Assembly (NCBI GenBank): GCA_001971685.1
Contig: CP019326.1
Coordinates: 3,906,001 to 3,970,000 of the forward strand
DNA length: 64,000 nucleotides
From: Halomonas sp. 1513
GTDB lineage: Bacteria > Pseudomonadota > Gammaproteobacteria > Pseudomonadales > Halomonadaceae
Direction: 5' to 3'
Of this stretch, positions 1 through 64,000 are shown one piece after another; the first letter of the stretch is position 1; each line of letters starts with the position of its first letter. The position numbers were made by a program, and so were the translations under genes. The notes under the pieces are model-generated. The model was not told the origin of the DNA. It worked only from the letters and a program-made list of their open reading frames with translations, and searched no databases.

Positions 1-586
1 TCTCCGGGTCATGCTGGGTGGAGAGCACCACCGCATCGACGCCGCACGGCTTGCCCTCGGCGTCATAGCGGAAGGTCACCTGGCTCTTGGCGTCCGGGCG
101 CAGCCACGGCAGCAGGCCCTGCTTGCGCAGCTCGGCCTGGCGCTCCACCAGCCGGTGGGCGTAGTGGATCGGCGCCGGCATGTAGGAGGCGGTTTCGTTG
201 GTGGCATAGCCGAACATCAGGCCCTGATCGCCGGCGCCCTGGTCCTCGGGCTTGCTGCGGTCGACGCCCTGGGCGATATCCACGCTCTGCTTGCCGATCA
301 GGTTGAGCACGCCGCAGGTCTCGCCGTCGAAGCCGACGTCCGAGGAGGTATAGCCGATCTCGGTGATCACCTCGCGTACCAGCGCCTCGAGGTCGACCCA
401 GGCGGTAGTCGAGATCTCGCCGGCGACGATCGCCACGCCGGTCTTGACCAGCGTTTCGCAGGCCACGCGGGCCTGCTTGTCACGGGCGATGATGGCGTCC
501 AGTACGGCGTCGGAGATCTGATCGGCGATCTTGTCGGGATGGCCCTCGGAGACGGACTCTGAGGTGAACAGGGAGTATTCGCTCAT
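1..586 (-). CDS. metK: S-adenosylmethionine synthetase, N-terminal part (cut by window edge)
   Basis: Makes S-adenosylmethionine from ATP and methionine in the cytoplasm. Only the first ~195 residues of an enzyme usually about 385-400 long are present. The start begins [19 protein letters not shown], the conserved metK N-terminus with the ATP-binding GHPDK motif. Further in are GETCG and the substrate-loop segment around DQGLMFGYA, both family signatures. The ATG at 586 is chosen because it gives this canonical N-terminus; the ribosome site before it is weak. The gene is divergent from tkt across 279 bases. The rest lies beyond position 1. Confidence 0.96.
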
Positions 587-865
587 GGCGTGCTCGACCC
601 TTTGGGGAATAGAGGAAGCGGAGTAGAGAGGCGGCCCATGGGGCTCGGTGAGAAAATTCTACACAGCCCCAGGGCCGGTTCCTAGCATCGTGGCTTGCCG
701 GCGGCCGGCAATGATTTGATGGATCGCCGCAACTCGGCGACAATAAGCGCCTGTTTTTTGCGTCGAGCGTCGGCGCCCCAGCTTAGACAACTCGCGTTCA
801 CGGCCCCGTTGCCGGGCTCGTCCGACGTCATCCCCACTATATTGCCGCAGGCGAGGAGCTACTCA

Positions 866-2857
866 ATGCCGTCCCGTTTCGAACTGGCCAATGCCATTCG
901 CGCGCTGTCCATGGATGCCGTACAGAAGGCCAAGTCCGGTCACCCCGGGGCCCCCATGGGCATGGCCGATATCGCCGAAGTGCTGTGGAACGACCACCTC
1001 AGCCACAACCCGGCCAACCCGCACTGGGCCAACCGCGACCGCTTCGTGCTCTCCAACGGCCACGGCTCGATGCTGCTCTACTCGCTGCTGCACCTGTCCG
1101 GCTATGAACTGAGCCTCGAGGACCTGCAGAACTTCCGCCAGCTGCACTCCAAGACCCCGGGCCACCCGGAGCTGGGCTACACCGCCGGCGTCGAGACCAC
1201 CACCGGGCCGCTGGGCCAGGGCCTGGCCAACGCGGTGGGCATGGCCATCGCCGAACGCACCCTGGCGGCGCAGTTCAACCGCCCCGGCCATACCGTCATC
1301 GACCACCGCACCTGGTGCTTCCTCGGCGACGGCTGCCTGATGGAGGGCATCTCCCACGAAGTGGCGTCATTGGCCGGCACCCAGGGCCTGGGCAAGCTGG
1401 TGGCCTTCTATGACGACAACGGCATCTCCATCGACGGCGAGGTCGAGGGCTGGTTCACCGACGATACCGCCAAGCGCTTCGAGGCCTACGGCTGGCACGT
1501 GGTACCCAATGTCGACGGCCACAAGCCCGAAGAGATCCAGGCCGCCATCGAGCTGGCCAAGAGCCACGACGACAAGCCGAGCCTGATCATCTGCAAGACC
1601 ATCATCGGCTTCGGCGCCCCCAACAAGCAGGGCAAGGAGGAGTGCCACGGCGCCGCCCTGGGCGACGACGAGGTGGCCGCAGCGCGTGTCCAGCTCGACT
1701 GGCCGCATGCCCCCTTCCATGTCCCGGAAGCGATCTACCAGGGCTGGGATGCCACGGCCCGCGGCACCGAGCGCGAGCAGGCGTGGGAGGCCAACCTGGC
1801 GCGCTACGCCGAGGCCTTCCCCGCCGAGGCCGCCGAGCTCAAGCGCCGCCTGAATGGCGAGCTGCCCAGCGACCTGAGCAGCGAGAAGCTCATCGAGCAA
1901 GCCCAGGAAAAGGCCGAGAGCATCGCCTCGCGCAAGGCCTCGCTGGCCTGCCTCAACGAGCTCGGCCCGCAGCTGCCCGAGCTGCTTGGCGGCAGCGCCG
2001 ACCTGGCGCCCTCCAACCTGACCTTCTGGAACGGCGCCAAGGCGATCTCCAAGGACGCAGCGGACGGCAACTACCTGCACTACGGGGTGCGCGAGTTCGG
2101 CATGGGCGCGATCATGAACGGCATCGCCGTGCACGGCGGCTTCGTCCCCTACGGCGCGACCTTCCTGACCTTCATGGAGTACATGCACAACGCCGTGCGC
2201 ATGGCGGCGCTGATGCAGCGCCAGGCGATCTACGTCTTCACCCATGACTCGATTGGCCTCGGCGAGGATGGCCCCACCCACCAGCCCATCGAACAGCTGG
2301 GTGCGCTGCGCTCGACGCCCAACCTGGCCACCTGGCGCCCCGCCGACGCGGTGGAGACCGCCGCCGCCTGGGATGCCGCCCTCAAGCGTCATAGCGGCCC
2401 CACCGCGCTGGTGCTGTCGCGCCAGAACCTGCCCCACCAGCAGCGCGACAAGGCACAGCTGGCCAATATCGAGCGCGGCGGCTATGTGCTGCGAGACTGC
2501 GACGGCACCCCGGAGCTGATCCTGATCGCCACCGGCTCCGAGGTCGGCCTGGCCATGGACGCCGCCGCCGAGCTCGAGGCCAAGGGCCGCGCGGTGCGGG
2601 TGGTGTCGATGCCCTCGACCAGCACCTTCGACGCCCAGGACGCCGACTACCGCGAGTCGGTACTGCCGCGCAGCGTGACCCAGCGCCTGGCCATCGAGGC
2701 CAGCCACTACGCCTACTGGTACAAGTACGTCGGCCTCGACGGCGCCATCGTCGGCATGCAGACCTTCGGCGAGTCGGCCCCCGCCGGCGACCTGTTCCAG
2801 CACTTCGGCTTCACCGTCGACAACGTCGTCGAGCAGGCCGAGGCGCTACTCGGCTGA
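866..2857 (+). CDS. tkt: Transketolase
   Basis: Thiamine-diphosphate enzyme that moves two-carbon units between sugar phosphates in the pentose phosphate pathway. The product is 663 residues, the normal length. The N-terminal domain has the SGHPGAPMG segment and the thiamine-binding GDGCLMEG motif near residue 153. The pyrimidine-binding domain has the [16 protein letters not shown] segment near residue 465, and a C-terminal domain follows. The ATG at 866 is preceded by a GAGGAG ribosome site at 852-857; an upstream in-frame extension lacks transketolase similarity. A strong hairpin follows the stop, so transcription probably ends there instead of entering the downstream genes. Confidence 0.97.
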
Positions 2858-2881
2858 TACGGCTACCGCAAGCGCCATGAA

Positions 2882-2911
2882 AAAGGGCACGACCTCACGG
2901 TCGTGCCCTTT
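2882..2911. terminator. Bidirectional terminator between tkt and the class I aldolase gene
   Basis: Perfect 13-bp stem (left arm 2882-2894, right arm 2899-2911) with loop TCAC. The outer pairs are A-T, giving a short A run on one side and T run on the other. It lies between two convergent genes and can serve both. Confidence 0.85.
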
Positions 2912-2962
2912 CCATTTGCGCCGGCCGCGATTTGCCCGCGCAGACATTTGTGCGGTGTTTCC

Positions 2963-4015
2963 TCAAGCCACGGTTACGCTCTTGTCCAGGTACACATCCT
3001 GGATGGCGTGGAGCAGCTCGACCCCCTCGGCCACCGGCTTCTGGAACGCCTTGCGCCCGGATATCAGACCCATGCCGCCGGCACGCTTGTTGATCACCGC
3101 GGTGCGTACCGCCTCGCCGAGGTCGGTGTGCCCCTTGGAGCCGCCGCCGGAGTTGATCAGCCCGGCGCGGCCCATGAAGCAGTTGGCCACCTGGTAGCGG
3201 GCCAGGTCGATGGGGTGATCGCTGGTCAGCTCGTCGTAGACCTTGTCATGGGTGTGGCCGAAGCCCACCGCGCGATAGCCGCCGTTGGTCTCGGGCAGCT
3301 TCTGCTTGACGATATCGGCCTTGAGGGTCGCCGCCAGGTGGTTGGCCTGGCTGGTGAGGTCGGCGGCGACGTGATAGTCGCTGCCGTCGTGCTTGAAGGC
3401 CGGGTTGCGCAGATAGGCCCAGAGTACCGTGACCATGCCCAGCTGGTGGGCGCGCTCGAAGGCCTCGCTGATCTCCATGATCTGGCGACGGCTCTCGTGG
3501 GAACCGAAGTAGATGGTCGCGCCTACCGCCACACAGCCCATGTCGTGGGCCTGCTCGACATCGGCGAACAGCGTCTGGTCGTAGATGGCCGGGTAGCTCA
3601 GGGTCTCGTTGTGGTTGAGCTTGAGCATCATCGGGATCTTGTGCGCGTAGCGCCGCGCCACCGACGACAGTACGCCCAGCGTCGAGGCCACGCCGTTGCA
3701 GCCGCCCTCCAGCGCCAGCTCGACGATGTTGGCCGGGTCGAAGTACCGCGGGTTGGGCGCGAAAGAGGCCCCCGCCGAGTGCTCGATACCCTGGTCTACC
3801 GGCAGCAGGCTGAGGTAGCCGGTGCCCGCCAGCCGTCCGTGATTGAAGAAGGCTTGCAGGTTACGTAGTACCGCCGGGCTACGATCGCTGTCGGCCATCA
3901 CCCGGTCGATGAAGTCGGGGCCGGGCAGATGCAGACTATCGCGGCGCACCCCCTGGCAGGTGTGGCCAAGCAGGCTGTCGGCGTCGCTGCCGAGCAAGGC
4001 GACGATATCCGTCAT
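2963..4015 (-). CDS. Class I fructose-bisphosphate aldolase (DhnA/FbaB type)
   Basis: Schiff-base aldolase splitting fructose 1,6-bisphosphate, with no metal needed. The product is 350 residues. Features matching archaeal-type class I aldolases are the [11 protein letters not shown] segment near residue 70, the [10 protein letters not shown] segment, in which a Lys probably lies in the barrel, and the C-terminal NSGGGSKG phosphate-binding segment. The start at 4015 has GAGGA upstream; a longer reading to 4117 lacks support. It is convergent with tkt and follows the Hsp20 pair on the same strand. A class II aldolase gene lies at 8633-9697, so the cell appears to carry both mechanistic classes. 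The catalytic lysine was not assigned by alignment. Confidence 0.92.
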
Positions 4016-4092
4016 GGTGTCATCCTCTACGTCCGTGGAGTGGGTAAATCCGATATGCGTGGTGCGAAGCGACCCCCTTAGCGTAGAGGAAT

Positions 4093-4116
4093 TGCCGCCC
4101 CGATGCAGGGGCGGCA
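4093..4116 (-). terminator. Terminator-like hairpin after the Hsp20 pair
   Basis: A 9-bp perfect stem (4093-4101 with 4108-4116) and 6-base loop lies directly downstream of the second Hsp20 gene, before the class I aldolase gene. There is no clear T run, so it may only attenuate. Confidence 0.5.
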
Positions 4117-4133
4117 CTCCTTGAGGCGGCCGC

Positions 4134-4532
4134 TTACGCGGCCTTGACCTCGATGCGGCGTACCCGGTGGCTGTCCTTCTTGGGCAGGGTAACCGTCAGC
4201 ACGCCGTTGTCGAGCTGCGCCGAGATCGCCTCGCTGTCGATCTCGTGGCTGAGCGTGAAGCGCCGCGCAAAGCGCTGGCCGCTGACTTCGGCATGCAGCG
4301 CCGTGAGCCCCTCGGGCATGCTCAGCTGTATCTCGCCCTCCAGGCTCAGCACGCTGTTGTCGACCTCGAGATGCAGCGATTCGTGGGTCACGCCGGGCAT
4401 GTCGGCAACCAGCATGAGGGAATCCGCCCGCTCGACGATATCCACCGCCGGCGCCAGCGCGGTGTGCGCGGCACCTTCGTCGCGCTGGGCGTCGGGCTGG
4501 GTTCGCGGATGTTGATGTACGACCTCGCTCAT
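4134..4532 (-). CDS. Hsp20 / alpha-crystallin family small heat-shock protein
   Basis: ATP-independent holdase chaperone that binds unfolding proteins. The product is 132 residues. The alpha-crystallin domain spans roughly residues 28-125: strands around [16 protein letters not shown], then LSLEGE, and the closing [10 protein letters not shown] signature. An AGGAGG ribosome site precedes the ATG at 4532. It is the second gene of a pair, 37 bases after the other Hsp20 gene (4570-5040), probably one transcript. The N-terminal arm is short and Gln/His-rich, and the C-terminal I-x-I motif is not obvious. It differs in sequence from its neighbour, so it is an old duplicate or an independent paralogue. 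Confidence 0.92.
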
Positions 4533-4569
4533 GATCTATCACCTCCTGTTGGCAATATCACGATTTGGG

Positions 4570-5040
4570 CTATGCGACCTGGACCTCGATTCGCCGTGGC
4601 TTCAGCTCCTCGCGCTTGGGCAGCACGACCTCGAACACCCCGTTGGCGTGGCGCGCCTCGGCGCGTTCGGCGTCCAGGCCATCGGGTAGCGCAATCGCGC
4701 GCACGAACTCGCCGCTGGCACGCTCGCGCCGGAATACCGGGCGGGCACTTTCGGCAGCGTCGTTGGCGGCGAGTGGCTCGCGCCGGCCGCGCAGGGTCAA
4801 TACGTTGTCCTGTATATCGATGGTCAGATCACCCGGTGCGACGCCGGCGGCGAATACGTAGACGCGTACCGCCTCGTCGCTGCGCGCCACGTTGATCATC
4901 GGGAAGCTGCCGCGGGGTACGGCACGGATATCGGCGGCGCGGCCGTCGGGAAACACCTCGTCCATCAGCTGACGGAACCAGTCGAGGCGCTGTGAGGCGC
5001 CGCTATCGAAACGCTTGAGATCTCCGAACATATCGAACAC
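4570..5040 (-). CDS. Hsp20 / alpha-crystallin family small heat-shock protein
   Basis: Small heat-shock chaperone of 156 residues. The N-terminal arm starts MFDMFGDLKRFD and is followed by an alpha-crystallin domain from about residue 46 (FPMINVARSDEAVRVYVFAAGV) to the end, with the NGVFEVVLPKREE signature. A C-terminal Arg-Ile-Glu-Val tail may act as the assembly motif. A GGAGG ribosome site precedes the ATG at 5040. It is first in a two-gene heat-shock unit; a sigma32-like promoter lies about 65-90 bases upstream. Confidence 0.93.
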   Translation of the reverse strand: MFDMFGDLKRFDSGASQRLDWFRQLMDEVFPDGRAADIRAVPRGSFPMINVARSDEAVRVYVFAAGVAPGDLTIDIQDNVLTLRGRREPLAANDAAESARPVFRRERASGEFVRAIALPDGLDAERAEARHANGVFEVVLPKREELKPRRIEVQVA

Positions 5041-5102
5041 CTCCTACGTGTGGCAGGTTGTGGAATTGAGGCCTGGATGTGACACGGCCCCGATAATCTG
5101 CA

Positions 5103-5130
5103 AAATAGGAGCGCTTGCGCGGCTTTCAAG
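5103..5130 (-). promoter_or_regulatory. Candidate sigma32 heat-shock promoter for the Hsp20 pair
   Basis: On the minus strand CTTGAAA (5130-5124) is followed after 13 bases by TCCTATTT (5110-5103). This resembles the sigma32 consensus CTTGAAA, 11-16 bases, CCCCATNT, with a perfect -35 and two changes in the -10. Its position upstream of a heat-shock gene supports it. Confidence 0.5.
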
Positions 5131-5168
5131 CCCCCCGCTGACGATTTTTTCGACGACCAAGGACGCTT

Positions 5169-5525
5169 ATGCCGGCACTGCGCGGGTTCCTGTGGCTAGT
5201 GGTATTTCTACTGTGCGGTGAAGCGCTGGTCTGGGCGCTGAGGCTGCCGGTCTCCCCCGGGGTGGTCGGCTTGCTGCTGATGACCCTGTGGCTGGCCCTG
5301 CGCGGCCGGGTCAACCCCGACATCCAGGCCGCCAGCCAGCCGCTGATCGCGGTGCTGGCGATGCTGATCATGCCCGGCGTGGTGGGGATCTTCTTCATTG
5401 CCGACGAATTCGCCGGCCAGTGGCTGGCGGTGGCCGCGGCGCTGCTGCTGGGTACCCTGGCCAGCGTCGCCACCACGCTGTGGCTGATGCTGCGCTTCAT
5501 GCCACCGGAAAGCGCCGATGAATAG
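5169..5525 (+). CDS. LrgA/CidA family holin-like membrane protein
   Basis: Small inner-membrane protein of 118 residues with about four hydrophobic segments, matching the LrgA/CidA family. It shows LPVSPGVVGLLLM near residue 25 and MLIMPGVVGIF near residue 65, the family's Pro-Gly motifs. These proteins work with LrgB/CidB partners in murein hydrolase export, or, as more recently proposed, in pyruvate or glycolate movement. An AAGGA site precedes the ATG. Its end overlaps the LrgB gene by 8 bases, so the two are translationally coupled. Confidence 0.9.
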   Translation: MPALRGFLWLVVFLLCGEALVWALRLPVSPGVVGLLLMTLWLALRGRVNPDIQAASQPLIAVLAMLIMPGVVGIFFIADEFAGQWLAVAAALLLGTLASVATTLWLMLRFMPPESADE

Positions 5526-6240
5526 CGCCTGGGATGGGCTGCGCGAGCAGCTGCTGGCGACACCGATGCTGGCCATTGCGCTGACCCTGGCGGCGTTCTT
5601 CGCCGGCGGCTGGGTCTTCACCCGGCTCGGCAGACCCAGCTGGTGCCCGGGGATCATGTTCTCGGCCATGCTGCTGGCCGCCGCCCTGGCGCTGCTGGGC
5701 ATCGACTACGCCGACTACCGCGCCGGGGCCGGCTGGCTGATGCTGCTGCTCGGCCCGGCCACGGTGGCGCTGGGCGTACCGCTCTACCAGCAGCTGCCGC
5801 GCATCCGCGCGGTGTGGAAGCCGCTGCTGATCAGCCTGCCGCCGGCGGCGATGCTGGCCGCCCTCTACGCCGTCGCCCTGGCCTGGCTGCTGGGCGCCTC
5901 GCCGGAGGTGCTGGCTTCACTGGCGCCCAAGTCGGTCACCGCGCCGATCGCCATCGGCATCACCGAGCAGCTCGGCGGGGTCATCCCGCTGATGATGGGC
6001 GGCCTGCTGATCACCGGCGTGGTCACCACCGCCTGCGTCGGCCTGCTGGCCCGTCGCCTGCGACTGCGCGACCCGCGGGTGCTGGGTTTCGTGCTCGGCG
6101 TCAACGGCCACGTCATCGGCACCGTGCGCGCCTTCGAACTGGGCGCCACCGCCGGCGCCTTCGCCTCGCTGGGCATGAGCCTCACCGGCATCTTCAGCGC
6201 GCTATTCCTGCCGCTGGCCTGGCGACTGGTGGGCCTGTAA
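5518..6240 (+). CDS. LrgB/CidB family membrane protein
   Basis: Inner-membrane protein of 240 residues with multiple hydrophobic helices. The hallmark segment LAPKSVTAPIAIGITEQLGG lies near residue 140 and the HVIGTVRAFELG segment near 200, as in LrgB/CidB/YohK. It is the partner of the overlapping LrgA gene. The actual cargo is not decidable from sequence. It ends about 60 bases before epd, with no strong terminator seen between. Confidence 0.93.
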   Translation: MNSAWDGLREQLLATPMLAIALTLAAFFAGGWVFTRLGRPSWCPGIMFSAMLLAAALALLGIDYADYRAGAGWLMLLLGPATVALGVPLYQQLPRIRAVWKPLLISLPPAAMLAALYAVALAWLLGASPEVLASLAPKSVTAPIAIGITEQLGGVIPLMMGGLLITGVVTTACVGLLARRLRLRDPRVLGFVLGVNGHVIGTVRAFELGATAGAFASLGMSLTGIFSALFLPLAWRLVGL

Positions 6241-6300
6241 GGGGCAAATGCGCTAGAATCGCGTCTTTCCCGACGTCAGCCATCGCTTGCGAGCTTATCC

Positions 6301-7338
6301 ATGGCCCATCGTATTGCCATCAATGGTTACGGCCGTATCGGCCAGTGCGTGCTGCGCGCGCTGCATGAGCGTCGCGATCTCGACGACCTCGAGGTGGTAG
6401 CGATCAACGAGCTCTCCGATCTCGACACCATCGCCTACCTGACCCGCTATGACACCACCCACGGGCGCTTCCCGGGTCGCGTCGAGCGCAACGGCGACTA
6501 CCTGCTGATCGATGAGCGGGCGATCCGCGTGGTCTCCGCCGCCGAGCCGCGGCAGCTGCCGTGGCGCGAACTGGGCATCGACCTGGTGCTGGAGTGCTCG
6601 GGCAGCTTCAGCGAGCGCGACATGGCCGAACGCCACCTGGCCGCCGGCGCCGGGCGCCTGCTGTTCTCGCAGCCCGCCGAGAGCGACGTCGACGCCACCA
6701 TCGTGTGCGGCATCAACGACCACCGCCTGGCGCCCCAACAGCGCATCGTCTCCGCCGCCTCGTGCACCACCAACTGCCTGATCCCGGTGCTCACCGTGCT
6801 CGACGACGCCCTGGGCATCGCCCACGGCGTGACGACGACCATCCATTCGGCGATGAACGACCAGCCGGTGATCGACGCCTACCACCAGACCGACCTGCGC
6901 CTGACGCGCTCGGCGATGCAGTCGATCGTGCCGGTGGACACCGGCCTGGCGCGCGGCATCAACCGCCTGATGCCGCACCTGGCGGGGCGCTTCGAATGCC
7001 TGCACGTGCGCGTGCCGACCATCAACGTCTCGGCCATGGACCTGGCGATCACCGTCAACCGCGAGACCAGCGCCGCCGAGGTCAACGCCCTGCTGGCCGA
7101 GGCCAGCCGTGGGCGCCTGAGCGGACTGCTGGGCTTCACCGAGGAGCCGATGGCGTCCATCGACTTCAACCACGATCCGCGCTCGGGTATCGTGGACGCC
7201 ACTCAGACCCGGGTGGCCGGTGGCCGCCTGATCAAGCTGCTGTGCTGGTTCGACAACGAGTGGGGGTTCGCCAACCGCATGCTCGACGTCGCCGGGCGCC
7301 TGGCGCGCCTCGGCCCACCGCCAACGCCGCCCGCATGA
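6301..7338 (+). CDS. epd: Erythrose-4-phosphate dehydrogenase (GAPDH family)
   Basis: NAD-dependent oxidation of erythrose 4-phosphate to 4-phosphoerythronate, the first step toward pyridoxal phosphate. The product is 345 residues with an N-terminal Rossmann motif (INGYGRIGQ) and catalytic Cys in SAASCTTNC near residue 158. The [13 protein letters not shown] and [10 protein letters not shown] segments, the latter ending the active-site loop, look closer to Epd than to GapA. The order epd-pgk-fba supports the choice, but a glycolytic GAPDH role cannot be excluded. pgk follows 43 bases downstream. Confidence 0.88.
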
Positions 7339-7381
7339 CCCGATTTCCTTCATGGCATCTCAACGCGAGGACTTTCCTGCG

Positions 7382-8554
7382 ATGAACGTACGCAAGATGA
7401 CCGACCTGCCACTCGCCGGCCAGCGAGTGCTGATCCGCGAGGACTTGAACGTACCGGTCAAGAACGGCCGCGTGTCCAGCGACGCCCGCCTGCGCGCCGC
7501 CCTTCCGACCATCCAGGCCGCCGTCGAGGCGGGTGCCAAGGTGCTGCTGATGAGCCACCTGGGGCGCCCCACCGAGGGCGAGCCCGCCGCCGAGTTCTCG
7601 CTGGCACCGGTGGCCGAGCGGCTCGGTGAACTGCTCGGCCGCCCGGTGCGCCTGGTCGACGACTACCTCGACGTCTCCCTCGACCTGCTCGACGGCGAGG
7701 TGGTGCTGCTCGAGAACGTGCGCTTCAACGTCGGCGAGAAAAACGACGATGAAGCGCTGGCCAAGCAGTACGCCGCGCTGTGCGACATCTACGTGATGGA
7801 CGCCTTCGGCACCGCCCACCGCGCCCAGGCCTCGACCCACGGCGTGGCGCGCTTCGCCCCCACCGCCTGCGCCGGCCCGCTGCTGGCCGGCGAGCTCGAC
7901 GCACTGGAGAAGGCCCTGGCCACGCCCCAGCGGCCGATGGCCGCCATCGTCGGCGGTTCCAAGGTTTCCACCAAGCTCGAGGTGCTCAACGCCCTCTCCG
8001 AGCGCTGCGATCAGCTGATCGTCGGCGGTGGCATCGCCAACACCTTCATTGCGGCGGCCGGCTACAACGTCGGCAAGTCGCTGCATGAGGCCGACCTGAT
8101 CGAGCAGGCCAAGGCGCTGATGGCCAAGGTCGAGATCCCGCTGCCCACCGATGTGGTGGTGGCCACCGAGTTCTCCGAGCGCGCCACCGCGGTGACCAAG
8201 CCGGTCGACCAGGTCAATGATGATGAGATGATCCTGGATATCGGCCCCGATACCGCCGGGCGCCTCGCCGGCCTGCTCAAGGACGCCGGCACCATCCTGT
8301 GGAACGGCCCGGTCGGAGTGTTCGAGATCGACCAGTTCGGCCACGGCACTCAGGCACTGTCCCAGGCGATCGCCGAGAGCAACGGCTTCTCCATCGCCGG
8401 CGGCGGCGACACCCTGGCGGCCATCGACAAGTACGCCATTGCCGATCGCGTCTCCTATATCTCCACCGGCGGCGGCGCCTTCCTCGAGTACGTCGAGGGC
8501 AAGACCCTGCCCGCGGTGGCGGCCCTCGAGGCGGCCTACGAGGCCGCCCGCTAG
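7382..8554 (+). CDS. pgk: Phosphoglycerate kinase
   Basis: Transfers phosphate between 1,3-bisphosphoglycerate and ADP in glycolysis and gluconeogenesis. The product is 390 residues, the standard length. The N-terminal domain has the RxDxN-type segment [13 protein letters not shown] and the SHLGRP motif. The C-terminal nucleotide domain has [21 protein letters not shown] and [10 protein letters not shown]. The ATG at 7382, with GAGGA upstream, gives the canonical start; the upstream extension to 7352 is not conserved-looking. One oddity is REDLN where most homologues have RVDLN. Confidence 0.97.
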
Positions 8555-8580
8555 GCCGCAGCAGCCCACTTTACCCTACA

Positions 8581-8607
8581 GGCGGCGCGCCCACTGGGCG
8601 CGCCGCC
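8581..8607 (+). terminator. Strong hairpin between pgk and fba
   Basis: Perfect 12-bp GC-only stem (8581-8592 with 8596-8607) and loop ACT, starting 27 bases after the pgk stop and ending 25 bases before the fba start. No T run follows, so it is more likely an attenuating or RNA-stabilising structure than a full terminator. Confidence 0.5.
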
Positions 8608-8632
8608 ATCATCGATAACGTCGAGACAAACT

Positions 8633-9697
8633 ATGGCACTGATCAGCATGCGCCAGATGCTGGACCACGCCGCCGAGCGCGGTTACGGCATCCCGGCCTT
8701 CAACGTCAACAACCTCGAGCAGATGCGCGCCATCATGGAAGCCGCCGACCAGACCGATTCGCCGGTCATCGTGCAGGCCTCCGCCGGCGCCCGCAAATAT
8801 GCCGGAGCGCCCTTCCTGCGCCACCTGATCCTGGCCGCGGTGGAGGAGTTCCCGCATATCCCCGTGGTCATGCACCAGGACCACGGCACCAGCCCGGCGG
8901 TGTGCCAGCGCTCCATCCAACTGGGCTTCTCCTCGGTGATGATGGACGGCTCGCTGGGTGAAGACGGCAAGACCCCGATGGACTACGCCTACAACGTCGA
9001 TGTCACCCGTCGCACCGTCGAGATGGCTCACGCCTGCGGCGTCTCGGTGGAGGGCGAGCTAGGCTGCCTGGGCAGCCTGGAAACCGGCATGGCCGGCGAG
9101 GAAGACGGCATCGGCGCCGAGGGCAAGCTCGACATGGAGCAGCTGCTCACCGACCCGGAAGAGGCCGCCGCCTTCGTCAAGGCCACCCAGGTCGACGCCC
9201 TGGCCATCGCCATCGGTACCAGCCACGGCGCCTACAAGTTCACCCGGCCACCCACCGGCGACACCCTCTCCATCCAGCGCATCAAGGAGATCCACGCGCG
9301 CATCCCCGACACCCACCTGGTGATGCACGGCTCCTCTTCGGTGCCCCAGGAGTGGCTCGCCATCATCAACGAGTTCGGCGGCGAGATCCCCGAGACCTAC
9401 GGCGTGCCGGTGGAAGAGATCGTCGAGGGCATCAAGCACGGCGTGCGCAAGGTCAACATCGACACCGACCTGCGCCTGGCCTCCACCGGCGCGGTGCGCC
9501 GCTTCCTGGCCCAGAACCCATCCGAGTTCGACCCGCGCAAGTTCCTTAAGGAGACCGTCTCCGCCATGCGTGAGGTGTGCATTGCCCGCTACGAGGCCTT
9601 CGGCACCGCAGGCAACGCCAGCCGCATCAAGCCGATCAGCCTTGAGGCCATGGTCGGCCGCTACGACAGCGGCGAGCTGGCGCCCAAGGTGAAGTAA
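8633..9697 (+). CDS. fba: Class II fructose-bisphosphate aldolase
   Basis: Zinc-dependent aldolase of glycolysis and gluconeogenesis, 354 residues. Visible family features are the N-terminal [13 protein letters not shown] segment, the metal-site HQDHG near residue 82, [21 protein letters not shown], and the C-terminal half MHGSSSVPQ and VNIDTDLRL. The length and the extra C-terminal region match the Calvin-type (IIB) branch. It follows pgk in the usual order with a hairpin between. It is followed by a strong terminator. It is functionally redundant with the class I enzyme at 2963-4015. Confidence 0.95.
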
Positions 9698-9714
9698 GTT
9701 GCCTCTGGCATAAC

Positions 9715-9748
9715 GCAACAGCGGCGGCCCAAGGGCCGCCGCTGTTGC
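9715..9748. terminator. Terminator hairpin after fba
   Basis: Perfect 16-bp stem (9715-9730 with 9733-9748) with a two-base loop, lying between the convergent fba and acidic-protein genes. It is GC-rich and lacks a long T run, but its strength and position suit a shared terminator. Confidence 0.7.
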
Positions 9749-9775
9749 ATGAGAAGGGCTAATCGAGCAGGACAC

Positions 9776-10117
9776 TTACTCGTCGTCGTCTTCCTCGTCA
9801 TCGCCATTCTCGGCGTCGCTCTCTTCGTCATCCTGCTCCGCTTCGCTGCCGTCGTGGGCGTCTTCAGGACTGCCCGAGCCACCGGTACCCGCCTCAGGGC
9901 TCTCTTCCTCGTCGTTGCCATTGTCGTCGGTCGACGCGTCCTCGTCTCGCGCCTCGCTGTCATCATCATCATCGCGTACCAGCGAACCGGCCTTGATGCC
10001 GTACTCTTCCTCGAGCTCGGCGTCGCTCATCGGCTCGTCGGCGTACACCAGGGTGGTGGTGCCCAGCATCAGGGCGGCAGTGAGGCCAACGGTGGTCAAC
10101 CAGGGTATCAATCGCAT
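9776..10117 (-). CDS. Small exported, highly acidic protein, function unknown
   Basis: Not a family I recognise. The product is 113 residues: a clear signal peptide of about 26 residues (Met-Arg, hydrophobic core, then VYA before DEP), followed by a mature chain dominated by Asp and Glu with Ser, Gly and Asn. There is no Cys and the sequence looks disordered. AAGGAG lies just before the ATG at 10117. It resembles the three acidic proteins at 11315-12672 in design, but its signal peptide and body are different. A role in binding cations or tolerating salt at the cell surface is possible, but is only a guess. Confidence 0.7.
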   Translation of the reverse strand: MRLIPWLTTVGLTAALMLGTTTLVYADEPMSDAELEEEYGIKAGSLVRDDDDDSEARDEDASTDDNGNDEEESPEAGTGGSGSPEDAHDGSEAEQDDEESDAENGDDEEDDDE

Positions 10118-10262
10118 CCGGTAATCTCCTTTTATGATCGGGATGGCGTGTCCGCGCGGGGAGCGGCGCCACTTCAGACTAGCCCAGCCGGCAGCGCATA
10201 GAAATGCACCTTGCGTGTTAGTCTTTCGATTCGCACCTCAACCCACTGGACAGGGAGCTCTC

Positions 10263-11255
10263 ATGACCAAGCGTATCGTGGCCTATCGGCGCCTCAGCGA
10301 CAGCCAGCTCGAAGCGCTGCGGAACGACTTTCACGTCGACTACTTCGCCGATCTCGCCTCCACCGACGAGCCGTCCTTTCGCGAGGCGCTGAGCCAGGCC
10401 CACGGCGTGATCGGCGCCGGCCTGCCGTTGACGCCGGCACTGCTGGATACCGCGCCTCGGCTCGAAGCAGTAGCGACGATCTCGGTTGGCTACGACAACT
10501 ACCCGGTCGAGGCACTCACCGAGCGCGGCATCCTGCTCTGCAATACCCCCGACGTGCTCACCGAAACCACCGCCGATACTGCCTTTGCGCTGATCATGGC
10601 CAGTGCGCGGCGGGTGGTGGAACTCGCCGACTTCATCAAGCGCGGCGATTGGCAGGAGAGCATCGGCGAGGCGCAGTTCGGCAGCGACGTCCACGGCAAG
10701 ACCCTCGGCCTGATCGGCATGGGCCGGATCGGCGCGGCCATCGCGCGGCGCGGTGCGCTAGGCTTCAATATGCCGATTCTCTACTCCAACGCCTCACCCA
10801 AGTCGCACCTCGAGGCCGAGTTCGGCGCTCGACGCCGCGAGATGGACGACCTGCTGGCCGAGGCCGACTTCGTGTGCATCACGGTGCCCCTCACCGCCGA
10901 GACCGAGAAGCTGATCGGCGCCCGCGAATTCGGCCTGATGAAGCCCGGCGCCATCTTCATCAACATCGCCCGCGGCAAGGTGGTCGACGAAGCCGCACTG
11001 ATCGAGGCACTCGAGAGCGGCCAGCTGCACGGCGCCGGCCTGGATGTCTTCGAGCACGAACCGCTGGCGCCGGAATCGCCGCTGCCGCGGCTGGCCAACG
11101 TAGTGGCACTGCCGCATATCGGCTCGGCGACCCACGAGACGCGCACCGCCATGGCCCAGCGCGCCGTGGATAACCTCACGCTGGCGCTCAAGGGCGAGCG
11201 GCCGATCAATCTGGTCAACGACGCCGCCTGGGCGTCGCGTCGCGGCACCGGCTGA
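10263..11255 (+). CDS. ghrB: 2-hydroxyacid dehydrogenase, GhrB-like (glyoxylate/hydroxypyruvate reductase)
   Basis: NAD(P)H-dependent reductase of glyoxylate or hydroxypyruvate, D-isomer-specific 2-hydroxyacid dehydrogenase fold. The product is 330 residues. The central Rossmann domain shows GLIGMGRIGAAIARRG near residue 150. The catalytic Arg lies in INIARGKVVDE, Glu in the FEHEPL region, and His in LPHIGSATHETR. Many stretches (TISVGYDN, TETTADTAFAL, FGFNMPILY-like) look like E. coli GhrB. The ATG at 10263, preceded by AGGGAG, is preferred to the longer frame open from 10134. Substrate preference is inferred. Confidence 0.87.
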   Translation: MTKRIVAYRRLSDSQLEALRNDFHVDYFADLASTDEPSFREALSQAHGVIGAGLPLTPALLDTAPRLEAVATISVGYDNYPVEALTERGILLCNTPDVLTETTADTAFALIMASARRVVELADFIKRGDWQESIGEAQFGSDVHGKTLGLIGMGRIGAAIARRGALGFNMPILYSNASPKSHLEAEFGARRREMDDLLAEADFVCITVPLTAETEKLIGAREFGLMKPGAIFINIARGKVVDEAALIEALESGQLHGAGLDVFEHEPLAPESPLPRLANVVALPHIGSATHETRTAMAQRAVDNLTLALKGERPINLVNDAAWASRRGTG

Positions 11256-11270
11256 ACCGCCAGCCATGAA

Positions 11271-11294
11271 AAAGCCGCCCCTGCGAGGGCGGCT
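11271..11294 (-). terminator. Terminator of the first acidic-peptide gene
   Basis: An 8-bp stem (11273-11280 with 11287-11294) and 6-base loop; read on the minus strand it ends in a T run. It follows the gene at 11315-11683 and could also stop ghrB transcription from the other side. Confidence 0.65.
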
Positions 11295-11314
11295 CATTCC
11301 GACGTGACGCAGCT

Positions 11315-11683
11315 TTACTGCGTGGAGTCGTCGTCTTCGAAGTCGGGCAGCGACTCGGTACCGTGTGCCGGATCATCGGACCCTACACCACCGTGTTCTG
11401 CATCGGCGCTACCGTCTCCCGTAGTACCTGTCTCATCCATTTCCGGTGCGGACTCGGTACCCATGGCCGGGTCATCAGTGCCGACACCGCCGTGGTCAGC
11501 GCCGCCGTTGGCCGGATCCAGGTCGCTATCGGTGCTGCCTTCAACGCCCGACGCTTCCTGAGGGGCCGGATCCTGAGGCTCATACTCTTCGTCGTGCATG
11601 TCGGCGAAGGCCAGCGGGCTGGCGATCAGGCCGAATGACACACCAACGATACCCACCTTCTTGAGAAATTCCTTGGACATCAT
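11315..11683 (-). CDS. Small exported acidic protein, tandem family member 1
   Basis: No recognised family. The product is 122 residues starting MMSKEFLKKVGIVGVSFG, a signal peptide ending near PLAFA, then the shared block DMHDEEYEPQDPAPQE. After this the sequence diverges into an Asp/Gly/Thr-rich tail with two imperfect copies of a HGGVG-DDPA-GTES unit. It shares its N-terminal half almost exactly with the genes at 11978-12271 and 12382-12672, so it is a paralogue whose C-terminal half has been replaced or has expanded. GAGGT lies before the double ATG. Confidence 0.72.
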   Translation of the reverse strand: MMSKEFLKKVGIVGVSFGLIASPLAFADMHDEEYEPQDPAPQEASGVEGSTDSDLDPANGGADHGGVGTDDPAMGTESAPEMDETGTTGDGSADAEHGGVGSDDPAHGTESLPDFEDDDSTQ

Positions 11684-11841
11684 GTCGCGTACCTCTCGTT
11701 AATCCATTGACGCCAGCGGGCCGCGGGAAGCGGCAATGCCGCGTGGCGTATAATAACCGTAGAACTAAATGACGCTTTGTACAAGGTTTGGAAAATAAAT
11801 TTCCTGCTCACCTCATTCAACATTGCCTTGGGAGGGCGGAC

Positions 11842-11875
11842 AAAAAAGCCGCTTTCGGGGGTGGCCGAAAGCGGC
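11842..11875 (-). terminator. Rho-independent terminator of acidic-peptide gene 2
   Basis: An 11-bp perfect stem (11848-11858 with 11865-11875) whose minus-strand reading is followed by six T bases (11847-11842). It lies about 100 bases after the gene at 11978-12271. Confidence 0.85.
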
Positions 11876-11977
11876 AGCGCTGTGATCAACGTGCAGTGGA
11901 GACACGCTGGGGCTCGAGGGGGTGAGCCCACCGCCCTTCCCTGGGCAGCATCATCTTGCAAGGGAACCGGTCAGGAA

Positions 11978-12271
11978 TTACCAGGACTGCTCTTCGTCGT
12001 CCTCAGGAGTCTCCCACTCCTCCTCTTCGTTCTCCTCCTCGTCATCGAAGGTGAACTCTTCTTCCTCGTCTTCATATTCGGTGTCGAATTCATCGTCGTT
12101 GGTGCTGAATTCGTCGCCGCCGTCGACATCAGGTGCCGGCTCTTCCTGCGGCGCCGGGTCTTGCGGCTCGTACTCTTCGTCGTGCATGTCGGCGAAGGCC
12201 AGCGGGCTAGCGATCAAGCCGAACGAAACACCCAGAATACCGATTTTCTTCAGAAAGTCCTTGGACATCAT
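11978..12271 (-). CDS. Small exported acidic protein, tandem family member 2
   Basis: No recognised family. The product is 97 residues. Signal peptide MMSKDFLKKIGILGVSFG...PLAFA is followed by the shared DMHDEEYEPQDPAPQEEPAP block, then a run in which most residues are Asp or Glu, ending in EEQSW. It is nearly identical to the next copy (12382-12672), differing mainly in a short middle stretch. The start is taken at the double ATG, 9 bases after GGAGG, matching its paralogues; an ATG at 12280 touches the ribosome site and is unlikely. Confidence 0.75.
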   Translation of the reverse strand: MMSKDFLKKIGILGVSFGLIASPLAFADMHDEEYEPQDPAPQEEPAPDVDGGDEFSTNDDEFDTEYEDEEEEFTFDDEEENEEEEWETPEDDEEQSW

Positions 12272-12346
12272 GTCGTACATCCTCCATTGGTCGCGCCGTG
12301 TAGCGCATTTCGATAACGTAGTGATCGAAGCATCCCTGTGGTCGCT

Positions 12347-12366
12347 GGCGCCCATCCTTGGGCGCC
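12347..12366 (-). terminator. Hairpin after acidic-peptide gene 3
   Basis: A 7-bp GC-rich stem (12347-12353 with 12360-12366) and 6-base loop, 16 bases past the stop of the gene at 12382-12672. There is no T run. Confidence 0.4.
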
Positions 12367-12381
12367 CGAGTCAGTCATGGC

Positions 12382-12672
12382 TTACCAAGACTGCTCTTCG
12401 TCGTCCTCTTCAGGCGTCTCCCACTCTTCCTCTTCGTTCTCTTCTTCGTCATCGAAGGTGAACTCTTCTTCCTCATCCTCGTATTCGGTATCGTAATCCG
12501 TGCTACCGAACTCATCGTTGCCGTCAACGTCCGGTGCAGGCTCTTCCTGCGGCGCCGGATCTTGCGGCTCGTACTCTTCGTCGTGCATGTCGGCGAAGGC
12601 CAGCGGGCTGGCAATCAGGCCGAAAGAAACGCCGAGAATACCGATTTTCTTGAGAAATTCCTTGGACATCAT
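12382..12672 (-). CDS. Small exported acidic protein, tandem family member 3
   Basis: No recognised family. The product is 96 residues with the same plan as its neighbour: signal peptide MMSKEFLKKIGILGVSFG...PLAFA, the DMHDEEYEPQDPAPQEEPAP block, then an Asp/Glu-rich tail with aromatic residues spaced along it (Y, F, W) and the terminal EEQSW. GGAGG lies 8-9 bases before the double ATG. Its own upstream region is AT-rich, so it may be transcribed separately from copy 2. Confidence 0.75.
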   Translation of the reverse strand: MMSKEFLKKIGILGVSFGLIASPLAFADMHDEEYEPQDPAPQEEPAPDVDGNDEFGSTDYDTEYEDEEEEFTFDDEEENEEEEWETPEEDDEEQSW

Positions 12673-13116
12673 GCTCGCACCTCCATTTGTCTTCAGTGCT
12701 TGCTGAGTGTGAAGACGTACTGCCTATTGCTAGGAATCGAATCGATCTGTTGCGTCGCTTCGATGCTGTTCGTCTCTCACCCTGAACATTGCAGAGGCCA
12801 TGCCAGGCTGTGCCAGAAAAATAGAAAACCATTAAAAAACATAGAGTTATAAAAATCACAGCGTGCCAGATAGCGCCCGGTGCATGGCGTGGCACCGCCA
12901 AACGAGTGGCGACATATGACACATGGGGCAGATTCGACACGCTAGCGGGGTGTGTCAGAAGGGCCACGCGGGGCGATACCTCGGCAGCGTCACACCGTGC
13001 GTTGGCGAACAGTGTTCAAAAAATGCGGAAAATGGCCCTCAATATTAGGCAGGATACGCCGATATCTGTAACACTAGGGCTATAAGTCCTTGACTTGCGC
13101 CGACAGAGGTCTGGCA
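12673..13116. other. Intergenic region without a gene
   Basis: 444 bases between divergent genes. An AT-rich patch at about 12810-12860 stands out in this GC-rich genome and probably holds the promoter of the acidic-peptide gene. A TATAAG at 13080-13085 could be a -10 element for the phosphatase gene. No convincing gene or RNA was seen. Confidence 0.5.
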
Positions 13117-13794
13117 ATGGCAACACCTCGATGCCTACTGTTCGATTGCGACGGCACCCTCGTCGACAGCGAACCCTTACTGGCCGCCGAAATGGCGGAA
13201 AGCCTCACTCAGGCGGGCCTACCCTTTTCCCCCAGCGACTACATGGGAGAGTTTCGCGGCGCCCGCTTCTGCAACATCGTGGCTGAGCTGCAGCGCCGCC
13301 ATGGGTCCATCGACCCCCAACGCCTCAGCCACTCCGAGGGCGAGATGCGGCGCAGGCTCGCCGACCGTATCGACAGCGAACTGCAGCCGCTGCCGGGCGT
13401 GCGCGAGGCGCTCGCTACCCTGAGCGATTTTCCCCGCGCGGTGGTTTCCAACGGCCCGGAGAGCAAGATCCGCGCCGGCCTGCGCGCCACCGGCCTGGCC
13501 GAGGCCTTCGGCGACAACCTGTTCAGCGGCTATACCGCCAACTGCTGGAAACCCGATCCCTGCCTCTATCTGCACGCCGCCAGCATCATGGGCTACCGTG
13601 CCGAAGAGTGCCTGGCGATCGACGATGCCATCGTCGGCGTCAAGGCGGCACTGGCCGCCGGCATGCGGGTGGTGCACCTGAACCGCTTTCCGGATGTCGA
13701 GAGCACTCCTGACGGCGCCATCAGCATCAGCAACATGCATCAGCTGCCCACCATCATCGGCCGGCTGCTGCTACCCGAGACGGCCAGCGTCTGA
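13117..13794 (+). CDS. HAD-superfamily phosphatase, YieH-like
   Basis: Probable small-molecule phosphatase of 225 residues. HAD motif I is LFDCDGTLVDSE (nucleophile Asp near residue 10). Motif II is VVSNGPESK. The motif III/IV area is FSGY...WKPDP with LAIDDAIVG. The SNGP and FSGY-WKPDP combination is also seen in E. coli YieH (6-phosphogluconate phosphatase), so that activity is a reasonable guess only. The ATG at 13117 has AGAGGT 7 bases upstream and is preferred to the TTG at 13090. Confidence 0.85.
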   Translation: MATPRCLLFDCDGTLVDSEPLLAAEMAESLTQAGLPFSPSDYMGEFRGARFCNIVAELQRRHGSIDPQRLSHSEGEMRRRLADRIDSELQPLPGVREALATLSDFPRAVVSNGPESKIRAGLRATGLAEAFGDNLFSGYTANCWKPDPCLYLHAASIMGYRAEECLAIDDAIVGVKAALAAGMRVVHLNRFPDVESTPDGAISISNMHQLPTIIGRLLLPETASV

Positions 13795-13924
13795 TCCAGA
13801 CCGCTTATCCACACCCCGGCGCCCAGCGCGCCTGTGGACAGGTCACCCCTGCCGGGCAGCGCCGCCCTCGGGTATCATGATGCGACACTCTCAAGCGGGC
13901 GCCGGCCCGATCAGGAGCATCCGC

Positions 13925-14299
13925 ATGGCATCCCTACGCGACCAGCTAAGCGGGCTGGTCTACTCCACCGAGCACGGCGATATCTGCCCCGACTGCCGGG
14001 CGCCGATCGCCAACTGCGAGTGTGCGGCACACGCCGAGCAGGCACGCCTCGAGGCACTCGACGGCATCGTGCGCATCCGCCGCGAAACCAGCGGCAGGAA
14101 AGGCAAGGGCGTGACCACCGTCGAGGGCGTGCCGCTGGGCGACAGCGAGCTCAAGGCGCTGGCCAAGGCACTCAAGAAGCGCTGCGGTACCGGCGGCGCC
14201 GTCAAGGACGGTGTCATCGAAATCCAGGGCGACCACCGCGACACCCTGCACGATGCACTCACCCGCCAAGGCTACCGCGTCAAGCTGGCCGGCGGCTGA
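13925..14299 (+). CDS. SUI1-family translation factor, YciH-like
   Basis: Small SUI1/eIF1-fold protein of 124 residues. The N-terminal 40 residues hold a cysteine cluster (CPDCRAPIANCEC), then the SUI1 domain with KGKGVTTVEG and the C-terminal KKRCGTGGAVKDG...IQGDHRD signature. In E. coli YciH can affect initiation fidelity and stress translation. The ATG at 13925 is chosen because it starts the family-like sequence and has CAGGAG upstream. The following lipoprotein gene begins 15 bases after its stop. Confidence 0.9.
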   Translation: MASLRDQLSGLVYSTEHGDICPDCRAPIANCECAAHAEQARLEALDGIVRIRRETSGRKGKGVTTVEGVPLGDSELKALAKALKKRCGTGGAVKDGVIEIQGDHRDTLHDALTRQGYRVKLAGG

Positions 14300-14313
14300 T
14301 CAGGAGACTCCCC

Positions 14314-14745
14314 ATGAATGACGGACCTATTCGACCTACGCCCAGGCGCGGCACCTGGCGCATCGCCATTGCCTGCCTGTTCGTCGCGCTGCTGGCCGCC
14401 TGCGCCGGGCGCCCGGATTTCGCGACCCTGGACACCCGCGTGATCCCCGACACGCCGCTCGAGGCCAGTGGCGATGCCGAGCTGCGCGTGGCACTTGAAT
14501 CCCTGGAGGCCGACGGCAGCCGCGGTGAACTGATCGCCGAGACCACCTCGTCACGCGTCAGCGATACGCCGATGGACATCAGCCTGCAGTTCGACGCCCG
14601 CGCCCTCGAGAGCGGTCGCGACTATGCGCTGATCGCCGAAATCCGCGAAGACGCCCGCGTCACCCACCGCAACAGTGAGCAGGTCACCTTGACTGGCGCG
14701 CAGATCGGCCAGCAGCGCATCGAGATCCCGCTGGCGCCACGCTGA
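14314..14745 (+). CDS. YbaY/YscW-type lipoprotein
   Basis: Predicted lipoprotein of 143 residues. After a hydrophobic segment the lipobox LLAAC lies near residue 29, so the Cys would be lipidated. The rest is a single beta-sandwich domain with the pattern of the YbaY/YscW family: ALESLEADG...LIAETT, then LQFDARALESGRDYALIAEIRED. The exact role is unknown. CAGGAG lies before the ATG. It probably forms an operon with the SUI1 gene and ends 4 bases before the convergent sirtuin gene. Confidence 0.78.
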   Translation: MNDGPIRPTPRRGTWRIAIACLFVALLAACAGRPDFATLDTRVIPDTPLEASGDAELRVALESLEADGSRGELIAETTSSRVSDTPMDISLQFDARALESGRDYALIAEIREDARVTHRNSEQVTLTGAQIGQQRIEIPLAPR

Positions 14746-14749
14746 GCGC

Positions 14750-15637
14750 TCAGCCCTCGAGGTGCTCCGGCAGCGCCTCGAGGGTAGCGCCGATCGGCGC
14801 CTCGAGCTTGAGGTCATAGAGCGCATCGGCACGGGTATGGCCGAGGTTGAGGCAGGCCAATGGCGTCTGCTCGGCCACCGCCTGGCGCGCAAAACGGAAG
14901 CCGGAATAGACCATCAGCGACGACCCCACCACCAGCAGCGCATCGCCACGCGATACCGCCGCACGCGCGGCGGTTACCCGCTCCGCCGGCACCTGGTCGC
15001 CGAAGAACACCACGTCGGGCTTCCAGATGCCGCGCCCGCAGCGCGTGCAGCCGGGCACCTGGAAGTCGTCGAAGTCGCGCTCCAGATCGGCATCGCCGTC
15101 GGGTCCGACACGCGCCTCCAGGGCCAGCCAGTGCGGATTGCTGGCCGCCAACTCGGCGTGCAGGTCGTGGCGCATGCGCCGCGCATCGCAGGCCATGCAG
15201 CGCACGATCTCGGCGCGGCCGTGAAGGTCGATGACGCGCCGGTTGCCGGCACGCTGATGCAGGCCGTCGACGTTCTGGGTGATCAGGGTATCCAGCTGAC
15301 CGCGCCGCTCGAGCAGCGCCAGGCCACGATGCGCCGCGCCGGGGCGCGCCTCGCTGAGCGCACGAAAGCCGACCAGCGCCCGCGCCCAGTAGCGCTGGCG
15401 CGCCGCATGACTGGCCATGAACGCCTGGTGGCTCATCGGCGGCGGCCGTTTCCAGGCGCCATCGCGGCCGCGGTAGTCTGGAATACCGCTGTCGGTACTC
15501 ACCCCGGCACCGGTGAGCACCACCAGCCGCGGATGACGGGTGATGAACTCGGCCAGCGACGCGGCGGCTTGGGCCACACGGGCCGGGTCATGCGGCGTCG
15601 TCTCGGTGCTGGAGGCGTTGGGAGGCATAGTCGTCAT
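14750..15637 (-). CDS. NAD-dependent protein deacetylase, Sir2 family
   Basis: Sirtuin of 295 residues that would remove acyl groups from lysine using NAD. Motifs in order are VLTGAGVSTDSGIPDYRG (NAD binding), TQNVDGLHQRAG, the catalytic His in DLHGRAE, a zinc site with CMAC and CTRCG pairs, VVFFGDQVP, and GSSLMVYSGF. The long spacing and zinc-pair position resemble class II sirtuins such as SIRT4. The start at 15637 is uncertain because no strong ribosome site is seen; the nearby ATG at 15628 would shorten it by three residues. Confidence 0.9.
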   Translation of the reverse strand: MTTMPPNASSTETTPHDPARVAQAAASLAEFITRHPRLVVLTGAGVSTDSGIPDYRGRDGAWKRPPPMSHQAFMASHAARQRYWARALVGFRALSEARPGAAHRGLALLERRGQLDTLITQNVDGLHQRAGNRRVIDLHGRAEIVRCMACDARRMRHDLHAELAASNPHWLALEARVGPDGDADLERDFDDFQVPGCTRCGRGIWKPDVVFFGDQVPAERVTAARAAVSRGDALLVVGSSLMVYSGFRFARQAVAEQTPLACLNLGHTRADALYDLKLEAPIGATLEALPEHLEG

Positions 15638-15787
15638 GCAAGACTTCACTCTGGCAGGCCAGTGACGCTGATCTTGGAGCCTGGGATAATGACATTGTTC
15701 ACCCAAGTCTGCCGAGGTTAGCTAGAATGAACGCGCAATCGTCCCCGCCGCTTGGCGACTCCCTTCACTAGGCAAGGACCGCTGCCG

Positions 15788-16699
15788 ATGGCCTGGCTGG
15801 AATACTTACTGCCGCTGATCTTTTTGTTCCCCCTGGGAGCCACCGCGGTGATCGTCCTGGCGCTGCGCAATCTGCACGACGCGCGGGTGCGCTCGCCGTT
15901 TGACGCTCATCCACTGCGCGAGCCCGGCCAGGCGCTACGCGACCGCCTCGACCGCGCCTTTGCCAGCCTGTTCCTCAACGGGGCCCTGGGGCCCATCGTG
16001 GTCCTGGCGCCGCTGGTCTACGGCATGGGCCGGATGCTGTTCGCCAGCCAGCAGGACTGGGTGGAGTGGAGCCTCTACGGCATGCTCAGCACGTTGCTGG
16101 TGATGGTGTTCTGCTTCCTGTTGATCCGTGACTACCAGCGAATCCGCCGGCTCAAGCTGGGCCTGGCCTGCGAGCTGGTGATCGGCCAGGAGCTCGAGCG
16201 CCTGGTGCGCCCGGATGCCCACCCCTTCCATATCTTCCACGACATCCCCGCCGACACCTACACCATCGACCATGTCGCGGTGACGCCCCACGGGGTGTTC
16301 GTGATCGAGACCCGCGCCCGGACCTGGCCGGTCGACCCCCGCGGCGAAGGACGCAATCAGGTGGTGGTGGAGCGCCAACGACTGCGTTTTCCCGGCTGGA
16401 GCGAGCGGCGCCCGCTGCTCAAGACCCGCCAGGCCGTGCAGTGGCTGCGCAAGTGGCTGGCGCAAGAGTGCGGCACCTCGGTACCGGTCAAGGGCGTACT
16501 CGCCCTGCCCGGCTGGGAGATCGACGCCAGCCAGGCCGACGGCGACCTGCTGGTGGTCGGCGGCGAGCACCTCGCCGAACAGCTCTCCGCGATGCCGCTG
16601 GGCCCCTTCGACGATGCCACCCACGACCGCGCCATTCGCGCCCTGATGCAGCGCGCCGCGCTGGTGGAACTGCAGCATCTGCAGGAGCCGTCGGTCTAG
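15788..16699 (+). CDS. Membrane-anchored NERD-domain protein
   Basis: 303 residues. Two hydrophobic segments are at about residues 4-24 and 60-120, the latter region holding two more helices. From about residue 145 there is a NERD (nuclease-related) domain: LVRPDAHPFHIFHD, YTIDHVAVTPHGVFVIETRAR, and a Trp/Lys-rich end (QWLRKWLAQ). The I-D-H and E-T-R pattern fits the predicted nuclease active site. The substrate is unknown. AAGGA precedes the ATG at 15788. It overlaps the convergent RNase T2 gene by 4 bases. Confidence 0.82.
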   Translation: MAWLEYLLPLIFLFPLGATAVIVLALRNLHDARVRSPFDAHPLREPGQALRDRLDRAFASLFLNGALGPIVVLAPLVYGMGRMLFASQQDWVEWSLYGMLSTLLVMVFCFLLIRDYQRIRRLKLGLACELVIGQELERLVRPDAHPFHIFHDIPADTYTIDHVAVTPHGVFVIETRARTWPVDPRGEGRNQVVVERQRLRFPGWSERRPLLKTRQAVQWLRKWLAQECGTSVPVKGVLALPGWEIDASQADGDLLVVGGEHLAEQLSAMPLGPFDDATHDRAIRALMQRAALVELQHLQEPSV

Positions 16700-17460
16700 T
16701 CCGCGGCCGGTATCTGCACGCGGTTATGGCAGCGCCCGGGGCGCTGCTCGACCAGGCTGTCGGCCTCTGGAAAGTCGCCCAGCCGCTCCGCGTCGATACC
16801 GATGCGTACCTCGCTGAGCCGGCGATTGCCGGGGCCGCGACACTCCAGCCGCAGCGCACGCCCGGTGCCACGACCGAAGGCCGCCTCGAAGGCGCCGATC
16901 AGTTCGTTGCGCGCCACCTCCCCGCCCTGGTTGAGCACCACGAAGTCGGCAAAGGCGCTGGCGTTGACCCGCTCGAGCAGGGCAAGCGAAGCAGCGAAAT
17001 AGTCCTCGGCGTCCAGCGCCAGGCAGGCGGCGTGCTTGGCATATTGATAGCGATCCAGGCAGCTGGCGCGTCCCGGCATGCCCTCGTCCAGCGCCTCGGC
17101 GAGTGGCGCGGGAAGCTGAAAGGGCGGGTGCGCGCGGCAGAAGCTGCCGTCGGCACGCGGCGCTTCGATGAAGCACCCCTCGCGCCACCACTGCGGGCGG
17201 TCGACGCCATCGCGCGCAAAGCGCTCGGGCAGCGAGGGCCACAGCCCGTGCAGCACGAAGCCCTGCCCCGCCTGGCGCTCGCGGCACTCGTCGGGCGGCC
17301 GTGAGTGGGTGTCGCAGAAGCCGGGGTGCCAGGTCAAGGCCAGGGTATAGTGGTCGAAGCCCTCGCCCTCGAGGCGCGTCGCGTCGGCTGCCGCGAGGCC
17401 CGGCCAGGCGACGAGCAGCGCCAGCAGCAGGCCAACGAGGCAGCGGCGTACCTTAGTCAC
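16696..17460 (-). CDS. Exported ribonuclease T2 family protein
   Basis: 254 residues with a signal peptide (about 25 residues, ending LAAADA). The catalytic blocks are CAS I as FVLHGLWPSLPE near residue 72 and a second block YQYAKHAAC near 140, a variant of the usual W-x-x-H/K-H-G. Cysteines around these blocks suggest disulfides and a periplasmic location. It would cut RNA non-specifically for nutrient recovery. Its start overlaps the dGTPase stop by 8 bases, implying one transcript with dgt. Confidence 0.9.
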   Translation of the reverse strand: MTKVRRCLVGLLLALLVAWPGLAAADATRLEGEGFDHYTLALTWHPGFCDTHSRPPDECRERQAGQGFVLHGLWPSLPERFARDGVDRPQWWREGCFIEAPRADGSFCRAHPPFQLPAPLAEALDEGMPGRASCLDRYQYAKHAACLALDAEDYFAASLALLERVNASAFADFVVLNQGGEVARNELIGAFEAAFGRGTGRALRLECRGPGNRRLSEVRIGIDAERLGDFPEADSLVEQRPGRCHNRVQIPAAD

Positions 17461-18790
17461 CCCTGAGCCGCCCGCCCATTTCCTGGGCCAGGTCGACGGC
17501 GTAGTGGTCGGTCATGCCGCCAATGAAGTCGAGCATCCGCCGGTAGCTGGCGTATAGCGACCAGGAGGGCCGCGGGGTGTTTTCGCCGATCAGCGCCAGC
17601 ACCCGCTGGTGCTTGAAGCTCGACTCGCCGTGGTGGTGCAGCTCGTGGGCCGCGCCGATAAAGGCCTCGAGCAGAATCCCCAGCGTGGTGTAGGCGCCGA
17701 TCTCCAGCTTGGCCTTGCGCTCGTTCTGGAAGATCCGCTCACGGGCCAGCTGCTTGGCGGCCTTGACCCCCCAGTCGAGGTCCGGGTGGCACAGCTCGAG
17801 CAGATCGTGCTCCAGCGCACCGCCCAGCAACTCGCCCTCATGCTGGACGAACACCGCCCCCACGTCGCTGACGGCTCGCTCCATGGCGGCACCGCGCAGC
17901 GCGGCGATACGCCGCCGCTGGGACACCCCGTCGCTCAGCATGGTGTCGTACTCCGGCGGCTTGCCACCGGCGATCTGGGTCAGCACCTCGGCGACCTCGT
18001 CGTAGCGCAGGATGCCCATCTCCAGGCCATCCTCGAGATCGAGCAGCGCGTAGCAGATATCGTCGGCGGCCTCGACCAGCCAGGCCAACGGATGGCGGCA
18101 CCAGGCGTTGTTGCCGCGCGGCTTGAGCCCCAGCCGCTCGGCGACCTCGGCGAGCAGATGTGCCTCCGACTGGTAACTGCCGAACTTGCCGGCGCTACCG
18201 CCGTGCTCGACGGTCCAGGGGTACTTGAGCAGGGTGCCGAGGGTCGCACCGGTGAGGCGCATGCCGCCCTTGAACTGGTTGTATTCGATCTGGGTGACCA
18301 CGCGGAAGCCCTGGGCGTTGCCCTCGTAGGTCAGCAGATCGGCGCGCTCCAGCGCCGACAGGCCCTCGAGCAGGCCGCTGCCGTCCTGCTCGGCGCGCTT
18401 GAACCAGTCGCGAATGGCGTATTCGCCGGCGTGGCCGAACGGCGGATTACCGATATCGTGGCCCAGGCAGGCGGCCTGGACGATGACGCCGAGGTCGGCC
18501 GGGGTGATCCACTGCGGTAGCCGGTGGCTGAGCTGCTCGCCGACGATCATGCCCAGCGAGCGCCCCACGCAGCCCACTTCCAGGGAGTGGGTCAGGCGGG
18601 TATGAATATGGTCGTTGTCGGTCAGCGGGTGCACCTGGGTCTTGCGGCCCAGGCGCCGAAACGAGCCGGCGAAGACGATCCGGTCGTGATCCTTGTGAAA
18701 CGGGCTGCGGCCGATCTCGTTGCTCGCCGAGCGCGGCTTGTCGTTGAGCCGGCTCGGGTCGAGCAGTCGCTCCCAGTGCATCTGCGTCAT
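17453..18790 (-). CDS. dgt: Deoxyguanosine triphosphate triphosphohydrolase (HD domain)
   Basis: Hydrolyses dGTP (or other dNTPs) to the nucleoside plus triphosphate. The product is 445 residues. Features are the N-terminal SPFHKDHDRIVFAGSFRRL, HTHR-like DHIHTRLTHSLEVG near residue 60, the HD motif in CLGHDIGNPPFGHAGE near residue 110, and the distal Asp in VEAADDICYALLDLEDG. This pattern fits the dGTPase family. AGGAGG precedes the ATG. It is upstream of, and overlaps, the RNase T2 gene, so the two may together recycle nucleotides. Confidence 0.93.
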   Translation of the reverse strand: MTQMHWERLLDPSRLNDKPRSASNEIGRSPFHKDHDRIVFAGSFRRLGRKTQVHPLTDNDHIHTRLTHSLEVGCVGRSLGMIVGEQLSHRLPQWITPADLGVIVQAACLGHDIGNPPFGHAGEYAIRDWFKRAEQDGSGLLEGLSALERADLLTYEGNAQGFRVVTQIEYNQFKGGMRLTGATLGTLLKYPWTVEHGGSAGKFGSYQSEAHLLAEVAERLGLKPRGNNAWCRHPLAWLVEAADDICYALLDLEDGLEMGILRYDEVAEVLTQIAGGKPPEYDTMLSDGVSQRRRIAALRGAAMERAVSDVGAVFVQHEGELLGGALEHDLLELCHPDLDWGVKAAKQLARERIFQNERKAKLEIGAYTTLGILLEAFIGAAHELHHHGESSFKHQRVLALIGENTPRPSWSLYASYRRMLDFIGGMTDHYAVDLAQEMGGRLRGD

Positions 18791-18863
18791 CGGTGAAGCC
18801 TCCTTGAGAGGCTCATTCTGGCAGCCCCGGGCGCTAGGCGCTAGGCGCTGGGCACTGGGCGTG

Positions 18864-19032
18864 TCACTCCCCGTCGGCGAGCGCCGGCAGCAGCACCTTG
18901 ACCTTGCGGGTCAGGGTATTGCGCCCCCAGCCCAGCAGCTCGGCGGCTTCGCCCTTGCGACCGCCGGTATGCTTGAGCGCGGTCTCGATCAGTATCCTCT
19001 CGCAAACTCTAGAGAGGGGTACCGCCTCCTCC
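18864..19032 (-). pseudogene. Duplicated 3' end of ntrC (Fis-type DNA-binding tail)
   Basis: Positions 18881-19002 repeat 19056-19177, the end of ntrC, with only 3 mismatches in 122 bases. All 3 are silent, so about 40 codons encode the same helix-turn-helix tail. The copy reads in an open frame to a stop at 18864-18866, ends ADGE instead of AED, and diverges at its 5' side after a 9-base length difference. It has no obvious start and is out of frame with ntrC. Confidence 0.8.
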
Positions 19033-19041
19033 CGATGCTTC

Positions 19042-20451
<1,410 letters not shown>

Positions 20452-20518
20452 GCAAGCCTCCAGAGAACATCACGACAGCGAACAGCCGTGGCACAGATGA
20501 AAGGGCGGGTAAGACGGC

Positions 20519-21562
20519 TCATGGCGGCGCCTCCAGCGGCGTCAATAGCCTGAATTCGGTGCGCCCGGGCCGCGAGTCGCATTCGATCAGGCCCTGGTGC
20601 TGGTGCAGGATCGACTGGGCGATGGAGAGCCCCAGGCCGCTGCCCTCGGCGCGCCCCGAGACCATCGGGTAGAACAGCGTCTCGCGCAGGGGCTCGGGGA
20701 TCCCCGGCCCGTTGTCGATGATCGCCACCTCGCAGACCAGCCGATGGCGCTCGGCGCCGAGGGTGAACTGACGCTTCGCGCGAGTACGGAAGACCAGCCG
20801 CGGCGAGGCGGTCTCGCTCTCGCTCATCGCTTCCATGGCGTTGCGCGCCACGTTGAGCACCGCCTGGATCATGCGCGCCTCGTCGCCGAACAGGTCCGGC
20901 AGGCTGGGATCGTAGTCGCGCTCGATGGTCACCGCCGGCTGCTCGGCGAGCAGCAGTGAGCGCACCCGCTCCAGCACCCGGTGGATGTTCAGCGGCTGGT
21001 GGTGGCTGAGCTGGTTGGGCCCGAGCATGCGGTCGACCAGATCGCGCAAGCGGTCGGCCTCTTCGACGATGATGCGAGTGAATTCGGCCAGCTGGGGGTC
21101 GGGCAGGTCGCGCTCGAGCAGCTGGGCGGCGCCGCGGATGCCGCCCAGGGGGTTCTTGACCTCGTGGGCCAGGCCGCGGGTCAGCGTCTTGATGGTCTCC
21201 TGGCGGGCGATCAGCGCCTCTTCGCGGGAGATCCGCAGCAGCCGGTCGCGGGGCTCGATCTCCAGCAGCAGCTCGTCATCGGAGAGCGGCGTGACGGTAA
21301 AGTCGACGGTGGCGCTCTCGCCGCCGGCCAGGGTCAGCACCGCCTCGCGCTGGGTAAACGGATGAAACTCGCGCCGCGCCTTGAGCAGTACATCGGCCAC
21401 CGCCCCGTCGACGCCCTCCAGGCTCTCGAGACGAGTGCCTTGCACGCGTCCGACGCTTACCGCAAGCAGCGCTTCAGCAGCCGGATTCATCCACCGCAGG
21501 CGCAGGGTGCCATCAAGCAGCAGCACCGCCGTGGTGAGGTGTTCCAGCAGACGTTGATACAT
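20519..21562 (-). CDS. glnL: Nitrogen sensor kinase/phosphatase NtrB
   Basis: Cytoplasmic histidine kinase of 347 residues that phosphorylates or dephosphorylates NtrC depending on PII. A PAS-like N-terminus (residues 1-110) precedes the dimerisation helix with phospho-His in GLAHEVKNPLGG near residue 133. The ATPase domain follows, with VLNVARNAMEAM (N box), DNGPGIP and GSGLGLSIAQ. It has no membrane segments, as expected. It is preceded by a sigma54 promoter and an NtrC site, so the pair is probably autoregulated. Confidence 0.96.
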   Translation of the reverse strand: MYQRLLEHLTTAVLLLDGTLRLRWMNPAAEALLAVSVGRVQGTRLESLEGVDGAVADVLLKARREFHPFTQREAVLTLAGGESATVDFTVTPLSDDELLLEIEPRDRLLRISREEALIARQETIKTLTRGLAHEVKNPLGGIRGAAQLLERDLPDPQLAEFTRIIVEEADRLRDLVDRMLGPNQLSHHQPLNIHRVLERVRSLLLAEQPAVTIERDYDPSLPDLFGDEARMIQAVLNVARNAMEAMSESETASPRLVFRTRAKRQFTLGAERHRLVCEVAIIDNGPGIPEPLRETLFYPMVSGRAEGSGLGLSIAQSILHQHQGLIECDSRPGRTEFRLLTPLEAPP

Positions 21563-21598
21563 GGGGGCATCCCGCCGTCCTTGAGTTCACTATTGCTG

Positions 21599-21614
21599 TG
21601 CAAGAAGCGCGCCA
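21599..21614 (-). promoter_or_regulatory. Sigma54 promoter of ntrB-ntrC
   Basis: On the minus strand the 16 bases read TGGCGCGCTTCTTGCA, matching the consensus TGGCACGNNNNTTGCW at all but one position, with intact GG and GC at -24 and -12. It would start transcription about 25 bases before the ntrB ATG. Confidence 0.75.
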
Positions 21615-21666
21615 GCCTGAGCAAGCGCCTGTCGACGGCGTTCCAGGAGGGTGCAAGGCGCACTAG

Positions 21667-21683
21667 TGCACCATATTAGTGCA
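21667..21683 (-). promoter_or_regulatory. NtrC-binding site upstream of ntrB
   Basis: TGCACCATATTAGTGCA fits the NtrC palindrome TGCACCA-N3-TGGTGCA at 13 of 14 positions. It is centred about 87 bases upstream of the predicted start from the sigma54 promoter at 21599-21614, a normal enhancer distance. Confidence 0.75.
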
Positions 21684-21703
21684 ATGCGGGCAGTGCGGCG
21701 ATC

Positions 21704-21724
21704 AGCGCGGTGCACCACCGCGCT
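21704..21724. repeat. Inverted repeat between the DUF4124 gene and ntrB
   Basis: A perfect 9-bp inverted repeat (21704-21712 with 21716-21724) around CAC. It could terminate the DUF4124 transcript, but no T run follows. It also contains GGTGCACC, reminiscent of NtrC half sites. The rest of 21563-21930 shows no gene. Confidence 0.45.
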
Positions 21725-21930
21725 CAATCGTCATTCTCGCGACGCGACGGTGGCGACGGTTGATCGCGGGCGGCGCTGCTGGCACCGGCCTCATAGTCGA
21801 GCGCACTGTTGTCGCGCACCCGTTCGGCGTGATCAAAGGCATCCATGCCGCTCGCTTGCGGCGCAGGCGTGCGGCAGGGTCTCGGGCTGCCGTCCGGGCA
21901 CAGCGACCCCCGTGCCCGGCGAGGGGGCAG

Positions 21931-22533
21931 CTAATTGGGATTGTTGGGGTTCTGCGGCAGGTTGACGCTGGCACGCTGCACGTAGAGGGTCACCGGCGCA
22001 CTGCGATGGCGCACCTCACCCCGCGAATCGAGCAGTTCGGCCTGCAGCACGCGCTCACCGCGCTCGAGGTTGCCGACCATGAACACATCGCTGTGCATCG
22101 CCGACTGGCTCACCGCACCGTCCACCAGTAGCCGCACCCGGTGATCCTCGCGCAGGGCCGGCTCGATGCCCAGCTCGACCTGCAGGTTGCCGGCCTCGCC
22201 GGTCTGCAGCGTCTCCTCATTGCGCGGTGACGCAATGCGGAAGGTCGAATACGGCATGAACGGCGATGATAGCGACTCCGTCGGCGAGGCCGAGGGCGAC
22301 GTGGCCTCGGGCACCGGCTGTGGCGCGGTCGCGGGCGCACGCTGGCCCGACGGCACCACGGTCAGCGGGTTGAGCTCGACCTGCTCACCGCCGCGCTCGG
22401 GATTGTCGGTAAACACCACGTTGCCCTGGGCATCGGTGGTGCGGTAGATCGACGTGGCATGGGCGCTGCTGGCGGCGCCCAGCAGGGCGACCAGCAGCGC
22501 GCAGCAAGCAGTTTTGAGTGGCAATTCAGTCAT
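21931..22533 (-). CDS. Exported DUF4124-domain protein
   Basis: 200 residues. The signal peptide is about 26 residues (ending SSAHA), followed by a DUF4124 segment (SIYRTTDAQGNVVFTDNPERGG), a Pro/Ala/Ser-rich linker near 60-95, and a C-terminal beta-rich domain with the pattern of a bacterial surface beta-sandwich (VELGIEPALREDHRVRLLVDG). The function is unknown. It lies between glnA and ntrB on the same strand, a position seen for DUF4124 genes in related bacteria. The ATG at 22533 with GGAG upstream is preferred to 22551. Confidence 0.82.
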   Translation of the reverse strand: MTELPLKTACCALLVALLGAASSAHATSIYRTTDAQGNVVFTDNPERGGEQVELNPLTVVPSGQRAPATAPQPVPEATSPSASPTESLSSPFMPYSTFRIASPRNEETLQTGEAGNLQVELGIEPALREDHRVRLLVDGAVSQSAMHSDVFMVGNLERGERVLQAELLDSRGEVRHRSAPVTLYVQRASVNLPQNPNNPN

Positions 22534-22595
22534 GCACCGGCTCCAACGCATGGCGACCCGAACGGGCCTGGTAGTGGTTTGGATAGTCTAGTGCA

Positions 22596-22627
22596 AAAAG
22601 GGGTTCCGCCGTGGCGGAACCCCTTTT
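22596..22627 (-). terminator. Terminator of glnA
   Basis: Perfect 15-bp stem (22596-22610 with 22613-22627) and two-base loop, with A/T runs at its base, between glnA and the next gene on the minus strand. Confidence 0.85.
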
Positions 22628-22671
22628 CTTGGGCGACAACGCTAGCCGGTGCCGCCTCAGCGGCAGGCCGA

Positions 22672-24078
22672 TCAGCAGCTGTAGTACATGTCGAACTCGA
22701 CCGGATGCGTGGTCATGCGCAGGCGCTCCACGTCCTCTTCCTTGAGCTCGATGTAGGCATCGATCATCTCGTCGGTGAACACGCCACCCTCGGTGAGGAA
22801 GGCACGATCCTTGTCCAGCGCCTCGAGGGCCTGATCGAGGCTCTCGGCGACGGTGGGAATCGACTTGCCCTCTTCCGGCGGCAGGTCATACAAGTTCTTG
22901 TCCATGGCATCGCCAGGATGGATCTTGTTCTTGATGCCGTCGATACCGGCCATCAGCATGGCGGAGAAGGCCAGGTACGGGTTGGCGGTCGGATCCGGGA
23001 AACGCGCCTCGACACGCTTGCCCTTGGGGCTCGCGGTGTACGGGATGCGGATCGACGCGGAACGGTTGCGGGCGCTGTAGGCCAGCATCACCGGCGCTTC
23101 GAAGCCCGGCACCAGACGCTTGTAGGAGTTGGTGGAAGCGTTGGTGAAGGCGTTCAGGGCACGTGCGTGCTTGATGATGCCACCGATGTAGTAGAGCGCC
23201 ATCTCGGACAGCCCGGCGTACTCGTCACCGGCGAACTGGTTCTGACCATCCTTCCAGAACGACTGGTGGACGTGCATGCCGGAACCGTTGTCACCCACCA
23301 GCGGCTTGGGCATGAAGGTCGCGGTCTTGCCGTAGGCGTGGGCCACATTGTGGATCACGTACTTCATTTCCTGAACTTCGTCGGCCTTCTTCACCAGAGT
23401 GTTGAACTTGACGCCGATCTCGTTCTGGCCGGCGTTGGCCACCTCGTGGTGGTGCACTTCGACGCTCTGGCCGATGGCTTCGAGGGTGTTGCACATGGCA
23501 CTGCGGATGTCGTGGAAGCTATCCACCGGCGGGACCGGGAAATAGCCGCCCTTGACGCGCGGACGGTGCGCCAGGTTGCCGCCGTCGACCTGACGGTCGG
23601 TGGCCCAAGCACCCTCTTCCGAGGTGATCTTGTACATGGCACCTTCGATATCGGCCTTCCAGTGCACCTCGTCGAAGATGAAGAACTCGGGCTCCGGACC
23701 GAAGAAAGCGGTGTCGCCCAGGCCAGAGGACTGCAGGTAGGCTTCGGCGCGCTTGGCGATGGAGCGCGGGTCGCGATCGTAGCCCTGCATGGTGGCCGGC
23801 TCGATGATGTCGCAGCGCAGCACCAGGGTGGCGTCTTCGGTGAACGGGTCGAGGAAGGCAGTACCATCTTCCGGACGCAGGATCATGTCCGACTCGTTGA
23901 TACCCTTCCAGCCGGAGATGGACGAGCCGTCGAACATCTGACCGTTCTCGAAGAACTCATCGTCGACGTCGCGTGCCGGAATGGTGACATGCTGCTCTTT
24001 ACCCTTGGTATCGGTGAAGCGCAGATCGACCCACTTGATGTCATGTTCTTCGATCAGGGCGAGAGTCTTCTCAGACAT
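22672..24078 (-). CDS. glnA: Glutamine synthetase, type I
   Basis: Combines glutamate, ammonia and ATP to make glutamine; the central ammonia-assimilation enzyme, a dodecamer. The product is 468 residues, the standard length. Features are the [16 protein letters not shown] segment near residue 50, metal-binding [38 protein letters not shown], and the adenylylation-site region [10 protein letters not shown] near residue 395, showing the beta subtype controlled by adenylylation. GGAGGACACC precedes the ATG at 24078. Transcription is predicted from a sigma54 promoter with upstream NtrC sites. Confidence 0.98.
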
Positions 24079-24211
24079 GGTGTCCTCCACTAGTGAGCGT
24101 TGCTCGAAATATAGGCGTTGCGGGTCCAGCGTCGTTTGTAGCACGGCCGAGGCGGCTTGCCCACGGCGGCCGCCATGTACGACGACTCGGGTGATGCTTC
24201 TGCACTGAGAA

Positions 24212-24227
24212 TGCAGGCAGCGTGCCA
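24212..24227 (-). promoter_or_regulatory. Sigma54 promoter of glnA
   Basis: On the minus strand the bases read TGGCACGCTGCCTGCA, matching TGGCACGNNNNTTGCW with one change. Transcription would start near 24200, leaving a leader of about 120 bases. Confidence 0.8.
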
Positions 24228-24297
24228 AAATGGCGCAAAATGCTGCAAAAAAAACCCAACCTCATAATTTTCTGGGATTTTTACCCATACACCAACA

Positions 24298-24314
24298 TGC
24301 ACCATGAGTTGGCA
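24298..24314 (-). promoter_or_regulatory. Weak NtrC site upstream of glnA
   Basis: One perfect half site (TGCACCA) followed by a degenerate second half. It lies about 106 bases upstream of the predicted start. Confidence 0.4.
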
Positions 24315-24347
24315 AAGCGGCGAAAGAATCCCCGACCGAGCACCATA

Positions 24348-24364
24348 CGAACCATGTTGGTGCA
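24348..24364 (-). promoter_or_regulatory. NtrC site 1 of the glnA enhancer
   Basis: The plus strand reads CGAACCATGTTGGTGCA: a perfect TGGTGCA half and 5 of 7 in the other. It is one of a pair about 155-185 bases upstream of the predicted glnA start. Confidence 0.65.
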
Positions 24365-24377
24365 AAAATAACCTCGA

Positions 24378-24394
24378 TGCATCCAGATAGTGCA
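24378..24394 (-). promoter_or_regulatory. NtrC site 2 of the glnA enhancer
   Basis: The plus strand reads TGCATCCAGATAGTGCA: 5 of 7 and 6 of 7 in the two halves. It is centred 30 bases from site 1, three helical turns, as expected for cooperative NtrC binding. The rest of 24079-24621 holds no gene. Confidence 0.65.
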
Positions 24395-24621
24395 AAAAAG
24401 CCACGCCATGCCACGTGATGGTGCCATGGCCCAGCATCAGCCGCGGCTCGGCGTCTACCCCTACGAAAATCAGCCGACAAAATGATTGATACCTTTTGAA
24501 ACCCAAGGCTACCATCGCTTACATAACCACATGCTCAGCGCCGCGGCGCAGACATGCTGCGACCGATCCACCGCTAACCGCCACTCACCAGGCCGGGGCA
24601 ATGCGCTAAGGGCACGCTGTG

Positions 24622-25161
24622 ATGGATGCCTACTGCATCATTATCGATTCTCGTCTGATGGCCTCGCGCCTGCCGCGCTGCCTGGCCACCCTGAACCATG
24701 CGGTGGCGCGCTATCCCGACAGGATCGATATCCGCGTGGTCTGCGACGCTGACAATGGCAGCCTTAAGACGCTGACTCGGCGCATCGGGGCACGTTGCGA
24801 GACGATACGCCTGGGATCGTTCGGCGCCCGCAGCAACGAGATGGTGCGCCGAGCCCCGGGTAGCACCCTGATCTTTCCCACCCCCTGTGCGCGCCTGGTC
24901 GCCGACTGGCTGGACAAGGCCGATCACCTGCTGACCCATCACCAGTGGGACGCCGTGCTGCTCACGCCGCGGCGCCGGCCGCTGTCCCAAGGGCTCAGGC
25001 GCCTCTGGCAGCGCGAACCGGAAACCGGCACGCTGTGCGTCAGGCGCGACTGGTTCGAGCGCATTGGCGGCTTCGACCCGAGCCTCGATGAGGATGCCCA
25101 CAGCGACCTGCTGGCGCGGCTGCGCGCCTGCCAGGCGCGGGTGCTGGAGTTCCCGCTGTAG
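24622..25161 (+). CDS. Short GT-A/family 2 glycosyltransferase-like protein
   Basis: 179 residues. It resembles a compact family 2 glycosyltransferase: YCIIIDSRLMASRLPRCLATL at the start, a nucleotide-region Asp pair (VVCDADNGS), a GARSNEMVRRAPGSTLIF segment, and the acceptor-side WFERIGGFDPSLDEDAHSDLLARLR. A classical D-x-D is replaced by a weaker pattern, so activity is uncertain. The start may be the GTG at 24619 or the ATG at 24622. It is followed by a polysaccharide deacetylase gene, suggesting envelope polysaccharide work. Confidence 0.7.
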   Translation: MDAYCIIIDSRLMASRLPRCLATLNHAVARYPDRIDIRVVCDADNGSLKTLTRRIGARCETIRLGSFGARSNEMVRRAPGSTLIFPTPCARLVADWLDKADHLLTHHQWDAVLLTPRRRPLSQGLRRLWQREPETGTLCVRRDWFERIGGFDPSLDEDAHSDLLARLRACQARVLEFPL

Positions 25162-25257
25162 CGTGCTGTTATAGAGGTGGCGGATGCCCACGCGGCGCAA
25201 TACGCCAAAGCGCATTACACTGAGATAACGTGATAGGCCACGCGCAGGAGGTTCACC

Positions 25258-26277
25258 ATGACCCATTGGAACCTCGCTCTGGACATGGCCCAGCGCCTAC
25301 GCGGGCACTGGCGCCGCAGCCTGCGCGTGCCGCTGCAGGGACGCCGCGCCATCCTGGTGCTGCATCGAGTGCTCCCCGATGAAGCCACCGCCCGGCTGCC
25401 ACACCGGGCGCCCTACTGCCTCGGCCCGGAGAGCTTCAAGCATCTGCTGATGTCGCTGGTCGAGGTATCGCGCATCGTCTGCCTCGACACCGCCCTCAAG
25501 CCCCACCACGACCCGCGCGCCTGCATCGCCCTGACCTTCGACGACGGCTGGCGTGACAACGCCGAGGTCGCCGCGCCGCTGCTTGAGCATTACGCCCTGC
25601 CGGCCAGCATCTTCGTTACCACCGGCCTGCTTGGGCGCCCCCGCGGCGTGTGGTGGGAGGTCATCAGCGAGGGGCTATGGCGCCGTCAGCACGCCCAGCA
25701 GATCCACGACACCCTGTGCGACGCCGGGCTGCCGCCGCCGCCGCTGCCGCCTGCACACCCCGACCACGCCTACAGCGAAGCGCTGCTCGGCTACCTCACC
25801 GAGCTGCGCCGCTGCGACCCCATGCGCGTCAACGCCGTGGCCGAGGCGCTCTATCCCGATCTCGACCAGCCACCCCACGGGCTGGATCCGTTCAGCGTCA
25901 GGCGCCTGGAACACAGCGGCCTGTTCCGTTTCGGCGCCCACGGCGTGCTGCCGGAGTCGCTGGAGCCGCTCAGCGATGCGCGGATCTGCTGGCATATCCG
26001 CCGCTCCCGCGATGACCTGGCCAGGCTCTGCCAGGCACCGCTGGAGGCCTTTGCCTACCCCGATGAACAGCCCTCGAAACGGCTGCGACGACTCGCCAGT
26101 CGCTGCGGCGTGCGCCAGGCACTCGCCGGCTGTGGCGGCTGGCTGGCCCCGCAGCTCGACCCTCTGGCGATCCCCCGGATTCCCATCAGCCAGCCGGTGG
26201 CGCAGAGCCCCGGGCGCCTCTACGACTGGCTGCTGAGCCGCTGGCAGCCAATTGACGTCGGTCCACCAGCGCCGTGA
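25258..26277 (+). CDS. Polysaccharide deacetylase family protein
   Basis: 339 residues, NodB-homology carbohydrate esterase. The metal/catalytic motif is IALTFDDGWRDN near residue 85, followed by LPASIFVTTGLLG. A later HGVLPESLEPLSD with EAFAYPDEQPSKR is the family's C-terminal half. There is no signal peptide, so it is probably cytoplasmic or peripheral, acting on lipid-linked sugar. AGGAGG lies just before the ATG. It sits about 100 bases after the glycosyltransferase-like gene on the same strand. Confidence 0.87.
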   Translation: MTHWNLALDMAQRLRGHWRRSLRVPLQGRRAILVLHRVLPDEATARLPHRAPYCLGPESFKHLLMSLVEVSRIVCLDTALKPHHDPRACIALTFDDGWRDNAEVAAPLLEHYALPASIFVTTGLLGRPRGVWWEVISEGLWRRQHAQQIHDTLCDAGLPPPPLPPAHPDHAYSEALLGYLTELRRCDPMRVNAVAEALYPDLDQPPHGLDPFSVRRLEHSGLFRFGAHGVLPESLEPLSDARICWHIRRSRDDLARLCQAPLEAFAYPDEQPSKRLRRLASRCGVRQALAGCGGWLAPQLDPLAIPRIPISQPVAQSPGRLYDWLLSRWQPIDVGPPAP

Positions 26278-26442
26278 CAGCCGAGCGTTGAAGCCGCGTC
26301 GACCATGAGGTTTGTTTCTCAACGATAGAGTAGTTAGTTTGCGTGCTCGACCCAACAAAAACAGCAATTACATGTGCTGGCGCGCACTGCATCAATAGAA
26401 GTTGCTGTTTCAATGTCAACTAAATAACCATAGTGGCAGCGT

Positions 26443-26892
26443 ATGACACGCATGGATTTCTGGTCGGGGCTCGCCGTCAGCGCCCTGGCACTGACGCTCA
26501 TTACCTGGATCATCCCCCAGTATGGCGGTAGCGGCGCCTCCTTCGGTCTTCCCCCTCAGCTGCTGGCCACCCTCGGGGCCTGGCTGATGCTGCTCTGTGC
26601 CGCGGCGCTCAGCGTGGTCAGCGCCGTCAAGCTATGGCGCAGCGCCGAGTCCCCGATTCGCCTGCCCGGCGCAGGCCATCTCCTGCACCTGCTGTGGCCC
26701 TTTCTTTACGTGCTCGGCTTCATCTTCCTCATCGACCGCTTCCCGCTGACCTGGATCGCCCCGCTGCTGATCGGTGTCCTGCTGGTGATTCTCGGCGAGC
26801 GCCGCTGGTACATGGTGCTGCCGGTGGCCGTGGTTCCCGCGCTGGGGCTGTATGTCCTGACCGCCCATCTGATGCGAATTGGAGTGGTGTGA
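26443..26892 (+). CDS. tctB: Tripartite tricarboxylate transporter small membrane subunit, TctB
   Basis: 149 residues with four hydrophobic segments, the normal TctB size and topology. It is the small membrane partner of the TctA channel, which starts one base after its stop. TctC follows, so all three parts of a TTT-type solute transporter are present. TctB proteins are poorly conserved, so identification rests on size, topology and context. The solute is unknown. Confidence 0.88.
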   Translation: MTRMDFWSGLAVSALALTLITWIIPQYGGSGASFGLPPQLLATLGAWLMLLCAAALSVVSAVKLWRSAESPIRLPGAGHLLHLLWPFLYVLGFIFLIDRFPLTWIAPLLIGVLLVILGERRWYMVLPVAVVPALGLYVLTAHLMRIGVV

Positions 26893-26893
26893 G

Positions 26894-28405
26894 ATGATTG
26901 GATTCGACGCCATCCTGGCCTCGTTCGGGGCCGCCTTCACCCTGCACTCCATCGGCGTGATTCTCGGCGGCGTACTGCTCGGCTATATCGTCGGGGTGAT
27001 TCCCGGCCTCAACCGCTCGGTGGCCATCGCCATCGCCATACCGCTGACCTTCTACATGTCGGCCTATGCCGCCATCGCCTTCCTGATCGGCCTCTCCAAG
27101 GGCACCGCGGCGGGCAGCGCGGTCTCGGCGATCCTGCTCAACACACCCGGCGAGCCCTCCTCGGCGGCCACCTGCCTCGACGGCTATCCGCTGGCGCGCA
27201 GCGGCAAGCCGCGCAAGGCGCTGAAGGTCGGCCTGCTGGCCTCGGTGGTCGGCGACCTGCTGGCCACCCTGCTGCTGATCGCCGTGGCCATCCCGTTCGC
27301 CGCCGTGGCGCTCAAGTTCGGCCCGTATGAGCTGGCGGCGATCCTGATCTTTGCCCTGGTGTTCATCGCCGGCATGGCCGGCGGCTCGTTCCTCAAGGGG
27401 CTGGCCGCCGGCGGCATGGGGGTGATCCTGGGAACCGTGGGTCTCGACCCGGAAACCGGCGCCATGCGCCTGACCTTCGGCTACGCCGAGCTGATGGAGG
27501 GCGTGCCGATCCTGCCACTGGTGATCGGCACCCTGGCGCTCTCGGAGATGTTCGTGCAGCTCGACGAGTATCGCCGCAACAAGGATGCCGACGTCATTCG
27601 GCTGAGCAAGAACGCCGACGACGACCTCAGCTACCGTGAGTTCAAGGGCACCCTGCCGACCATCTTGAAGAGCACCGGCATCGGCGCCTTCGTTGGCGCC
27701 CTGCCCGGCCTTGGCCCCTCGGTGGGCGCCTTCATGGCCTACGGCTTCGCCAAGCGCTCGGCCAAGGACCCGGACAGCTTCGGCAAGGGCAACCCCAACG
27801 GCATCGCCGCCGCCGAGGCCGCCGACAACGCGGTGATTCCCGCCAGCTATATCCCGCTGTTCGGCCTGGGTATCCCCGGCAGCGTGTCGGCGGCGCTGCT
27901 GGTCGGCGCCTTCATGATCCACGGCATCCAGGTCGGCCCGCTGATGCTGCGCGACCATCCGGAGATGCTGTTCACCATCTTCTCCGGGATGATCGTCGCC
28001 AGCCTGCTGATGCTGGCGGTGGGCTGGTACGGCCTGCGCATCTTCGCCAAGGTCACCAGCGTGCCGCCCAATATCGTCATCCCGGTGGTGATCTTCCTGT
28101 GCCTGGCCGGCATTCAGGTCCAGGGCTACGGCACCTTCGGGCTGATCGTGGTGTTCGGCTTCGCGATCTTCGGCTACTTCCTGAAGAAGTTCGACTACTC
28201 CTTCGTCACCTTCCTGGTCGCCTTCATTGTCACGCCCATGCTCGAGATGAACCTGCGCCAGTCGATCATCCTCTCGGGTGGCGAGATCTCGATACTGCTC
28301 CAGCGGCCCATCGCGCTGGTCTTCGTGGTCATCACCGCGCTGATGGTGCTGCACCTCGGCTGGTCGAGTTATCGGCGTAATGCCGCTCGCCGGGCAGCGT
28401 CTTGA
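26894..28405 (+). CDS. tctA: Tripartite tricarboxylate transporter large permease, TctA
   Basis: 503 residues with about a dozen membrane segments. Family signatures are GVIPGLNRSVAIAIAIPLTFYM near residue 35 (the Pro-Gly-Leu motif), GTAAGSAVSAILLNTPGEPSSAAT near 70, and the internal repeat ALPGLGPSVGAFMAYG with GNPNGIAAAEAADNA near 280-310. It moves a carboxylate or similar solute with sodium or protons. The ATG at 26894 with GGAGTGG upstream gives the conserved start. Confidence 0.95.
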   Translation: MIGFDAILASFGAAFTLHSIGVILGGVLLGYIVGVIPGLNRSVAIAIAIPLTFYMSAYAAIAFLIGLSKGTAAGSAVSAILLNTPGEPSSAATCLDGYPLARSGKPRKALKVGLLASVVGDLLATLLLIAVAIPFAAVALKFGPYELAAILIFALVFIAGMAGGSFLKGLAAGGMGVILGTVGLDPETGAMRLTFGYAELMEGVPILPLVIGTLALSEMFVQLDEYRRNKDADVIRLSKNADDDLSYREFKGTLPTILKSTGIGAFVGALPGLGPSVGAFMAYGFAKRSAKDPDSFGKGNPNGIAAAEAADNAVIPASYIPLFGLGIPGSVSAALLVGAFMIHGIQVGPLMLRDHPEMLFTIFSGMIVASLLMLAVGWYGLRIFAKVTSVPPNIVIPVVIFLCLAGIQVQGYGTFGLIVVFGFAIFGYFLKKFDYSFVTFLVAFIVTPMLEMNLRQSIILSGGEISILLQRPIALVFVVITALMVLHLGWSSYRRNAARRAAS

Positions 28406-28476
28406 GCCCGGCATCACCCTGTCGCCCCAGGCGAATTCGTCATCACAACAACCTGAAGAATGAACGAGGAATCCTC

Positions 28477-29454
28477 ATGCAGATGAAGCTACTCAGCACC
28501 GCCATCCTGGCCACGACCATGGCCGTCGGCGTCGCCGGCCAGGCCCAGGCCGACGACTTCCCGAGCAAGCCGCTGACCCTGGTAGTGGGCTTCGGTGCCG
28601 GCGGCAGCACCGACATCCAGGCCCGCGTACTGGCCAACGTGCTCGAGGAAGAGCTCGGCCAGCCGGTCAACGTGGTCAACCAGCCCGGTGCTGGCGGCGG
28701 CGTGGCGCTGTCGCGCCTGACCGTCAGCGACGATGAGGGCTACACCTTCGTCTTCGGCACCTCGATGACCATTACCTATGGCCCGCTGTCCACCGAGACC
28801 AACTACCAGCTCGACGACTTCCGCTACGTGGCCGGCGTGACCCTCGGCCAGTCGGCCATGGTCACCGGCGAAGACCGTCCCTTCGGCGACACCTGGGAAG
28901 GCCTGATCGAGTACGCCAAGGAGAACCCGGGCACCAGCTACGCGACCCAGACCGCGCTGGACCGCATGATCATCGAGTACATCGCCCAGCAGGAAGGCCT
29001 CGATCTGCGCATCGTGCCGACCTCCGGCGGCGCCGGTATGGCCCCGCTGATCCTCTCCGGCGACGTCGACTTCGCCTACAGCGGCGGCACCCACTCCGGC
29101 TACGCCGACTCCGGCGAGATGCCGGTGCTGCTTAGCCTCGCCGAAGACCGCCTGGTGGCCTTCCCCGACGCACCGTCGATCCAGGAAGCCGGCTACGACA
29201 TCAACCCCGCCGAGATCCGCGTGGTGATGGTGCCGCAGAACACCCCGGACAGCCACGTCGAGCGTCTCGCCGAGGCCCTCGAGGCCGCCACCCAGGACGA
29301 GCGCTTCATCGAGATCACCGAAGAGCGCATCCTGATGCCGGTGGTCTACATGGATGAGGATGAGGTCACCCAGACCCTCAGCGACCAGGTCACCGGCTAC
29401 AGGGCGCTGCTCGAAGAGCTCGGCGGCGTTCCCGGCGAAGACGACGAGGGCTGA
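28477..29454 (+). CDS. tctC: Tripartite tricarboxylate transporter solute-binding protein, TctC
   Basis: Periplasmic solute receptor of 325 residues. The signal peptide is about 24 residues (ending GQAQA), followed by FPSKPLTLVVGFGAGGSTD, the family's opening motif, then VVNQPGAGGGVALS and TSGGAGMAPLILSGDVD. It follows TctA by 71 bases with GAGGA before its ATG. The ligand is unknown: the carboxylate-binding region is present but does not name the solute. Confidence 0.93.
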   Translation: MQMKLLSTAILATTMAVGVAGQAQADDFPSKPLTLVVGFGAGGSTDIQARVLANVLEEELGQPVNVVNQPGAGGGVALSRLTVSDDEGYTFVFGTSMTITYGPLSTETNYQLDDFRYVAGVTLGQSAMVTGEDRPFGDTWEGLIEYAKENPGTSYATQTALDRMIIEYIAQQEGLDLRIVPTSGGAGMAPLILSGDVDFAYSGGTHSGYADSGEMPVLLSLAEDRLVAFPDAPSIQEAGYDINPAEIRVVMVPQNTPDSHVERLAEALEAATQDERFIEITEERILMPVVYMDEDEVTQTLSDQVTGYRALLEELGGVPGEDDEG

Positions 29455-29472
29455 ACCCAGTCCACTCGCTTG

Positions 29473-29499
29473 GCGCCCGTCACCTTCGGTGGCGGGCGC
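29473..29499 (+). terminator. Hairpin after tctC
   Basis: A 12-bp stem with one G-T pair (29473-29484 with 29488-29499), 18 bases after the stop, separating the transporter from the amidohydrolase gene. Confidence 0.55.
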
Positions 29500-29607
29500 T
29501 TGCGTTCCCCCCTGAGCACTCGCCTGCCACCGCCAGCCCAACCGGACATTTACGCACGGCCTCCAGCGACTCTTCTATAGTAGGAGTTTCACGTGGAGGA
29601 ATCCTTG

Positions 29608-31077
29608 ATGCCGGTATCCACACAGCCCTCTCTATGCACCTCCCACGGCGGCCATGCCGCCGGCGCCTGCCAGTGCGGATCGCCGCTGCTGCAACGCTTT
29701 CATGAGCGCATCATGGCCGATCTTACCCGGCGCCAGTTCATCGGCGGCAGCGCCGCCGTCATGGCGCTGTTTGCGGGACTGCGGACGCCTAGCGTGATTG
29801 GCGCCCAGCCGCGAGGTAACGGCCAGTCTTTCGTGCTGACCAACCTGCGGCTGTTCGATGGCAGCGGTGCGCCGCTGCGTGATGATGTCTCGATAAGGGT
29901 CGACGCGGGGCGCATTCAGGAGATCCTGCCCGCTCAGGCGGAAACCGCCGAGGTGGAGCTTATCGACTGCGGCGGGCGGGTGGTGATGCCGGGGCTGATC
30001 GATGCCCACTGGCATGCCACCCTGGCGGCCATCACCCAGACCGCGGCCATGACCGCCGACCCGGGCTACGTGCATCTGGTGGCCGCTCAGGAGGCGGAGC
30101 GCACGCTGCTGCGCGGCTTCACCAGCGTGCGCGACGTGGGCGGGCCGTCGTTCGCCTTGAAGCGCGCCATCGACGAGGGCATCGTCCACGGCCCGCGCAT
30201 CTTTCCTGCCGGCGCCATGATCTCGCAGACCTCCGGCCACGGCGATTTTCGCATGCGCCACGAGATACCGCGGGGCACGACCACGCCACTGAGCCCCGGC
30301 GAGCTGATGGGCGTGAGCGCCATCGCCGACGGCGAAGCGGAAGTGCTGCGCCGCACCCGCGAGCAGCTGATGCTGGGTGCCTCGCAGATCAAGCTGATGG
30401 CCGGCGGCGGCGTTGCCTCGAGCTACGATCCGCTCGACAGCACCCAGTTCTCCGAGCGTGAACTGCGCGCCGCGGTAGAGGCAGCCGAGGACTGGGGGAC
30501 CTACGTCACGGTGCATGTCTACACGCCGCGCGGCATCCAGCGGGCCATTGCGGCGGGAGTGAAGTGCATCGAGCATGGCCAACTGGCAGACGAGGACAGC
30601 GTGCGGATGATGGCCGACGAAGGCACCTGGTGGAGTCTGCAGCCCTTCCTGCAGGACGAGGACGCCAACGTCTACCCCGATGCCGCACGCCGCGAGAGCC
30701 AGCGTCAGGTCGCCGAGGGAACGCTGCGCGCCTATGACATGGCCCAGCGCTTCGGGATCAAGACCGCCTGGGGCACCGACATCCTGTTCAACCCCCAGAA
30801 CACCCCCAGCCAGGGTCGGCAGCTGGCCAAGCTGACCCGCTTCTACGCGCCCCTCGACGTGCTGGCCATGGCCACCGGCAACAATGCCGAACTGCTGGCG
30901 CTATCGGGGCCCCGCAACCCCTATCCAGGGCAGCTGGGGCGTCTCGTACCGGGTGCCATGGCAGACCTGCTGGTGGTCGACGGCGACCCCAACGCGAGCC
31001 TCGACTTCCTCGATGATCCCGAGCGCAACCTACGCCTGATCATGAAGGATGGGCGCATCTACAAGGACTCCCTATGA
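29608..31077 (+). CDS. Tat-exported metal-dependent amidohydrolase
   Basis: 489 residues of the amidohydrolase superfamily. A twin-arginine motif (LTRRQFIGG, Arg 41-42) is followed by a hydrophobic stretch and A-x-A, so the folded enzyme should be exported. The metal site includes DAHWH near residue 135, a probable carboxylated Lys in QIKLMAGGG, HVY, EHG, and a late Asp in WGTDILF. Relatives act on dipeptides or cyclic amides; the substrate is unknown. The first 35 residues, with three Cys, are unusual; the internal ATG at 29713 would give a textbook Tat signal, but the good GGAGGA site favours 29608. It overlaps the next gene by ATGA. Confidence 0.85.
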   Translation: MPVSTQPSLCTSHGGHAAGACQCGSPLLQRFHERIMADLTRRQFIGGSAAVMALFAGLRTPSVIGAQPRGNGQSFVLTNLRLFDGSGAPLRDDVSIRVDAGRIQEILPAQAETAEVELIDCGGRVVMPGLIDAHWHATLAAITQTAAMTADPGYVHLVAAQEAERTLLRGFTSVRDVGGPSFALKRAIDEGIVHGPRIFPAGAMISQTSGHGDFRMRHEIPRGTTTPLSPGELMGVSAIADGEAEVLRRTREQLMLGASQIKLMAGGGVASSYDPLDSTQFSERELRAAVEAAEDWGTYVTVHVYTPRGIQRAIAAGVKCIEHGQLADEDSVRMMADEGTWWSLQPFLQDEDANVYPDAARRESQRQVAEGTLRAYDMAQRFGIKTAWGTDILFNPQNTPSQGRQLAKLTRFYAPLDVLAMATGNNAELLALSGPRNPYPGQLGRLVPGAMADLLVVDGDPNASLDFLDDPERNLRLIMKDGRIYKDSL

Positions 31078-31799
31078 AGACTCGTCTGCTGGTTGCCGTG
31101 CTGCTCACGGGCACCGTTTCAGCCACCGCCGCGGCGGACACCTGGCGCGGTCAGGTGACGCCCTACGTGTGGATGCCCAGCCTGGCCGGCGACATCCGCC
31201 CCACCTCCAGCGCGCCGACGCTCAGCACCCGGCAATCCTTTAGCGACATCCTCGATGAGCTGGACGCGGCGTTCTTCCTGCACGCCACCGCGCGACGCGA
31301 TCGCCTGGTGCTGTTCGGTGATATCTCTCACGCCTCCTTGAGCACCAGCGCCAGCCTGGCGCCGGGCGTGAGCATCGAGGGTCGGGTGCGGCAGACATCG
31401 ATGACGGCGGCGGCCGGCTATCAGGTCGTGCAAGCGCCGGACCTCTCCCTCGACCTGCTCGCCGGTGCGCGGCTGTGGCGAGCCCGGGCCTCGGTAGACG
31501 TGCCGGCACTCGGCCTGAGCGCCACCGAGTCCGAGCGCTGGATCGACCCGCTGCTGGCGGCCAGGCTGCGCCGCGACTTCACCCCCGACTGGTCGGCGAT
31601 TGTGTATGCCGACGTCGGCGGCTTCGGCGTCGGCTCCGACGCGACCTGGCAAGCGGTGGGCAGCCTCAACTACCGGCTGAACGATGCGCTATATCTCTCC
31701 GCCGGCTATCGCCACCTGGAGGTTCGCTACGAGGATAACGGCGCCCGGCTGGATATCGAGATGAGCGGTCCCTTGCTGGGCGCCACCTGGCGCTTCTAG
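31074..31799 (+). CDS. Outer-membrane beta-barrel protein
   Basis: 241 residues. The signal peptide is about 21 residues (ending ATAAA), followed by alternating short hydrophobic strands and turns and the C-terminal Phe of outer-membrane proteins (GATWRF). The N-terminus WRGQVTPYVWMPSLAGD resembles small OmpW/OmpA-like barrels that have no clear cargo. Its ATG overlaps the amidohydrolase stop (ATGA), so the two are coupled: perhaps it delivers or releases the enzyme's substrate or product, which is inference. Confidence 0.75.
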   Translation: MKTRLLVAVLLTGTVSATAAADTWRGQVTPYVWMPSLAGDIRPTSSAPTLSTRQSFSDILDELDAAFFLHATARRDRLVLFGDISHASLSTSASLAPGVSIEGRVRQTSMTAAAGYQVVQAPDLSLDLLAGARLWRARASVDVPALGLSATESERWIDPLLAARLRRDFTPDWSAIVYADVGGFGVGSDATWQAVGSLNYRLNDALYLSAGYRHLEVRYEDNGARLDIEMSGPLLGATWRF

Positions 31800-31964
31800 G
31801 CGTCATCCGTTAATTGGCGGCGCTCAGGGCCGGCCCCGCGCCATAGTGCTATTACCCCGCGCGCCGAGTCTGTACAATGCGCCACCAACCTTCCCTACCC
31901 CGCGCCTAGGGTACGTAACAAGACCGTGTACATAGGTGCGTACATAAAGACGAGCTACAACCCT

Positions 31965-33800
<1,836 letters not shown>

Positions 33801-33827
33801 TCGGCCCAAGCCACTCGCCAGGCATCG

Positions 33828-33853
33828 AGCCCACCCTCGCGGTGGGCTTTTTT
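33828..33853 (+). terminator. Rho-independent terminator of typA
   Basis: An 8-bp stem (33828-33835 with 33841-33848) and 5-base loop, followed by a run of T to 33853. Confidence 0.9.
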
Positions 33854-33987
33854 GTGCGTGATCATGGATCAATCAGCGGCACGCATGCGGGAGTCGCTGC
33901 GCAGTAGTAGAGTTGATGAACACCACTAGCGCTCTGCCCCACAGGCCAATACCTTCCAGAGCCCAACGACAACGATAGGGATACGCC

Positions 33988-35013
33988 ATGAAAGCACTGG
34001 TCAAGAAGGACGCCGCACCGGGCCTGTGGCTCGACGAGGTGCCGCTACCCGAGGTCGGCATCAACGACGTGCTGATCAAGGTCAAGCGCACCGCCATCTG
34101 CGGCACCGACGTGCACATCTACAAGTGGGACAGCTGGGCGCAGAAGACCATCCCCACGCCAATGGTGGTGGGCCATGAGTTCGTCGGCGAGATCGTCGAG
34201 GTGGGCTCCAACGTCAACGACTTCCGGCCCGGGCAGATCGTCTCCGGTGAGGGCCACGTGGTGTGCGGGCGCTGCCGCAACTGCCTGGCCGGGCGCCGCC
34301 ACCTGTGCGCCCACACCAGCGGCGTAGGGGTCAACCGCCCGGGCGCCTTTGCCGAGTACCTGGTGCTGCCGATGTCCAACGTCTGGGAGCACAAGCCGGA
34401 CATCGACCTGGATGTGGCGGCGATCTTCGACCCGCTGGGCAACGCCGTGCACACCGCGCTGCAGTTCGACCTGCTGGGCGAGGACGTGCTGATCACCGGC
34501 GCCGGGCCGATCGGTGCCATGGCCGCCGCGGTGTGCCGCCATGCCGGCGCCCGCCACGTGGTGGTCACCGACCTCAATCCCGCGCGCCTGGCGCTGGCCA
34601 AGCGCCTAGGCGCCACCCGCACGGTCGACGTGCGCCACGAGAGCCTAGCCGAGGTGCAGCGCGACATCGGCCTCGCCGAGGGCTTCGACGTCGGCCTCGA
34701 GATGTCCGGCAGCCCGGCGGCCTTTCGCGACATGCTGGCCAACATGTGCCACGGCGGCAAGGTCTCGATGCTGGGCATTCCCACCGAGGAGATCGCCATC
34801 GACTGGAACACCGTGATCTTCAACATGCTGACCCTCAAGGGCATCTACGGACGCGAGATGTACGAGACCTGGTACAAGATGTCGGTGATGATCGAATCGG
34901 GGCTCGACATCTCGCCGGTGATCACCCATCGGCTGCCCTATACCGAGTTCCAGCAGGGCTTCGACGCCATGCTCTCGGGAGACGCCAGCAAGGTCATCTT
35001 GAACTGGGAGTGA
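33988..35013 (+). CDS. tdh: L-threonine 3-dehydrogenase
   Basis: Zinc-dependent NAD enzyme that converts threonine to 2-amino-3-ketobutyrate. The product is 341 residues, the usual length. Catalytic zinc ligand Cys in [12 protein letters not shown] near residue 38 and His/Glu in [10 protein letters not shown]. The structural zinc Cys cluster is [15 protein letters not shown] near 95-110. The Rossmann segment is [12 protein letters not shown]. The partner kbl starts 3 bases later, so the pair forms the threonine-to-glycine plus acetyl-CoA pathway. Confidence 0.97.
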
Positions 35014-35016
35014 CAC

Positions 35017-36204
35017 ATGTACGGCGAATTTCAGCACCACCTGCAGCGCGAGCTCGAGGCCATCGAGACGGCCGGGCTGACCAAGCACGAGCGGCCGCTG
35101 ACCTCCGCCCAGGGCGCGCGCATCGGCACGCCCCAGGGCGAGATGCTCAACCTCTGCGCCAACAACTATTTGGGGCTGGCCCAGCATCCCGAGGTCGCCG
35201 CCGCGGCACGGGCAGGCCTCGATGAGTGGGGCTATGGGCTGGCCTCGGTGCGCTTCATCTGCGGCACCCAGAGCCTGCACCAGCAGCTCGAGCGCGCGCT
35301 GAGCGACTTCCTGCACAGCGAGGAGACGATCCTCTACCCGTCGTGCTTCGACGCCAACGGCGGGCTGTTCGAGACCCTGCTCGGCGCCGAGGATGCGGTG
35401 ATCTCCGACGCCCTCAATCACGCCAGCATCATCGACGGCGTGCGGCTGTGCAAGGCCAGGCGCTACCGCTATCGCAACCGCGACATGGCCGACCTCGAGG
35501 CGCAGCTCGAGGCCGCCCGGCGCGACGACGCACGCTTCATCATGATCACCACCGACGGGGTGTTCTCGATGGACGGCTACATCGCTCCCCTCGACGAGAT
35601 CTGCGACCTCGCCGAGCGCTACGGCGCCCTGGTCCACGTCGACGACTGCCACGCCACCGGTTTCATGGGCCAGGGCGGACGCGGCACCCCGGAACACCAC
35701 GGCTGCCTCGAGCGGGTGGATATCACTACCGGCACCCTCGGCAAAGCCCTGGGCGGCGCCAGCGGCGGCTATACCAGCGGCAGGCGCGAGATCATCCAAC
35801 TGCTGCGCCAGCGCTCGCGGCCCTACCTGTTCTCCAACAGCGTGGCGCCGCCGGTGGTCGCCGGCGCGCTCAAGGCCGTCGAACTGGCGGCGAATTCGGG
35901 CCAACTGCGCCAGCAGCTGACCGACAACACGGCGTACTTCCGCGCCGGCCTCGAGCGCCTCGGCTTCGAGCTACTGCCCGGCGAGCACCCCATCGTGCCG
36001 ATCATGCTCCACGACGCCGCGCTGGCGGCGCGCTTCGCCGACGCCATGCTCGAGCGCGGCATCTACGTCACCGCCTTCTCCTACCCGGTGGTGCCCAAGG
36101 GCCAGGCGCGCATCCGCACCCAGATGTCGGCGGCCTTCAGCCGCGACGACCTGGACACCGCACTCGACGCCTTTGCCAGTGTGAAACAGCATCTCGGCGG
36201 CTGA
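35017..36204 (+). CDS. kbl: Glycine C-acetyltransferase (2-amino-3-ketobutyrate CoA ligase)
   Basis: Pyridoxal phosphate enzyme that splits 2-amino-3-ketobutyrate with CoA into glycine and acetyl-CoA. The product is 395 residues. Segments are [38 protein letters not shown] (cofactor Asp/His), and the Schiff-base Lys in [15 protein letters not shown] near residue 244. GGAGTG lies just before the ATG. It is co-transcribed with tdh; a terminator follows. Confidence 0.97.
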
Positions 36205-36242
36205 TGCATACCTCTAACCCCCGCGCGCCAGCACAGCGTTGA

Positions 36243-36268
36243 AGCCCACCACCAAGGTGGGCTTTTTT
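36243..36268 (+). terminator. Rho-independent terminator of tdh-kbl
   Basis: An 8-bp stem (36243-36250 with 36256-36263) and 5-base loop, then a T run to 36268. The stem arms are identical in sequence to those of the typA terminator. Confidence 0.9.
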
Positions 36269-36331
36269 CGTGACGCAGAAACCTGTCTACTCTTGGGGTG
36301 ACAAACGCACGTTCGAGAGCGAGGCCAGCCG

Positions 36332-36658
36332 ATGCACAAGCACGTGGAGTGGGACGCCCCGGGGCGCGATAGCGTCGCCGACCATTTCGCCAATCACCCA
36401 GAGCGCTACGTCGAGCCCGGCGCCGGCGACGTGCTCTCGGCACGGCTCAAAGGCATGGTGGTGCGCATCAAGGTGGCCGCCTACGTCGACGGCACCAGCA
36501 TCGGCGACGTGGTGGCGCTGATCGACCCGGCCAGCGGCGAGCGCATGAAGTCGTGCGACAAGCTGATGCTCGGCGACACCGTGCGCCTGCCCGACGCGGC
36601 GCGCGCCTTCGAGCCGCAGCCCAGCGACGATTCGGATGCCGACGACAGCGACGACTGA
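36332..36658 (+). CDS. Small protein of unknown function
   Basis: Not recognised. 108 residues, no signal peptide or membrane segment. A compact middle (MVVRIKVAAYVDGTSIGDVVALIDPASGERMKS contains the core) has a beta-rich look, and the last 18 residues are mostly Asp and Ser. GAGG lies before the ATG. Codon use and third-position GC look like neighbouring real genes, which supports coding. It stands alone between kbl and the sodium symporter. Confidence 0.65.
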   Translation: MHKHVEWDAPGRDSVADHFANHPERYVEPGAGDVLSARLKGMVVRIKVAAYVDGTSIGDVVALIDPASGERMKSCDKLMLGDTVRLPDAARAFEPQPSDDSDADDSDD

Positions 36659-36809
36659 CGCCGGGAGAACGAGGCCAACGCCCTCTTAACGAATGCCTGT
36701 CAGGCGAGTAAACTCCGCGCTCGCCATGTTTTTGCCATGCCGCACCATCCCGTGCGGCCATGGTCACGATGGCTCACAAGGCCAATGCACCCGTTTCAGG
36801 ACACACGAC

Positions 36810-38252
36810 ATGAGTACGCATAACGTCTGGACGCACAAGGGCACCTTCCTGCTGGCCGCGGTCGGCTCGGCGGTGGGCCTTGGCAACCTGTGGCGCTTCC
36901 CCTACCTGACCGGTGAGAACGGCGGCGGCGCCTTCATCCTGGTCTACGCCCTGACCATCTTCGCAGTGGGCATCCCGATCCTGATCGCCGAGACCATGCT
37001 CGGCCGCACCAGCCGGCGCAGTCCGATCATGGGCATGCGCCACCTGACCCGGACCCACGGCACCTCGCGGGCCTGGGAGTCGATCGGCTGGCTAGGGGCC
37101 GCCTCGGCGTTCCTGATCCTGAGCTTCTATTCGGTGATCGCCGGCTGGGCCATCCACTACACCGGCCAGATGTTCTCCGGCGCGCTGATCGGCGCCGATT
37201 CCGAGACCATCGGCGCCGGCTTCGATGCGCTGCTGGCCTCGCCGGGACTGCTGACCCTCTACCACACGCTGTTCATCATCGCCTCGGCGCTGATCGTCGG
37301 CATGGGCATCCACAAGGGCATCGAGAGCGGCCTGCGCATCATCATGCCGGCGCTGTTCGCGATCCTGCTGGTGGTACTGTTCTACAGCATCGCCAACGGC
37401 GACATCGGCGCTGCCGCGACCTTCCTGTTCACCTTCAATATCGCCGACCTGAGCCTCGAGGGCTGGCTGCAGGCCATGGGCCAGTCGTTCTTCACCCTGA
37501 GCCTCGGCATGGGCGCGATCATGGCCTACGGCGCCTACATGTCCAGCGAGGCCTCGCTGACCCGCACCGCGGTAGCGGTGGCCTTCGTCGACACCGCGGT
37601 GGCCATGGTCGCCGGCCTGGCGATCTTCTCGCTGGTGTTCGGCGCCGGCCTCGAGACCGGCCAGGGCCCCGGCCTGATGTTCGTGACCCTGCCGCTGGCC
37701 TTCGCCGAGATGCCGTTCGGCGCACTGGTCGGCGGGGTGTTCTTCATCCTGGTGCTGGGCGCGGCGGTCAGCTCGTCGATCTCGCTGATCGAGCCGGTGG
37801 CGGCGTTCCTGGTCGAGCGCTTCGACCTGACCCGCCCCAAGGCGGTGAGCCTGGTGACCCTGGGCGCCTGGATGATGGGCCTGCTCACCGTGGTCAGCTT
37901 CAACGTGTGGGCCGAGGGCACCATCTTCCATGCGCTGTTCGGGCGCAGTGCCTTCGACTTCATCGAGCTGCTGACCAATATCTTCATGCCGCTGGGTGGC
38001 CTGCTGATCGCGCTGTTCGCCGGCTGGGCGCTGACCCAGAGCGAGGTCATGAAGGAGCTGCGCACCAGCGACGGCTGGTTCAAGACCTGGCGCTTCCTGG
38101 TGCGCTTCGTGGCGCCGGCGGCGGTGTCGTTCGTGTTCCTGCGCACCATCCCGCAGGTCGACGGCTATCTGATCCCCACGCTGGGTGCTATCGTCATCGT
38201 CGGCGCCTTCGCCGCCGGCCGCACCTTCCTGGTCGAGGGCAACGCGCGCTGA
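36810..38252 (+). CDS. Neurotransmitter:sodium symporter family transporter
   Basis: Sodium-coupled amino acid transporter of the LeuT fold, 480 residues with about 11-12 membrane segments. The opening AAVGSAVGLGNLWRFPYLTGENGGGAF is the family signature (sodium and substrate site in helix 1). Later features are MGAIMAYGAYMS (helix 6 unwound region) and VGGVFFILVLGAAVSSSISLIE (helix 8 sodium site). The ATG at 36810 gives the canonical N-terminus. The substrate is not named by sequence; it lies next to an amino-acid type ABC transporter. Confidence 0.93.
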   Translation: MSTHNVWTHKGTFLLAAVGSAVGLGNLWRFPYLTGENGGGAFILVYALTIFAVGIPILIAETMLGRTSRRSPIMGMRHLTRTHGTSRAWESIGWLGAASAFLILSFYSVIAGWAIHYTGQMFSGALIGADSETIGAGFDALLASPGLLTLYHTLFIIASALIVGMGIHKGIESGLRIIMPALFAILLVVLFYSIANGDIGAAATFLFTFNIADLSLEGWLQAMGQSFFTLSLGMGAIMAYGAYMSSEASLTRTAVAVAFVDTAVAMVAGLAIFSLVFGAGLETGQGPGLMFVTLPLAFAEMPFGALVGGVFFILVLGAAVSSSISLIEPVAAFLVERFDLTRPKAVSLVTLGAWMMGLLTVVSFNVWAEGTIFHALFGRSAFDFIELLTNIFMPLGGLLIALFAGWALTQSEVMKELRTSDGWFKTWRFLVRFVAPAAVSFVFLRTIPQVDGYLIPTLGAIVIVGAFAAGRTFLVEGNAR

Positions 38253-38333
38253 TGCCGCGGCCGGCCACCCACGGGTGGCCGGCCGCCCGGCGCCGCATGC
38301 CAATAACAACAGCAACGCTTCGCGGGACACTTC

Positions 38334-39104
<771 letters not shown>

Positions 39105-39140
39105 GCCGCCGCATAACGAACAATATCCAGGGAACCCACC

Positions 39141-39845
39141 ATGCCCCTACTCGAAGCACGGGACGTTCACGGCGGCTACGGCGGCATGAACATCCTCAAC
39201 GGCGTCGACATGAGCATCGAGGCCGATGAGATCGGCGTCATCGTCGGCCCCAACGGCGCCGGCAAGTCGACCATGCTCAAGGCGATCTTCGGCCTGCTGC
39301 AGGTCAACCAGGGCGAGATCCGCCTGCGCGGCGAGCCGATCACCAACCTCGCGCCCAACAAGCTGGTGCACCTGGGGATGGGCTTCGTGCCCCAGGAGAA
39401 CAACATCTTCCCCAGCTTGAGCGTCGAGGAGAACCTCGAGATGGGCGCCTATATCCGCCCGTCAGGCGTCAGCCGCATGCTCGAGCAGATCTACGACTTC
39501 TTCCCGCCCTTGCTTGAGAAGCGCCGCCAGCCCGCCGGCGAACTCTCCGGCGGCCAGCGCCAGATGGTCGCCATGGGTCGGGCGCTGATGGTCGAGCCCA
39601 GCGTGCTGCTGCTCGACGAGCCCACCGCCGGGCTGTCGCCGCTGTTCATGAACGAGATATTCGAGCGGGTCAAGAAGATCAACGCCGCCGGGGTTGGCAT
39701 CCTGATGGTCGAGCAGCATGCCAAGCAGGCGCTGGCGATTGCCCACAAGGGCTTCGTGCTGGCCGCCGGCCACAACCGCTTCACCGATACCGGCGAGGCG
39801 CTGCTCAACGACCCCGAGGTCGCCAAGAGCTTCCTGGGCGGCTGA
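39141..39845 (+). CDS. ABC transporter ATPase, LivF-like
   Basis: ATP-binding subunit of 234 residues. Walker A GPNGAGKSTMLKAIFG near residue 35, Q loop FVPQENNIFP, signature LSGGQRQMVAMGRALM, Walker B VLLLDEPTAGLSP, and switch His in VEQHAKQA. The FVPQENNIFPSLSVEENL segment and short C-terminus are typical of LivF. It is the partner ATPase of the preceding gene. Confidence 0.93.
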   Translation: MPLLEARDVHGGYGGMNILNGVDMSIEADEIGVIVGPNGAGKSTMLKAIFGLLQVNQGEIRLRGEPITNLAPNKLVHLGMGFVPQENNIFPSLSVEENLEMGAYIRPSGVSRMLEQIYDFFPPLLEKRRQPAGELSGGQRQMVAMGRALMVEPSVLLLDEPTAGLSPLFMNEIFERVKKINAAGVGILMVEQHAKQALAIAHKGFVLAAGHNRFTDTGEALLNDPEVAKSFLGG

Positions 39846-39908
39846 TCGCCGCGCCGACAAGACCGACACAAGAACAGTGGCCCGCGCGCCAACGCAGGAG
39901 ATGTCGCT

Positions 39909-40913
39909 TTGAACGAACTGGTGTTTTTCATCAACAACGTGGTGGTGGCCGGCAGCGTGACCGGCTCGATCTACGCCATGGGGGCGATCGGCGTGACGCT
40001 GGTGTTCAGCATCATGCGCTTCGCCCACTTCGCGCATGCCGACATGATGACGCTGGGCGCCTTCGTGGTACTGCTGCTGAGCCTGGCCTTCCCCGGGGCG
40101 GGCAGCGTGGTGGGCCTGCCCACCGCCATCGTCATGCTGCCCATCGCCATGGTAGTGACGGCGGCCATCGCGGTGGGCATCGACAAGGCCTTCTACAAGC
40201 CGCTGCGCGCCCACGGCGTCAAGCCGATCGTCATCGTCATCGGCTCGCTGGGCGTGACGCTGATGCTGCAAGGCCTGCTGCGCCTGTTCGCCGGCACTAG
40301 CCCGCAGAACATGTACGTCGCCGAGCGCAAGGAGATCTACCGCCTCGAGCTGCCCTTCGAGGCGGTGACGCGCCCGATCATCGTCACCGAGCCCCAGGTG
40401 ATCCTGTTCATCCTGGTGATCGCCGCGGTGGTCGGGCTGCACCTGTTCCTCAGCAAGACCCGCACCGGCAAGGCGATGCGCGCCATGTCCGACAACCCCG
40501 ACCTGGCCCGCGCCTCGGGCATCAACACCAACCATATCGTCTCGGTGACCTGGATCATCGCCGGCAGCCTGGCCGCGGTGGCCGGCACCCTGCTGTCGAT
40601 GGACGTGACCTTCAAGCCCGACCTGAGCTTCTTCCTGCTGCTGCCGATCTTCGCCGCGGCCATCGTCGGCGGCGTCGGCCACCCCTACGGCGCGATTGCC
40701 GGCGGCTTCGTGGTCGGCTTCGCCGAGACCCTGGCGGTGTTCAACTGGGCGGTGCTGCTGCGGCCCATTGCCGAGCACTTCCCCGAGTGGCTGGAGCTGC
40801 CGCGCAACCTGGCCTTCGTCGGCACCGAGTACAAGATCGTGGTGCCGTTCTTCATCCTGGTGGCGATCCTGGTGTGGCGTCCCACCGGTATCTTCAAAGG
40901 GAAGGTGATCTGA
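39909..40913 (+). CDS. Branched-chain amino acid type ABC permease, LivH-like
   Basis: Inner-membrane permease of 334 residues with about eight helices. LivH hallmarks are SGSIYAMGAIGVTLVFSIMR-like opening segments, and AMSDNPDLARASGIN with the following long helix pair and GGVGHPYGAIAGGFVVG. The start is a TTG with AGGAG about 9 bases upstream; an ATG at 39901 is out of frame and stops after three codons. Its TGA overlaps the next gene's ATG (TGATG). Confidence 0.9.
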   Translation: MNELVFFINNVVVAGSVTGSIYAMGAIGVTLVFSIMRFAHFAHADMMTLGAFVVLLLSLAFPGAGSVVGLPTAIVMLPIAMVVTAAIAVGIDKAFYKPLRAHGVKPIVIVIGSLGVTLMLQGLLRLFAGTSPQNMYVAERKEIYRLELPFEAVTRPIIVTEPQVILFILVIAAVVGLHLFLSKTRTGKAMRAMSDNPDLARASGINTNHIVSVTWIIAGSLAAVAGTLLSMDVTFKPDLSFFLLLPIFAAAIVGGVGHPYGAIAGGFVVGFAETLAVFNWAVLLRPIAEHFPEWLELPRNLAFVGTEYKIVVPFFILVAILVWRPTGIFKGKVI

Positions 40914-42214
40914 TGACAACGCCCAACACAAAGGATCGCACTGTCTCCCCTCGCATTCCCACCCGCGAGCTGCTGCTGTTCGGTGGCCTGCTGGTGGCCA
41001 TCCTCGGCGTCTATGCGGTGATGGGGCCGGCCTACAGCACGCGCATGCTGGTCGAGGCCGCCTGCTACGCGATCATCGCCCTCGGCCTGACCATCCAGTG
41101 GGGCTATGCCGGCCAGTTCAACGCCGGGGTCATGGGCTTCGTGGCGCTGGGCGGCTTCTGCGCCATGTTCTTCGGTATCCCGGTCAACGACGCCTTCTGG
41201 GACAGCCAGCTGCCCGGCGAGCTGGGCCGCGTGCTGCTCTACCTGGTGGCCTCGGTGCTGCTGGTGTGGGGCGCCACCAAGCTCGACCGCCTCGGCGTGC
41301 CCAAGAAGCTGCGCACCGTCATCGCCGTGCTGCTGGCGGTGGTGCTCTACCTGGTGGTGATCAGCATGCTGCGCGGGGTGACCGGCCAGATCCAGTCCCA
41401 GGCCGGCTTCATCGGCGGCCTGGGGCTGCCGTCGTGGATCGGCTGGATCGCCGGCGGCGCCCTGGCCGGCTTCATCGGCTACTTCATTGGGCATATCTGC
41501 CTGGGGCTGCGCAGCGACTACCTGGCCATCGCCACCCTGGGCATCGCCGAGATCATCAAGGCGTTCCTCAAGAACTCCGACTGGCTGACCCGCGGCACCG
41601 CCACCGTCTCGCCGCTGCCGTGGCCCACGCCCGGGCCCAGCGACCTGGGCTTCGTGCTGGCGCGAGCGATCTACCTGTCGCTTACCGCGGTGGTCATCGC
41701 CGGCATCTTCTTCCTGCTGCACCGCGCCTACCACGCCCCCTGGGGGCGGATGATCCGCGCCATCCGCGACAACGAGGTCTCCAGCGCGGCAATGGGCAAG
41801 GACATCAACAAGCGCCGCCTGGAGATCTTCGTCTTCGGCTGCATCCTGATGGGCATCGGCGGCGCCGCGCTGACCAACTTCAACAGCATCTTCGACCCCC
41901 AGGGCTACCTGCCGCTCAACCACACTTTCCTGGTGCTGGTGATGGTGATCCTCGGCGGCCCAGGCAACAACCTCGGCACCATCTTCGGCGCCGTGCTGGT
42001 CTACATCATCTGGCTGATGTCCGAGCCGCTGGCGCTGTTCCTGATGAACATCGCGGTGTATATCGGCGAGGGCTGGTTCGGCTGGGAGCCGCCGTCGAAC
42101 ATCTCGAGTCGCGCGCTACAGGCGCGGGTGTTCGTCATCGGCCTGCTGATCTCGCTGGTGCTGCGCTACGCGCCGCGCGGCCTGATGCCGGAGAAGGTGC
42201 CTCACCACCAGTGA
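40913..42214 (+). CDS. Branched-chain amino acid type ABC permease, LivM-like
   Basis: Second permease subunit, 433 residues. It has extended N-terminal helices, then the LivM core LTIQWGYAGQFNAGVMGFVALGG-type segment, LRSDYLAIATLGIAEI, MIRAIRDNEVSSAAMGKDINKRRLEIF, and GGPGNNLGTIFGAVLV. It overlaps the LivH-like gene by one base, so the two are coupled. An insertion near residues 105-165 makes it longer than minimal LivM proteins. The solute may be a branched-chain amino acid, amide or urea-like compound. Confidence 0.92.
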   Translation: MTTPNTKDRTVSPRIPTRELLLFGGLLVAILGVYAVMGPAYSTRMLVEAACYAIIALGLTIQWGYAGQFNAGVMGFVALGGFCAMFFGIPVNDAFWDSQLPGELGRVLLYLVASVLLVWGATKLDRLGVPKKLRTVIAVLLAVVLYLVVISMLRGVTGQIQSQAGFIGGLGLPSWIGWIAGGALAGFIGYFIGHICLGLRSDYLAIATLGIAEIIKAFLKNSDWLTRGTATVSPLPWPTPGPSDLGFVLARAIYLSLTAVVIAGIFFLLHRAYHAPWGRMIRAIRDNEVSSAAMGKDINKRRLEIFVFGCILMGIGGAALTNFNSIFDPQGYLPLNHTFLVLVMVILGGPGNNLGTIFGAVLVYIIWLMSEPLALFLMNIAVYIGEGWFGWEPPSNISSRALQARVFVIGLLISLVLRYAPRGLMPEKVPHHQ

Positions 42215-42226
42215 GGGTGCTCCCCT

Positions 42227-42266
42227 AACGTGAAACGCCCCGGCACAGGCCGGGGCGTTTCACGTT
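42227..42266. terminator. Bidirectional terminator between permease and binding-protein genes
   Basis: Perfect 17-bp stem (42227-42243 with 42250-42266) and 6-base loop between convergent genes; it serves both sides. Confidence 0.85.
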
Positions 42267-42289
42267 CAGCTACCGCTAGCAGCGGCGTG

Positions 42290-43507
42290 TTACAGCTCGT
42301 CGGCCTCGAGGAAGCCCTGGCTGGTGAAGCGGCCATCCTGCACGACCATCTCGACCACCACGCCGGGCACGTCGCCGTTCTCGTCGAACTCGTGGCTGCC
42401 GGAGGCACCCTCGTAGTTGATCTCTTCACCGGCGGCGATCAGCTCCACGGCCTTCTCCCACTCGCCGGGCAGGATCTGCTCGCCGGGGGCGGAAGACACG
42501 CTGCGCAGTGCCTCGGAGAGGCCCTCGCGCTCGGCGTTGCCGTTCTGCTCGATGGCCAGGGCCAGCAGGAAGGCGGCGTCGTAGGCCTGGGCGGCGAACA
42601 CCGCGCTGGGGTCGATATCGGCCTCGGCGGCGAGCGCCTCGAAGGTCTCGGTTCCCGGGGTGTCGGGGCTGCCCGGGCGGGTGGCGATCATGCCCTCGAG
42701 CACGTCGGCGCCAATCGCCTCGACCAGGCTGTCGCCGACCATGCCGTCGGCACCCACGTACTGGGTGAACATGCCGCTCTCGTAGGCCTGGCGCAGGATG
42801 GTCTGGCCCGAGCCGTCGGCGTAGGCCAGCACCACCAGCGTCTCGCTGCCGCCGGAGGAGAGCGAGCCCAGCTCCGAGCGGTAGTCGGCGCGGCCGTCTT
42901 CATGCGCCTCGTTCGCCGAGACCATGCCGCCCTCGGCCTCGAAGGTCTCGTTGAAGGCATTGGCCAGGCCCTGGCCGTAGTCGTTGTTGACGTAGGTCAC
43001 CGCGACATCGGTAATGCCCTTGCTGATCAGCAGCTTGGCCAGCATCTCACCCTGGAAGGCATCCGACGGCACGGTGCGGAACACCAGGTCGTTGTCGTCC
43101 AGGTCGGTGACCGCCGGGGCCGTGGAGGCCGGCGATACCATCACCACGCCGCCGGGAATCGCCGCGTTGTTGGCCGCGGCCACGGTGGCCCCGGTGCACA
43201 GCGCGCCGACGATGGCGGTGACGTTTTCGGTATTGACCATGCGGTCCGCGGCGTTGGACGCCGCCGAGGCATCGGCGCAGGTGGTATCGGCATTCGGCAT
43301 CACCAGCGTCTGGCCGCCGAGAATGCCGCCCTGCTCGTTGACATGCTGCACCGCCAGCTGAGCGCCGTCGAAGATCGGCGGCGTGAGGCTCTCGATGGGG
43401 CCGGTGAAGCCGCCCAGGAACCCGATCTTCACTTCGTCGGCCTGCGCCGCACCGATGAACGTGGCGGAGGACGCAGCCACCGCCATCGCTAACAGAGCTT
43501 TCTTCAT
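42290..43507 (-). CDS. ABC transporter substrate-binding protein, LivJ-like
   Basis: Periplasmic receptor of 405 residues. The signal peptide is about 23 residues (ending GAAQA), then VKIGFLGGFTGPIESLTPP and the type 1 periplasmic-binding fold (LAVQHVNEQGG, VTAIVGALCTGATVAAANN, VAVTYVNNDYGQGLANAF). It is convergent with the permease/ATPase genes and so is separately transcribed, allowing excess production of the receptor. The ligand is unknown. Confidence 0.93.
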   Translation of the reverse strand: MKKALLAMAVAASSATFIGAAQADEVKIGFLGGFTGPIESLTPPIFDGAQLAVQHVNEQGGILGGQTLVMPNADTTCADASAASNAADRMVNTENVTAIVGALCTGATVAAANNAAIPGGVVMVSPASTAPAVTDLDDNDLVFRTVPSDAFQGEMLAKLLISKGITDVAVTYVNNDYGQGLANAFNETFEAEGGMVSANEAHEDGRADYRSELGSLSSGGSETLVVLAYADGSGQTILRQAYESGMFTQYVGADGMVGDSLVEAIGADVLEGMIATRPGSPDTPGTETFEALAAEADIDPSAVFAAQAYDAAFLLALAIEQNGNAEREGLSEALRSVSSAPGEQILPGEWEKAVELIAAGEEINYEGASGSHEFDENGDVPGVVVEMVVQDGRFTSQGFLEADEL

Positions 43508-43724
43508 GGTTGTTCTCGCTGTTGCCAGTTAAATTAGTGCCTCCCTAACTCTGGAAGTGTTTACGCAAAAACACAAGCGCTACGGCGTTAACGCAAGCGA
43601 CCGTTTGAACCCTCCTAGCCCATTGAAAACGTGCCGGTTTTTACCTGCCCCCTAAGCCGCCCGCTGCACTTCAACGCTGCACGCGGTAGGCTGGAGGAAA
43701 TTCCCTCGCCAAGGAGCGCCCCGC

Positions 43725-44765
43725 ATGCTCGACGTGACCCACCTGCACGGCAGCCGCCGCGCCATCGGCCTGGCCCACGGCCAGCGCCACGCCGCGCAGA
43801 TTCGCCGCAGCATCGCGGTCTACGACCGGCTGTTCCAGGACTTCGTGGGACTCGACTGGGCTGCCGCCAAGCGCGAGGCGCAGCGCTTCGTGCCCGCCAT
43901 CGAGCGCGGCTTCCCGGCGATTCTCGATGAGCTGGCGGGCATCGCCGAGGGCGCCGGCCTCGAGCGCGACGACATCCTCACCCTCAACTGCCGCAGCGAG
44001 ATATCGCTGACCCAGGCCAGCGGCGGCTGCTCGGCCTTCTCGCTCTATCAGCAGGGCCGCCAGTGGCTGGCCCAGAACTGGGACTGGCGCGCCGACCAGC
44101 TCGACAACGTGGTGGTATTGCAGATAGAGGGCAATGACGCGCCGCCGCTGGTCAGCGTCGGCGAGGCCGGCATGGTCGCCAAGATCGGCCTCAACGCCCA
44201 CGGCCTCGGCGTGTGCCTCAACGCCATCCGCTCGCAGACCTGCGGCGACGGCCTGCCGATTCACTTTGCGCTGCGCAAGATCCTCGAGAGCGACGGCTTC
44301 GCTGGTGCGAAACGCATCATCGAGGAGGATCGGGTCGCCTCGCCGGCGCACTTCCTGGTGGCCAGCGCCGACGGCCAGGCCGCCGGTTTCGAGGTCCAGC
44401 CCGGGCCGCCCGGGGTGCTCGAACCTAGCGACGGTCGTGTGACCCACACCAACCACCTCTACGCCGCGGCCGCCACCGCCTGCGTGGCCGACTTCCCCAA
44501 GCCTGACTCCCACGTGCGCCTGCGCCGGCTCGACGAGCTGCTCGACCCGCCGCCAGCGGCCAGCGTCAGCGCGCTGTTCGAGGTGCTAAGCGACCACCAC
44601 AACGCGCCCATGTCGATCTGCAAGCACACCGACCCGGGCATGCCCGAGGCCGAGCGCATGGAGACCCTGTTCGCGGTGGTGATGGCCCTCGACGAGCGCA
44701 CCCTGCACCTGCGCCACGGCTACCCCTGCGAGGCCGAGGAGACGCTGAGCGTCAGCCTCGCCTAG
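43725..44765 (+). CDS. C45-family peptidase / acyl-CoA:6-APA acyltransferase-like protein
   Basis: 346 residues of the NTN-hydrolase C45 family. The key Cys lies in SGGCSAF (Cys 102), preceded by TLNCRSEIS, the usual site of self-cleavage to expose the nucleophile. Following segments are WLAQNWDWRADQ, GLNAHGLGVCLN and THTNHLYA, all family-typical. Bacterial members cleave or transfer acyl or amide groups; the substrate is unknown. AAGGAG precedes the ATG. It is divergent from the binding-protein gene. Confidence 0.87.
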   Translation: MLDVTHLHGSRRAIGLAHGQRHAAQIRRSIAVYDRLFQDFVGLDWAAAKREAQRFVPAIERGFPAILDELAGIAEGAGLERDDILTLNCRSEISLTQASGGCSAFSLYQQGRQWLAQNWDWRADQLDNVVVLQIEGNDAPPLVSVGEAGMVAKIGLNAHGLGVCLNAIRSQTCGDGLPIHFALRKILESDGFAGAKRIIEEDRVASPAHFLVASADGQAAGFEVQPGPPGVLEPSDGRVTHTNHLYAAAATACVADFPKPDSHVRLRRLDELLDPPPAASVSALFEVLSDHHNAPMSICKHTDPGMPEAERMETLFAVVMALDERTLHLRHGYPCEAEETLSVSLA

Positions 44766-44778
44766 GCACCTGGCGCTA

Positions 44779-45366
44779 TCAGCCGGCCAGTGCCTCCTCC
44801 ACCAGCCCTCGCGCCTCCTCGCTCATGGGTAGCCCGAGCGCCAGCGCGTGGGCCTCGGGCGACATCTTCTTCCAGGTCTTCTGCACGATACGGATCAGAT
44901 GGTCATGCTCCACCTGGCGTGAGAAATCGCCGAAGTAGTTCTCCAGGAACACCAGGCAGGCGCAGTCCTCCAGCGCCTGGGTCTCCGGGTCGCGGCCCAG
45001 GCCCTGCTTGCGGATCAGGCTCGCCGCGCGCGCCGCGTCATCGGCCGAGTAGCCCGCCTCCTCCATCAGCCGCGCGGTGGTCTCACCGGCGCGCTTGCCC
45101 TGGTCGCGACGCCAGGTCAGATAGCCCACCCGGCCCTCGGGATACGCCTCCCGCGGCACCTTCCAGCGCTGCAGGTGCTGGGCACGCACCGCCAGCTGCA
45201 ACAGCTCGCTGGGCGAATCAGCCAGCGTCTCCAGCCAGGCGCTCATGCGCCGCGCATAGAACAGCTCCTGGGGCAGCGACTCACCCGCCACCTCCACGTG
45301 CCGCGGATCCTCGGCGTGCAGCGCATCGATGGCGGCCAAGGCTTGATCATAGGGGGTATCGGACAT
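44779..45366 (-). CDS. DUF4202 domain-containing protein
   Basis: 195 residues, soluble, mostly helical. It matches the DUF4202 pattern: YDQALAAIDALHAEDP at the start, ELFYARRMSAWLETL, RAQHLQRWKVPREAYPEGRVGYLTWR, and the late DCACLVFLENYFGDFS. Conserved His, Glu and Asp residues resemble an HD-type metal site, but no activity is established. GGAG lies before the ATG. It is convergent with the C45 gene. Confidence 0.87.
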   Translation of the reverse strand: MSDTPYDQALAAIDALHAEDPRHVEVAGESLPQELFYARRMSAWLETLADSPSELLQLAVRAQHLQRWKVPREAYPEGRVGYLTWRRDQGKRAGETTARLMEEAGYSADDAARAASLIRKQGLGRDPETQALEDCACLVFLENYFGDFSRQVEHDHLIRIVQKTWKKMSPEAHALALGLPMSEEARGLVEEALAG

Positions 45367-45503
45367 ACTCGCTCCTCATCGTCGGTGGCGGTCCATTGCC
45401 GCTGTTGCATATAGCCTATCAGCGTAGCGGCTGGATAAGGACAACGGGCGGGATACACTGCCCCTAGACCCAAGCCTCAGCAGCAGCGACAGGGAGCAGC
45501 GCC

Positions 45504-45827
45504 ATGAAATACATCTTCGAAGTGCATATCCGCGACGGCTACCGCGCCGAGGACTACGCCGAGGCCTGGGTCCGCGCCAGCGAGATCATCCAGCAGGCGC
45601 CGGGGGCACGCGGCACCGAACTGCACCGCAAGATCGGCGACCCCAGCACCCTGATCGCCATCGCCCACTGGGACAGCAAGGCCAGCCGCGACGCCATGGA
45701 AGCCCAGCCCAACCAGCAGGTAAAGGAGATCATCCGCTCCGCGGCGCCCTGCTGCGAGATCCGCCTGATCGGCGAATTCGACGAGCCCGAGTGGGTAGTG
45801 ATGCCGCCAAAAATCCAACTAAACTAA
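45504..45827 (+). CDS. Antibiotic-biosynthesis-monooxygenase-like dimeric alpha/beta-barrel protein
   Basis: 107 residues. The pattern YIFEVHIRDGYRAEDYAEAWVRAS, then GTELHRKIGDPSTLIAIAHWDSKASRDAM, fits a one-domain ABM or stress-responsive alpha/beta-barrel fold. The function is unknown; such proteins may be small oxygenases or binding proteins. AGGGAG lies before the ATG. It precedes the broken HicB-like gene. Confidence 0.7.
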   Translation: MKYIFEVHIRDGYRAEDYAEAWVRASEIIQQAPGARGTELHRKIGDPSTLIAIAHWDSKASRDAMEAQPNQQVKEIIRSAAPCCEIRLIGEFDEPEWVVMPPKIQLN

Positions 45828-45853
45828 GGTGGCCACAATGACAGGGGAGCGAC

Positions 45854-46181
45854 ATGGTCAACCATACGTATTACGCCTACCGCATCCGCTGGTCCACGGA
45901 AGACGTACAGTTCGTCGGCCTATGCACCGAGCTACCCAGCCTTTCATGGCTGGCCAACAGCCAGAGAGAAGCCCTCGACGGCATCGTGGCGGTAGTGGCC
46001 GACGCGGTGGCCGATATGCAAGCTGCCGGGGAATCACCTCCCCAGCCGCTGGCGTAACGTCATTTTTCGGGCGTTTCAACGTCCGCATCCGTCAGATGAG
46101 CACCGTAAGCTAGCCATCAAGGCCGGCGAACAACCCATCAGCCTCAATCAGCGGATCAGTGGTCGCTCGTCCAAGCTCTAA
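45854..46181 (+). pseudogene. Broken HicB-like antitoxin gene
   Basis: The first 67 codons encode a HicB-type N-terminus (YYAYRIRWSTEDVQFVGLC, PSLSWLANSQREALDGI), ending at TAA (46055-46057). The rest of a HicB family protein can still be read beyond it: RHFSG in the same frame, then after a lost base near 46070 RFNVRIR, then after another near 46093 DEHRKLAIKAGEQPISLNQ to a stop at 46179-46181. Thus one nonsense change and two frameshifts interrupt a gene of about 109 codons. GGGGAG precedes the start. No HicA toxin is present. Confidence 0.75.
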
Positions 46182-46356
46182 TCACACCGCCACCCCAGGG
46201 CCGACCTGGCTCAGATCAACTCGTTACCGCTTTGTGGCTCAGCCCCGCGCATGCGGGGATCGGTACCCGCCCGCCCCGTTATCGCCGGCAGTGAGCGGTT
46301 GAGCCCCGCGCATGCGGGGATCGAGTCGACACCAAGGACATGGACGCCCTCGCGTT

Positions 46357-46446
46357 CGGTTCATCCCCAGGCCTGTGGGGATCGGCTCGAGGGGATCTTC
46401 TACAACCTGAAGACCACCGGTTCATCCCCACGCCTGCGGGGATCGG
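46357..46446 (-). repeat. First block of variant (type B) CRISPR repeats
   Basis: Repeats 3 and 4. Both carry the type B tag ATGAACCG. Repeat 3 has the A-T stem pair but a C-C mismatch next to it. Repeat 4 has a G-T wobble at the same pair, intermediate between types A and B. The short 31-base spacer follows repeat 4. Confidence 0.9.
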
Positions 46447-46782
46447 CACAGGCGGGCCGTCCAACTGAACAGCAGGCCGGTTGAGCCCCGCGCCTGCGGG
46501 GATCGGAGCGTGCGGATCAGCTCGGCGTAGCGCTCGCGCGGTTGAGCCCCGCGCCTGCGGGGATCGGCTCGCGCACGAAGGCCACCCGGGCTGACATGAC
46601 GGTTGAGCCCCGCGCCTGCGGGGATCGGGAGCCCCACCACGACGGCACGCCTCATTGGCACGGTTGAGCCCCGCGCCTGCGGGGATCGGTTCTCGGACTC
46701 GACGGCATCGAGGATCAGGGCCGGTTGAGCCCCGCGCCTGCGGGGATCGGTGGTCATTTACAGCGCTCCGAGATTTGTCCCG

Positions 46783-47299
46783 CGGTTCATCCCCACGCCT
46801 GTGGGGATCGGCCATCGCTTCGCGTCGTGCTGGCCTCCTGCGTCGGTTCATCCCCACGCCTGTGGGGATCGGTCTTCACTTCCCTGGCCAGCCCTACCCG
46901 CTGCCGGTTCATCCCCACGCCGGTGGGGATCGGGCGTTGTTGACGCTGACGAAGCCTATGCCGCCCGGTTCATCCCCACGCCTGTGGGGATCGGATCATC
47001 GACTGGGCCACGCGCCGCATTACAGGCGGTTCATCCCCACGCCTGTGGGGATCGGGCTGTAGACCTCGCGAGACTGCCTCCCGACTACGGTTCATCCCCA
47101 CGCCTGTGGGGATCGGATGTCGAGCTGTAGGCGGGCGGCGTTCAACTCCGGTTCATCCCCACGCCTGTGGGGATCGGATGTCGAGCTGTAGGCGGGCGGC
47201 GTTCAACTCCGGTTCATCCCCACGCCTGTGGGGATCGGGTGGTCTTGCCACAACCTCGAGCCCTGCATGGCGGTTCATCCCCACGCCTGTGGGGATCGG
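46783..47299 (-). repeat. Second block of variant (type B) CRISPR repeats
   Basis: Repeats 10-18, all with stem CCCCAC/GTGGGG and tag ATGAACCG. Repeat 12 (46905) also has a loop change. The block is bounded by type A repeats on both sides (repeats 5-9 and 19-96). Confidence 0.95.
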
Positions 47300-50200
47300 A
47301 GAAACGGCCGCCGTCTCGGTGATGCCTGGCACGGTTGAGCCCCGCGCCTGCGGGGATCGGACGCGCACGTAGCGATAGACGGCGTCGCTGGTCGGTTGAG
47401 CCCCGCGCCTGCGGGGATCGGGGGGATGACGGGCAGGGTCTCGCGTATCCGGCCGGTTGAGCCCCGCGCCTGCGGGGATCGGGGCAGTAGGCACGTACCT
47501 TGTCCGCCGCGGCGCGGTTGAGCCCCGCGCCTGCGGGGATCGGCGTCGAGCGAGTTAAAGAAACGGCCCGGAAATCGGTTGAGCCCCGCGCCTGCGGGGA
47601 TCGGGGGTGCAAGGGTCAACTACCGCAGCGTTATTGCGGTTGAGCCCCGCGCCTGCGGGGATCGGTCCCAATGAAAGTTTCCGTCTGACAGAATAGGCGG
47701 TTGAGCCCCGCGCCTGCGGGGATCGGTACAAGAACTCGATGAAGGCGGCGGCCTCGGACGGTTGAGCCCCGCGCCTGCGGGGATCGGAACCAGTGATTGT
47801 CGCCCATCAGGAACTGAGACGGTTGAGCCCCGCGCCTGCGGGGATCGGGCGGACGGTAACTGTTTTGTCAGTCATATCGGCGGTTGAGCCCCGCGCCTGC
47901 GGGGATCGGGTCTACTAACCTGGCGTCGTGAGCACCCTCGGCGGTTGAGCCCCGCGCCTGCGGGGATCGGCGCTGCTGCAGCTTGCGCGATCGTAGGTCG
48001 ACCGGTTGAGCCCCGCGCCTGCGGGGATCGGGCCTTATCAATGTGACGCTCACCGATATCGGCCGGTTGAGCCCCGCGCCTGCGGGGATCGGCTTGCTTC
48101 AATTGGAGACAATATCGCGGATATCGGTTGAGCCCCGCGCCTGCGGGGATCGGCCATACTTCAATTGCCAAAGTTTCTAGGGAATCGGTTGAGCCCCGCG
48201 CCTGCGGGGATCGGTACAATCCGCGCATGGATACGTGGACGATGGACGGTTGAGCCCCGCGCCTGCGGGGATCGGCATCTTGATACAGAATTCAATAGCT
48301 TGTATGGCGGTTGAGCCCCGCGCCTGCGGGGATCGGCGATTTCATCTTGTTCTCGATTCTCACTGAACCGGTTGAGCCCCGCGCCTGCGGGGATCGGGCT
48401 TGATTCGTAACAACGCTAATCGCTGTTCTAGGTTGAGCCCCGCGCCTGCGGGGATCGGTTCATCCTATTTGGATAAATAAGAATATAAAACGGTTGAGCC
48501 CCGCGCCTGCGGGGATCGGATCACCCATCTGTGCCAGAACCCCTGTGTGAGCGGTTGAGCCCCGCGCCTGCGGGGATCGGTACAACAAATCGACTGACAA
48601 TGAAATCATCGGCGGTTGAGCCCCGCGCCTGCGGGGATCGGACTGTAACAGCAACTCATCGATTCGGTGGAGTCGGTTGAGCCCCGCGCCTGCGGGGATC
48701 GGTCTATTGCTAGGGATAGAATCATTGGAATCACCGGTTGAGCCCCGCGCCTGCGGGGATCGGTACAACAAATCGACTGACAATGAAATCATCGGCGGTT
48801 GAGCCCCGCGCCTGCGGGGATCGGCGCAAGTATGGGCGCGATAAGGATACCGGCAACGGTTGAGCCCCGCGCCTGCGGGGATCGGCGGGCCGCAACGGAT
48901 GCAGTATTTGCTGACGGCGGTTGAGCCCCGCGCCTGCGGGGATCGGATTCCAGTCTACTGTTACTTTCCCTTTACTTTCGGTTGAGCCCCGCGCCTGCGG
49001 GGATCGGTGATTATGATAAAGTCAATGTAATCTCAATATCGGTTGAGCCCCGCGCCTGCGGGGATCGGCCAAGCTGAGCGAGGATCATCGCCACCTCGGC
49101 CGGTTGAGCCCCGCGCCTGCGGGGATCGGTAACATCTCTGGAGTGATGGTCATTCGACCAACGGTTGAGCCCCGCGCCTGCGGGGATCGGAATGATGCCG
49201 ACTGAGGCGCCCTCAGATCTCTCGGTTGAGCCCCGCGCCTGCGGGGATCGGCGACGTTCCGATTTAAACCGACTGACGGCGACCGGTTGAGCCCCGCGCC
49301 TGCGGGGATCGGAAAGCCCGCACGATGGCGGGCAGGGGTTGGGTCGGTTGAGCCCCGCGCCTGCGGGGATCGGTCGCGATTCTTCTCATAATACTCGGCC
49401 CAACTCGGTTGAGCCCCGCGCCTGCGGGGATCGGCTTCAGGATCTTGGAACTTCCACCATTTGAAGCGGTTGAGCCCCGCGCCTGCGGGGATCGGCTTGT
49501 CGCATGAACTCACTGTCATTGATGAGCCGGTTGAGCCCCGCGCCTGCGGGGATCGGCGTCTACAGCTGATCAATATTAGGCCCCGTCGCGGTTGAGCCCC
49601 GCGCCTGCGGGGATCGGAAGATCAGTCATTATATGAAAGTTACAAAGATCGGTTGAGCCCCGCGCCTGCGGGGATCGGTGGAGGGACTGCGACGACTCTG
49701 TTGCGATTGGCGGTTGAGCCCCGCGCCTGCGGGGATCGGACAGTGAGACGACGATTGTAGTCTGTCTCTGTCGGTTGAGCCCCGCGCCTGCGGGGATCGG
49801 ATAAAGTCATTAAGAAAGCAATCATGGAAGAACGGTTGAGCCCCGCGCCTGCGGGGATCGGGAATGAAGTCTGTAGGAGCCATTATGAAGCGTCGGTTGA
49901 GCCCCGCGCCTGCGGGGATCGGGTCGCCGATCAGGCTCGAGACGAGGTTGGCCGCGGTTGAGCCCCGCGCCTGCGGGGATCGGGCCACGGACGGGGCCTT
50001 TTCTATGTGCGTATCCGGTTGAGCCCCGCGCCTGCGGGGATCGGGCTAGGCCTGCGATCATCAGGGCGGTCGTCGGCGGTTGAGCCCCGCGCCTGCGGGG
50101 ATCGGTCAGCGCAGCGTGCAACTGGTGTCGGCATGAGCGGTTGAGCCCCGCGCCTGCGGGGATCGGGGCGCGAACCGATGCCGAGATAGTCGAGCAGGCG

Positions 50201-52057
50201 GTTGAGCCCCGCGCCTGCGGGGATCGGAATGCGGGCGCTACTGCGGAGCATGGGCGAGACGGTTGAGCCCCGCGCCTGCGGGGATCGGCCGATATTGACG
50301 ACCTCGCCACGAGGCACTTGAGGTTGAGCCCCGCGCCTGCGGGGATCGGTGCATGAGCTATTGCCGCTGGAGCAGTGACGACGGTTGAGCCCCGCGCCTG
50401 CGGGGATCGGCAGAATGGCGTCGCGGGTGAGGGTCATTACCACGGTTGAGCCCCGCGCCTGCGGGGATCGGCTACGTGTGACCGTGCGATTGCCTAGCGA
50501 TGCCGGTTGAGCCCCGCGCCTGCGGGGATCGGCAGGGCGGCAAAGACGCCATCAGCGACGACGCCGGTTGAGCCCCGCGCCTGCGGGGATCGGAGGAAAT
50601 CACTTCTCTGATATTGGTCTGATTGCGGTTGAGCCCCGCGCCTGCGGGGATCGGACGGTACTTTCATTACTGACAACGTGTTCAACCGGTTGAGCCCCGC
50701 GCCTGCGGGGATCGGTACAACAAATCGACTGACAATGAAATCATCGGCGGTTGAGCCCCGCGCCTGCGGGGATCGGGGGGTCACGCGCTGACCAGGGACG
50801 AAGCCGTCCGGTTGAGCCCCGCGCCTGCGGGGATCGGTCATGCATCCTCCTGGCCAGGGCTTGGGGCGGCGGTTGAGCCCCGCGCCTGCGGGGATCGGAG
50901 ACTAAAGAAGATGTAGAAACATTAATGAATCGGTTGAGCCCCGCGCCTGCGGGGATCGGGCGAGGATATGCTGGCCGTCCACCTCCTCGGCCGGTTGAGC
51001 CCCGCGCCTGCGGGGATCGGGACGTGCCATGCAGCGCGGAGCCTCGCATGGTCGGTTGAGCCCCGCGCCTGCGGGGATCGGCTGACGATCGATAATCTCA
51101 AGCAGGGCGGCGGCGGTTGAGCCCCGCGCCTGCGGGGATCGGTTCCAGGCCGACTTGAGCCGCTCCCAGCTGTCCGGTTGAGCCCCGCGCCTGCGGGGAT
51201 CGGTTGAGGGGTTATCGAGCATCGCCGGTGTCTACCGGTTGAGCCCCGCGCCTGCGGGGATCGGGTGTCAGCCCACTGCCAAGGATCCCGGTTCCCCGGT
51301 TGAGCCCCGCGCCTGCGGGGATCGGACCCACCAACCATAAAGGCGCTCGACTGAAGGCGGTTGAGCCCCGCGCCTGCGGGGATCGGGCGGCCGAGTACCT
51401 GCGCGGCAAGAGCGGATACGGTTGAGCCCCGCGCCTGCGGGGATCGGATTAAAGATATGCCGGAAGAGCATCTTGAACACGGTTGAGCCCCGCGCCTGCG
51501 GGGATCGGACCACGGCGCACGCTGCCGAGCAAGCCGCCGCCGGTTGAGCCCCGCGCCTGCGGGGATCGGTGGCCTCGTCCATGCCATCGGTCAGCCCCTG
51601 GCGGTTGAGCCCCGCGCCTGCGGGGATCGGCAGCCTTTTCGCCCGATTCTTTTGATATGTGGCGGTTGAGCCCCGCGCCTGCGGGGATCGGCGTTAGCGA
51701 TATTTGGCAAGGACAATAAAGATCGGTTGAGCCCCGCGCCTGCGGGGATCGGGCCCGATGGGCCCGGACCTCTCGCCTACCGACCGGTTGAGCCCCGCGC
51801 CTGCGGGGATCGGGCATCAGGGCATTAGTTTGTTACCCGGCATGGCGGTTGAGCCCCGCGCCTGCGGGGATCGGTTGACATGACCACTACACCCCGCTAT
51901 GAAGTTCGGTTGAGCCCCGCGCCTGCGGGGATCGGGTGCCGCTGGCGAGGCCGCTTTTATTGCTCAGCGGTTGAGCCCCGCGCCTGCGGGGATCGGTCTA
52001 GCATCTTCTCGACAGTGAATCGAATAATCGGTTGAGCCCCGCGCCTGCGGGGATCGG

Positions 52058-52167
52058 ACTAATTGTAGATAGTTGATCTACAAAAGGAAAATCGCCAGCA
52101 GAAATTCCACCAACGATTTTGCCTATTTTTTGTACAGACTAAATTTTTAAAGATCTAGGATTATCAA
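52058..52167 (-). promoter_or_regulatory. CRISPR leader
   Basis: AT-rich stretch between cas2 and the first leader-side repeat, strongly different in composition from the array and cas genes. It contains an inverted repeat TGTAGAT-N5-ATCTACA (52064-52082) touching the array. An IHF-like partial match overlaps it at 52066-52078, 8 bases from the repeat, where E. coli has its IHF site. A full IHF consensus match TATCAACTATTTA lies at 52162-52174, over the cas2 stop. Confidence 0.8.
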
Positions 52168-53381
<1,214 letters not shown>

Positions 53382-53408
53382 ACTGGCCTCCCTGCCTGTG
53401 AGGTGTCG

Positions 53409-54107
53409 CTATGGCCGGCGAATCAGTATCAAGCCACAGCCGAAGGCCTTGGCGCGCCCGACGCCTTGCGCCAAGGCCTCGATCAAGCGCCCTGGATCAG
53501 TGACTTCCAACAGGCCTTCATAATCTACAGTGGAGAACTGGATGGCATCACGCCGACCAGGCTTGTGTAGCGAATGCTGACGGTAGGCCCCAACCTCCGG
53601 ATCCACCGGCAGCCTAAAGCCCAGCGCTTCCGCCCTCGTCCGCAGCCAGTCTCGCGCCGCCTGATCCATCGCCTGGACGCATTCGGGGCTAGTTCGCTGA
53701 CCGGGAGGGAAGGGCTTCTTCGCGGCCATAAGCACATCGCTACGCGGCGAGTGCCTGGCCCCCTCCACTCGCCGCGCCACCGTCGGGTTCGCACGCAGCC
53801 GGAATGCCAGTTGCTCGCCTTCCCTCAGCGTCGGCGCAAAGGGCTTGCACTGCACATCGAGCAGGCCCGCAATGGGGATGGGCTCCCGGTCGGAGAGTAC
53901 ATAGAAGAGCGGTAATCCCTTCGGCGGCTTGCCCTGCTCGGTGTCCTCCTCCATCTCCTGACGAAACAGGAAGGGACGAGCACCATCGTGGCCAGGAAAT
54001 GCCTGCCAGAGCAGTTGGTGAGCACCATAGGCGCCACCCTGCATAACGTCGAACAGGGCTTCGCGAGAGAGGCCATTGAGATCGACGCGAACACGTGAAA
54101 GAAACAT
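53409..54107 (-). CDS. cas6e: CRISPR-associated endoribonuclease Cas6e (CasE)
   Basis: Cuts the repeat hairpin to give crRNAs, 232 residues. Double ferredoxin fold; features are SREALFDVMQGGAYGAHQLLWQAFPG with the conserved His near residue 27, the Arg-rich LAFRLRANPTVARR, and the glycine-rich loop GVGRAKAFGCGLILI at the C-terminus. The ATG at 54107 shares one base with the cas5 stop, so the longer reading to 54194 is rejected. It has to handle two repeat types in this array. Confidence 0.95.
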   Translation of the reverse strand: MFLSRVRVDLNGLSREALFDVMQGGAYGAHQLLWQAFPGHDGARPFLFRQEMEEDTEQGKPPKGLPLFYVLSDREPIPIAGLLDVQCKPFAPTLREGEQLAFRLRANPTVARRVEGARHSPRSDVLMAAKKPFPPGQRTSPECVQAMDQAARDWLRTRAEALGFRLPVDPEVGAYRQHSLHKPGRRDAIQFSTVDYEGLLEVTDPGRLIEALAQGVGRAKAFGCGLILIRRP

Positions 54108-54850
54108 TAGTGTCCCTCCTCTACTCGCACGAAGCGCCGGAACTCGGTGCGCGGACCAAACTGCCAGCGGCGCCGGTTGAGCGGCCGATCCCACACATCG
54201 CTAGACTCCACAGCATGCTTGTCACCATCCAGTAGCGCGGCTCCTCCCTCCCAGCAGTACAGTGCCTCTCCGGTCAGTCGCAGGGCCGTTTTCTCACCGG
54301 AAATCACCGCCTCGAACTCGCTATCGAGGGCTTCGCGAAGGTGCGTGGCTTCGACTCGCCTAGGTGCCAGTGGTGCTGCCAAGGGGCAAGACTTGCGCCC
54401 CAGGTAGAGCGAATAGTGGGGGCGCTGCAACGCTGCCTCGAGCGACTCTAACGTGTAGGCAGAACCTTCAGAGAGCCATACCGCAACGGTCCAGAGACCG
54501 TCGCAGCGGTAGTCGCGGCTAGAGAGAATGGTATTGATCACCTTCTCTGAAGCATTCAGTTCATCGCGGCGCGTGCGATAGCTCACCTTGGCCTGAGATC
54601 CTGGAACCTGAGCAGTGTGGTAGTCGCGCAAGAGAGTACCGGGAGAACGTTGCTTGATGGCAATACGCACGCTCTCACCCAAGGCCTTCTGGCCAGCATC
54701 GTCCTCTCGCTTGATGCCAAGAGCTGCACCCAGCAGCCCCAAGATCGCACCACGCCCGGGATGCGTCGCAGTAGGGCGCGTCTCACCTACCGCCGCCTCC
54801 CCCCAACTAGCGAGTGGGGCATAGAGCCGAAAGACAAGATATTCCGTCAT
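54107..54850 (-). CDS. cas5e: CRISPR-associated protein Cas5e (CasD)
   Basis: Cascade subunit that binds the 5' tag of the crRNA, 247 residues. RAMP fold; the start MTEYLVFRLYAPLASWGEAAVGETRPTATHPGRGAILGLLGAALG is characteristic, and HYSLYLGRKSCPLA is the late family motif. AAGGAG precedes the ATG. It overlaps cas6e by one base. Type A and B repeats would present it with different tag bases. Confidence 0.95.
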   Translation of the reverse strand: MTEYLVFRLYAPLASWGEAAVGETRPTATHPGRGAILGLLGAALGIKREDDAGQKALGESVRIAIKQRSPGTLLRDYHTAQVPGSQAKVSYRTRRDELNASEKVINTILSSRDYRCDGLWTVAVWLSEGSAYTLESLEAALQRPHYSLYLGRKSCPLAAPLAPRRVEATHLREALDSEFEAVISGEKTALRLTGEALYCWEGGAALLDGDKHAVESSDVWDRPLNRRRWQFGPRTEFRRFVRVEEGH

Positions 54851-54859
54851 AGCGGCTCC

Positions 54860-55933
54860 TTAATGGTCGGCGTTGAGAAACTCAATCAGCCCATCGAGGT
54901 TACCCGAGGCGACCTCGCCCTCGAGCTTAGGGCCCGGGTAGCCAGCCAGGGCAGATACGATATAGCGCTGATCAGCTCCTGCGCCATAGGCCCCATCGAA
55001 GGCGTTCACCTGGTTCTCGAGCCGTTCCACGGCATCACCGGCCTGATCCTGACCGGCCACCGGCCGCAGAAAGGCTACCGACAGCGAGCGGGGCTGCTGG
55101 TCGCCCTTCTCAGCCAATACATAACTGGCATGGGCACGGGAGCCGAAGCTGTTCTGCTTGCCCTTCGGTGAGGTGCGTACGGCGGCCTCCACCAGGGCGG
55201 CAATGGCCCGCTCGGCCAGCTCGGCATCACCGTTGAGGTTATCGATCAACTGCTGCCGATCAATACAGATGTAGCTATAGAACAGCCCGGCCGCGAAGCC
55301 CGCCTCGCCGACGTGGGCCGCGCCTCGATGCACGTCGCCGGTATTGAGATCGTCAACGGCGGTGAAATAGTCATCCTCCACCTCTGCCGCATGGACGGTG
55401 ATGGCATGCGCGACCTGACAGGCCGCCTCGACGTTGTACTCCGGCACCGCCGCCAGCATGCGACCGAACAGAGCGATATCCGCGGCGGCCGGCTTATGGC
55501 GCAGGAGACCCAGGTCGCCCTTTTCGGGTGCTCGTTTTTCGTCGGCCAGCGTCTCGACGAGATCATCAACCGCCTTCTGCTCCTCAGGGCCGATATGCAC
55601 CAATTGACTGGTCGCCAACTCGCCCTTGGCCACATCGCCGAATACCCTCGCGATCTCCGTGGCCCAGGCCCGGGCGTCCTTGTCACTTACGCCTTTCTCT
55701 AGCAGGCGCTTCTCCGCCTCGAGGCCCACGCGCTTGGTACGCTGGCCACGGTGCAGACCCAATGCCTCCTCGAACAGGGCAGAGGTACGCCAGGTACGCT
55801 TGAGGCTCTGGGAAGAGACGCGCAGGCGCTTGGCACCGCCCATGATGGCGGTCTTCGGCCGCCCCAAGTCGTCACGGTTGAGGTTGGCCGGGGGATAAGA
55901 GGTCAGCAGATGCAATTGAATAAAGTGGCTCAT
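54860..55933 (-). CDS. cas7e: CRISPR-associated protein Cas7e (CasC)
   Basis: Backbone subunit of Cascade that coats the spacer RNA, 357 residues. The opening FIQLHLLTSYPPANLNRDDLGRPK, then MGGAKRLRVSSQSLKRTWRTS, and the later DDLNTGDVHRGAAHVGEAGFAAGLFYSYI are family signatures. It lies 9 bases before cas5e and 36 after casB. Confidence 0.96.
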   Translation of the reverse strand: MSHFIQLHLLTSYPPANLNRDDLGRPKTAIMGGAKRLRVSSQSLKRTWRTSALFEEALGLHRGQRTKRVGLEAEKRLLEKGVSDKDARAWATEIARVFGDVAKGELATSQLVHIGPEEQKAVDDLVETLADEKRAPEKGDLGLLRHKPAAADIALFGRMLAAVPEYNVEAACQVAHAITVHAAEVEDDYFTAVDDLNTGDVHRGAAHVGEAGFAAGLFYSYICIDRQQLIDNLNGDAELAERAIAALVEAAVRTSPKGKQNSFGSRAHASYVLAEKGDQQPRSLSVAFLRPVAGQDQAGDAVERLENQVNAFDGAYGAGADQRYIVSALAGYPGPKLEGEVASGNLDGLIEFLNADH

Positions 55934-55969
55934 GAGTTCATTTTCCCTGTCGTAGATGGTAAAGCTCGA

Positions 55970-56626
55970 TCAGTCGCCGGCGTGCTGATAGCGGGACAGC
56001 GCCTCGAAATAGTCATTGGCCCAAAGGAAGCCGAGCCGACCAGATGGCTGGGGTGCCATTTCACCCTGCGATTCACGCCACCAGAGAGCGATATTGTCGG
56101 CTAGGTAAACAACGCTGACGTCCCGCTTATCGATCAGCGCCAAGGCACGCCGTAGTCGCTGCACCAGCTCTTCCGGTGCCTGACAAGTCAGCAGCTGCTG
56201 GAAGCGCAGCTCGCTCATATGGGGCTTACCGGTTTCCTTCTTCTGTTTGCCTAGCTGGCTACCCAGGCTGGCATTGGGGCTTTCCGCCCTGACTTCGGCC
56301 AGCACCAGCGCGACGCAAGCCCAGGCCTGCAGCCGAAGGTTGCGTCGCTTCTCACCTCCCCTTTCGGACTCTGGCAACCGATGCCAGAGATGCCGAAAGG
56401 CCTCGGTCAGCATGGCGGCCTCTGGCGTTTCACAGCGCCGTAGCATGGCTCGCACTCCCTTAGGCCAGGGGGGGGCTGAGGTAACGGCCTTAAGCTCCTC
56501 GGCGGGTAACGTCAGGCGCTGCCACCAACACCGCACGGCAAAGGCTTCTTCTGGACTGATGGCCCGTAGGTATTCGGTCACCACAGGCGTCTTTTTCTCC
56601 GTTTGCGGCTCTGCTGTTTCACTCAT
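55970..56626 (-). CDS. casB: Cascade small subunit Cse2 (CasB)
   Basis: All-helical small subunit, 218 residues. It has the family pattern WWQRLTLPAEELK, RAMLRRCETPEAAMLTEAFRHL and LRFQQLLTCQAPEELVQRLRRAL with VVYLADNIALWW. The ATG overlaps the casA stop (ATGA). The protein stabilises the target strand in Cascade. Confidence 0.93.
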   Translation of the reverse strand: MSETAEPQTEKKTPVVTEYLRAISPEEAFAVRCWWQRLTLPAEELKAVTSAPPWPKGVRAMLRRCETPEAAMLTEAFRHLWHRLPESERGGEKRRNLRLQAWACVALVLAEVRAESPNASLGSQLGKQKKETGKPHMSELRFQQLLTCQAPEELVQRLRRALALIDKRDVSVVYLADNIALWWRESQGEMAPQPSGRLGFLWANDYFEALSRYQHAGD

Positions 56627-58305
56627 GGCGCGACGTCCTCCGTAGTTGTGCTTTCCTTGCCACCCGCTAACGCGAACCCTCCTTTCTTGGCGAACTGGGT
56701 GATGATCTTGCTACCCTTGCTGCGTCCGGAGAGCCAGGCCTGCAGATTGCGACGGGCCCCAGTGACGCGCTTCATATCCAGCTCAGCCACGGGACCACTC
56801 AGTGCCTGCGCATCGAACAACCGCAGGGCTTCCCGTTGGAGTCCGCGATACCAGACTTCGGCGATGTCTGTCGGCATATGAGTGTCCTCTCCATCGAGCA
56901 GAGCCTGCTGCATGCCAAACAGGGCATGGAAGAAGCCGGCCTGGGTCGCCTCATAGAAATGGGTATCGATGGGACTCATGTCCCCCTTGGCATCGGCAGG
57001 ACGCGAGAACCAGGCGACCTTAATCTGGTTGCGCACCATCCACGCCACCTGGCGAGCCAGTTCGGTCACGTCCTGAACCCAGGATCTGAGCACTTCCTGC
57101 TGCTCAGGCGGCACCGCCACCAGCGGCATTTCTACGCCATACCAGCCTCGTGGCTTCATATTGTCCATGTCGTAACCGAAGGCCCAGAGCCTCGCCTGCC
57201 GGAGCAGCGGCTCGAATGCCTCGCCTTCGCGTCGCGCCTGTCGATTTGCCGGCACCTTGCCATACAGGTAGTCATGAACCACCGCTGCCGGCAGGGCACC
57301 ACTGTTTTCAGCATCATCGAGCACCAGGTTCGACCAGTGCCGATACCCCAAGCCTCCTGGCTGCCCCTTGGTGGACAGCGGCGGCTCGCTGGGCTTCTTG
57401 GGGTCACGGCGATAGGGGGTCAAAGGGTGCTGCCAAGGGCCGTCATAATTGGCGCCATAGTTCTTGGCGCGAATCTCGGCAACAGATCGAGCGGTTTCCC
57501 GCCCGCAGAGATCGCATCGGCAGGGGGTGTCCTCGAAGAGCAGTCGAAAACGACGCGGCATGGACCAGTAGGCATGCAGGGCATGCATGTCATCCGGGAC
57601 GACTACGGCGCCTTTCTTGTCGCTGAGCTGGGTTGGCCCCATCCAGGGAAAGAGGGTGTCGTCATCCGAGCGCAGTGGCTCGATCTTGCCCTGCCGTGCA
57701 AGAGATTGGCTCGGCAGCACATTCAGCCATAGCCGCTGCCAGAGGCTGGCCTGAGCATCCTCCGGCAATACCAGGGTCGTCAGCGGGCCACCGCCCCGGA
57801 GCCCCACCCGATAACCCGCACCCCCGGATGGTGCATTGATCTGCATGGTAAACAGCGCCATCGCCGCACAGTCAGAGCAGATTGCCTCGACACGCCCCCG
57901 CTTGACGAAGTGATCGGTATTGAGCTTGAGGCCATTGGCACCAGGGGAGTCGATCAGCAGCCCCGAGACAGACGTCGGCTTGGCATCCTCCAGCGGATCC
58001 CGGTCCTGCATAAAGCGCGGGCCATCACCCTCCAATTCGAAGGCCGTCGCCAAAGGTGCAAAGGCTGCCTCAAGTGCCTCACGACTCGGTGGCTCGGCAG
58101 CACGATCCAGCCAGTCATCGTGATCCTTGGGAGGCAGCGCGGTCTGCAGCAGGCCGATCAGCCACTGGTAAGCAGCGCCCTGGAAATCCGCCCGGGGAAG
58201 AGCCAGGTCGACGACCTCAGGGTCGGCGATGGCCAAGGGTGAGCGGTAGGTGATGCTTCCATCCCAGGCATGGAAGGGAAGCCATCGGTCATGCAGGAGA
58301 TTCAT
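56623..58305 (-). CDS. casA: Cascade large subunit Cse1 (CasA/Cas8e)
   Basis: Recognises the PAM and recruits Cas3, 560 residues. It begins MNLLHDRWLPFHAWDGS, the typical Cse1 start, and has FMQDRDPLEDAKPTSVSGLLIDSPG. Two Cys pairs (CSDC and CDLC) may bind zinc. The C-terminal helical bundle holds MKRVTGARRNLQAWLSG. GGAGG precedes the ATG at 58305. It starts 16 bases after the cas3 stop. Confidence 0.95.
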   Translation of the reverse strand: MNLLHDRWLPFHAWDGSITYRSPLAIADPEVVDLALPRADFQGAAYQWLIGLLQTALPPKDHDDWLDRAAEPPSREALEAAFAPLATAFELEGDGPRFMQDRDPLEDAKPTSVSGLLIDSPGANGLKLNTDHFVKRGRVEAICSDCAAMALFTMQINAPSGGAGYRVGLRGGGPLTTLVLPEDAQASLWQRLWLNVLPSQSLARQGKIEPLRSDDDTLFPWMGPTQLSDKKGAVVVPDDMHALHAYWSMPRRFRLLFEDTPCRCDLCGRETARSVAEIRAKNYGANYDGPWQHPLTPYRRDPKKPSEPPLSTKGQPGGLGYRHWSNLVLDDAENSGALPAAVVHDYLYGKVPANRQARREGEAFEPLLRQARLWAFGYDMDNMKPRGWYGVEMPLVAVPPEQQEVLRSWVQDVTELARQVAWMVRNQIKVAWFSRPADAKGDMSPIDTHFYEATQAGFFHALFGMQQALLDGEDTHMPTDIAEVWYRGLQREALRLFDAQALSGPVAELDMKRVTGARRNLQAWLSGRSKGSKIITQFAKKGGFALAGGKESTTTEDVAP

Positions 58306-58321
58306 AGATACCCTCCAGAAG

Positions 58322-61009
58322 TTATTCCTCGTTTGCTGTGCTATGTGGCCGAAAACCCAGGCCCCACTGGCCATCGTATTCACAGCTCGTGTCAGTCTCG
58401 GCCAACCACGGCTGCACAAAGCGCAACGCCTTGTAGCGCTCCTGCAGGGCTTCCCACTGGGCTTGATACTCTCCCGGCAAGCTAGCCAGCTTAGCGGCCT
58501 GGCTCTGGCGCAACTTGATCTGGCTGAGCATATCGGCATGCCGCGCATCCTCGGCCCAGAGCCGCAAAGCACCATCGGCGTCACACTTAAGCAGTGCCAC
58601 ATTGACTGTTGGCTCATCGACCAGGCGAGTGCCGATCTCCTGCTCCTCCTGCCACTTGTGGCGATCCCACACGTAGCCGGCCTTGAGCTCCAGGGCATTG
58701 AAGTTGGCCATCGAGGTCGCGACCCTCTGTATCCCTTTCTGCTCCCAGCGCGCTCCCTGCAGTCCGTCCGGCACAAGGTCGATCACTTCACCGTAGACAC
58801 TCTCGATCAGCAGGCGCGCCTGCTCGGGCATGCGGATTCCCCCCAGCTCACGCAGGACTCGCTGGGTCAGCCACAGGAGGGAGGTATCCCGATAGACGGC
58901 ATTCGTCCCAGGTAACGTACGTTTCAGCCAATGTTCATCCGGTGCGTCTGCCCACTCGGGGGCCAGCACCTGGAGAACGGGTGGCCGGCGCGGGCCACGG
59001 ACATGGCGTTGAAGCCGACCGGCACGCTGAATCAGCAGGTCAATGGGAGCGAGATCGCTGATCATCAGGTCGACGTCACAGTCCAGAGACTCCTGGAAAA
59101 CCTGAGTGCTGATCAACACCTGCCCACGACGGCACTCCGGCGTGGACGTCTTGCCCAGTCGCGCGAGGACGTCGGACTCGATCCGTTGGCGATCGAGCAT
59201 GGCAAAGCGGCTATGGAACAGCAGGCAACACTCCGGCTCGGGGTGACGCTCACGCACTGCCTCAAAGGCACGAATGGCATCGTCTACGGTATTGCGCACC
59301 CAGGCGACGCACTCGCCGGCCGCTGCCGCGGCCAGAATAGTCTCGATGGCCTCCGTTTCTTCGGTCAGCCAGTCAATATCAACCTCACGGGACACTTCGG
59401 GCCGCGAGCCCAGCGCCACCTCACGAGACGCGTCCACATCAATCTGCGTCAGCAGCGGAAAGTCACTACGCTCAAGGGCGGCTGGCTCCCTATCCAGCCC
59501 GGCACGCCACGCCGCTGCCAGCGACTCGCGCATTGCATTCGGCAGAGTCGCTGTCAACAGGATGGCGCTGCCGCCCTGGCGGGCGTGATAGCTCAACAGC
59601 TGGTTGAGCAGGGTCTGCATATAGTGGTCATAGGCGTGCACCTCATCGACGATCAGCACCTTGCGCGCCAGCCCAAAGAGGCGCAGCGACTGATGACGGA
59701 ACGGCAACGCACCCATCAGCGCCTGGTCAATGGTGCCCACACCCACCTCGGCCAGGAGCGCCTTCTTGCGCGAATCGGCGAGCCAGCGGTTGCAGTGGGC
59801 GGTCGCCGTGGCCTCGCCTGGCTCATAGTCCCGGTCGCCCGGCTGCGGCCGATCGATCGCCAGCGAGAAGGATTCGTTGAGCCGGCTGGCACCATGGGCC
59901 AATACGAAGGAGGGGTGGGAATCGGCCGAAAAGAAACGCCGATGCAGCAGGCCGAGGCGCTCATACATGGCATTGGAGGTCGCCATGGTCGGCAGCGCGA
60001 AATAGAGACCTTCGGCATGCCCAGCCGCCAACAGTCGCTGGGTGAGGATGCAGGCCGCTTCGGTCTTTCCGGCCCCCGTAATGTCTTCGAGGATGAACAA
60101 CTGAGGCCCAGGCGAGATCGGCAGCGACTCGGCCTCGCACTGCAAGGGAGTCGGCGTGATCGGCCCGCCATCGAACCATTGATCGAGCCCGCTGTAGGCA
60201 AGCGGCTCCGGCAATCGATCGAAGCCGGTATCACGCAGTGCCGCCTCGGCGCGCGGCAATGCATAGCGCTCCCAATACTCGGCGATGGGCATCTCCTTCT
60301 CGCAGTAGCGGAAATGCTCCTGATTCGAGCCCAGCCAGTCGCTGAGTGTCGCCCAGCCGGCGATGGTCCAGCTCAGCGTCAGGAAGGCTTTTAGCCACTC
60401 ACTCGAGACAAGCGTTTCCACCGGCCACTCAACGTCGATAAGGCCGGCCCACTCCTCGATGAACTGCCTGGCGGCTTCCAGATCGTCACCATCGGTTTCC
60501 TTGACGAAGAACTGCTCGAGCCGCAGCTGCTCCGCCTCGACCGGCTGGCCATGGTGACCGAAGAAGGGAATCAACAATGCCTGCATGGCCTTACGGCGCT
60601 GCTTTTTCTCCGAGCGCTCGAGGGACGCCTCGGACCAACGCAGAGTCCCGTTCTCCAGCCAATCAAACCAGCACTCCTGCCACAACAGAGCACCCAGCCG
60701 GTCATGCCGCACGGTGTACTCGTATCGCTCGACGGGTGGAACCAGCCTCACACTCTCCGGCCGGGCCAGCCCCTGGAAGGCTCGGGAGAACTTGCCAAGG
60801 TCATGCAACCCCAGCAGAAACACGAAGAAGCGGCGTAGCGCCTCGGGCGATATATCAAGGCGGGCCGCCAACAGCTGCGTCAGCGGACGCTCAGGAGCAA
60901 GCAAATACCAACCGACTGCTGCCACATCCAGGCTATGGTAGGGCAGTAGATGACATCGATCCCCTGCTTCAGCTGGTTTAGCCTTACCCCAGTACAGGTA
61001 GTAACTCAT
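58322..61009 (-). CDS. cas3: CRISPR-associated helicase/nuclease Cas3
   Basis: Degrades target DNA after Cascade binding, 895 residues. The N-terminal HD nuclease domain has His in CHLLPYHSLD and GLHDLGKF (HD at 69-70). The SF2 helicase has Walker A ITGAGKTEAA near residue 310, DEVHAYD near 453, LLTATLP, and motif VI QRAGRLQRH near 663. A C-terminal domain follows. The start at 61009 begins MSYYLYWGKAK with GGAG upstream. It is first in the operon and divergent from the WYL regulator. Confidence 0.95.
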   Translation of the reverse strand: MSYYLYWGKAKPAEAGDRCHLLPYHSLDVAAVGWYLLAPERPLTQLLAARLDISPEALRRFFVFLLGLHDLGKFSRAFQGLARPESVRLVPPVERYEYTVRHDRLGALLWQECWFDWLENGTLRWSEASLERSEKKQRRKAMQALLIPFFGHHGQPVEAEQLRLEQFFVKETDGDDLEAARQFIEEWAGLIDVEWPVETLVSSEWLKAFLTLSWTIAGWATLSDWLGSNQEHFRYCEKEMPIAEYWERYALPRAEAALRDTGFDRLPEPLAYSGLDQWFDGGPITPTPLQCEAESLPISPGPQLFILEDITGAGKTEAACILTQRLLAAGHAEGLYFALPTMATSNAMYERLGLLHRRFFSADSHPSFVLAHGASRLNESFSLAIDRPQPGDRDYEPGEATATAHCNRWLADSRKKALLAEVGVGTIDQALMGALPFRHQSLRLFGLARKVLIVDEVHAYDHYMQTLLNQLLSYHARQGGSAILLTATLPNAMRESLAAAWRAGLDREPAALERSDFPLLTQIDVDASREVALGSRPEVSREVDIDWLTEETEAIETILAAAAAGECVAWVRNTVDDAIRAFEAVRERHPEPECCLLFHSRFAMLDRQRIESDVLARLGKTSTPECRRGQVLISTQVFQESLDCDVDLMISDLAPIDLLIQRAGRLQRHVRGPRRPPVLQVLAPEWADAPDEHWLKRTLPGTNAVYRDTSLLWLTQRVLRELGGIRMPEQARLLIESVYGEVIDLVPDGLQGARWEQKGIQRVATSMANFNALELKAGYVWDRHKWQEEQEIGTRLVDEPTVNVALLKCDADGALRLWAEDARHADMLSQIKLRQSQAAKLASLPGEYQAQWEALQERYKALRFVQPWLAETDTSCEYDGQWGLGFRPHSTANEE

Positions 61010-61089
61010 TGCTGACTCCCTGTCGTTATTCTTTGTTACGCACCATCTAAGCACCCTACTCTTTCAGTCACCACCACTGTCCAAGAAAC

Positions 61090-61114
61090 CAGCATCTTTT
61101 TCAGGCCGATGCTG
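61090..61114. promoter_or_regulatory. Candidate operator between cas3 and the WYL regulator
   Basis: Perfect inverted repeat CAGCATC-N11-GATGCTG in the 144-base divergent region, 75 bases from the cas3 ATG and 40 from the regulator ATG. Its size suits a dimeric helix-turn-helix protein. That it binds the adjacent WYL protein is inference. Confidence 0.5.
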
Positions 61115-61153
61115 AGATAGATCATGGCATTCAGAGAGTCGCAAGGAGTTCGC

Positions 61154-62023
61154 ATGCTCGATACTGCACCACTACCCTGGGACACCCTCGCCCGCTACCG
61201 GCTAATTGAAGTCCTGGCGCTATGGGAGGGTCGGGTGGTTGCATCACAGATCGGCGAGGCTTTCGGCATCGGCCGCCAGCAGGCACAGAAGGTGCTGCGC
61301 CGCTATCGTGAGCTGGTTCCCGGGAACTTGGTCTATGACGAGTCGCGCAAAGGGTTTCTTCCCACCGATGGATTCATCGGCCATTTCACCCAAGGTCGGG
61401 TTGAAGAGTATCTACATCTGCTGGGGTCGGGGCAGCAGCTGGACTCACCATTTGCAAGCCTTGGGCTCGGGGCCGCCGATACTGAGTCGTTGCCACTGCC
61501 AAGTCGCCAGGTGTCACCTGACGTGGTACGCGAGTTGGTAAAAGGCTCACGCCAGCAGCTACGGCTGGAAGTGTCCTACGCTTCCTTTACCAACCCGCGG
61601 GGCGAAGAAAGAATCATCGTGCCCCATACCTTGGTATATGCTGCAGGGCGCTGGCATGTAAGGGCCTTCTGTGAAAAGCATTTGTCATATCGTGACTTCG
61701 TATTGAGCCGTTTCCGCGATATTCCAGAGCCTTGTGGAGCGATGCTGGGAGAGCATGGCCGAGGAAACGATAGCGACTGGCTAACCATCGTCAACGTAAA
61801 GCTAATCCCCGATCAGCGCCTGACTGAGCCAGAACGCCAGCTAATAGCGGTTGACTACGCAATGACAGCTGGGACATTGGAGCTGTTATGTCGTGGCCCA
61901 CTGGTGCTCTATGCCCTGCGTGAATTGGGAGTAAACCCCAACCATACCGAGACCGACCCTCGCGCCCAGCAGATTCAGATCGCCAATGCGGCCGAGCTCA
62001 AGCACTGGATCCGCTGGGACTGA
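61154..62023 (+). CDS. WYL-domain transcription regulator, BrxR/CapW-like
   Basis: 289 residues. An N-terminal winged helix-turn-helix (WDTLARYRLIEVLALWEGRV, FGIGRQQAQKVLRRY, PGNLVYDESRKGFLP) is followed by a WYL domain (residues about 140-205) with the ligand-site pattern RWHVRAFCEKHLSYRDFVLSRF and a C-terminal WCX-like region. This order and the PGNLxYD and GF/YxP motifs match BrxR/CapW repressors of BREX, CBASS and other defence islands. The ATG at 61154 with AAGGAG upstream is preferred to 61124. It is divergent from cas3, so it is probably a regulator of the cas operon and of itself. Confidence 0.85.
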   Translation: MLDTAPLPWDTLARYRLIEVLALWEGRVVASQIGEAFGIGRQQAQKVLRRYRELVPGNLVYDESRKGFLPTDGFIGHFTQGRVEEYLHLLGSGQQLDSPFASLGLGAADTESLPLPSRQVSPDVVRELVKGSRQQLRLEVSYASFTNPRGEERIIVPHTLVYAAGRWHVRAFCEKHLSYRDFVLSRFRDIPEPCGAMLGEHGRGNDSDWLTIVNVKLIPDQRLTEPERQLIAVDYAMTAGTLELLCRGPLVLYALRELGVNPNHTETDPRAQQIQIANAAELKHWIRWD

Positions 62024-62098
62024 CCACCTACCACTCACTTGCATCCCTTTCCCCACCTCAGTACGGTTATTAATTGAACATTCAATAAAGGATTCACC

Positions 62099-63049
62099 AT
62101 GCGCTTCACCCAGAGCCGCTTTTCGCGTGTCAGCCTTCCCTTCGCCCTGCTCGGCGGCGGTGCCTTGCTGCTGCCGCTCTCCGTACAGGGGGATGCCCTA
62201 CAGCAGCAGCTGGATGATCTGCAAGACTTTCAGGTGATCGCCCACCGCGGCGCCAGCGGGCACGCGCCGGAGCAGACCCTGCCGGCGCTGGAGCTGGCCC
62301 ATGAGATGGGAGTGGACTACCTGGAGCTGGATATCCAGATGACCGCCGACGGCGAGTTGGTGGCCTTCCACGACGAGAGCCTCGACCGCGCCACTGACGG
62401 CAAAGGCGAGCTCAAGGATTTCACCCTGGAGGAGCTCAAGGCGCTGGACGCCGGTAGCTGGTTCAACGAGGCCTACCCGGAGTATGCCGACGATGCCTAC
62501 GCCGGGGAGCAGATCCTGACCCTGGGCGAGGTCATCGAGCACTTCGGCAGCGATACCCGCTACTACCTCGAGACCAAGTCGCCGGAGCTCTATCCGGGTA
62601 TCGAGGAGGCGATGGTCGAGGAGCTGGAGGCCCACGGCCTGATCGAGGATGGCGCGGCACTCATCCAGTCGTTTAGCCAGGAGAGCCTGCTCAAGGTACA
62701 GGCGTTGAACGACCAGGTGCCGCTGGTACAGCTGGTGTGGTACTACCCGGAAGAGGACGGTGAGGAGCGCCTGGTCGAGTGGACCGGGGTGACGCCGGGC
62801 CCGAGCGAGATCGAGGATGCCGACTTCGCGGCGATCCGCGAGTATGCCGTCGGCATCGGCACCAACCTGACCTATGAAGACGAGCTGCAGGTGATCGATG
62901 CCGCCTTCGTCGAACAGGCCCAGGCCAACGACCTGCTGGTGCATGTCTACACCATCAACGAGCAGGACGGCATGCAGCTGCTGCTCGACTGGGGCGTCGA
63001 CGGCATCTTCACCGACTTCCCCGACCGGCTCAACGCGCTGGTCGAGTAA
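62099..63049 (+). CDS. Exported glycerophosphodiester phosphodiesterase
   Basis: 316 residues with a signal peptide (about 30 residues). It cleaves glycerophosphodiesters to glycerol 3-phosphate. The GDPD motif is VIAHRGASGHAPEQT near residue 45, with Glu/Asp in LELDIQMTADG and His in VAFHDESLDR. The C-terminal TINEQDGMQLLLDWGVDGIFTDFPD is the family end. It is calcium-dependent by analogy. The location is periplasmic. It is next to phosphate-related genes. Confidence 0.93.
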   Translation: MRFTQSRFSRVSLPFALLGGGALLLPLSVQGDALQQQLDDLQDFQVIAHRGASGHAPEQTLPALELAHEMGVDYLELDIQMTADGELVAFHDESLDRATDGKGELKDFTLEELKALDAGSWFNEAYPEYADDAYAGEQILTLGEVIEHFGSDTRYYLETKSPELYPGIEEAMVEELEAHGLIEDGAALIQSFSQESLLKVQALNDQVPLVQLVWYYPEEDGEERLVEWTGVTPGPSEIEDADFAAIREYAVGIGTNLTYEDELQVIDAAFVEQAQANDLLVHVYTINEQDGMQLLLDWGVDGIFTDFPDRLNALVE

Positions 63050-63074
63050 CGCTATCGGTTAGTCGTAACGAAGC

Positions 63075-63096
63075 GCGCCGCCCTCAGGGGCGGCGC
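63075..63096. terminator. Hairpin between glycerophosphodiesterase and PhoU-domain genes
   Basis: A 9-bp stem (63075-63083 with 63088-63096) and 4-base loop between convergent genes; GC-rich, no T run. Confidence 0.55.
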
Positions 63097-63114
63097 TCGC
63101 GTCTCGGGGTGTCG

Positions 63115-63795
63115 TCACTCCGCGTCGTCTTCGTCGTGGTAGAAGTCGAGGTCCTCGAGCTGGCCGACCACCGCGGTGGCGATATTGGCCAGGTGCGAGG
63201 CCACGCGCTTGTAGTGGCGCGCCAGCAGCGAGTAGGCCACCGCCTCGTGGAAGGCGACCTGCTGGTCGTCCTTGAACAACTCCTCGATCAGGTGGTCGCC
63301 CTGGGCGCGAATGCCGCGGGCCATGGAGAGCACCTGGCGCGCCTTGGCCTCGTCGGAGTCGCGGGTGGCGCTGACCATCATGCCGAACATGCGGCCCATC
63401 TGCTCGGCCATGCCGTCCAGCGGCCCCTGGTAGCGCGGCACGTGGAAGCCCTCGCTGTAGAAGCTGCCCACCTCGAAGACGTTCTTGCAGTAGTCGCCGA
63501 TGCGCTCCGCGTCCTTGGCCACGCTCATCAGCGCCAGGCAGATGGCCACGTCGTGGCCGGGGTTGACGGTGAGGTGGCGCAGCACCTTGCGCCGAATCGA
63601 GCGCTCCAGCTCGTTGATCGCCTGGTCGCGGTCGTAGAGCGGCTGGCGCACCTCGTCGGCGGAGGCGGTGCTGTAGAGCACGTCGTTGGCGCGGGCAAAC
63701 ATCCACTCGCCGTGCTCGAGCATGGCAGTCAGGTCTTCGAAGGCCTGGTCGAGGGTGTTCTCGGAGGTCAGAGCGGTATAGAGCTGTCGAAACAT
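63115..63795 (-). CDS. PhoU-domain protein
   Basis: 226 residues, all helical, with PhoU-type patterns: EDLTAMLEHGEWMFARAND, DRDQAINELERSIRRKVLRHL, CLALMSVAKDAERIGDYCKNVFEVG (the metal-binding E/D-x-x-x-D motif), and a second copy late (EAVAYSLLARHYKRVASHLANIATAV). It follows a Na+/phosphate symporter gene by 25 bases, so it probably controls that transporter. The tail is Asp/Glu-rich. GGAG lies before the ATG. Confidence 0.87.
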   Translation of the reverse strand: MFRQLYTALTSENTLDQAFEDLTAMLEHGEWMFARANDVLYSTASADEVRQPLYDRDQAINELERSIRRKVLRHLTVNPGHDVAICLALMSVAKDAERIGDYCKNVFEVGSFYSEGFHVPRYQGPLDGMAEQMGRMFGMMVSATRDSDEAKARQVLSMARGIRAQGDHLIEELFKDDQQVAFHEAVAYSLLARHYKRVASHLANIATAVVGQLEDLDFYHDEDDAE

Positions 63796-63820
63796 GTGAC
63801 GGTCTCCCGGTGGGCCGCGC

Positions 63821-64000
63821 TCAGCGCAGGCTCATGAACAGTTCGGTGGCGGCAATGCCGACCAGCGGTACGACGAAGAACACGCCGATCAGGAACAGGA
63901 AGGCGTAGCGGGTCCGCTTGGCCGCCAGCTTGCCGTACCAGTTGGCCACGCGCAGCGGGATCACCCGCAGCGGCCACCAGATCGCGGTGCCGGTGAGGTT
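63821..64000 (-). CDS. Na+/phosphate symporter family protein, C-terminus only
   Basis: The last 59 residues of a membrane protein, cut by the window edge. NLTGTAIWWPLRVIPLRVANW, then a hydrophobic helix FLFLIGVFFVVPLVGIAAT and a short tail MSLR. The NLTGT-WWP pattern and the final helix match Na/Pi symporters (NptA family), and the PhoU-domain gene directly downstream fits that pairing. Frame and stop (63821-63823) are read directly from the sequence. Confidence 0.75.
   Translation of the reverse strand, partial: NLTGTAIWWPLRVIPLRVANWYGKLAAKRTRYAFLFLIGVFFVVPLVGIAATELFMSLR

Follow-up and report, generated by a model that had tools for sequence, protein, structure and literature searches.

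Halomonas sp. 1513 (contig CP019326.1) carries a 96-repeat CRISPR array on the minus strand at positions 46235–52057 of the window (the whole 64,000-nucleotide stretch that was analysed), beside a complete type I-E cas operon. The array consists of successive blocks that differ in repeat type, and types already left come back later. We consider it probable (about 0.6) that recombination at the leader side, among alleles of the locus, made the array a mosaic whose blocks then grew by normal adaptation, and we infer that the type switches were caused by homologous recombination with related I-E alleles.

The repeats span 46235–52056, the end moving to 52057 when the first C is counted (C in 95 of the 96 repeats). 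Type A is CCGATCCCCGCAGGCGCGGGGCTCAACCG and type B is CCGATCCCCACAGGCGTGGGGATGAACCG; they mismatch at 29-base positions 10, 17, 22 and 24 only, and folds pair position 10 with position 17 in the stem. The original prediction had named two types over 46235–52057, the four positions and this pairing, and the repeat-by-repeat reading of all 96 repeats, together with the folds, bears it out. The array comprises the following parts.

46235–46323, minus strand: repeats 1 and 2 (oldest), A-like type C with the GCATGCGC loop change; repeat 1 is degenerate
46357–46445, minus strand: repeats 3 and 4; repeat 3 is B with one loop change, repeat 4 is B with a G10·T17 wobble
46447–46477: spacer adjoining repeat 4, of 31 nt (the other 94 spacers are of 32 nt)
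46478–46749, minus strand: repeats 5–9, a type A block
46629–46660: spacer 7, which matches phage Rep genes with PAM AAG or AAA
46783–47298, minus strand: repeats 10–18, a type B block, with one loop change in repeat 12 and with spacers 15 and 16 identical
47332–52057, minus strand: repeats 19–96, the newest type A block; one spacer occurs in three copies (39, 42 and 74)

From oldest to newest, the order is two type C (A-like; repeats 1–2), two B-like (3–4), five A (5–9), nine B (10–18) and 78 A (19–96); it is not B then A. New repeats are copied from the leader-proximal repeat, which is established (PMC2886076), so each block records the type that stood next to the leader when its spacers were taken up. 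The leader-adjacent type switched four times or more (from A-like to B, then to A, again to B and again to A), a whole type per switch, with all four positions changing at once at repeats 9/10 and again at 18/19. Repeats 19–96 are all A, as had been claimed; 37 and 68 differ from A in their last base alone. Such last-base variants are not treated as repeat mutations, since the 94 non-G last bases among 3,257 repeats (51 arrays) are all singletons, as expected if this base arrives with the incoming PAM. The block pattern is not due to chance, because the 18 oldest repeats are contiguous by type and a like pattern recurs in other genomes.

The wobble and the B tag of repeat 4 are as first described, and they are what favours a stepwise mutation from one type to the other with repeat 4 as its intermediate. 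That reading is scarcely credible. Repeat 4 lies one base from B, with three further changes to repeat 5; the block order, the four-position changes in single steps at 9/10 and 18/19 and the repeated returns across four positions here, and across eight in genome G064, contradict a stepwise route, and the ‘intermediate’ reading fails with it. Nor does repeat 4 serve as proof of a crossover: it and repeat 67 of G064 fit one, but a wobble repeat in G012 is oriented oppositely, and one point mutation suffices to explain repeat 4. Such hybrid-looking repeats differ in the direction they point to, which counts against the proposed recombination.

Two further claims concerned the ancestry of the types. 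That A is derived is not upheld, the oldest repeats being A-like in the window (1–2), in G012, in G060 and in a remnant at G035, although these terminal repeats are partly degenerate. The resemblance of B to the common repeat type holds for the tag, ATGAACC being the commonest (18 of 50 leader-proximal types), and fails for the A-T stem, which is rare (2 of 50). G060, of the same genus, has type C as its standing repeat, an identity that is weak by itself because type C is one base away from A.

Mixed types occur in 9 of 52 arrays, the window included, and four of these nine return to an earlier type; the set includes L148, read in the wrong orientation, and the return in G128 rests on one repeat. 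G156 alternates T0-T1-T0-T1-T0 over three differences and G064 alternates T0-T1-T0-T1 over eight, which, with the four-position alternation of the window, supports the proposed recombination. G063 and G177 have as their standing types the two that alternate in G156, and the five rows nearest the window in the Cas6e tree carry A-type arrays (G161 with one 5′ base changed); both facts count in favour of the proposed recombination. Outside the window, the exact 28-base B was found only in the independent mixed array of F. pantelleriensis, a rarity that counts against the proposal. Such independent mixed arrays elsewhere, a regular 61-bp period (one spacer one base short) and almost all spacers being unique also make it very unlikely that the pattern is an assembly artefact or a wrong joining of arrays, a suspicion that its length and repetitiveness raise.

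Gene conversion, in which the first repeat takes on the sequence of an older internal one and so seeds a new block, would explain both the returns to types already in the array and the clean junctions. Type switches fall cleanly between repeats in 9 of 11 cases (three arrays), against roughly five expected by a hand estimate for crossovers spread evenly within repeats, and this excess counts against the proposed recombination. A single G-C-stem repeat within an A-T-stem array of G116 likewise favours conversion. Yet conversion should strike buried repeats as well, and neither the 78 A nor the nine B repeats of the window, nor the blocks of G156, are interrupted by a lone repeat of the other type; in G064 there is only repeat 73, adjoining its terminal repeat. 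This absence supports leader-side recombination, and conversion, which also leaves the first origin of B unexplained, is considered unlikely.

Under the preferred reading, homologous recombination with related I-E alleles would swap the leader-side part of the locus, comprising the first repeat or repeats and the leader and sometimes cas genes, older spacers would remain on the trailer side, and the new block would grow by normal adaptation. No exchange was seen directly, since the 53 other loci (one genome per species; some arrays incomplete, G012 with gaps) include no donor array that shares spacers with the window. The leader, the cas genes and the flanks are arranged as follows.

45504–45827, plus strand: conserved flank gene with an ABM domain
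45723–46114, plus strand: segment 79% identical to the flank adjoining the I-C array of G035
52058–52167, minus strand: leader
52168–52464, minus strand: cas2e
52461–53381, minus strand: cas1e
53409–54107, minus strand: cas6e (the ORF extends to 54194; family match from residue 30)
54107–54850, minus strand: cas5e
54860–55933, minus strand: cas7e
55970–56626, minus strand: cse2
56623–58302, minus strand: cse1 (the ORF extends to 58776; family match from residue 159)
58322–61054, minus strand: cas3
61124–62023, plus strand: WYL-domain gene, divergent from cas3 and matched in G012

The array-proximal 80 or so bases of the leader are 90–100% identical in G012, G060, G161, G153 and G023, the first repeats of which differ in type. 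A near-identical leader thus precedes type A in the window, type C in G060 and a B core in G023, which makes repeat type separable from leader. Within cas2e (52285–52344), eight consecutive informative sites are G060-like and the next nine G012-like (runs test, p=0.0005 for 187 informative sites from cas1 to the leader; p=0.007 for 41 sites in cas2 and the leader). Across the five searched genomes of the genus, the same chromosomal site holds I-E (two genomes), a divergent I-E, I-C or I-F; homology to the other four members ends at 45806–45809, within the ABM-domain gene, and on the other side G035, G049 and G060 match the flank only from 62038. The I-C locus (G035) retains an I-E repeat remnant and perhaps also an I-F remnant. 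Separability, the different systems at one site and the cas2 mosaic tract all support recombination; no I-E remnant was found in G049, which counts against it.

All eight type I-E genes are present (cas3, cse1, cse2, cas7e, cas5e, cas6e, cas1e and cas2e). The I-E models of the seven genes other than cas3 score above the NCBIfam cut-offs; for Cas3 the core helicase and HD models are passed, and the score for equivalog NF007248 is below its cut-off (472 bits versus 569). The 29-nt repeats form a hairpin and an 8-nt tag ending in ACCG, 94 of 95 spacers are of 32 nt, and an AAG-like PAM is seen for spacer 7 alone. The gene order, 6-bp stem, tag length, spacer length and PAM AAG (here for one spacer target) are those of the E. 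coli-subtype type I-E (Cascade), from which the window differs in the main-block tag CTCAACCG, the two repeat types in one array and the WYL gene adjoining cas3. As judged from sequence, this is probably a working, single type I-E array.

The original prediction also held that two Cas6/Cas5 recognition variants coexist or succeeded each other. Two co-resident systems are rejected, the 4.13-Mb single-contig genome holding one array of this kind (search allowing up to 3 mismatches), one Cas1 and one Cas6e match. A succession is plausible, given cassette turnover at the site. In the full form, with a Cas6e/Cas5e allele of its own forming and processing each block and the current Cascade making best use of the A block, we consider it improbable. 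The Cas alleles at the site do differ between species. Among G156, G063 and G177, Cas6e is 97% identical in all pairs, and Cas5e is 94% identical for the same leader-proximal tag versus 67% across tags; where Cas6e is at least 88% identical, mean Cas5e identity is 82% for nine tag-different pairs and 89% for 50 same-tag pairs, the pairs being non-independent. Against this, same-tag pairs with Cas5e at 77–80% exist, window and G012 among them, and G023 (A-T stem, ATGAACCG; B core) and G060 (G-C stem, CTCAACCG; A-like) share 95.2% identical Cas6e (Cas5e 84.8%) and almost the leader of the window. Recognition therefore need not differ, and two variants are not needed; one Cas6e would cut both types. 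In G116, an A-T-stem array and a G-C-stem array flank a single cas operon, which may serve both. Repeat type changes 31, 29 and 31 times on the Cas6e, Cas5e and Cas1 trees, respectively (whole repeats, 50 arrays, without a control), counts that favour no reading. We regard as possible, if doubtful, that the array is a stratigraphic record of successive CRISPR-Cas cassettes: every block would stem from another incoming cas/leader allele that joined itself to the older array, and the spacers of these predecessors would have passed to the present Cascade and still be in use.

For Escherichia and Salmonella, Touchon and Rocha 2010 (PMC2886076) describe runs of inherited repeat variants and exchange of cas genes at fixed sites, propose recombination at the CRISPR itself, and note that a CRISPR may outlive its cas genes and that the last repeat is degenerate. 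The window shares the runs, the exchange at the same sites and the degenerate last repeat; it differs in that types four positions apart (eight in G064) alternate inside one array, and in that a single site within one genus is occupied by I-E, I-C or I-F, an I-E remnant persisting beside I-C. The principle is known from those genera, and the alternating form seen here is an unusually clear one. Kupczok et al. 2015, as cited in part of PMC11472070, addressed whether arrays recombine and found recombination between them rare, which counts against the proposal; unlike there, as far as that citation goes, repeat types here are markers that need no sampled donor. Literature searches including Halomonas and Halomonadaceae gave no recognised report of such an array among the matches listed (best 15 of 94, 20 of 93 and 12 of 44), and PMC8616872 is not pertinent to an alternating array. 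If arrays are spliced in this way, an incoming CRISPR-Cas allele could take over the older spacers of the resident and not start empty, and repeat type would reveal recombination even where an unsampled donor hides it from a comparison of spacers. Five genomes of the genus, with four kinds of system at one site, form a natural series in which replacement, retention of old repeats and Cas6e/Cas5e tolerance of repeats are open to direct test.

The oldest 20 spacers are high in G+C, and the shift misses the type boundaries. The whole array gave 77 plasmid records (20 of them listed); 73 lie at 60–80% identity and resemble other repeat arrays. Against phages it gave 11 records, all for spacer 7 and weak alone (E-values 0.1–0.5). 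Seven spacers were compared with IMG/VR by 20-base seeds (B-block spacers 10, 11, 12, 13 and 15/16, spacer 7 and the spacer present in three copies), giving two matches. That of spacer 12, with 11 mismatches over 32, is chance, and that of spacer 7, with 1 mismatch, is credible. Spacer 7 is the only spacer for which a credible target was found, and the PAM beside it reads AAG for phage F108 and AAA for L178.

The repeats of the array, which follows a complete type I-E operon, alternate between two 29-base types, A and B, that differ at positions 10, 17, 22 and 24.

Features of the locus
61054-52168, minus strand: complete type I-E operon, cas3-cse1-cse2-cas7-cas5-cas6e-cas1-cas2, upstream of the array
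Between cas2 and the array, minus strand: leader, approximately 110 bases
52057-46235, minus strand: CRISPR array, in which 95 spacers separate 96 29-base repeats

Order of repeat types, from trailer to leader
Repeats 1-2 (oldest): type C, which is A-like but carries one loop change; repeat 1 is degenerate
Repeats 3-4: B-like
Repeats 5-9: A
Repeats 10-18: B
Repeats 19-96 (newest): A

A pattern scan of the 4.13-Mb single-contig genome, allowing up to three mismatches, recovered one array of this pattern; the whole genome holds one Cas1 and a single match to Cas6e. The original prediction is borne out in that the 78 leader-side repeats (19-96) are all of type A, but the order C, B-like, A, B, A is not a simple succession of B by A. 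At junctions 9/10 and 18/19 the four positions switch together and the array reverts to an earlier type, which contradicts the stepwise mutation, with repeat 4 as intermediate, that had been proposed. Apart from the last base, deviations from both types are confined to repeats 12, 4, 3, 2 and 1, which fits the far end being the oldest. The sole 31-nt spacer of the array (46447-46477) lies exactly at the junction of the wobble repeat 4 and the A repeat 5.

In type I-E systems, the last base of the repeat is derived from the PAM. This base is A, C or T in 94 of 3257 repeats (51 arrays), always as a singleton (94/94), so it is probably delivered together with the incoming spacer, and neither repeat 37 nor repeat 68 counts as a variant of the repeat.

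Alternation was surveyed in 52 arrays of at least four repeats, drawn from 53 fetched loci and the window; loci L118 and L119 have no usable array, and L148 is counted although it was read in the wrong orientation. Nine of the 52 are mixed, having at least two types, with two or more differences between them, each in a run of at least two. An earlier type returns in four of these nine: the window, G156 (three differences), G064 (eight differences) and G128 (return of a single repeat). G063 and G177, genomes with the same genus code as G156, have its two alternating types as their standing types.

The chromosomal site recurs within the genus, with a CRISPR-Cas locus beside the window-locus flanks in all five genus genomes searched (in G012 the two flanks lie on separate contigs). 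The window and G012 carry similar I-E systems (Cas6e 93%); the I-E system of G060 is divergent (Cas6e 65%), and its repeats are type C. The site is occupied by type I-C in G035 and by type I-F in G049. Trailer-side homology ends at 45806-45809 in four of four comparisons. Outside its I-C array, G035 (locus L171) retains an I-E flank that matches the one in G012 at 94.5% across 1809 positions and includes a lone A-like I-E repeat of degenerate tag. There follow a fragment resembling the G049 I-F repeat, whose local score of 27 was reached in none of 5000 shuffles, though in 3 of 1667 background pieces taken from the window, and a flank segment with homology to window positions 45723-46114. The repeat and the fragment (L171 3177-3250) may be remnants of two earlier systems, I-E and I-F, at the I-C locus; no such I-E remnant was seen at the site in G049. 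The different systems at the site and the G035 remnant indicate that cassettes have been exchanged and that trailer-end repeats can outlast them. A WYL-domain gene (61124-62023), divergent from cas3, is common to the window and G012 and is not included in the flank matches with G035, G049 and G060; it probably belongs to the I-E cassette of the window and is a candidate regulator.

Two Cas6/Cas5 recognition variants, as originally suggested, are not needed to explain the two repeat types. The G023 repeat (CGTTCCCCACAGGCGTGGGGATGAACCG) has the B core and G060 has type C, with an A-like stem and tag, yet their Cas6e proteins are sisters in the tree (100/99) and 95.2% identical (Cas5e 84.8%); both genomes nearly match the array-proximal leader of the window. 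In G116, one cas operon lies between an A-T-stem array (approximately 40 repeats) and a G-C-stem array (43 repeats). Both comparisons suggest that one Cas6e lineage can accompany both repeat types. Types A, B and C, like the wobble repeat, are predicted to share a core fold of a six-pair stem and four-base loop (-13.9 to -14.3 kcal/mol); the tag bases lengthen the B stem by two A-U pairs, and in A a mismatch precedes two more pairs. Nothing in these folds suggests that either type is incapable of forming the Cas6e hairpin. A weaker hint runs contrary to shared recognition: G156 and G063 have a leader-proximal tag in common and Cas5e at 94%, whereas Cas5e falls to 67% with G177, which has another tag, even though each of the three pairs has Cas6e at 97%. 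A Cas5e swap accompanying the crRNA tag is possible in these loci (L112 of G063, L113 of G177 and L110 of G156), but Cas5e identities of 77-80% also occur in same-tag pairs, window/G012 among them. The I-E-like locus of G116 (L179/L180; G116:C6:36000-70000) encodes Cas1 and Cas2 91% and 89% identical to those of the window, and Cas6, Cas7 and Cas3 at 28-36%, which points to different origins of its adaptation and effector modules.

New repeats are copies of the leader-proximal repeat. We infer that this repeat and the leader side of the locus were replaced through recombination with related alleles, as cassette turnover at the site and the separability of repeat type from leader suggest. A tract in the window's cas2 is a further sign, with eight consecutive G060-like sites followed by nine G012-like sites (runs test, p=0.0005 over the 187 sites from cas1 to the leader and p=0.007 over the 41 sites of cas2 plus leader). 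Counting against such replacement, type-switch junctions are clean in 9 of 11 cases, and the few hybrid repeats do not all have the orientation that a crossover predicts; among the 53 other loci compared, no spacers link the window to a donor. For the switching step the main rival is gene conversion, in which the first repeat is overwritten from inside the array, but isolated converted repeats are absent from the blocks, which favours leader-side replacement.

Touchon and Rocha (PMC2886076) reported runs of repeat variants and cas genes landing at the same places, and proposed recombination at CRISPR itself; a 2024 paper (PMC11472070) cites inter-array recombination as rare. Added here are the alternation of types four positions apart (eight in G064) and, within a single genus, a site that hosts three subtypes plus apparent remnants. 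A literature search covering few subscription journals found no prior paper on such alternation or such a site among the matches listed.

In the A block of five repeats, spacer 7 has matches in phage Rep (replication) genes, with three mismatches and PAM AAG in phage F108 (Peduoviridae) and one mismatch and PAM AAA in an IMG/VR contig; five B-block spacers scanned against IMG/VR with exact 20-base seeds gave no target. One 32-nt spacer is present in triplicate (spacers 39, 42 and 74; 48581-48612, 48764-48795 and 50716-50747), and spacers 15 and 16 have the same sequence. Mean G+C per ten spacers is 64-65% in the oldest 20 (46263-47514) and 41-47% in spacers 31-60, a drop that points to a changed spacer source.
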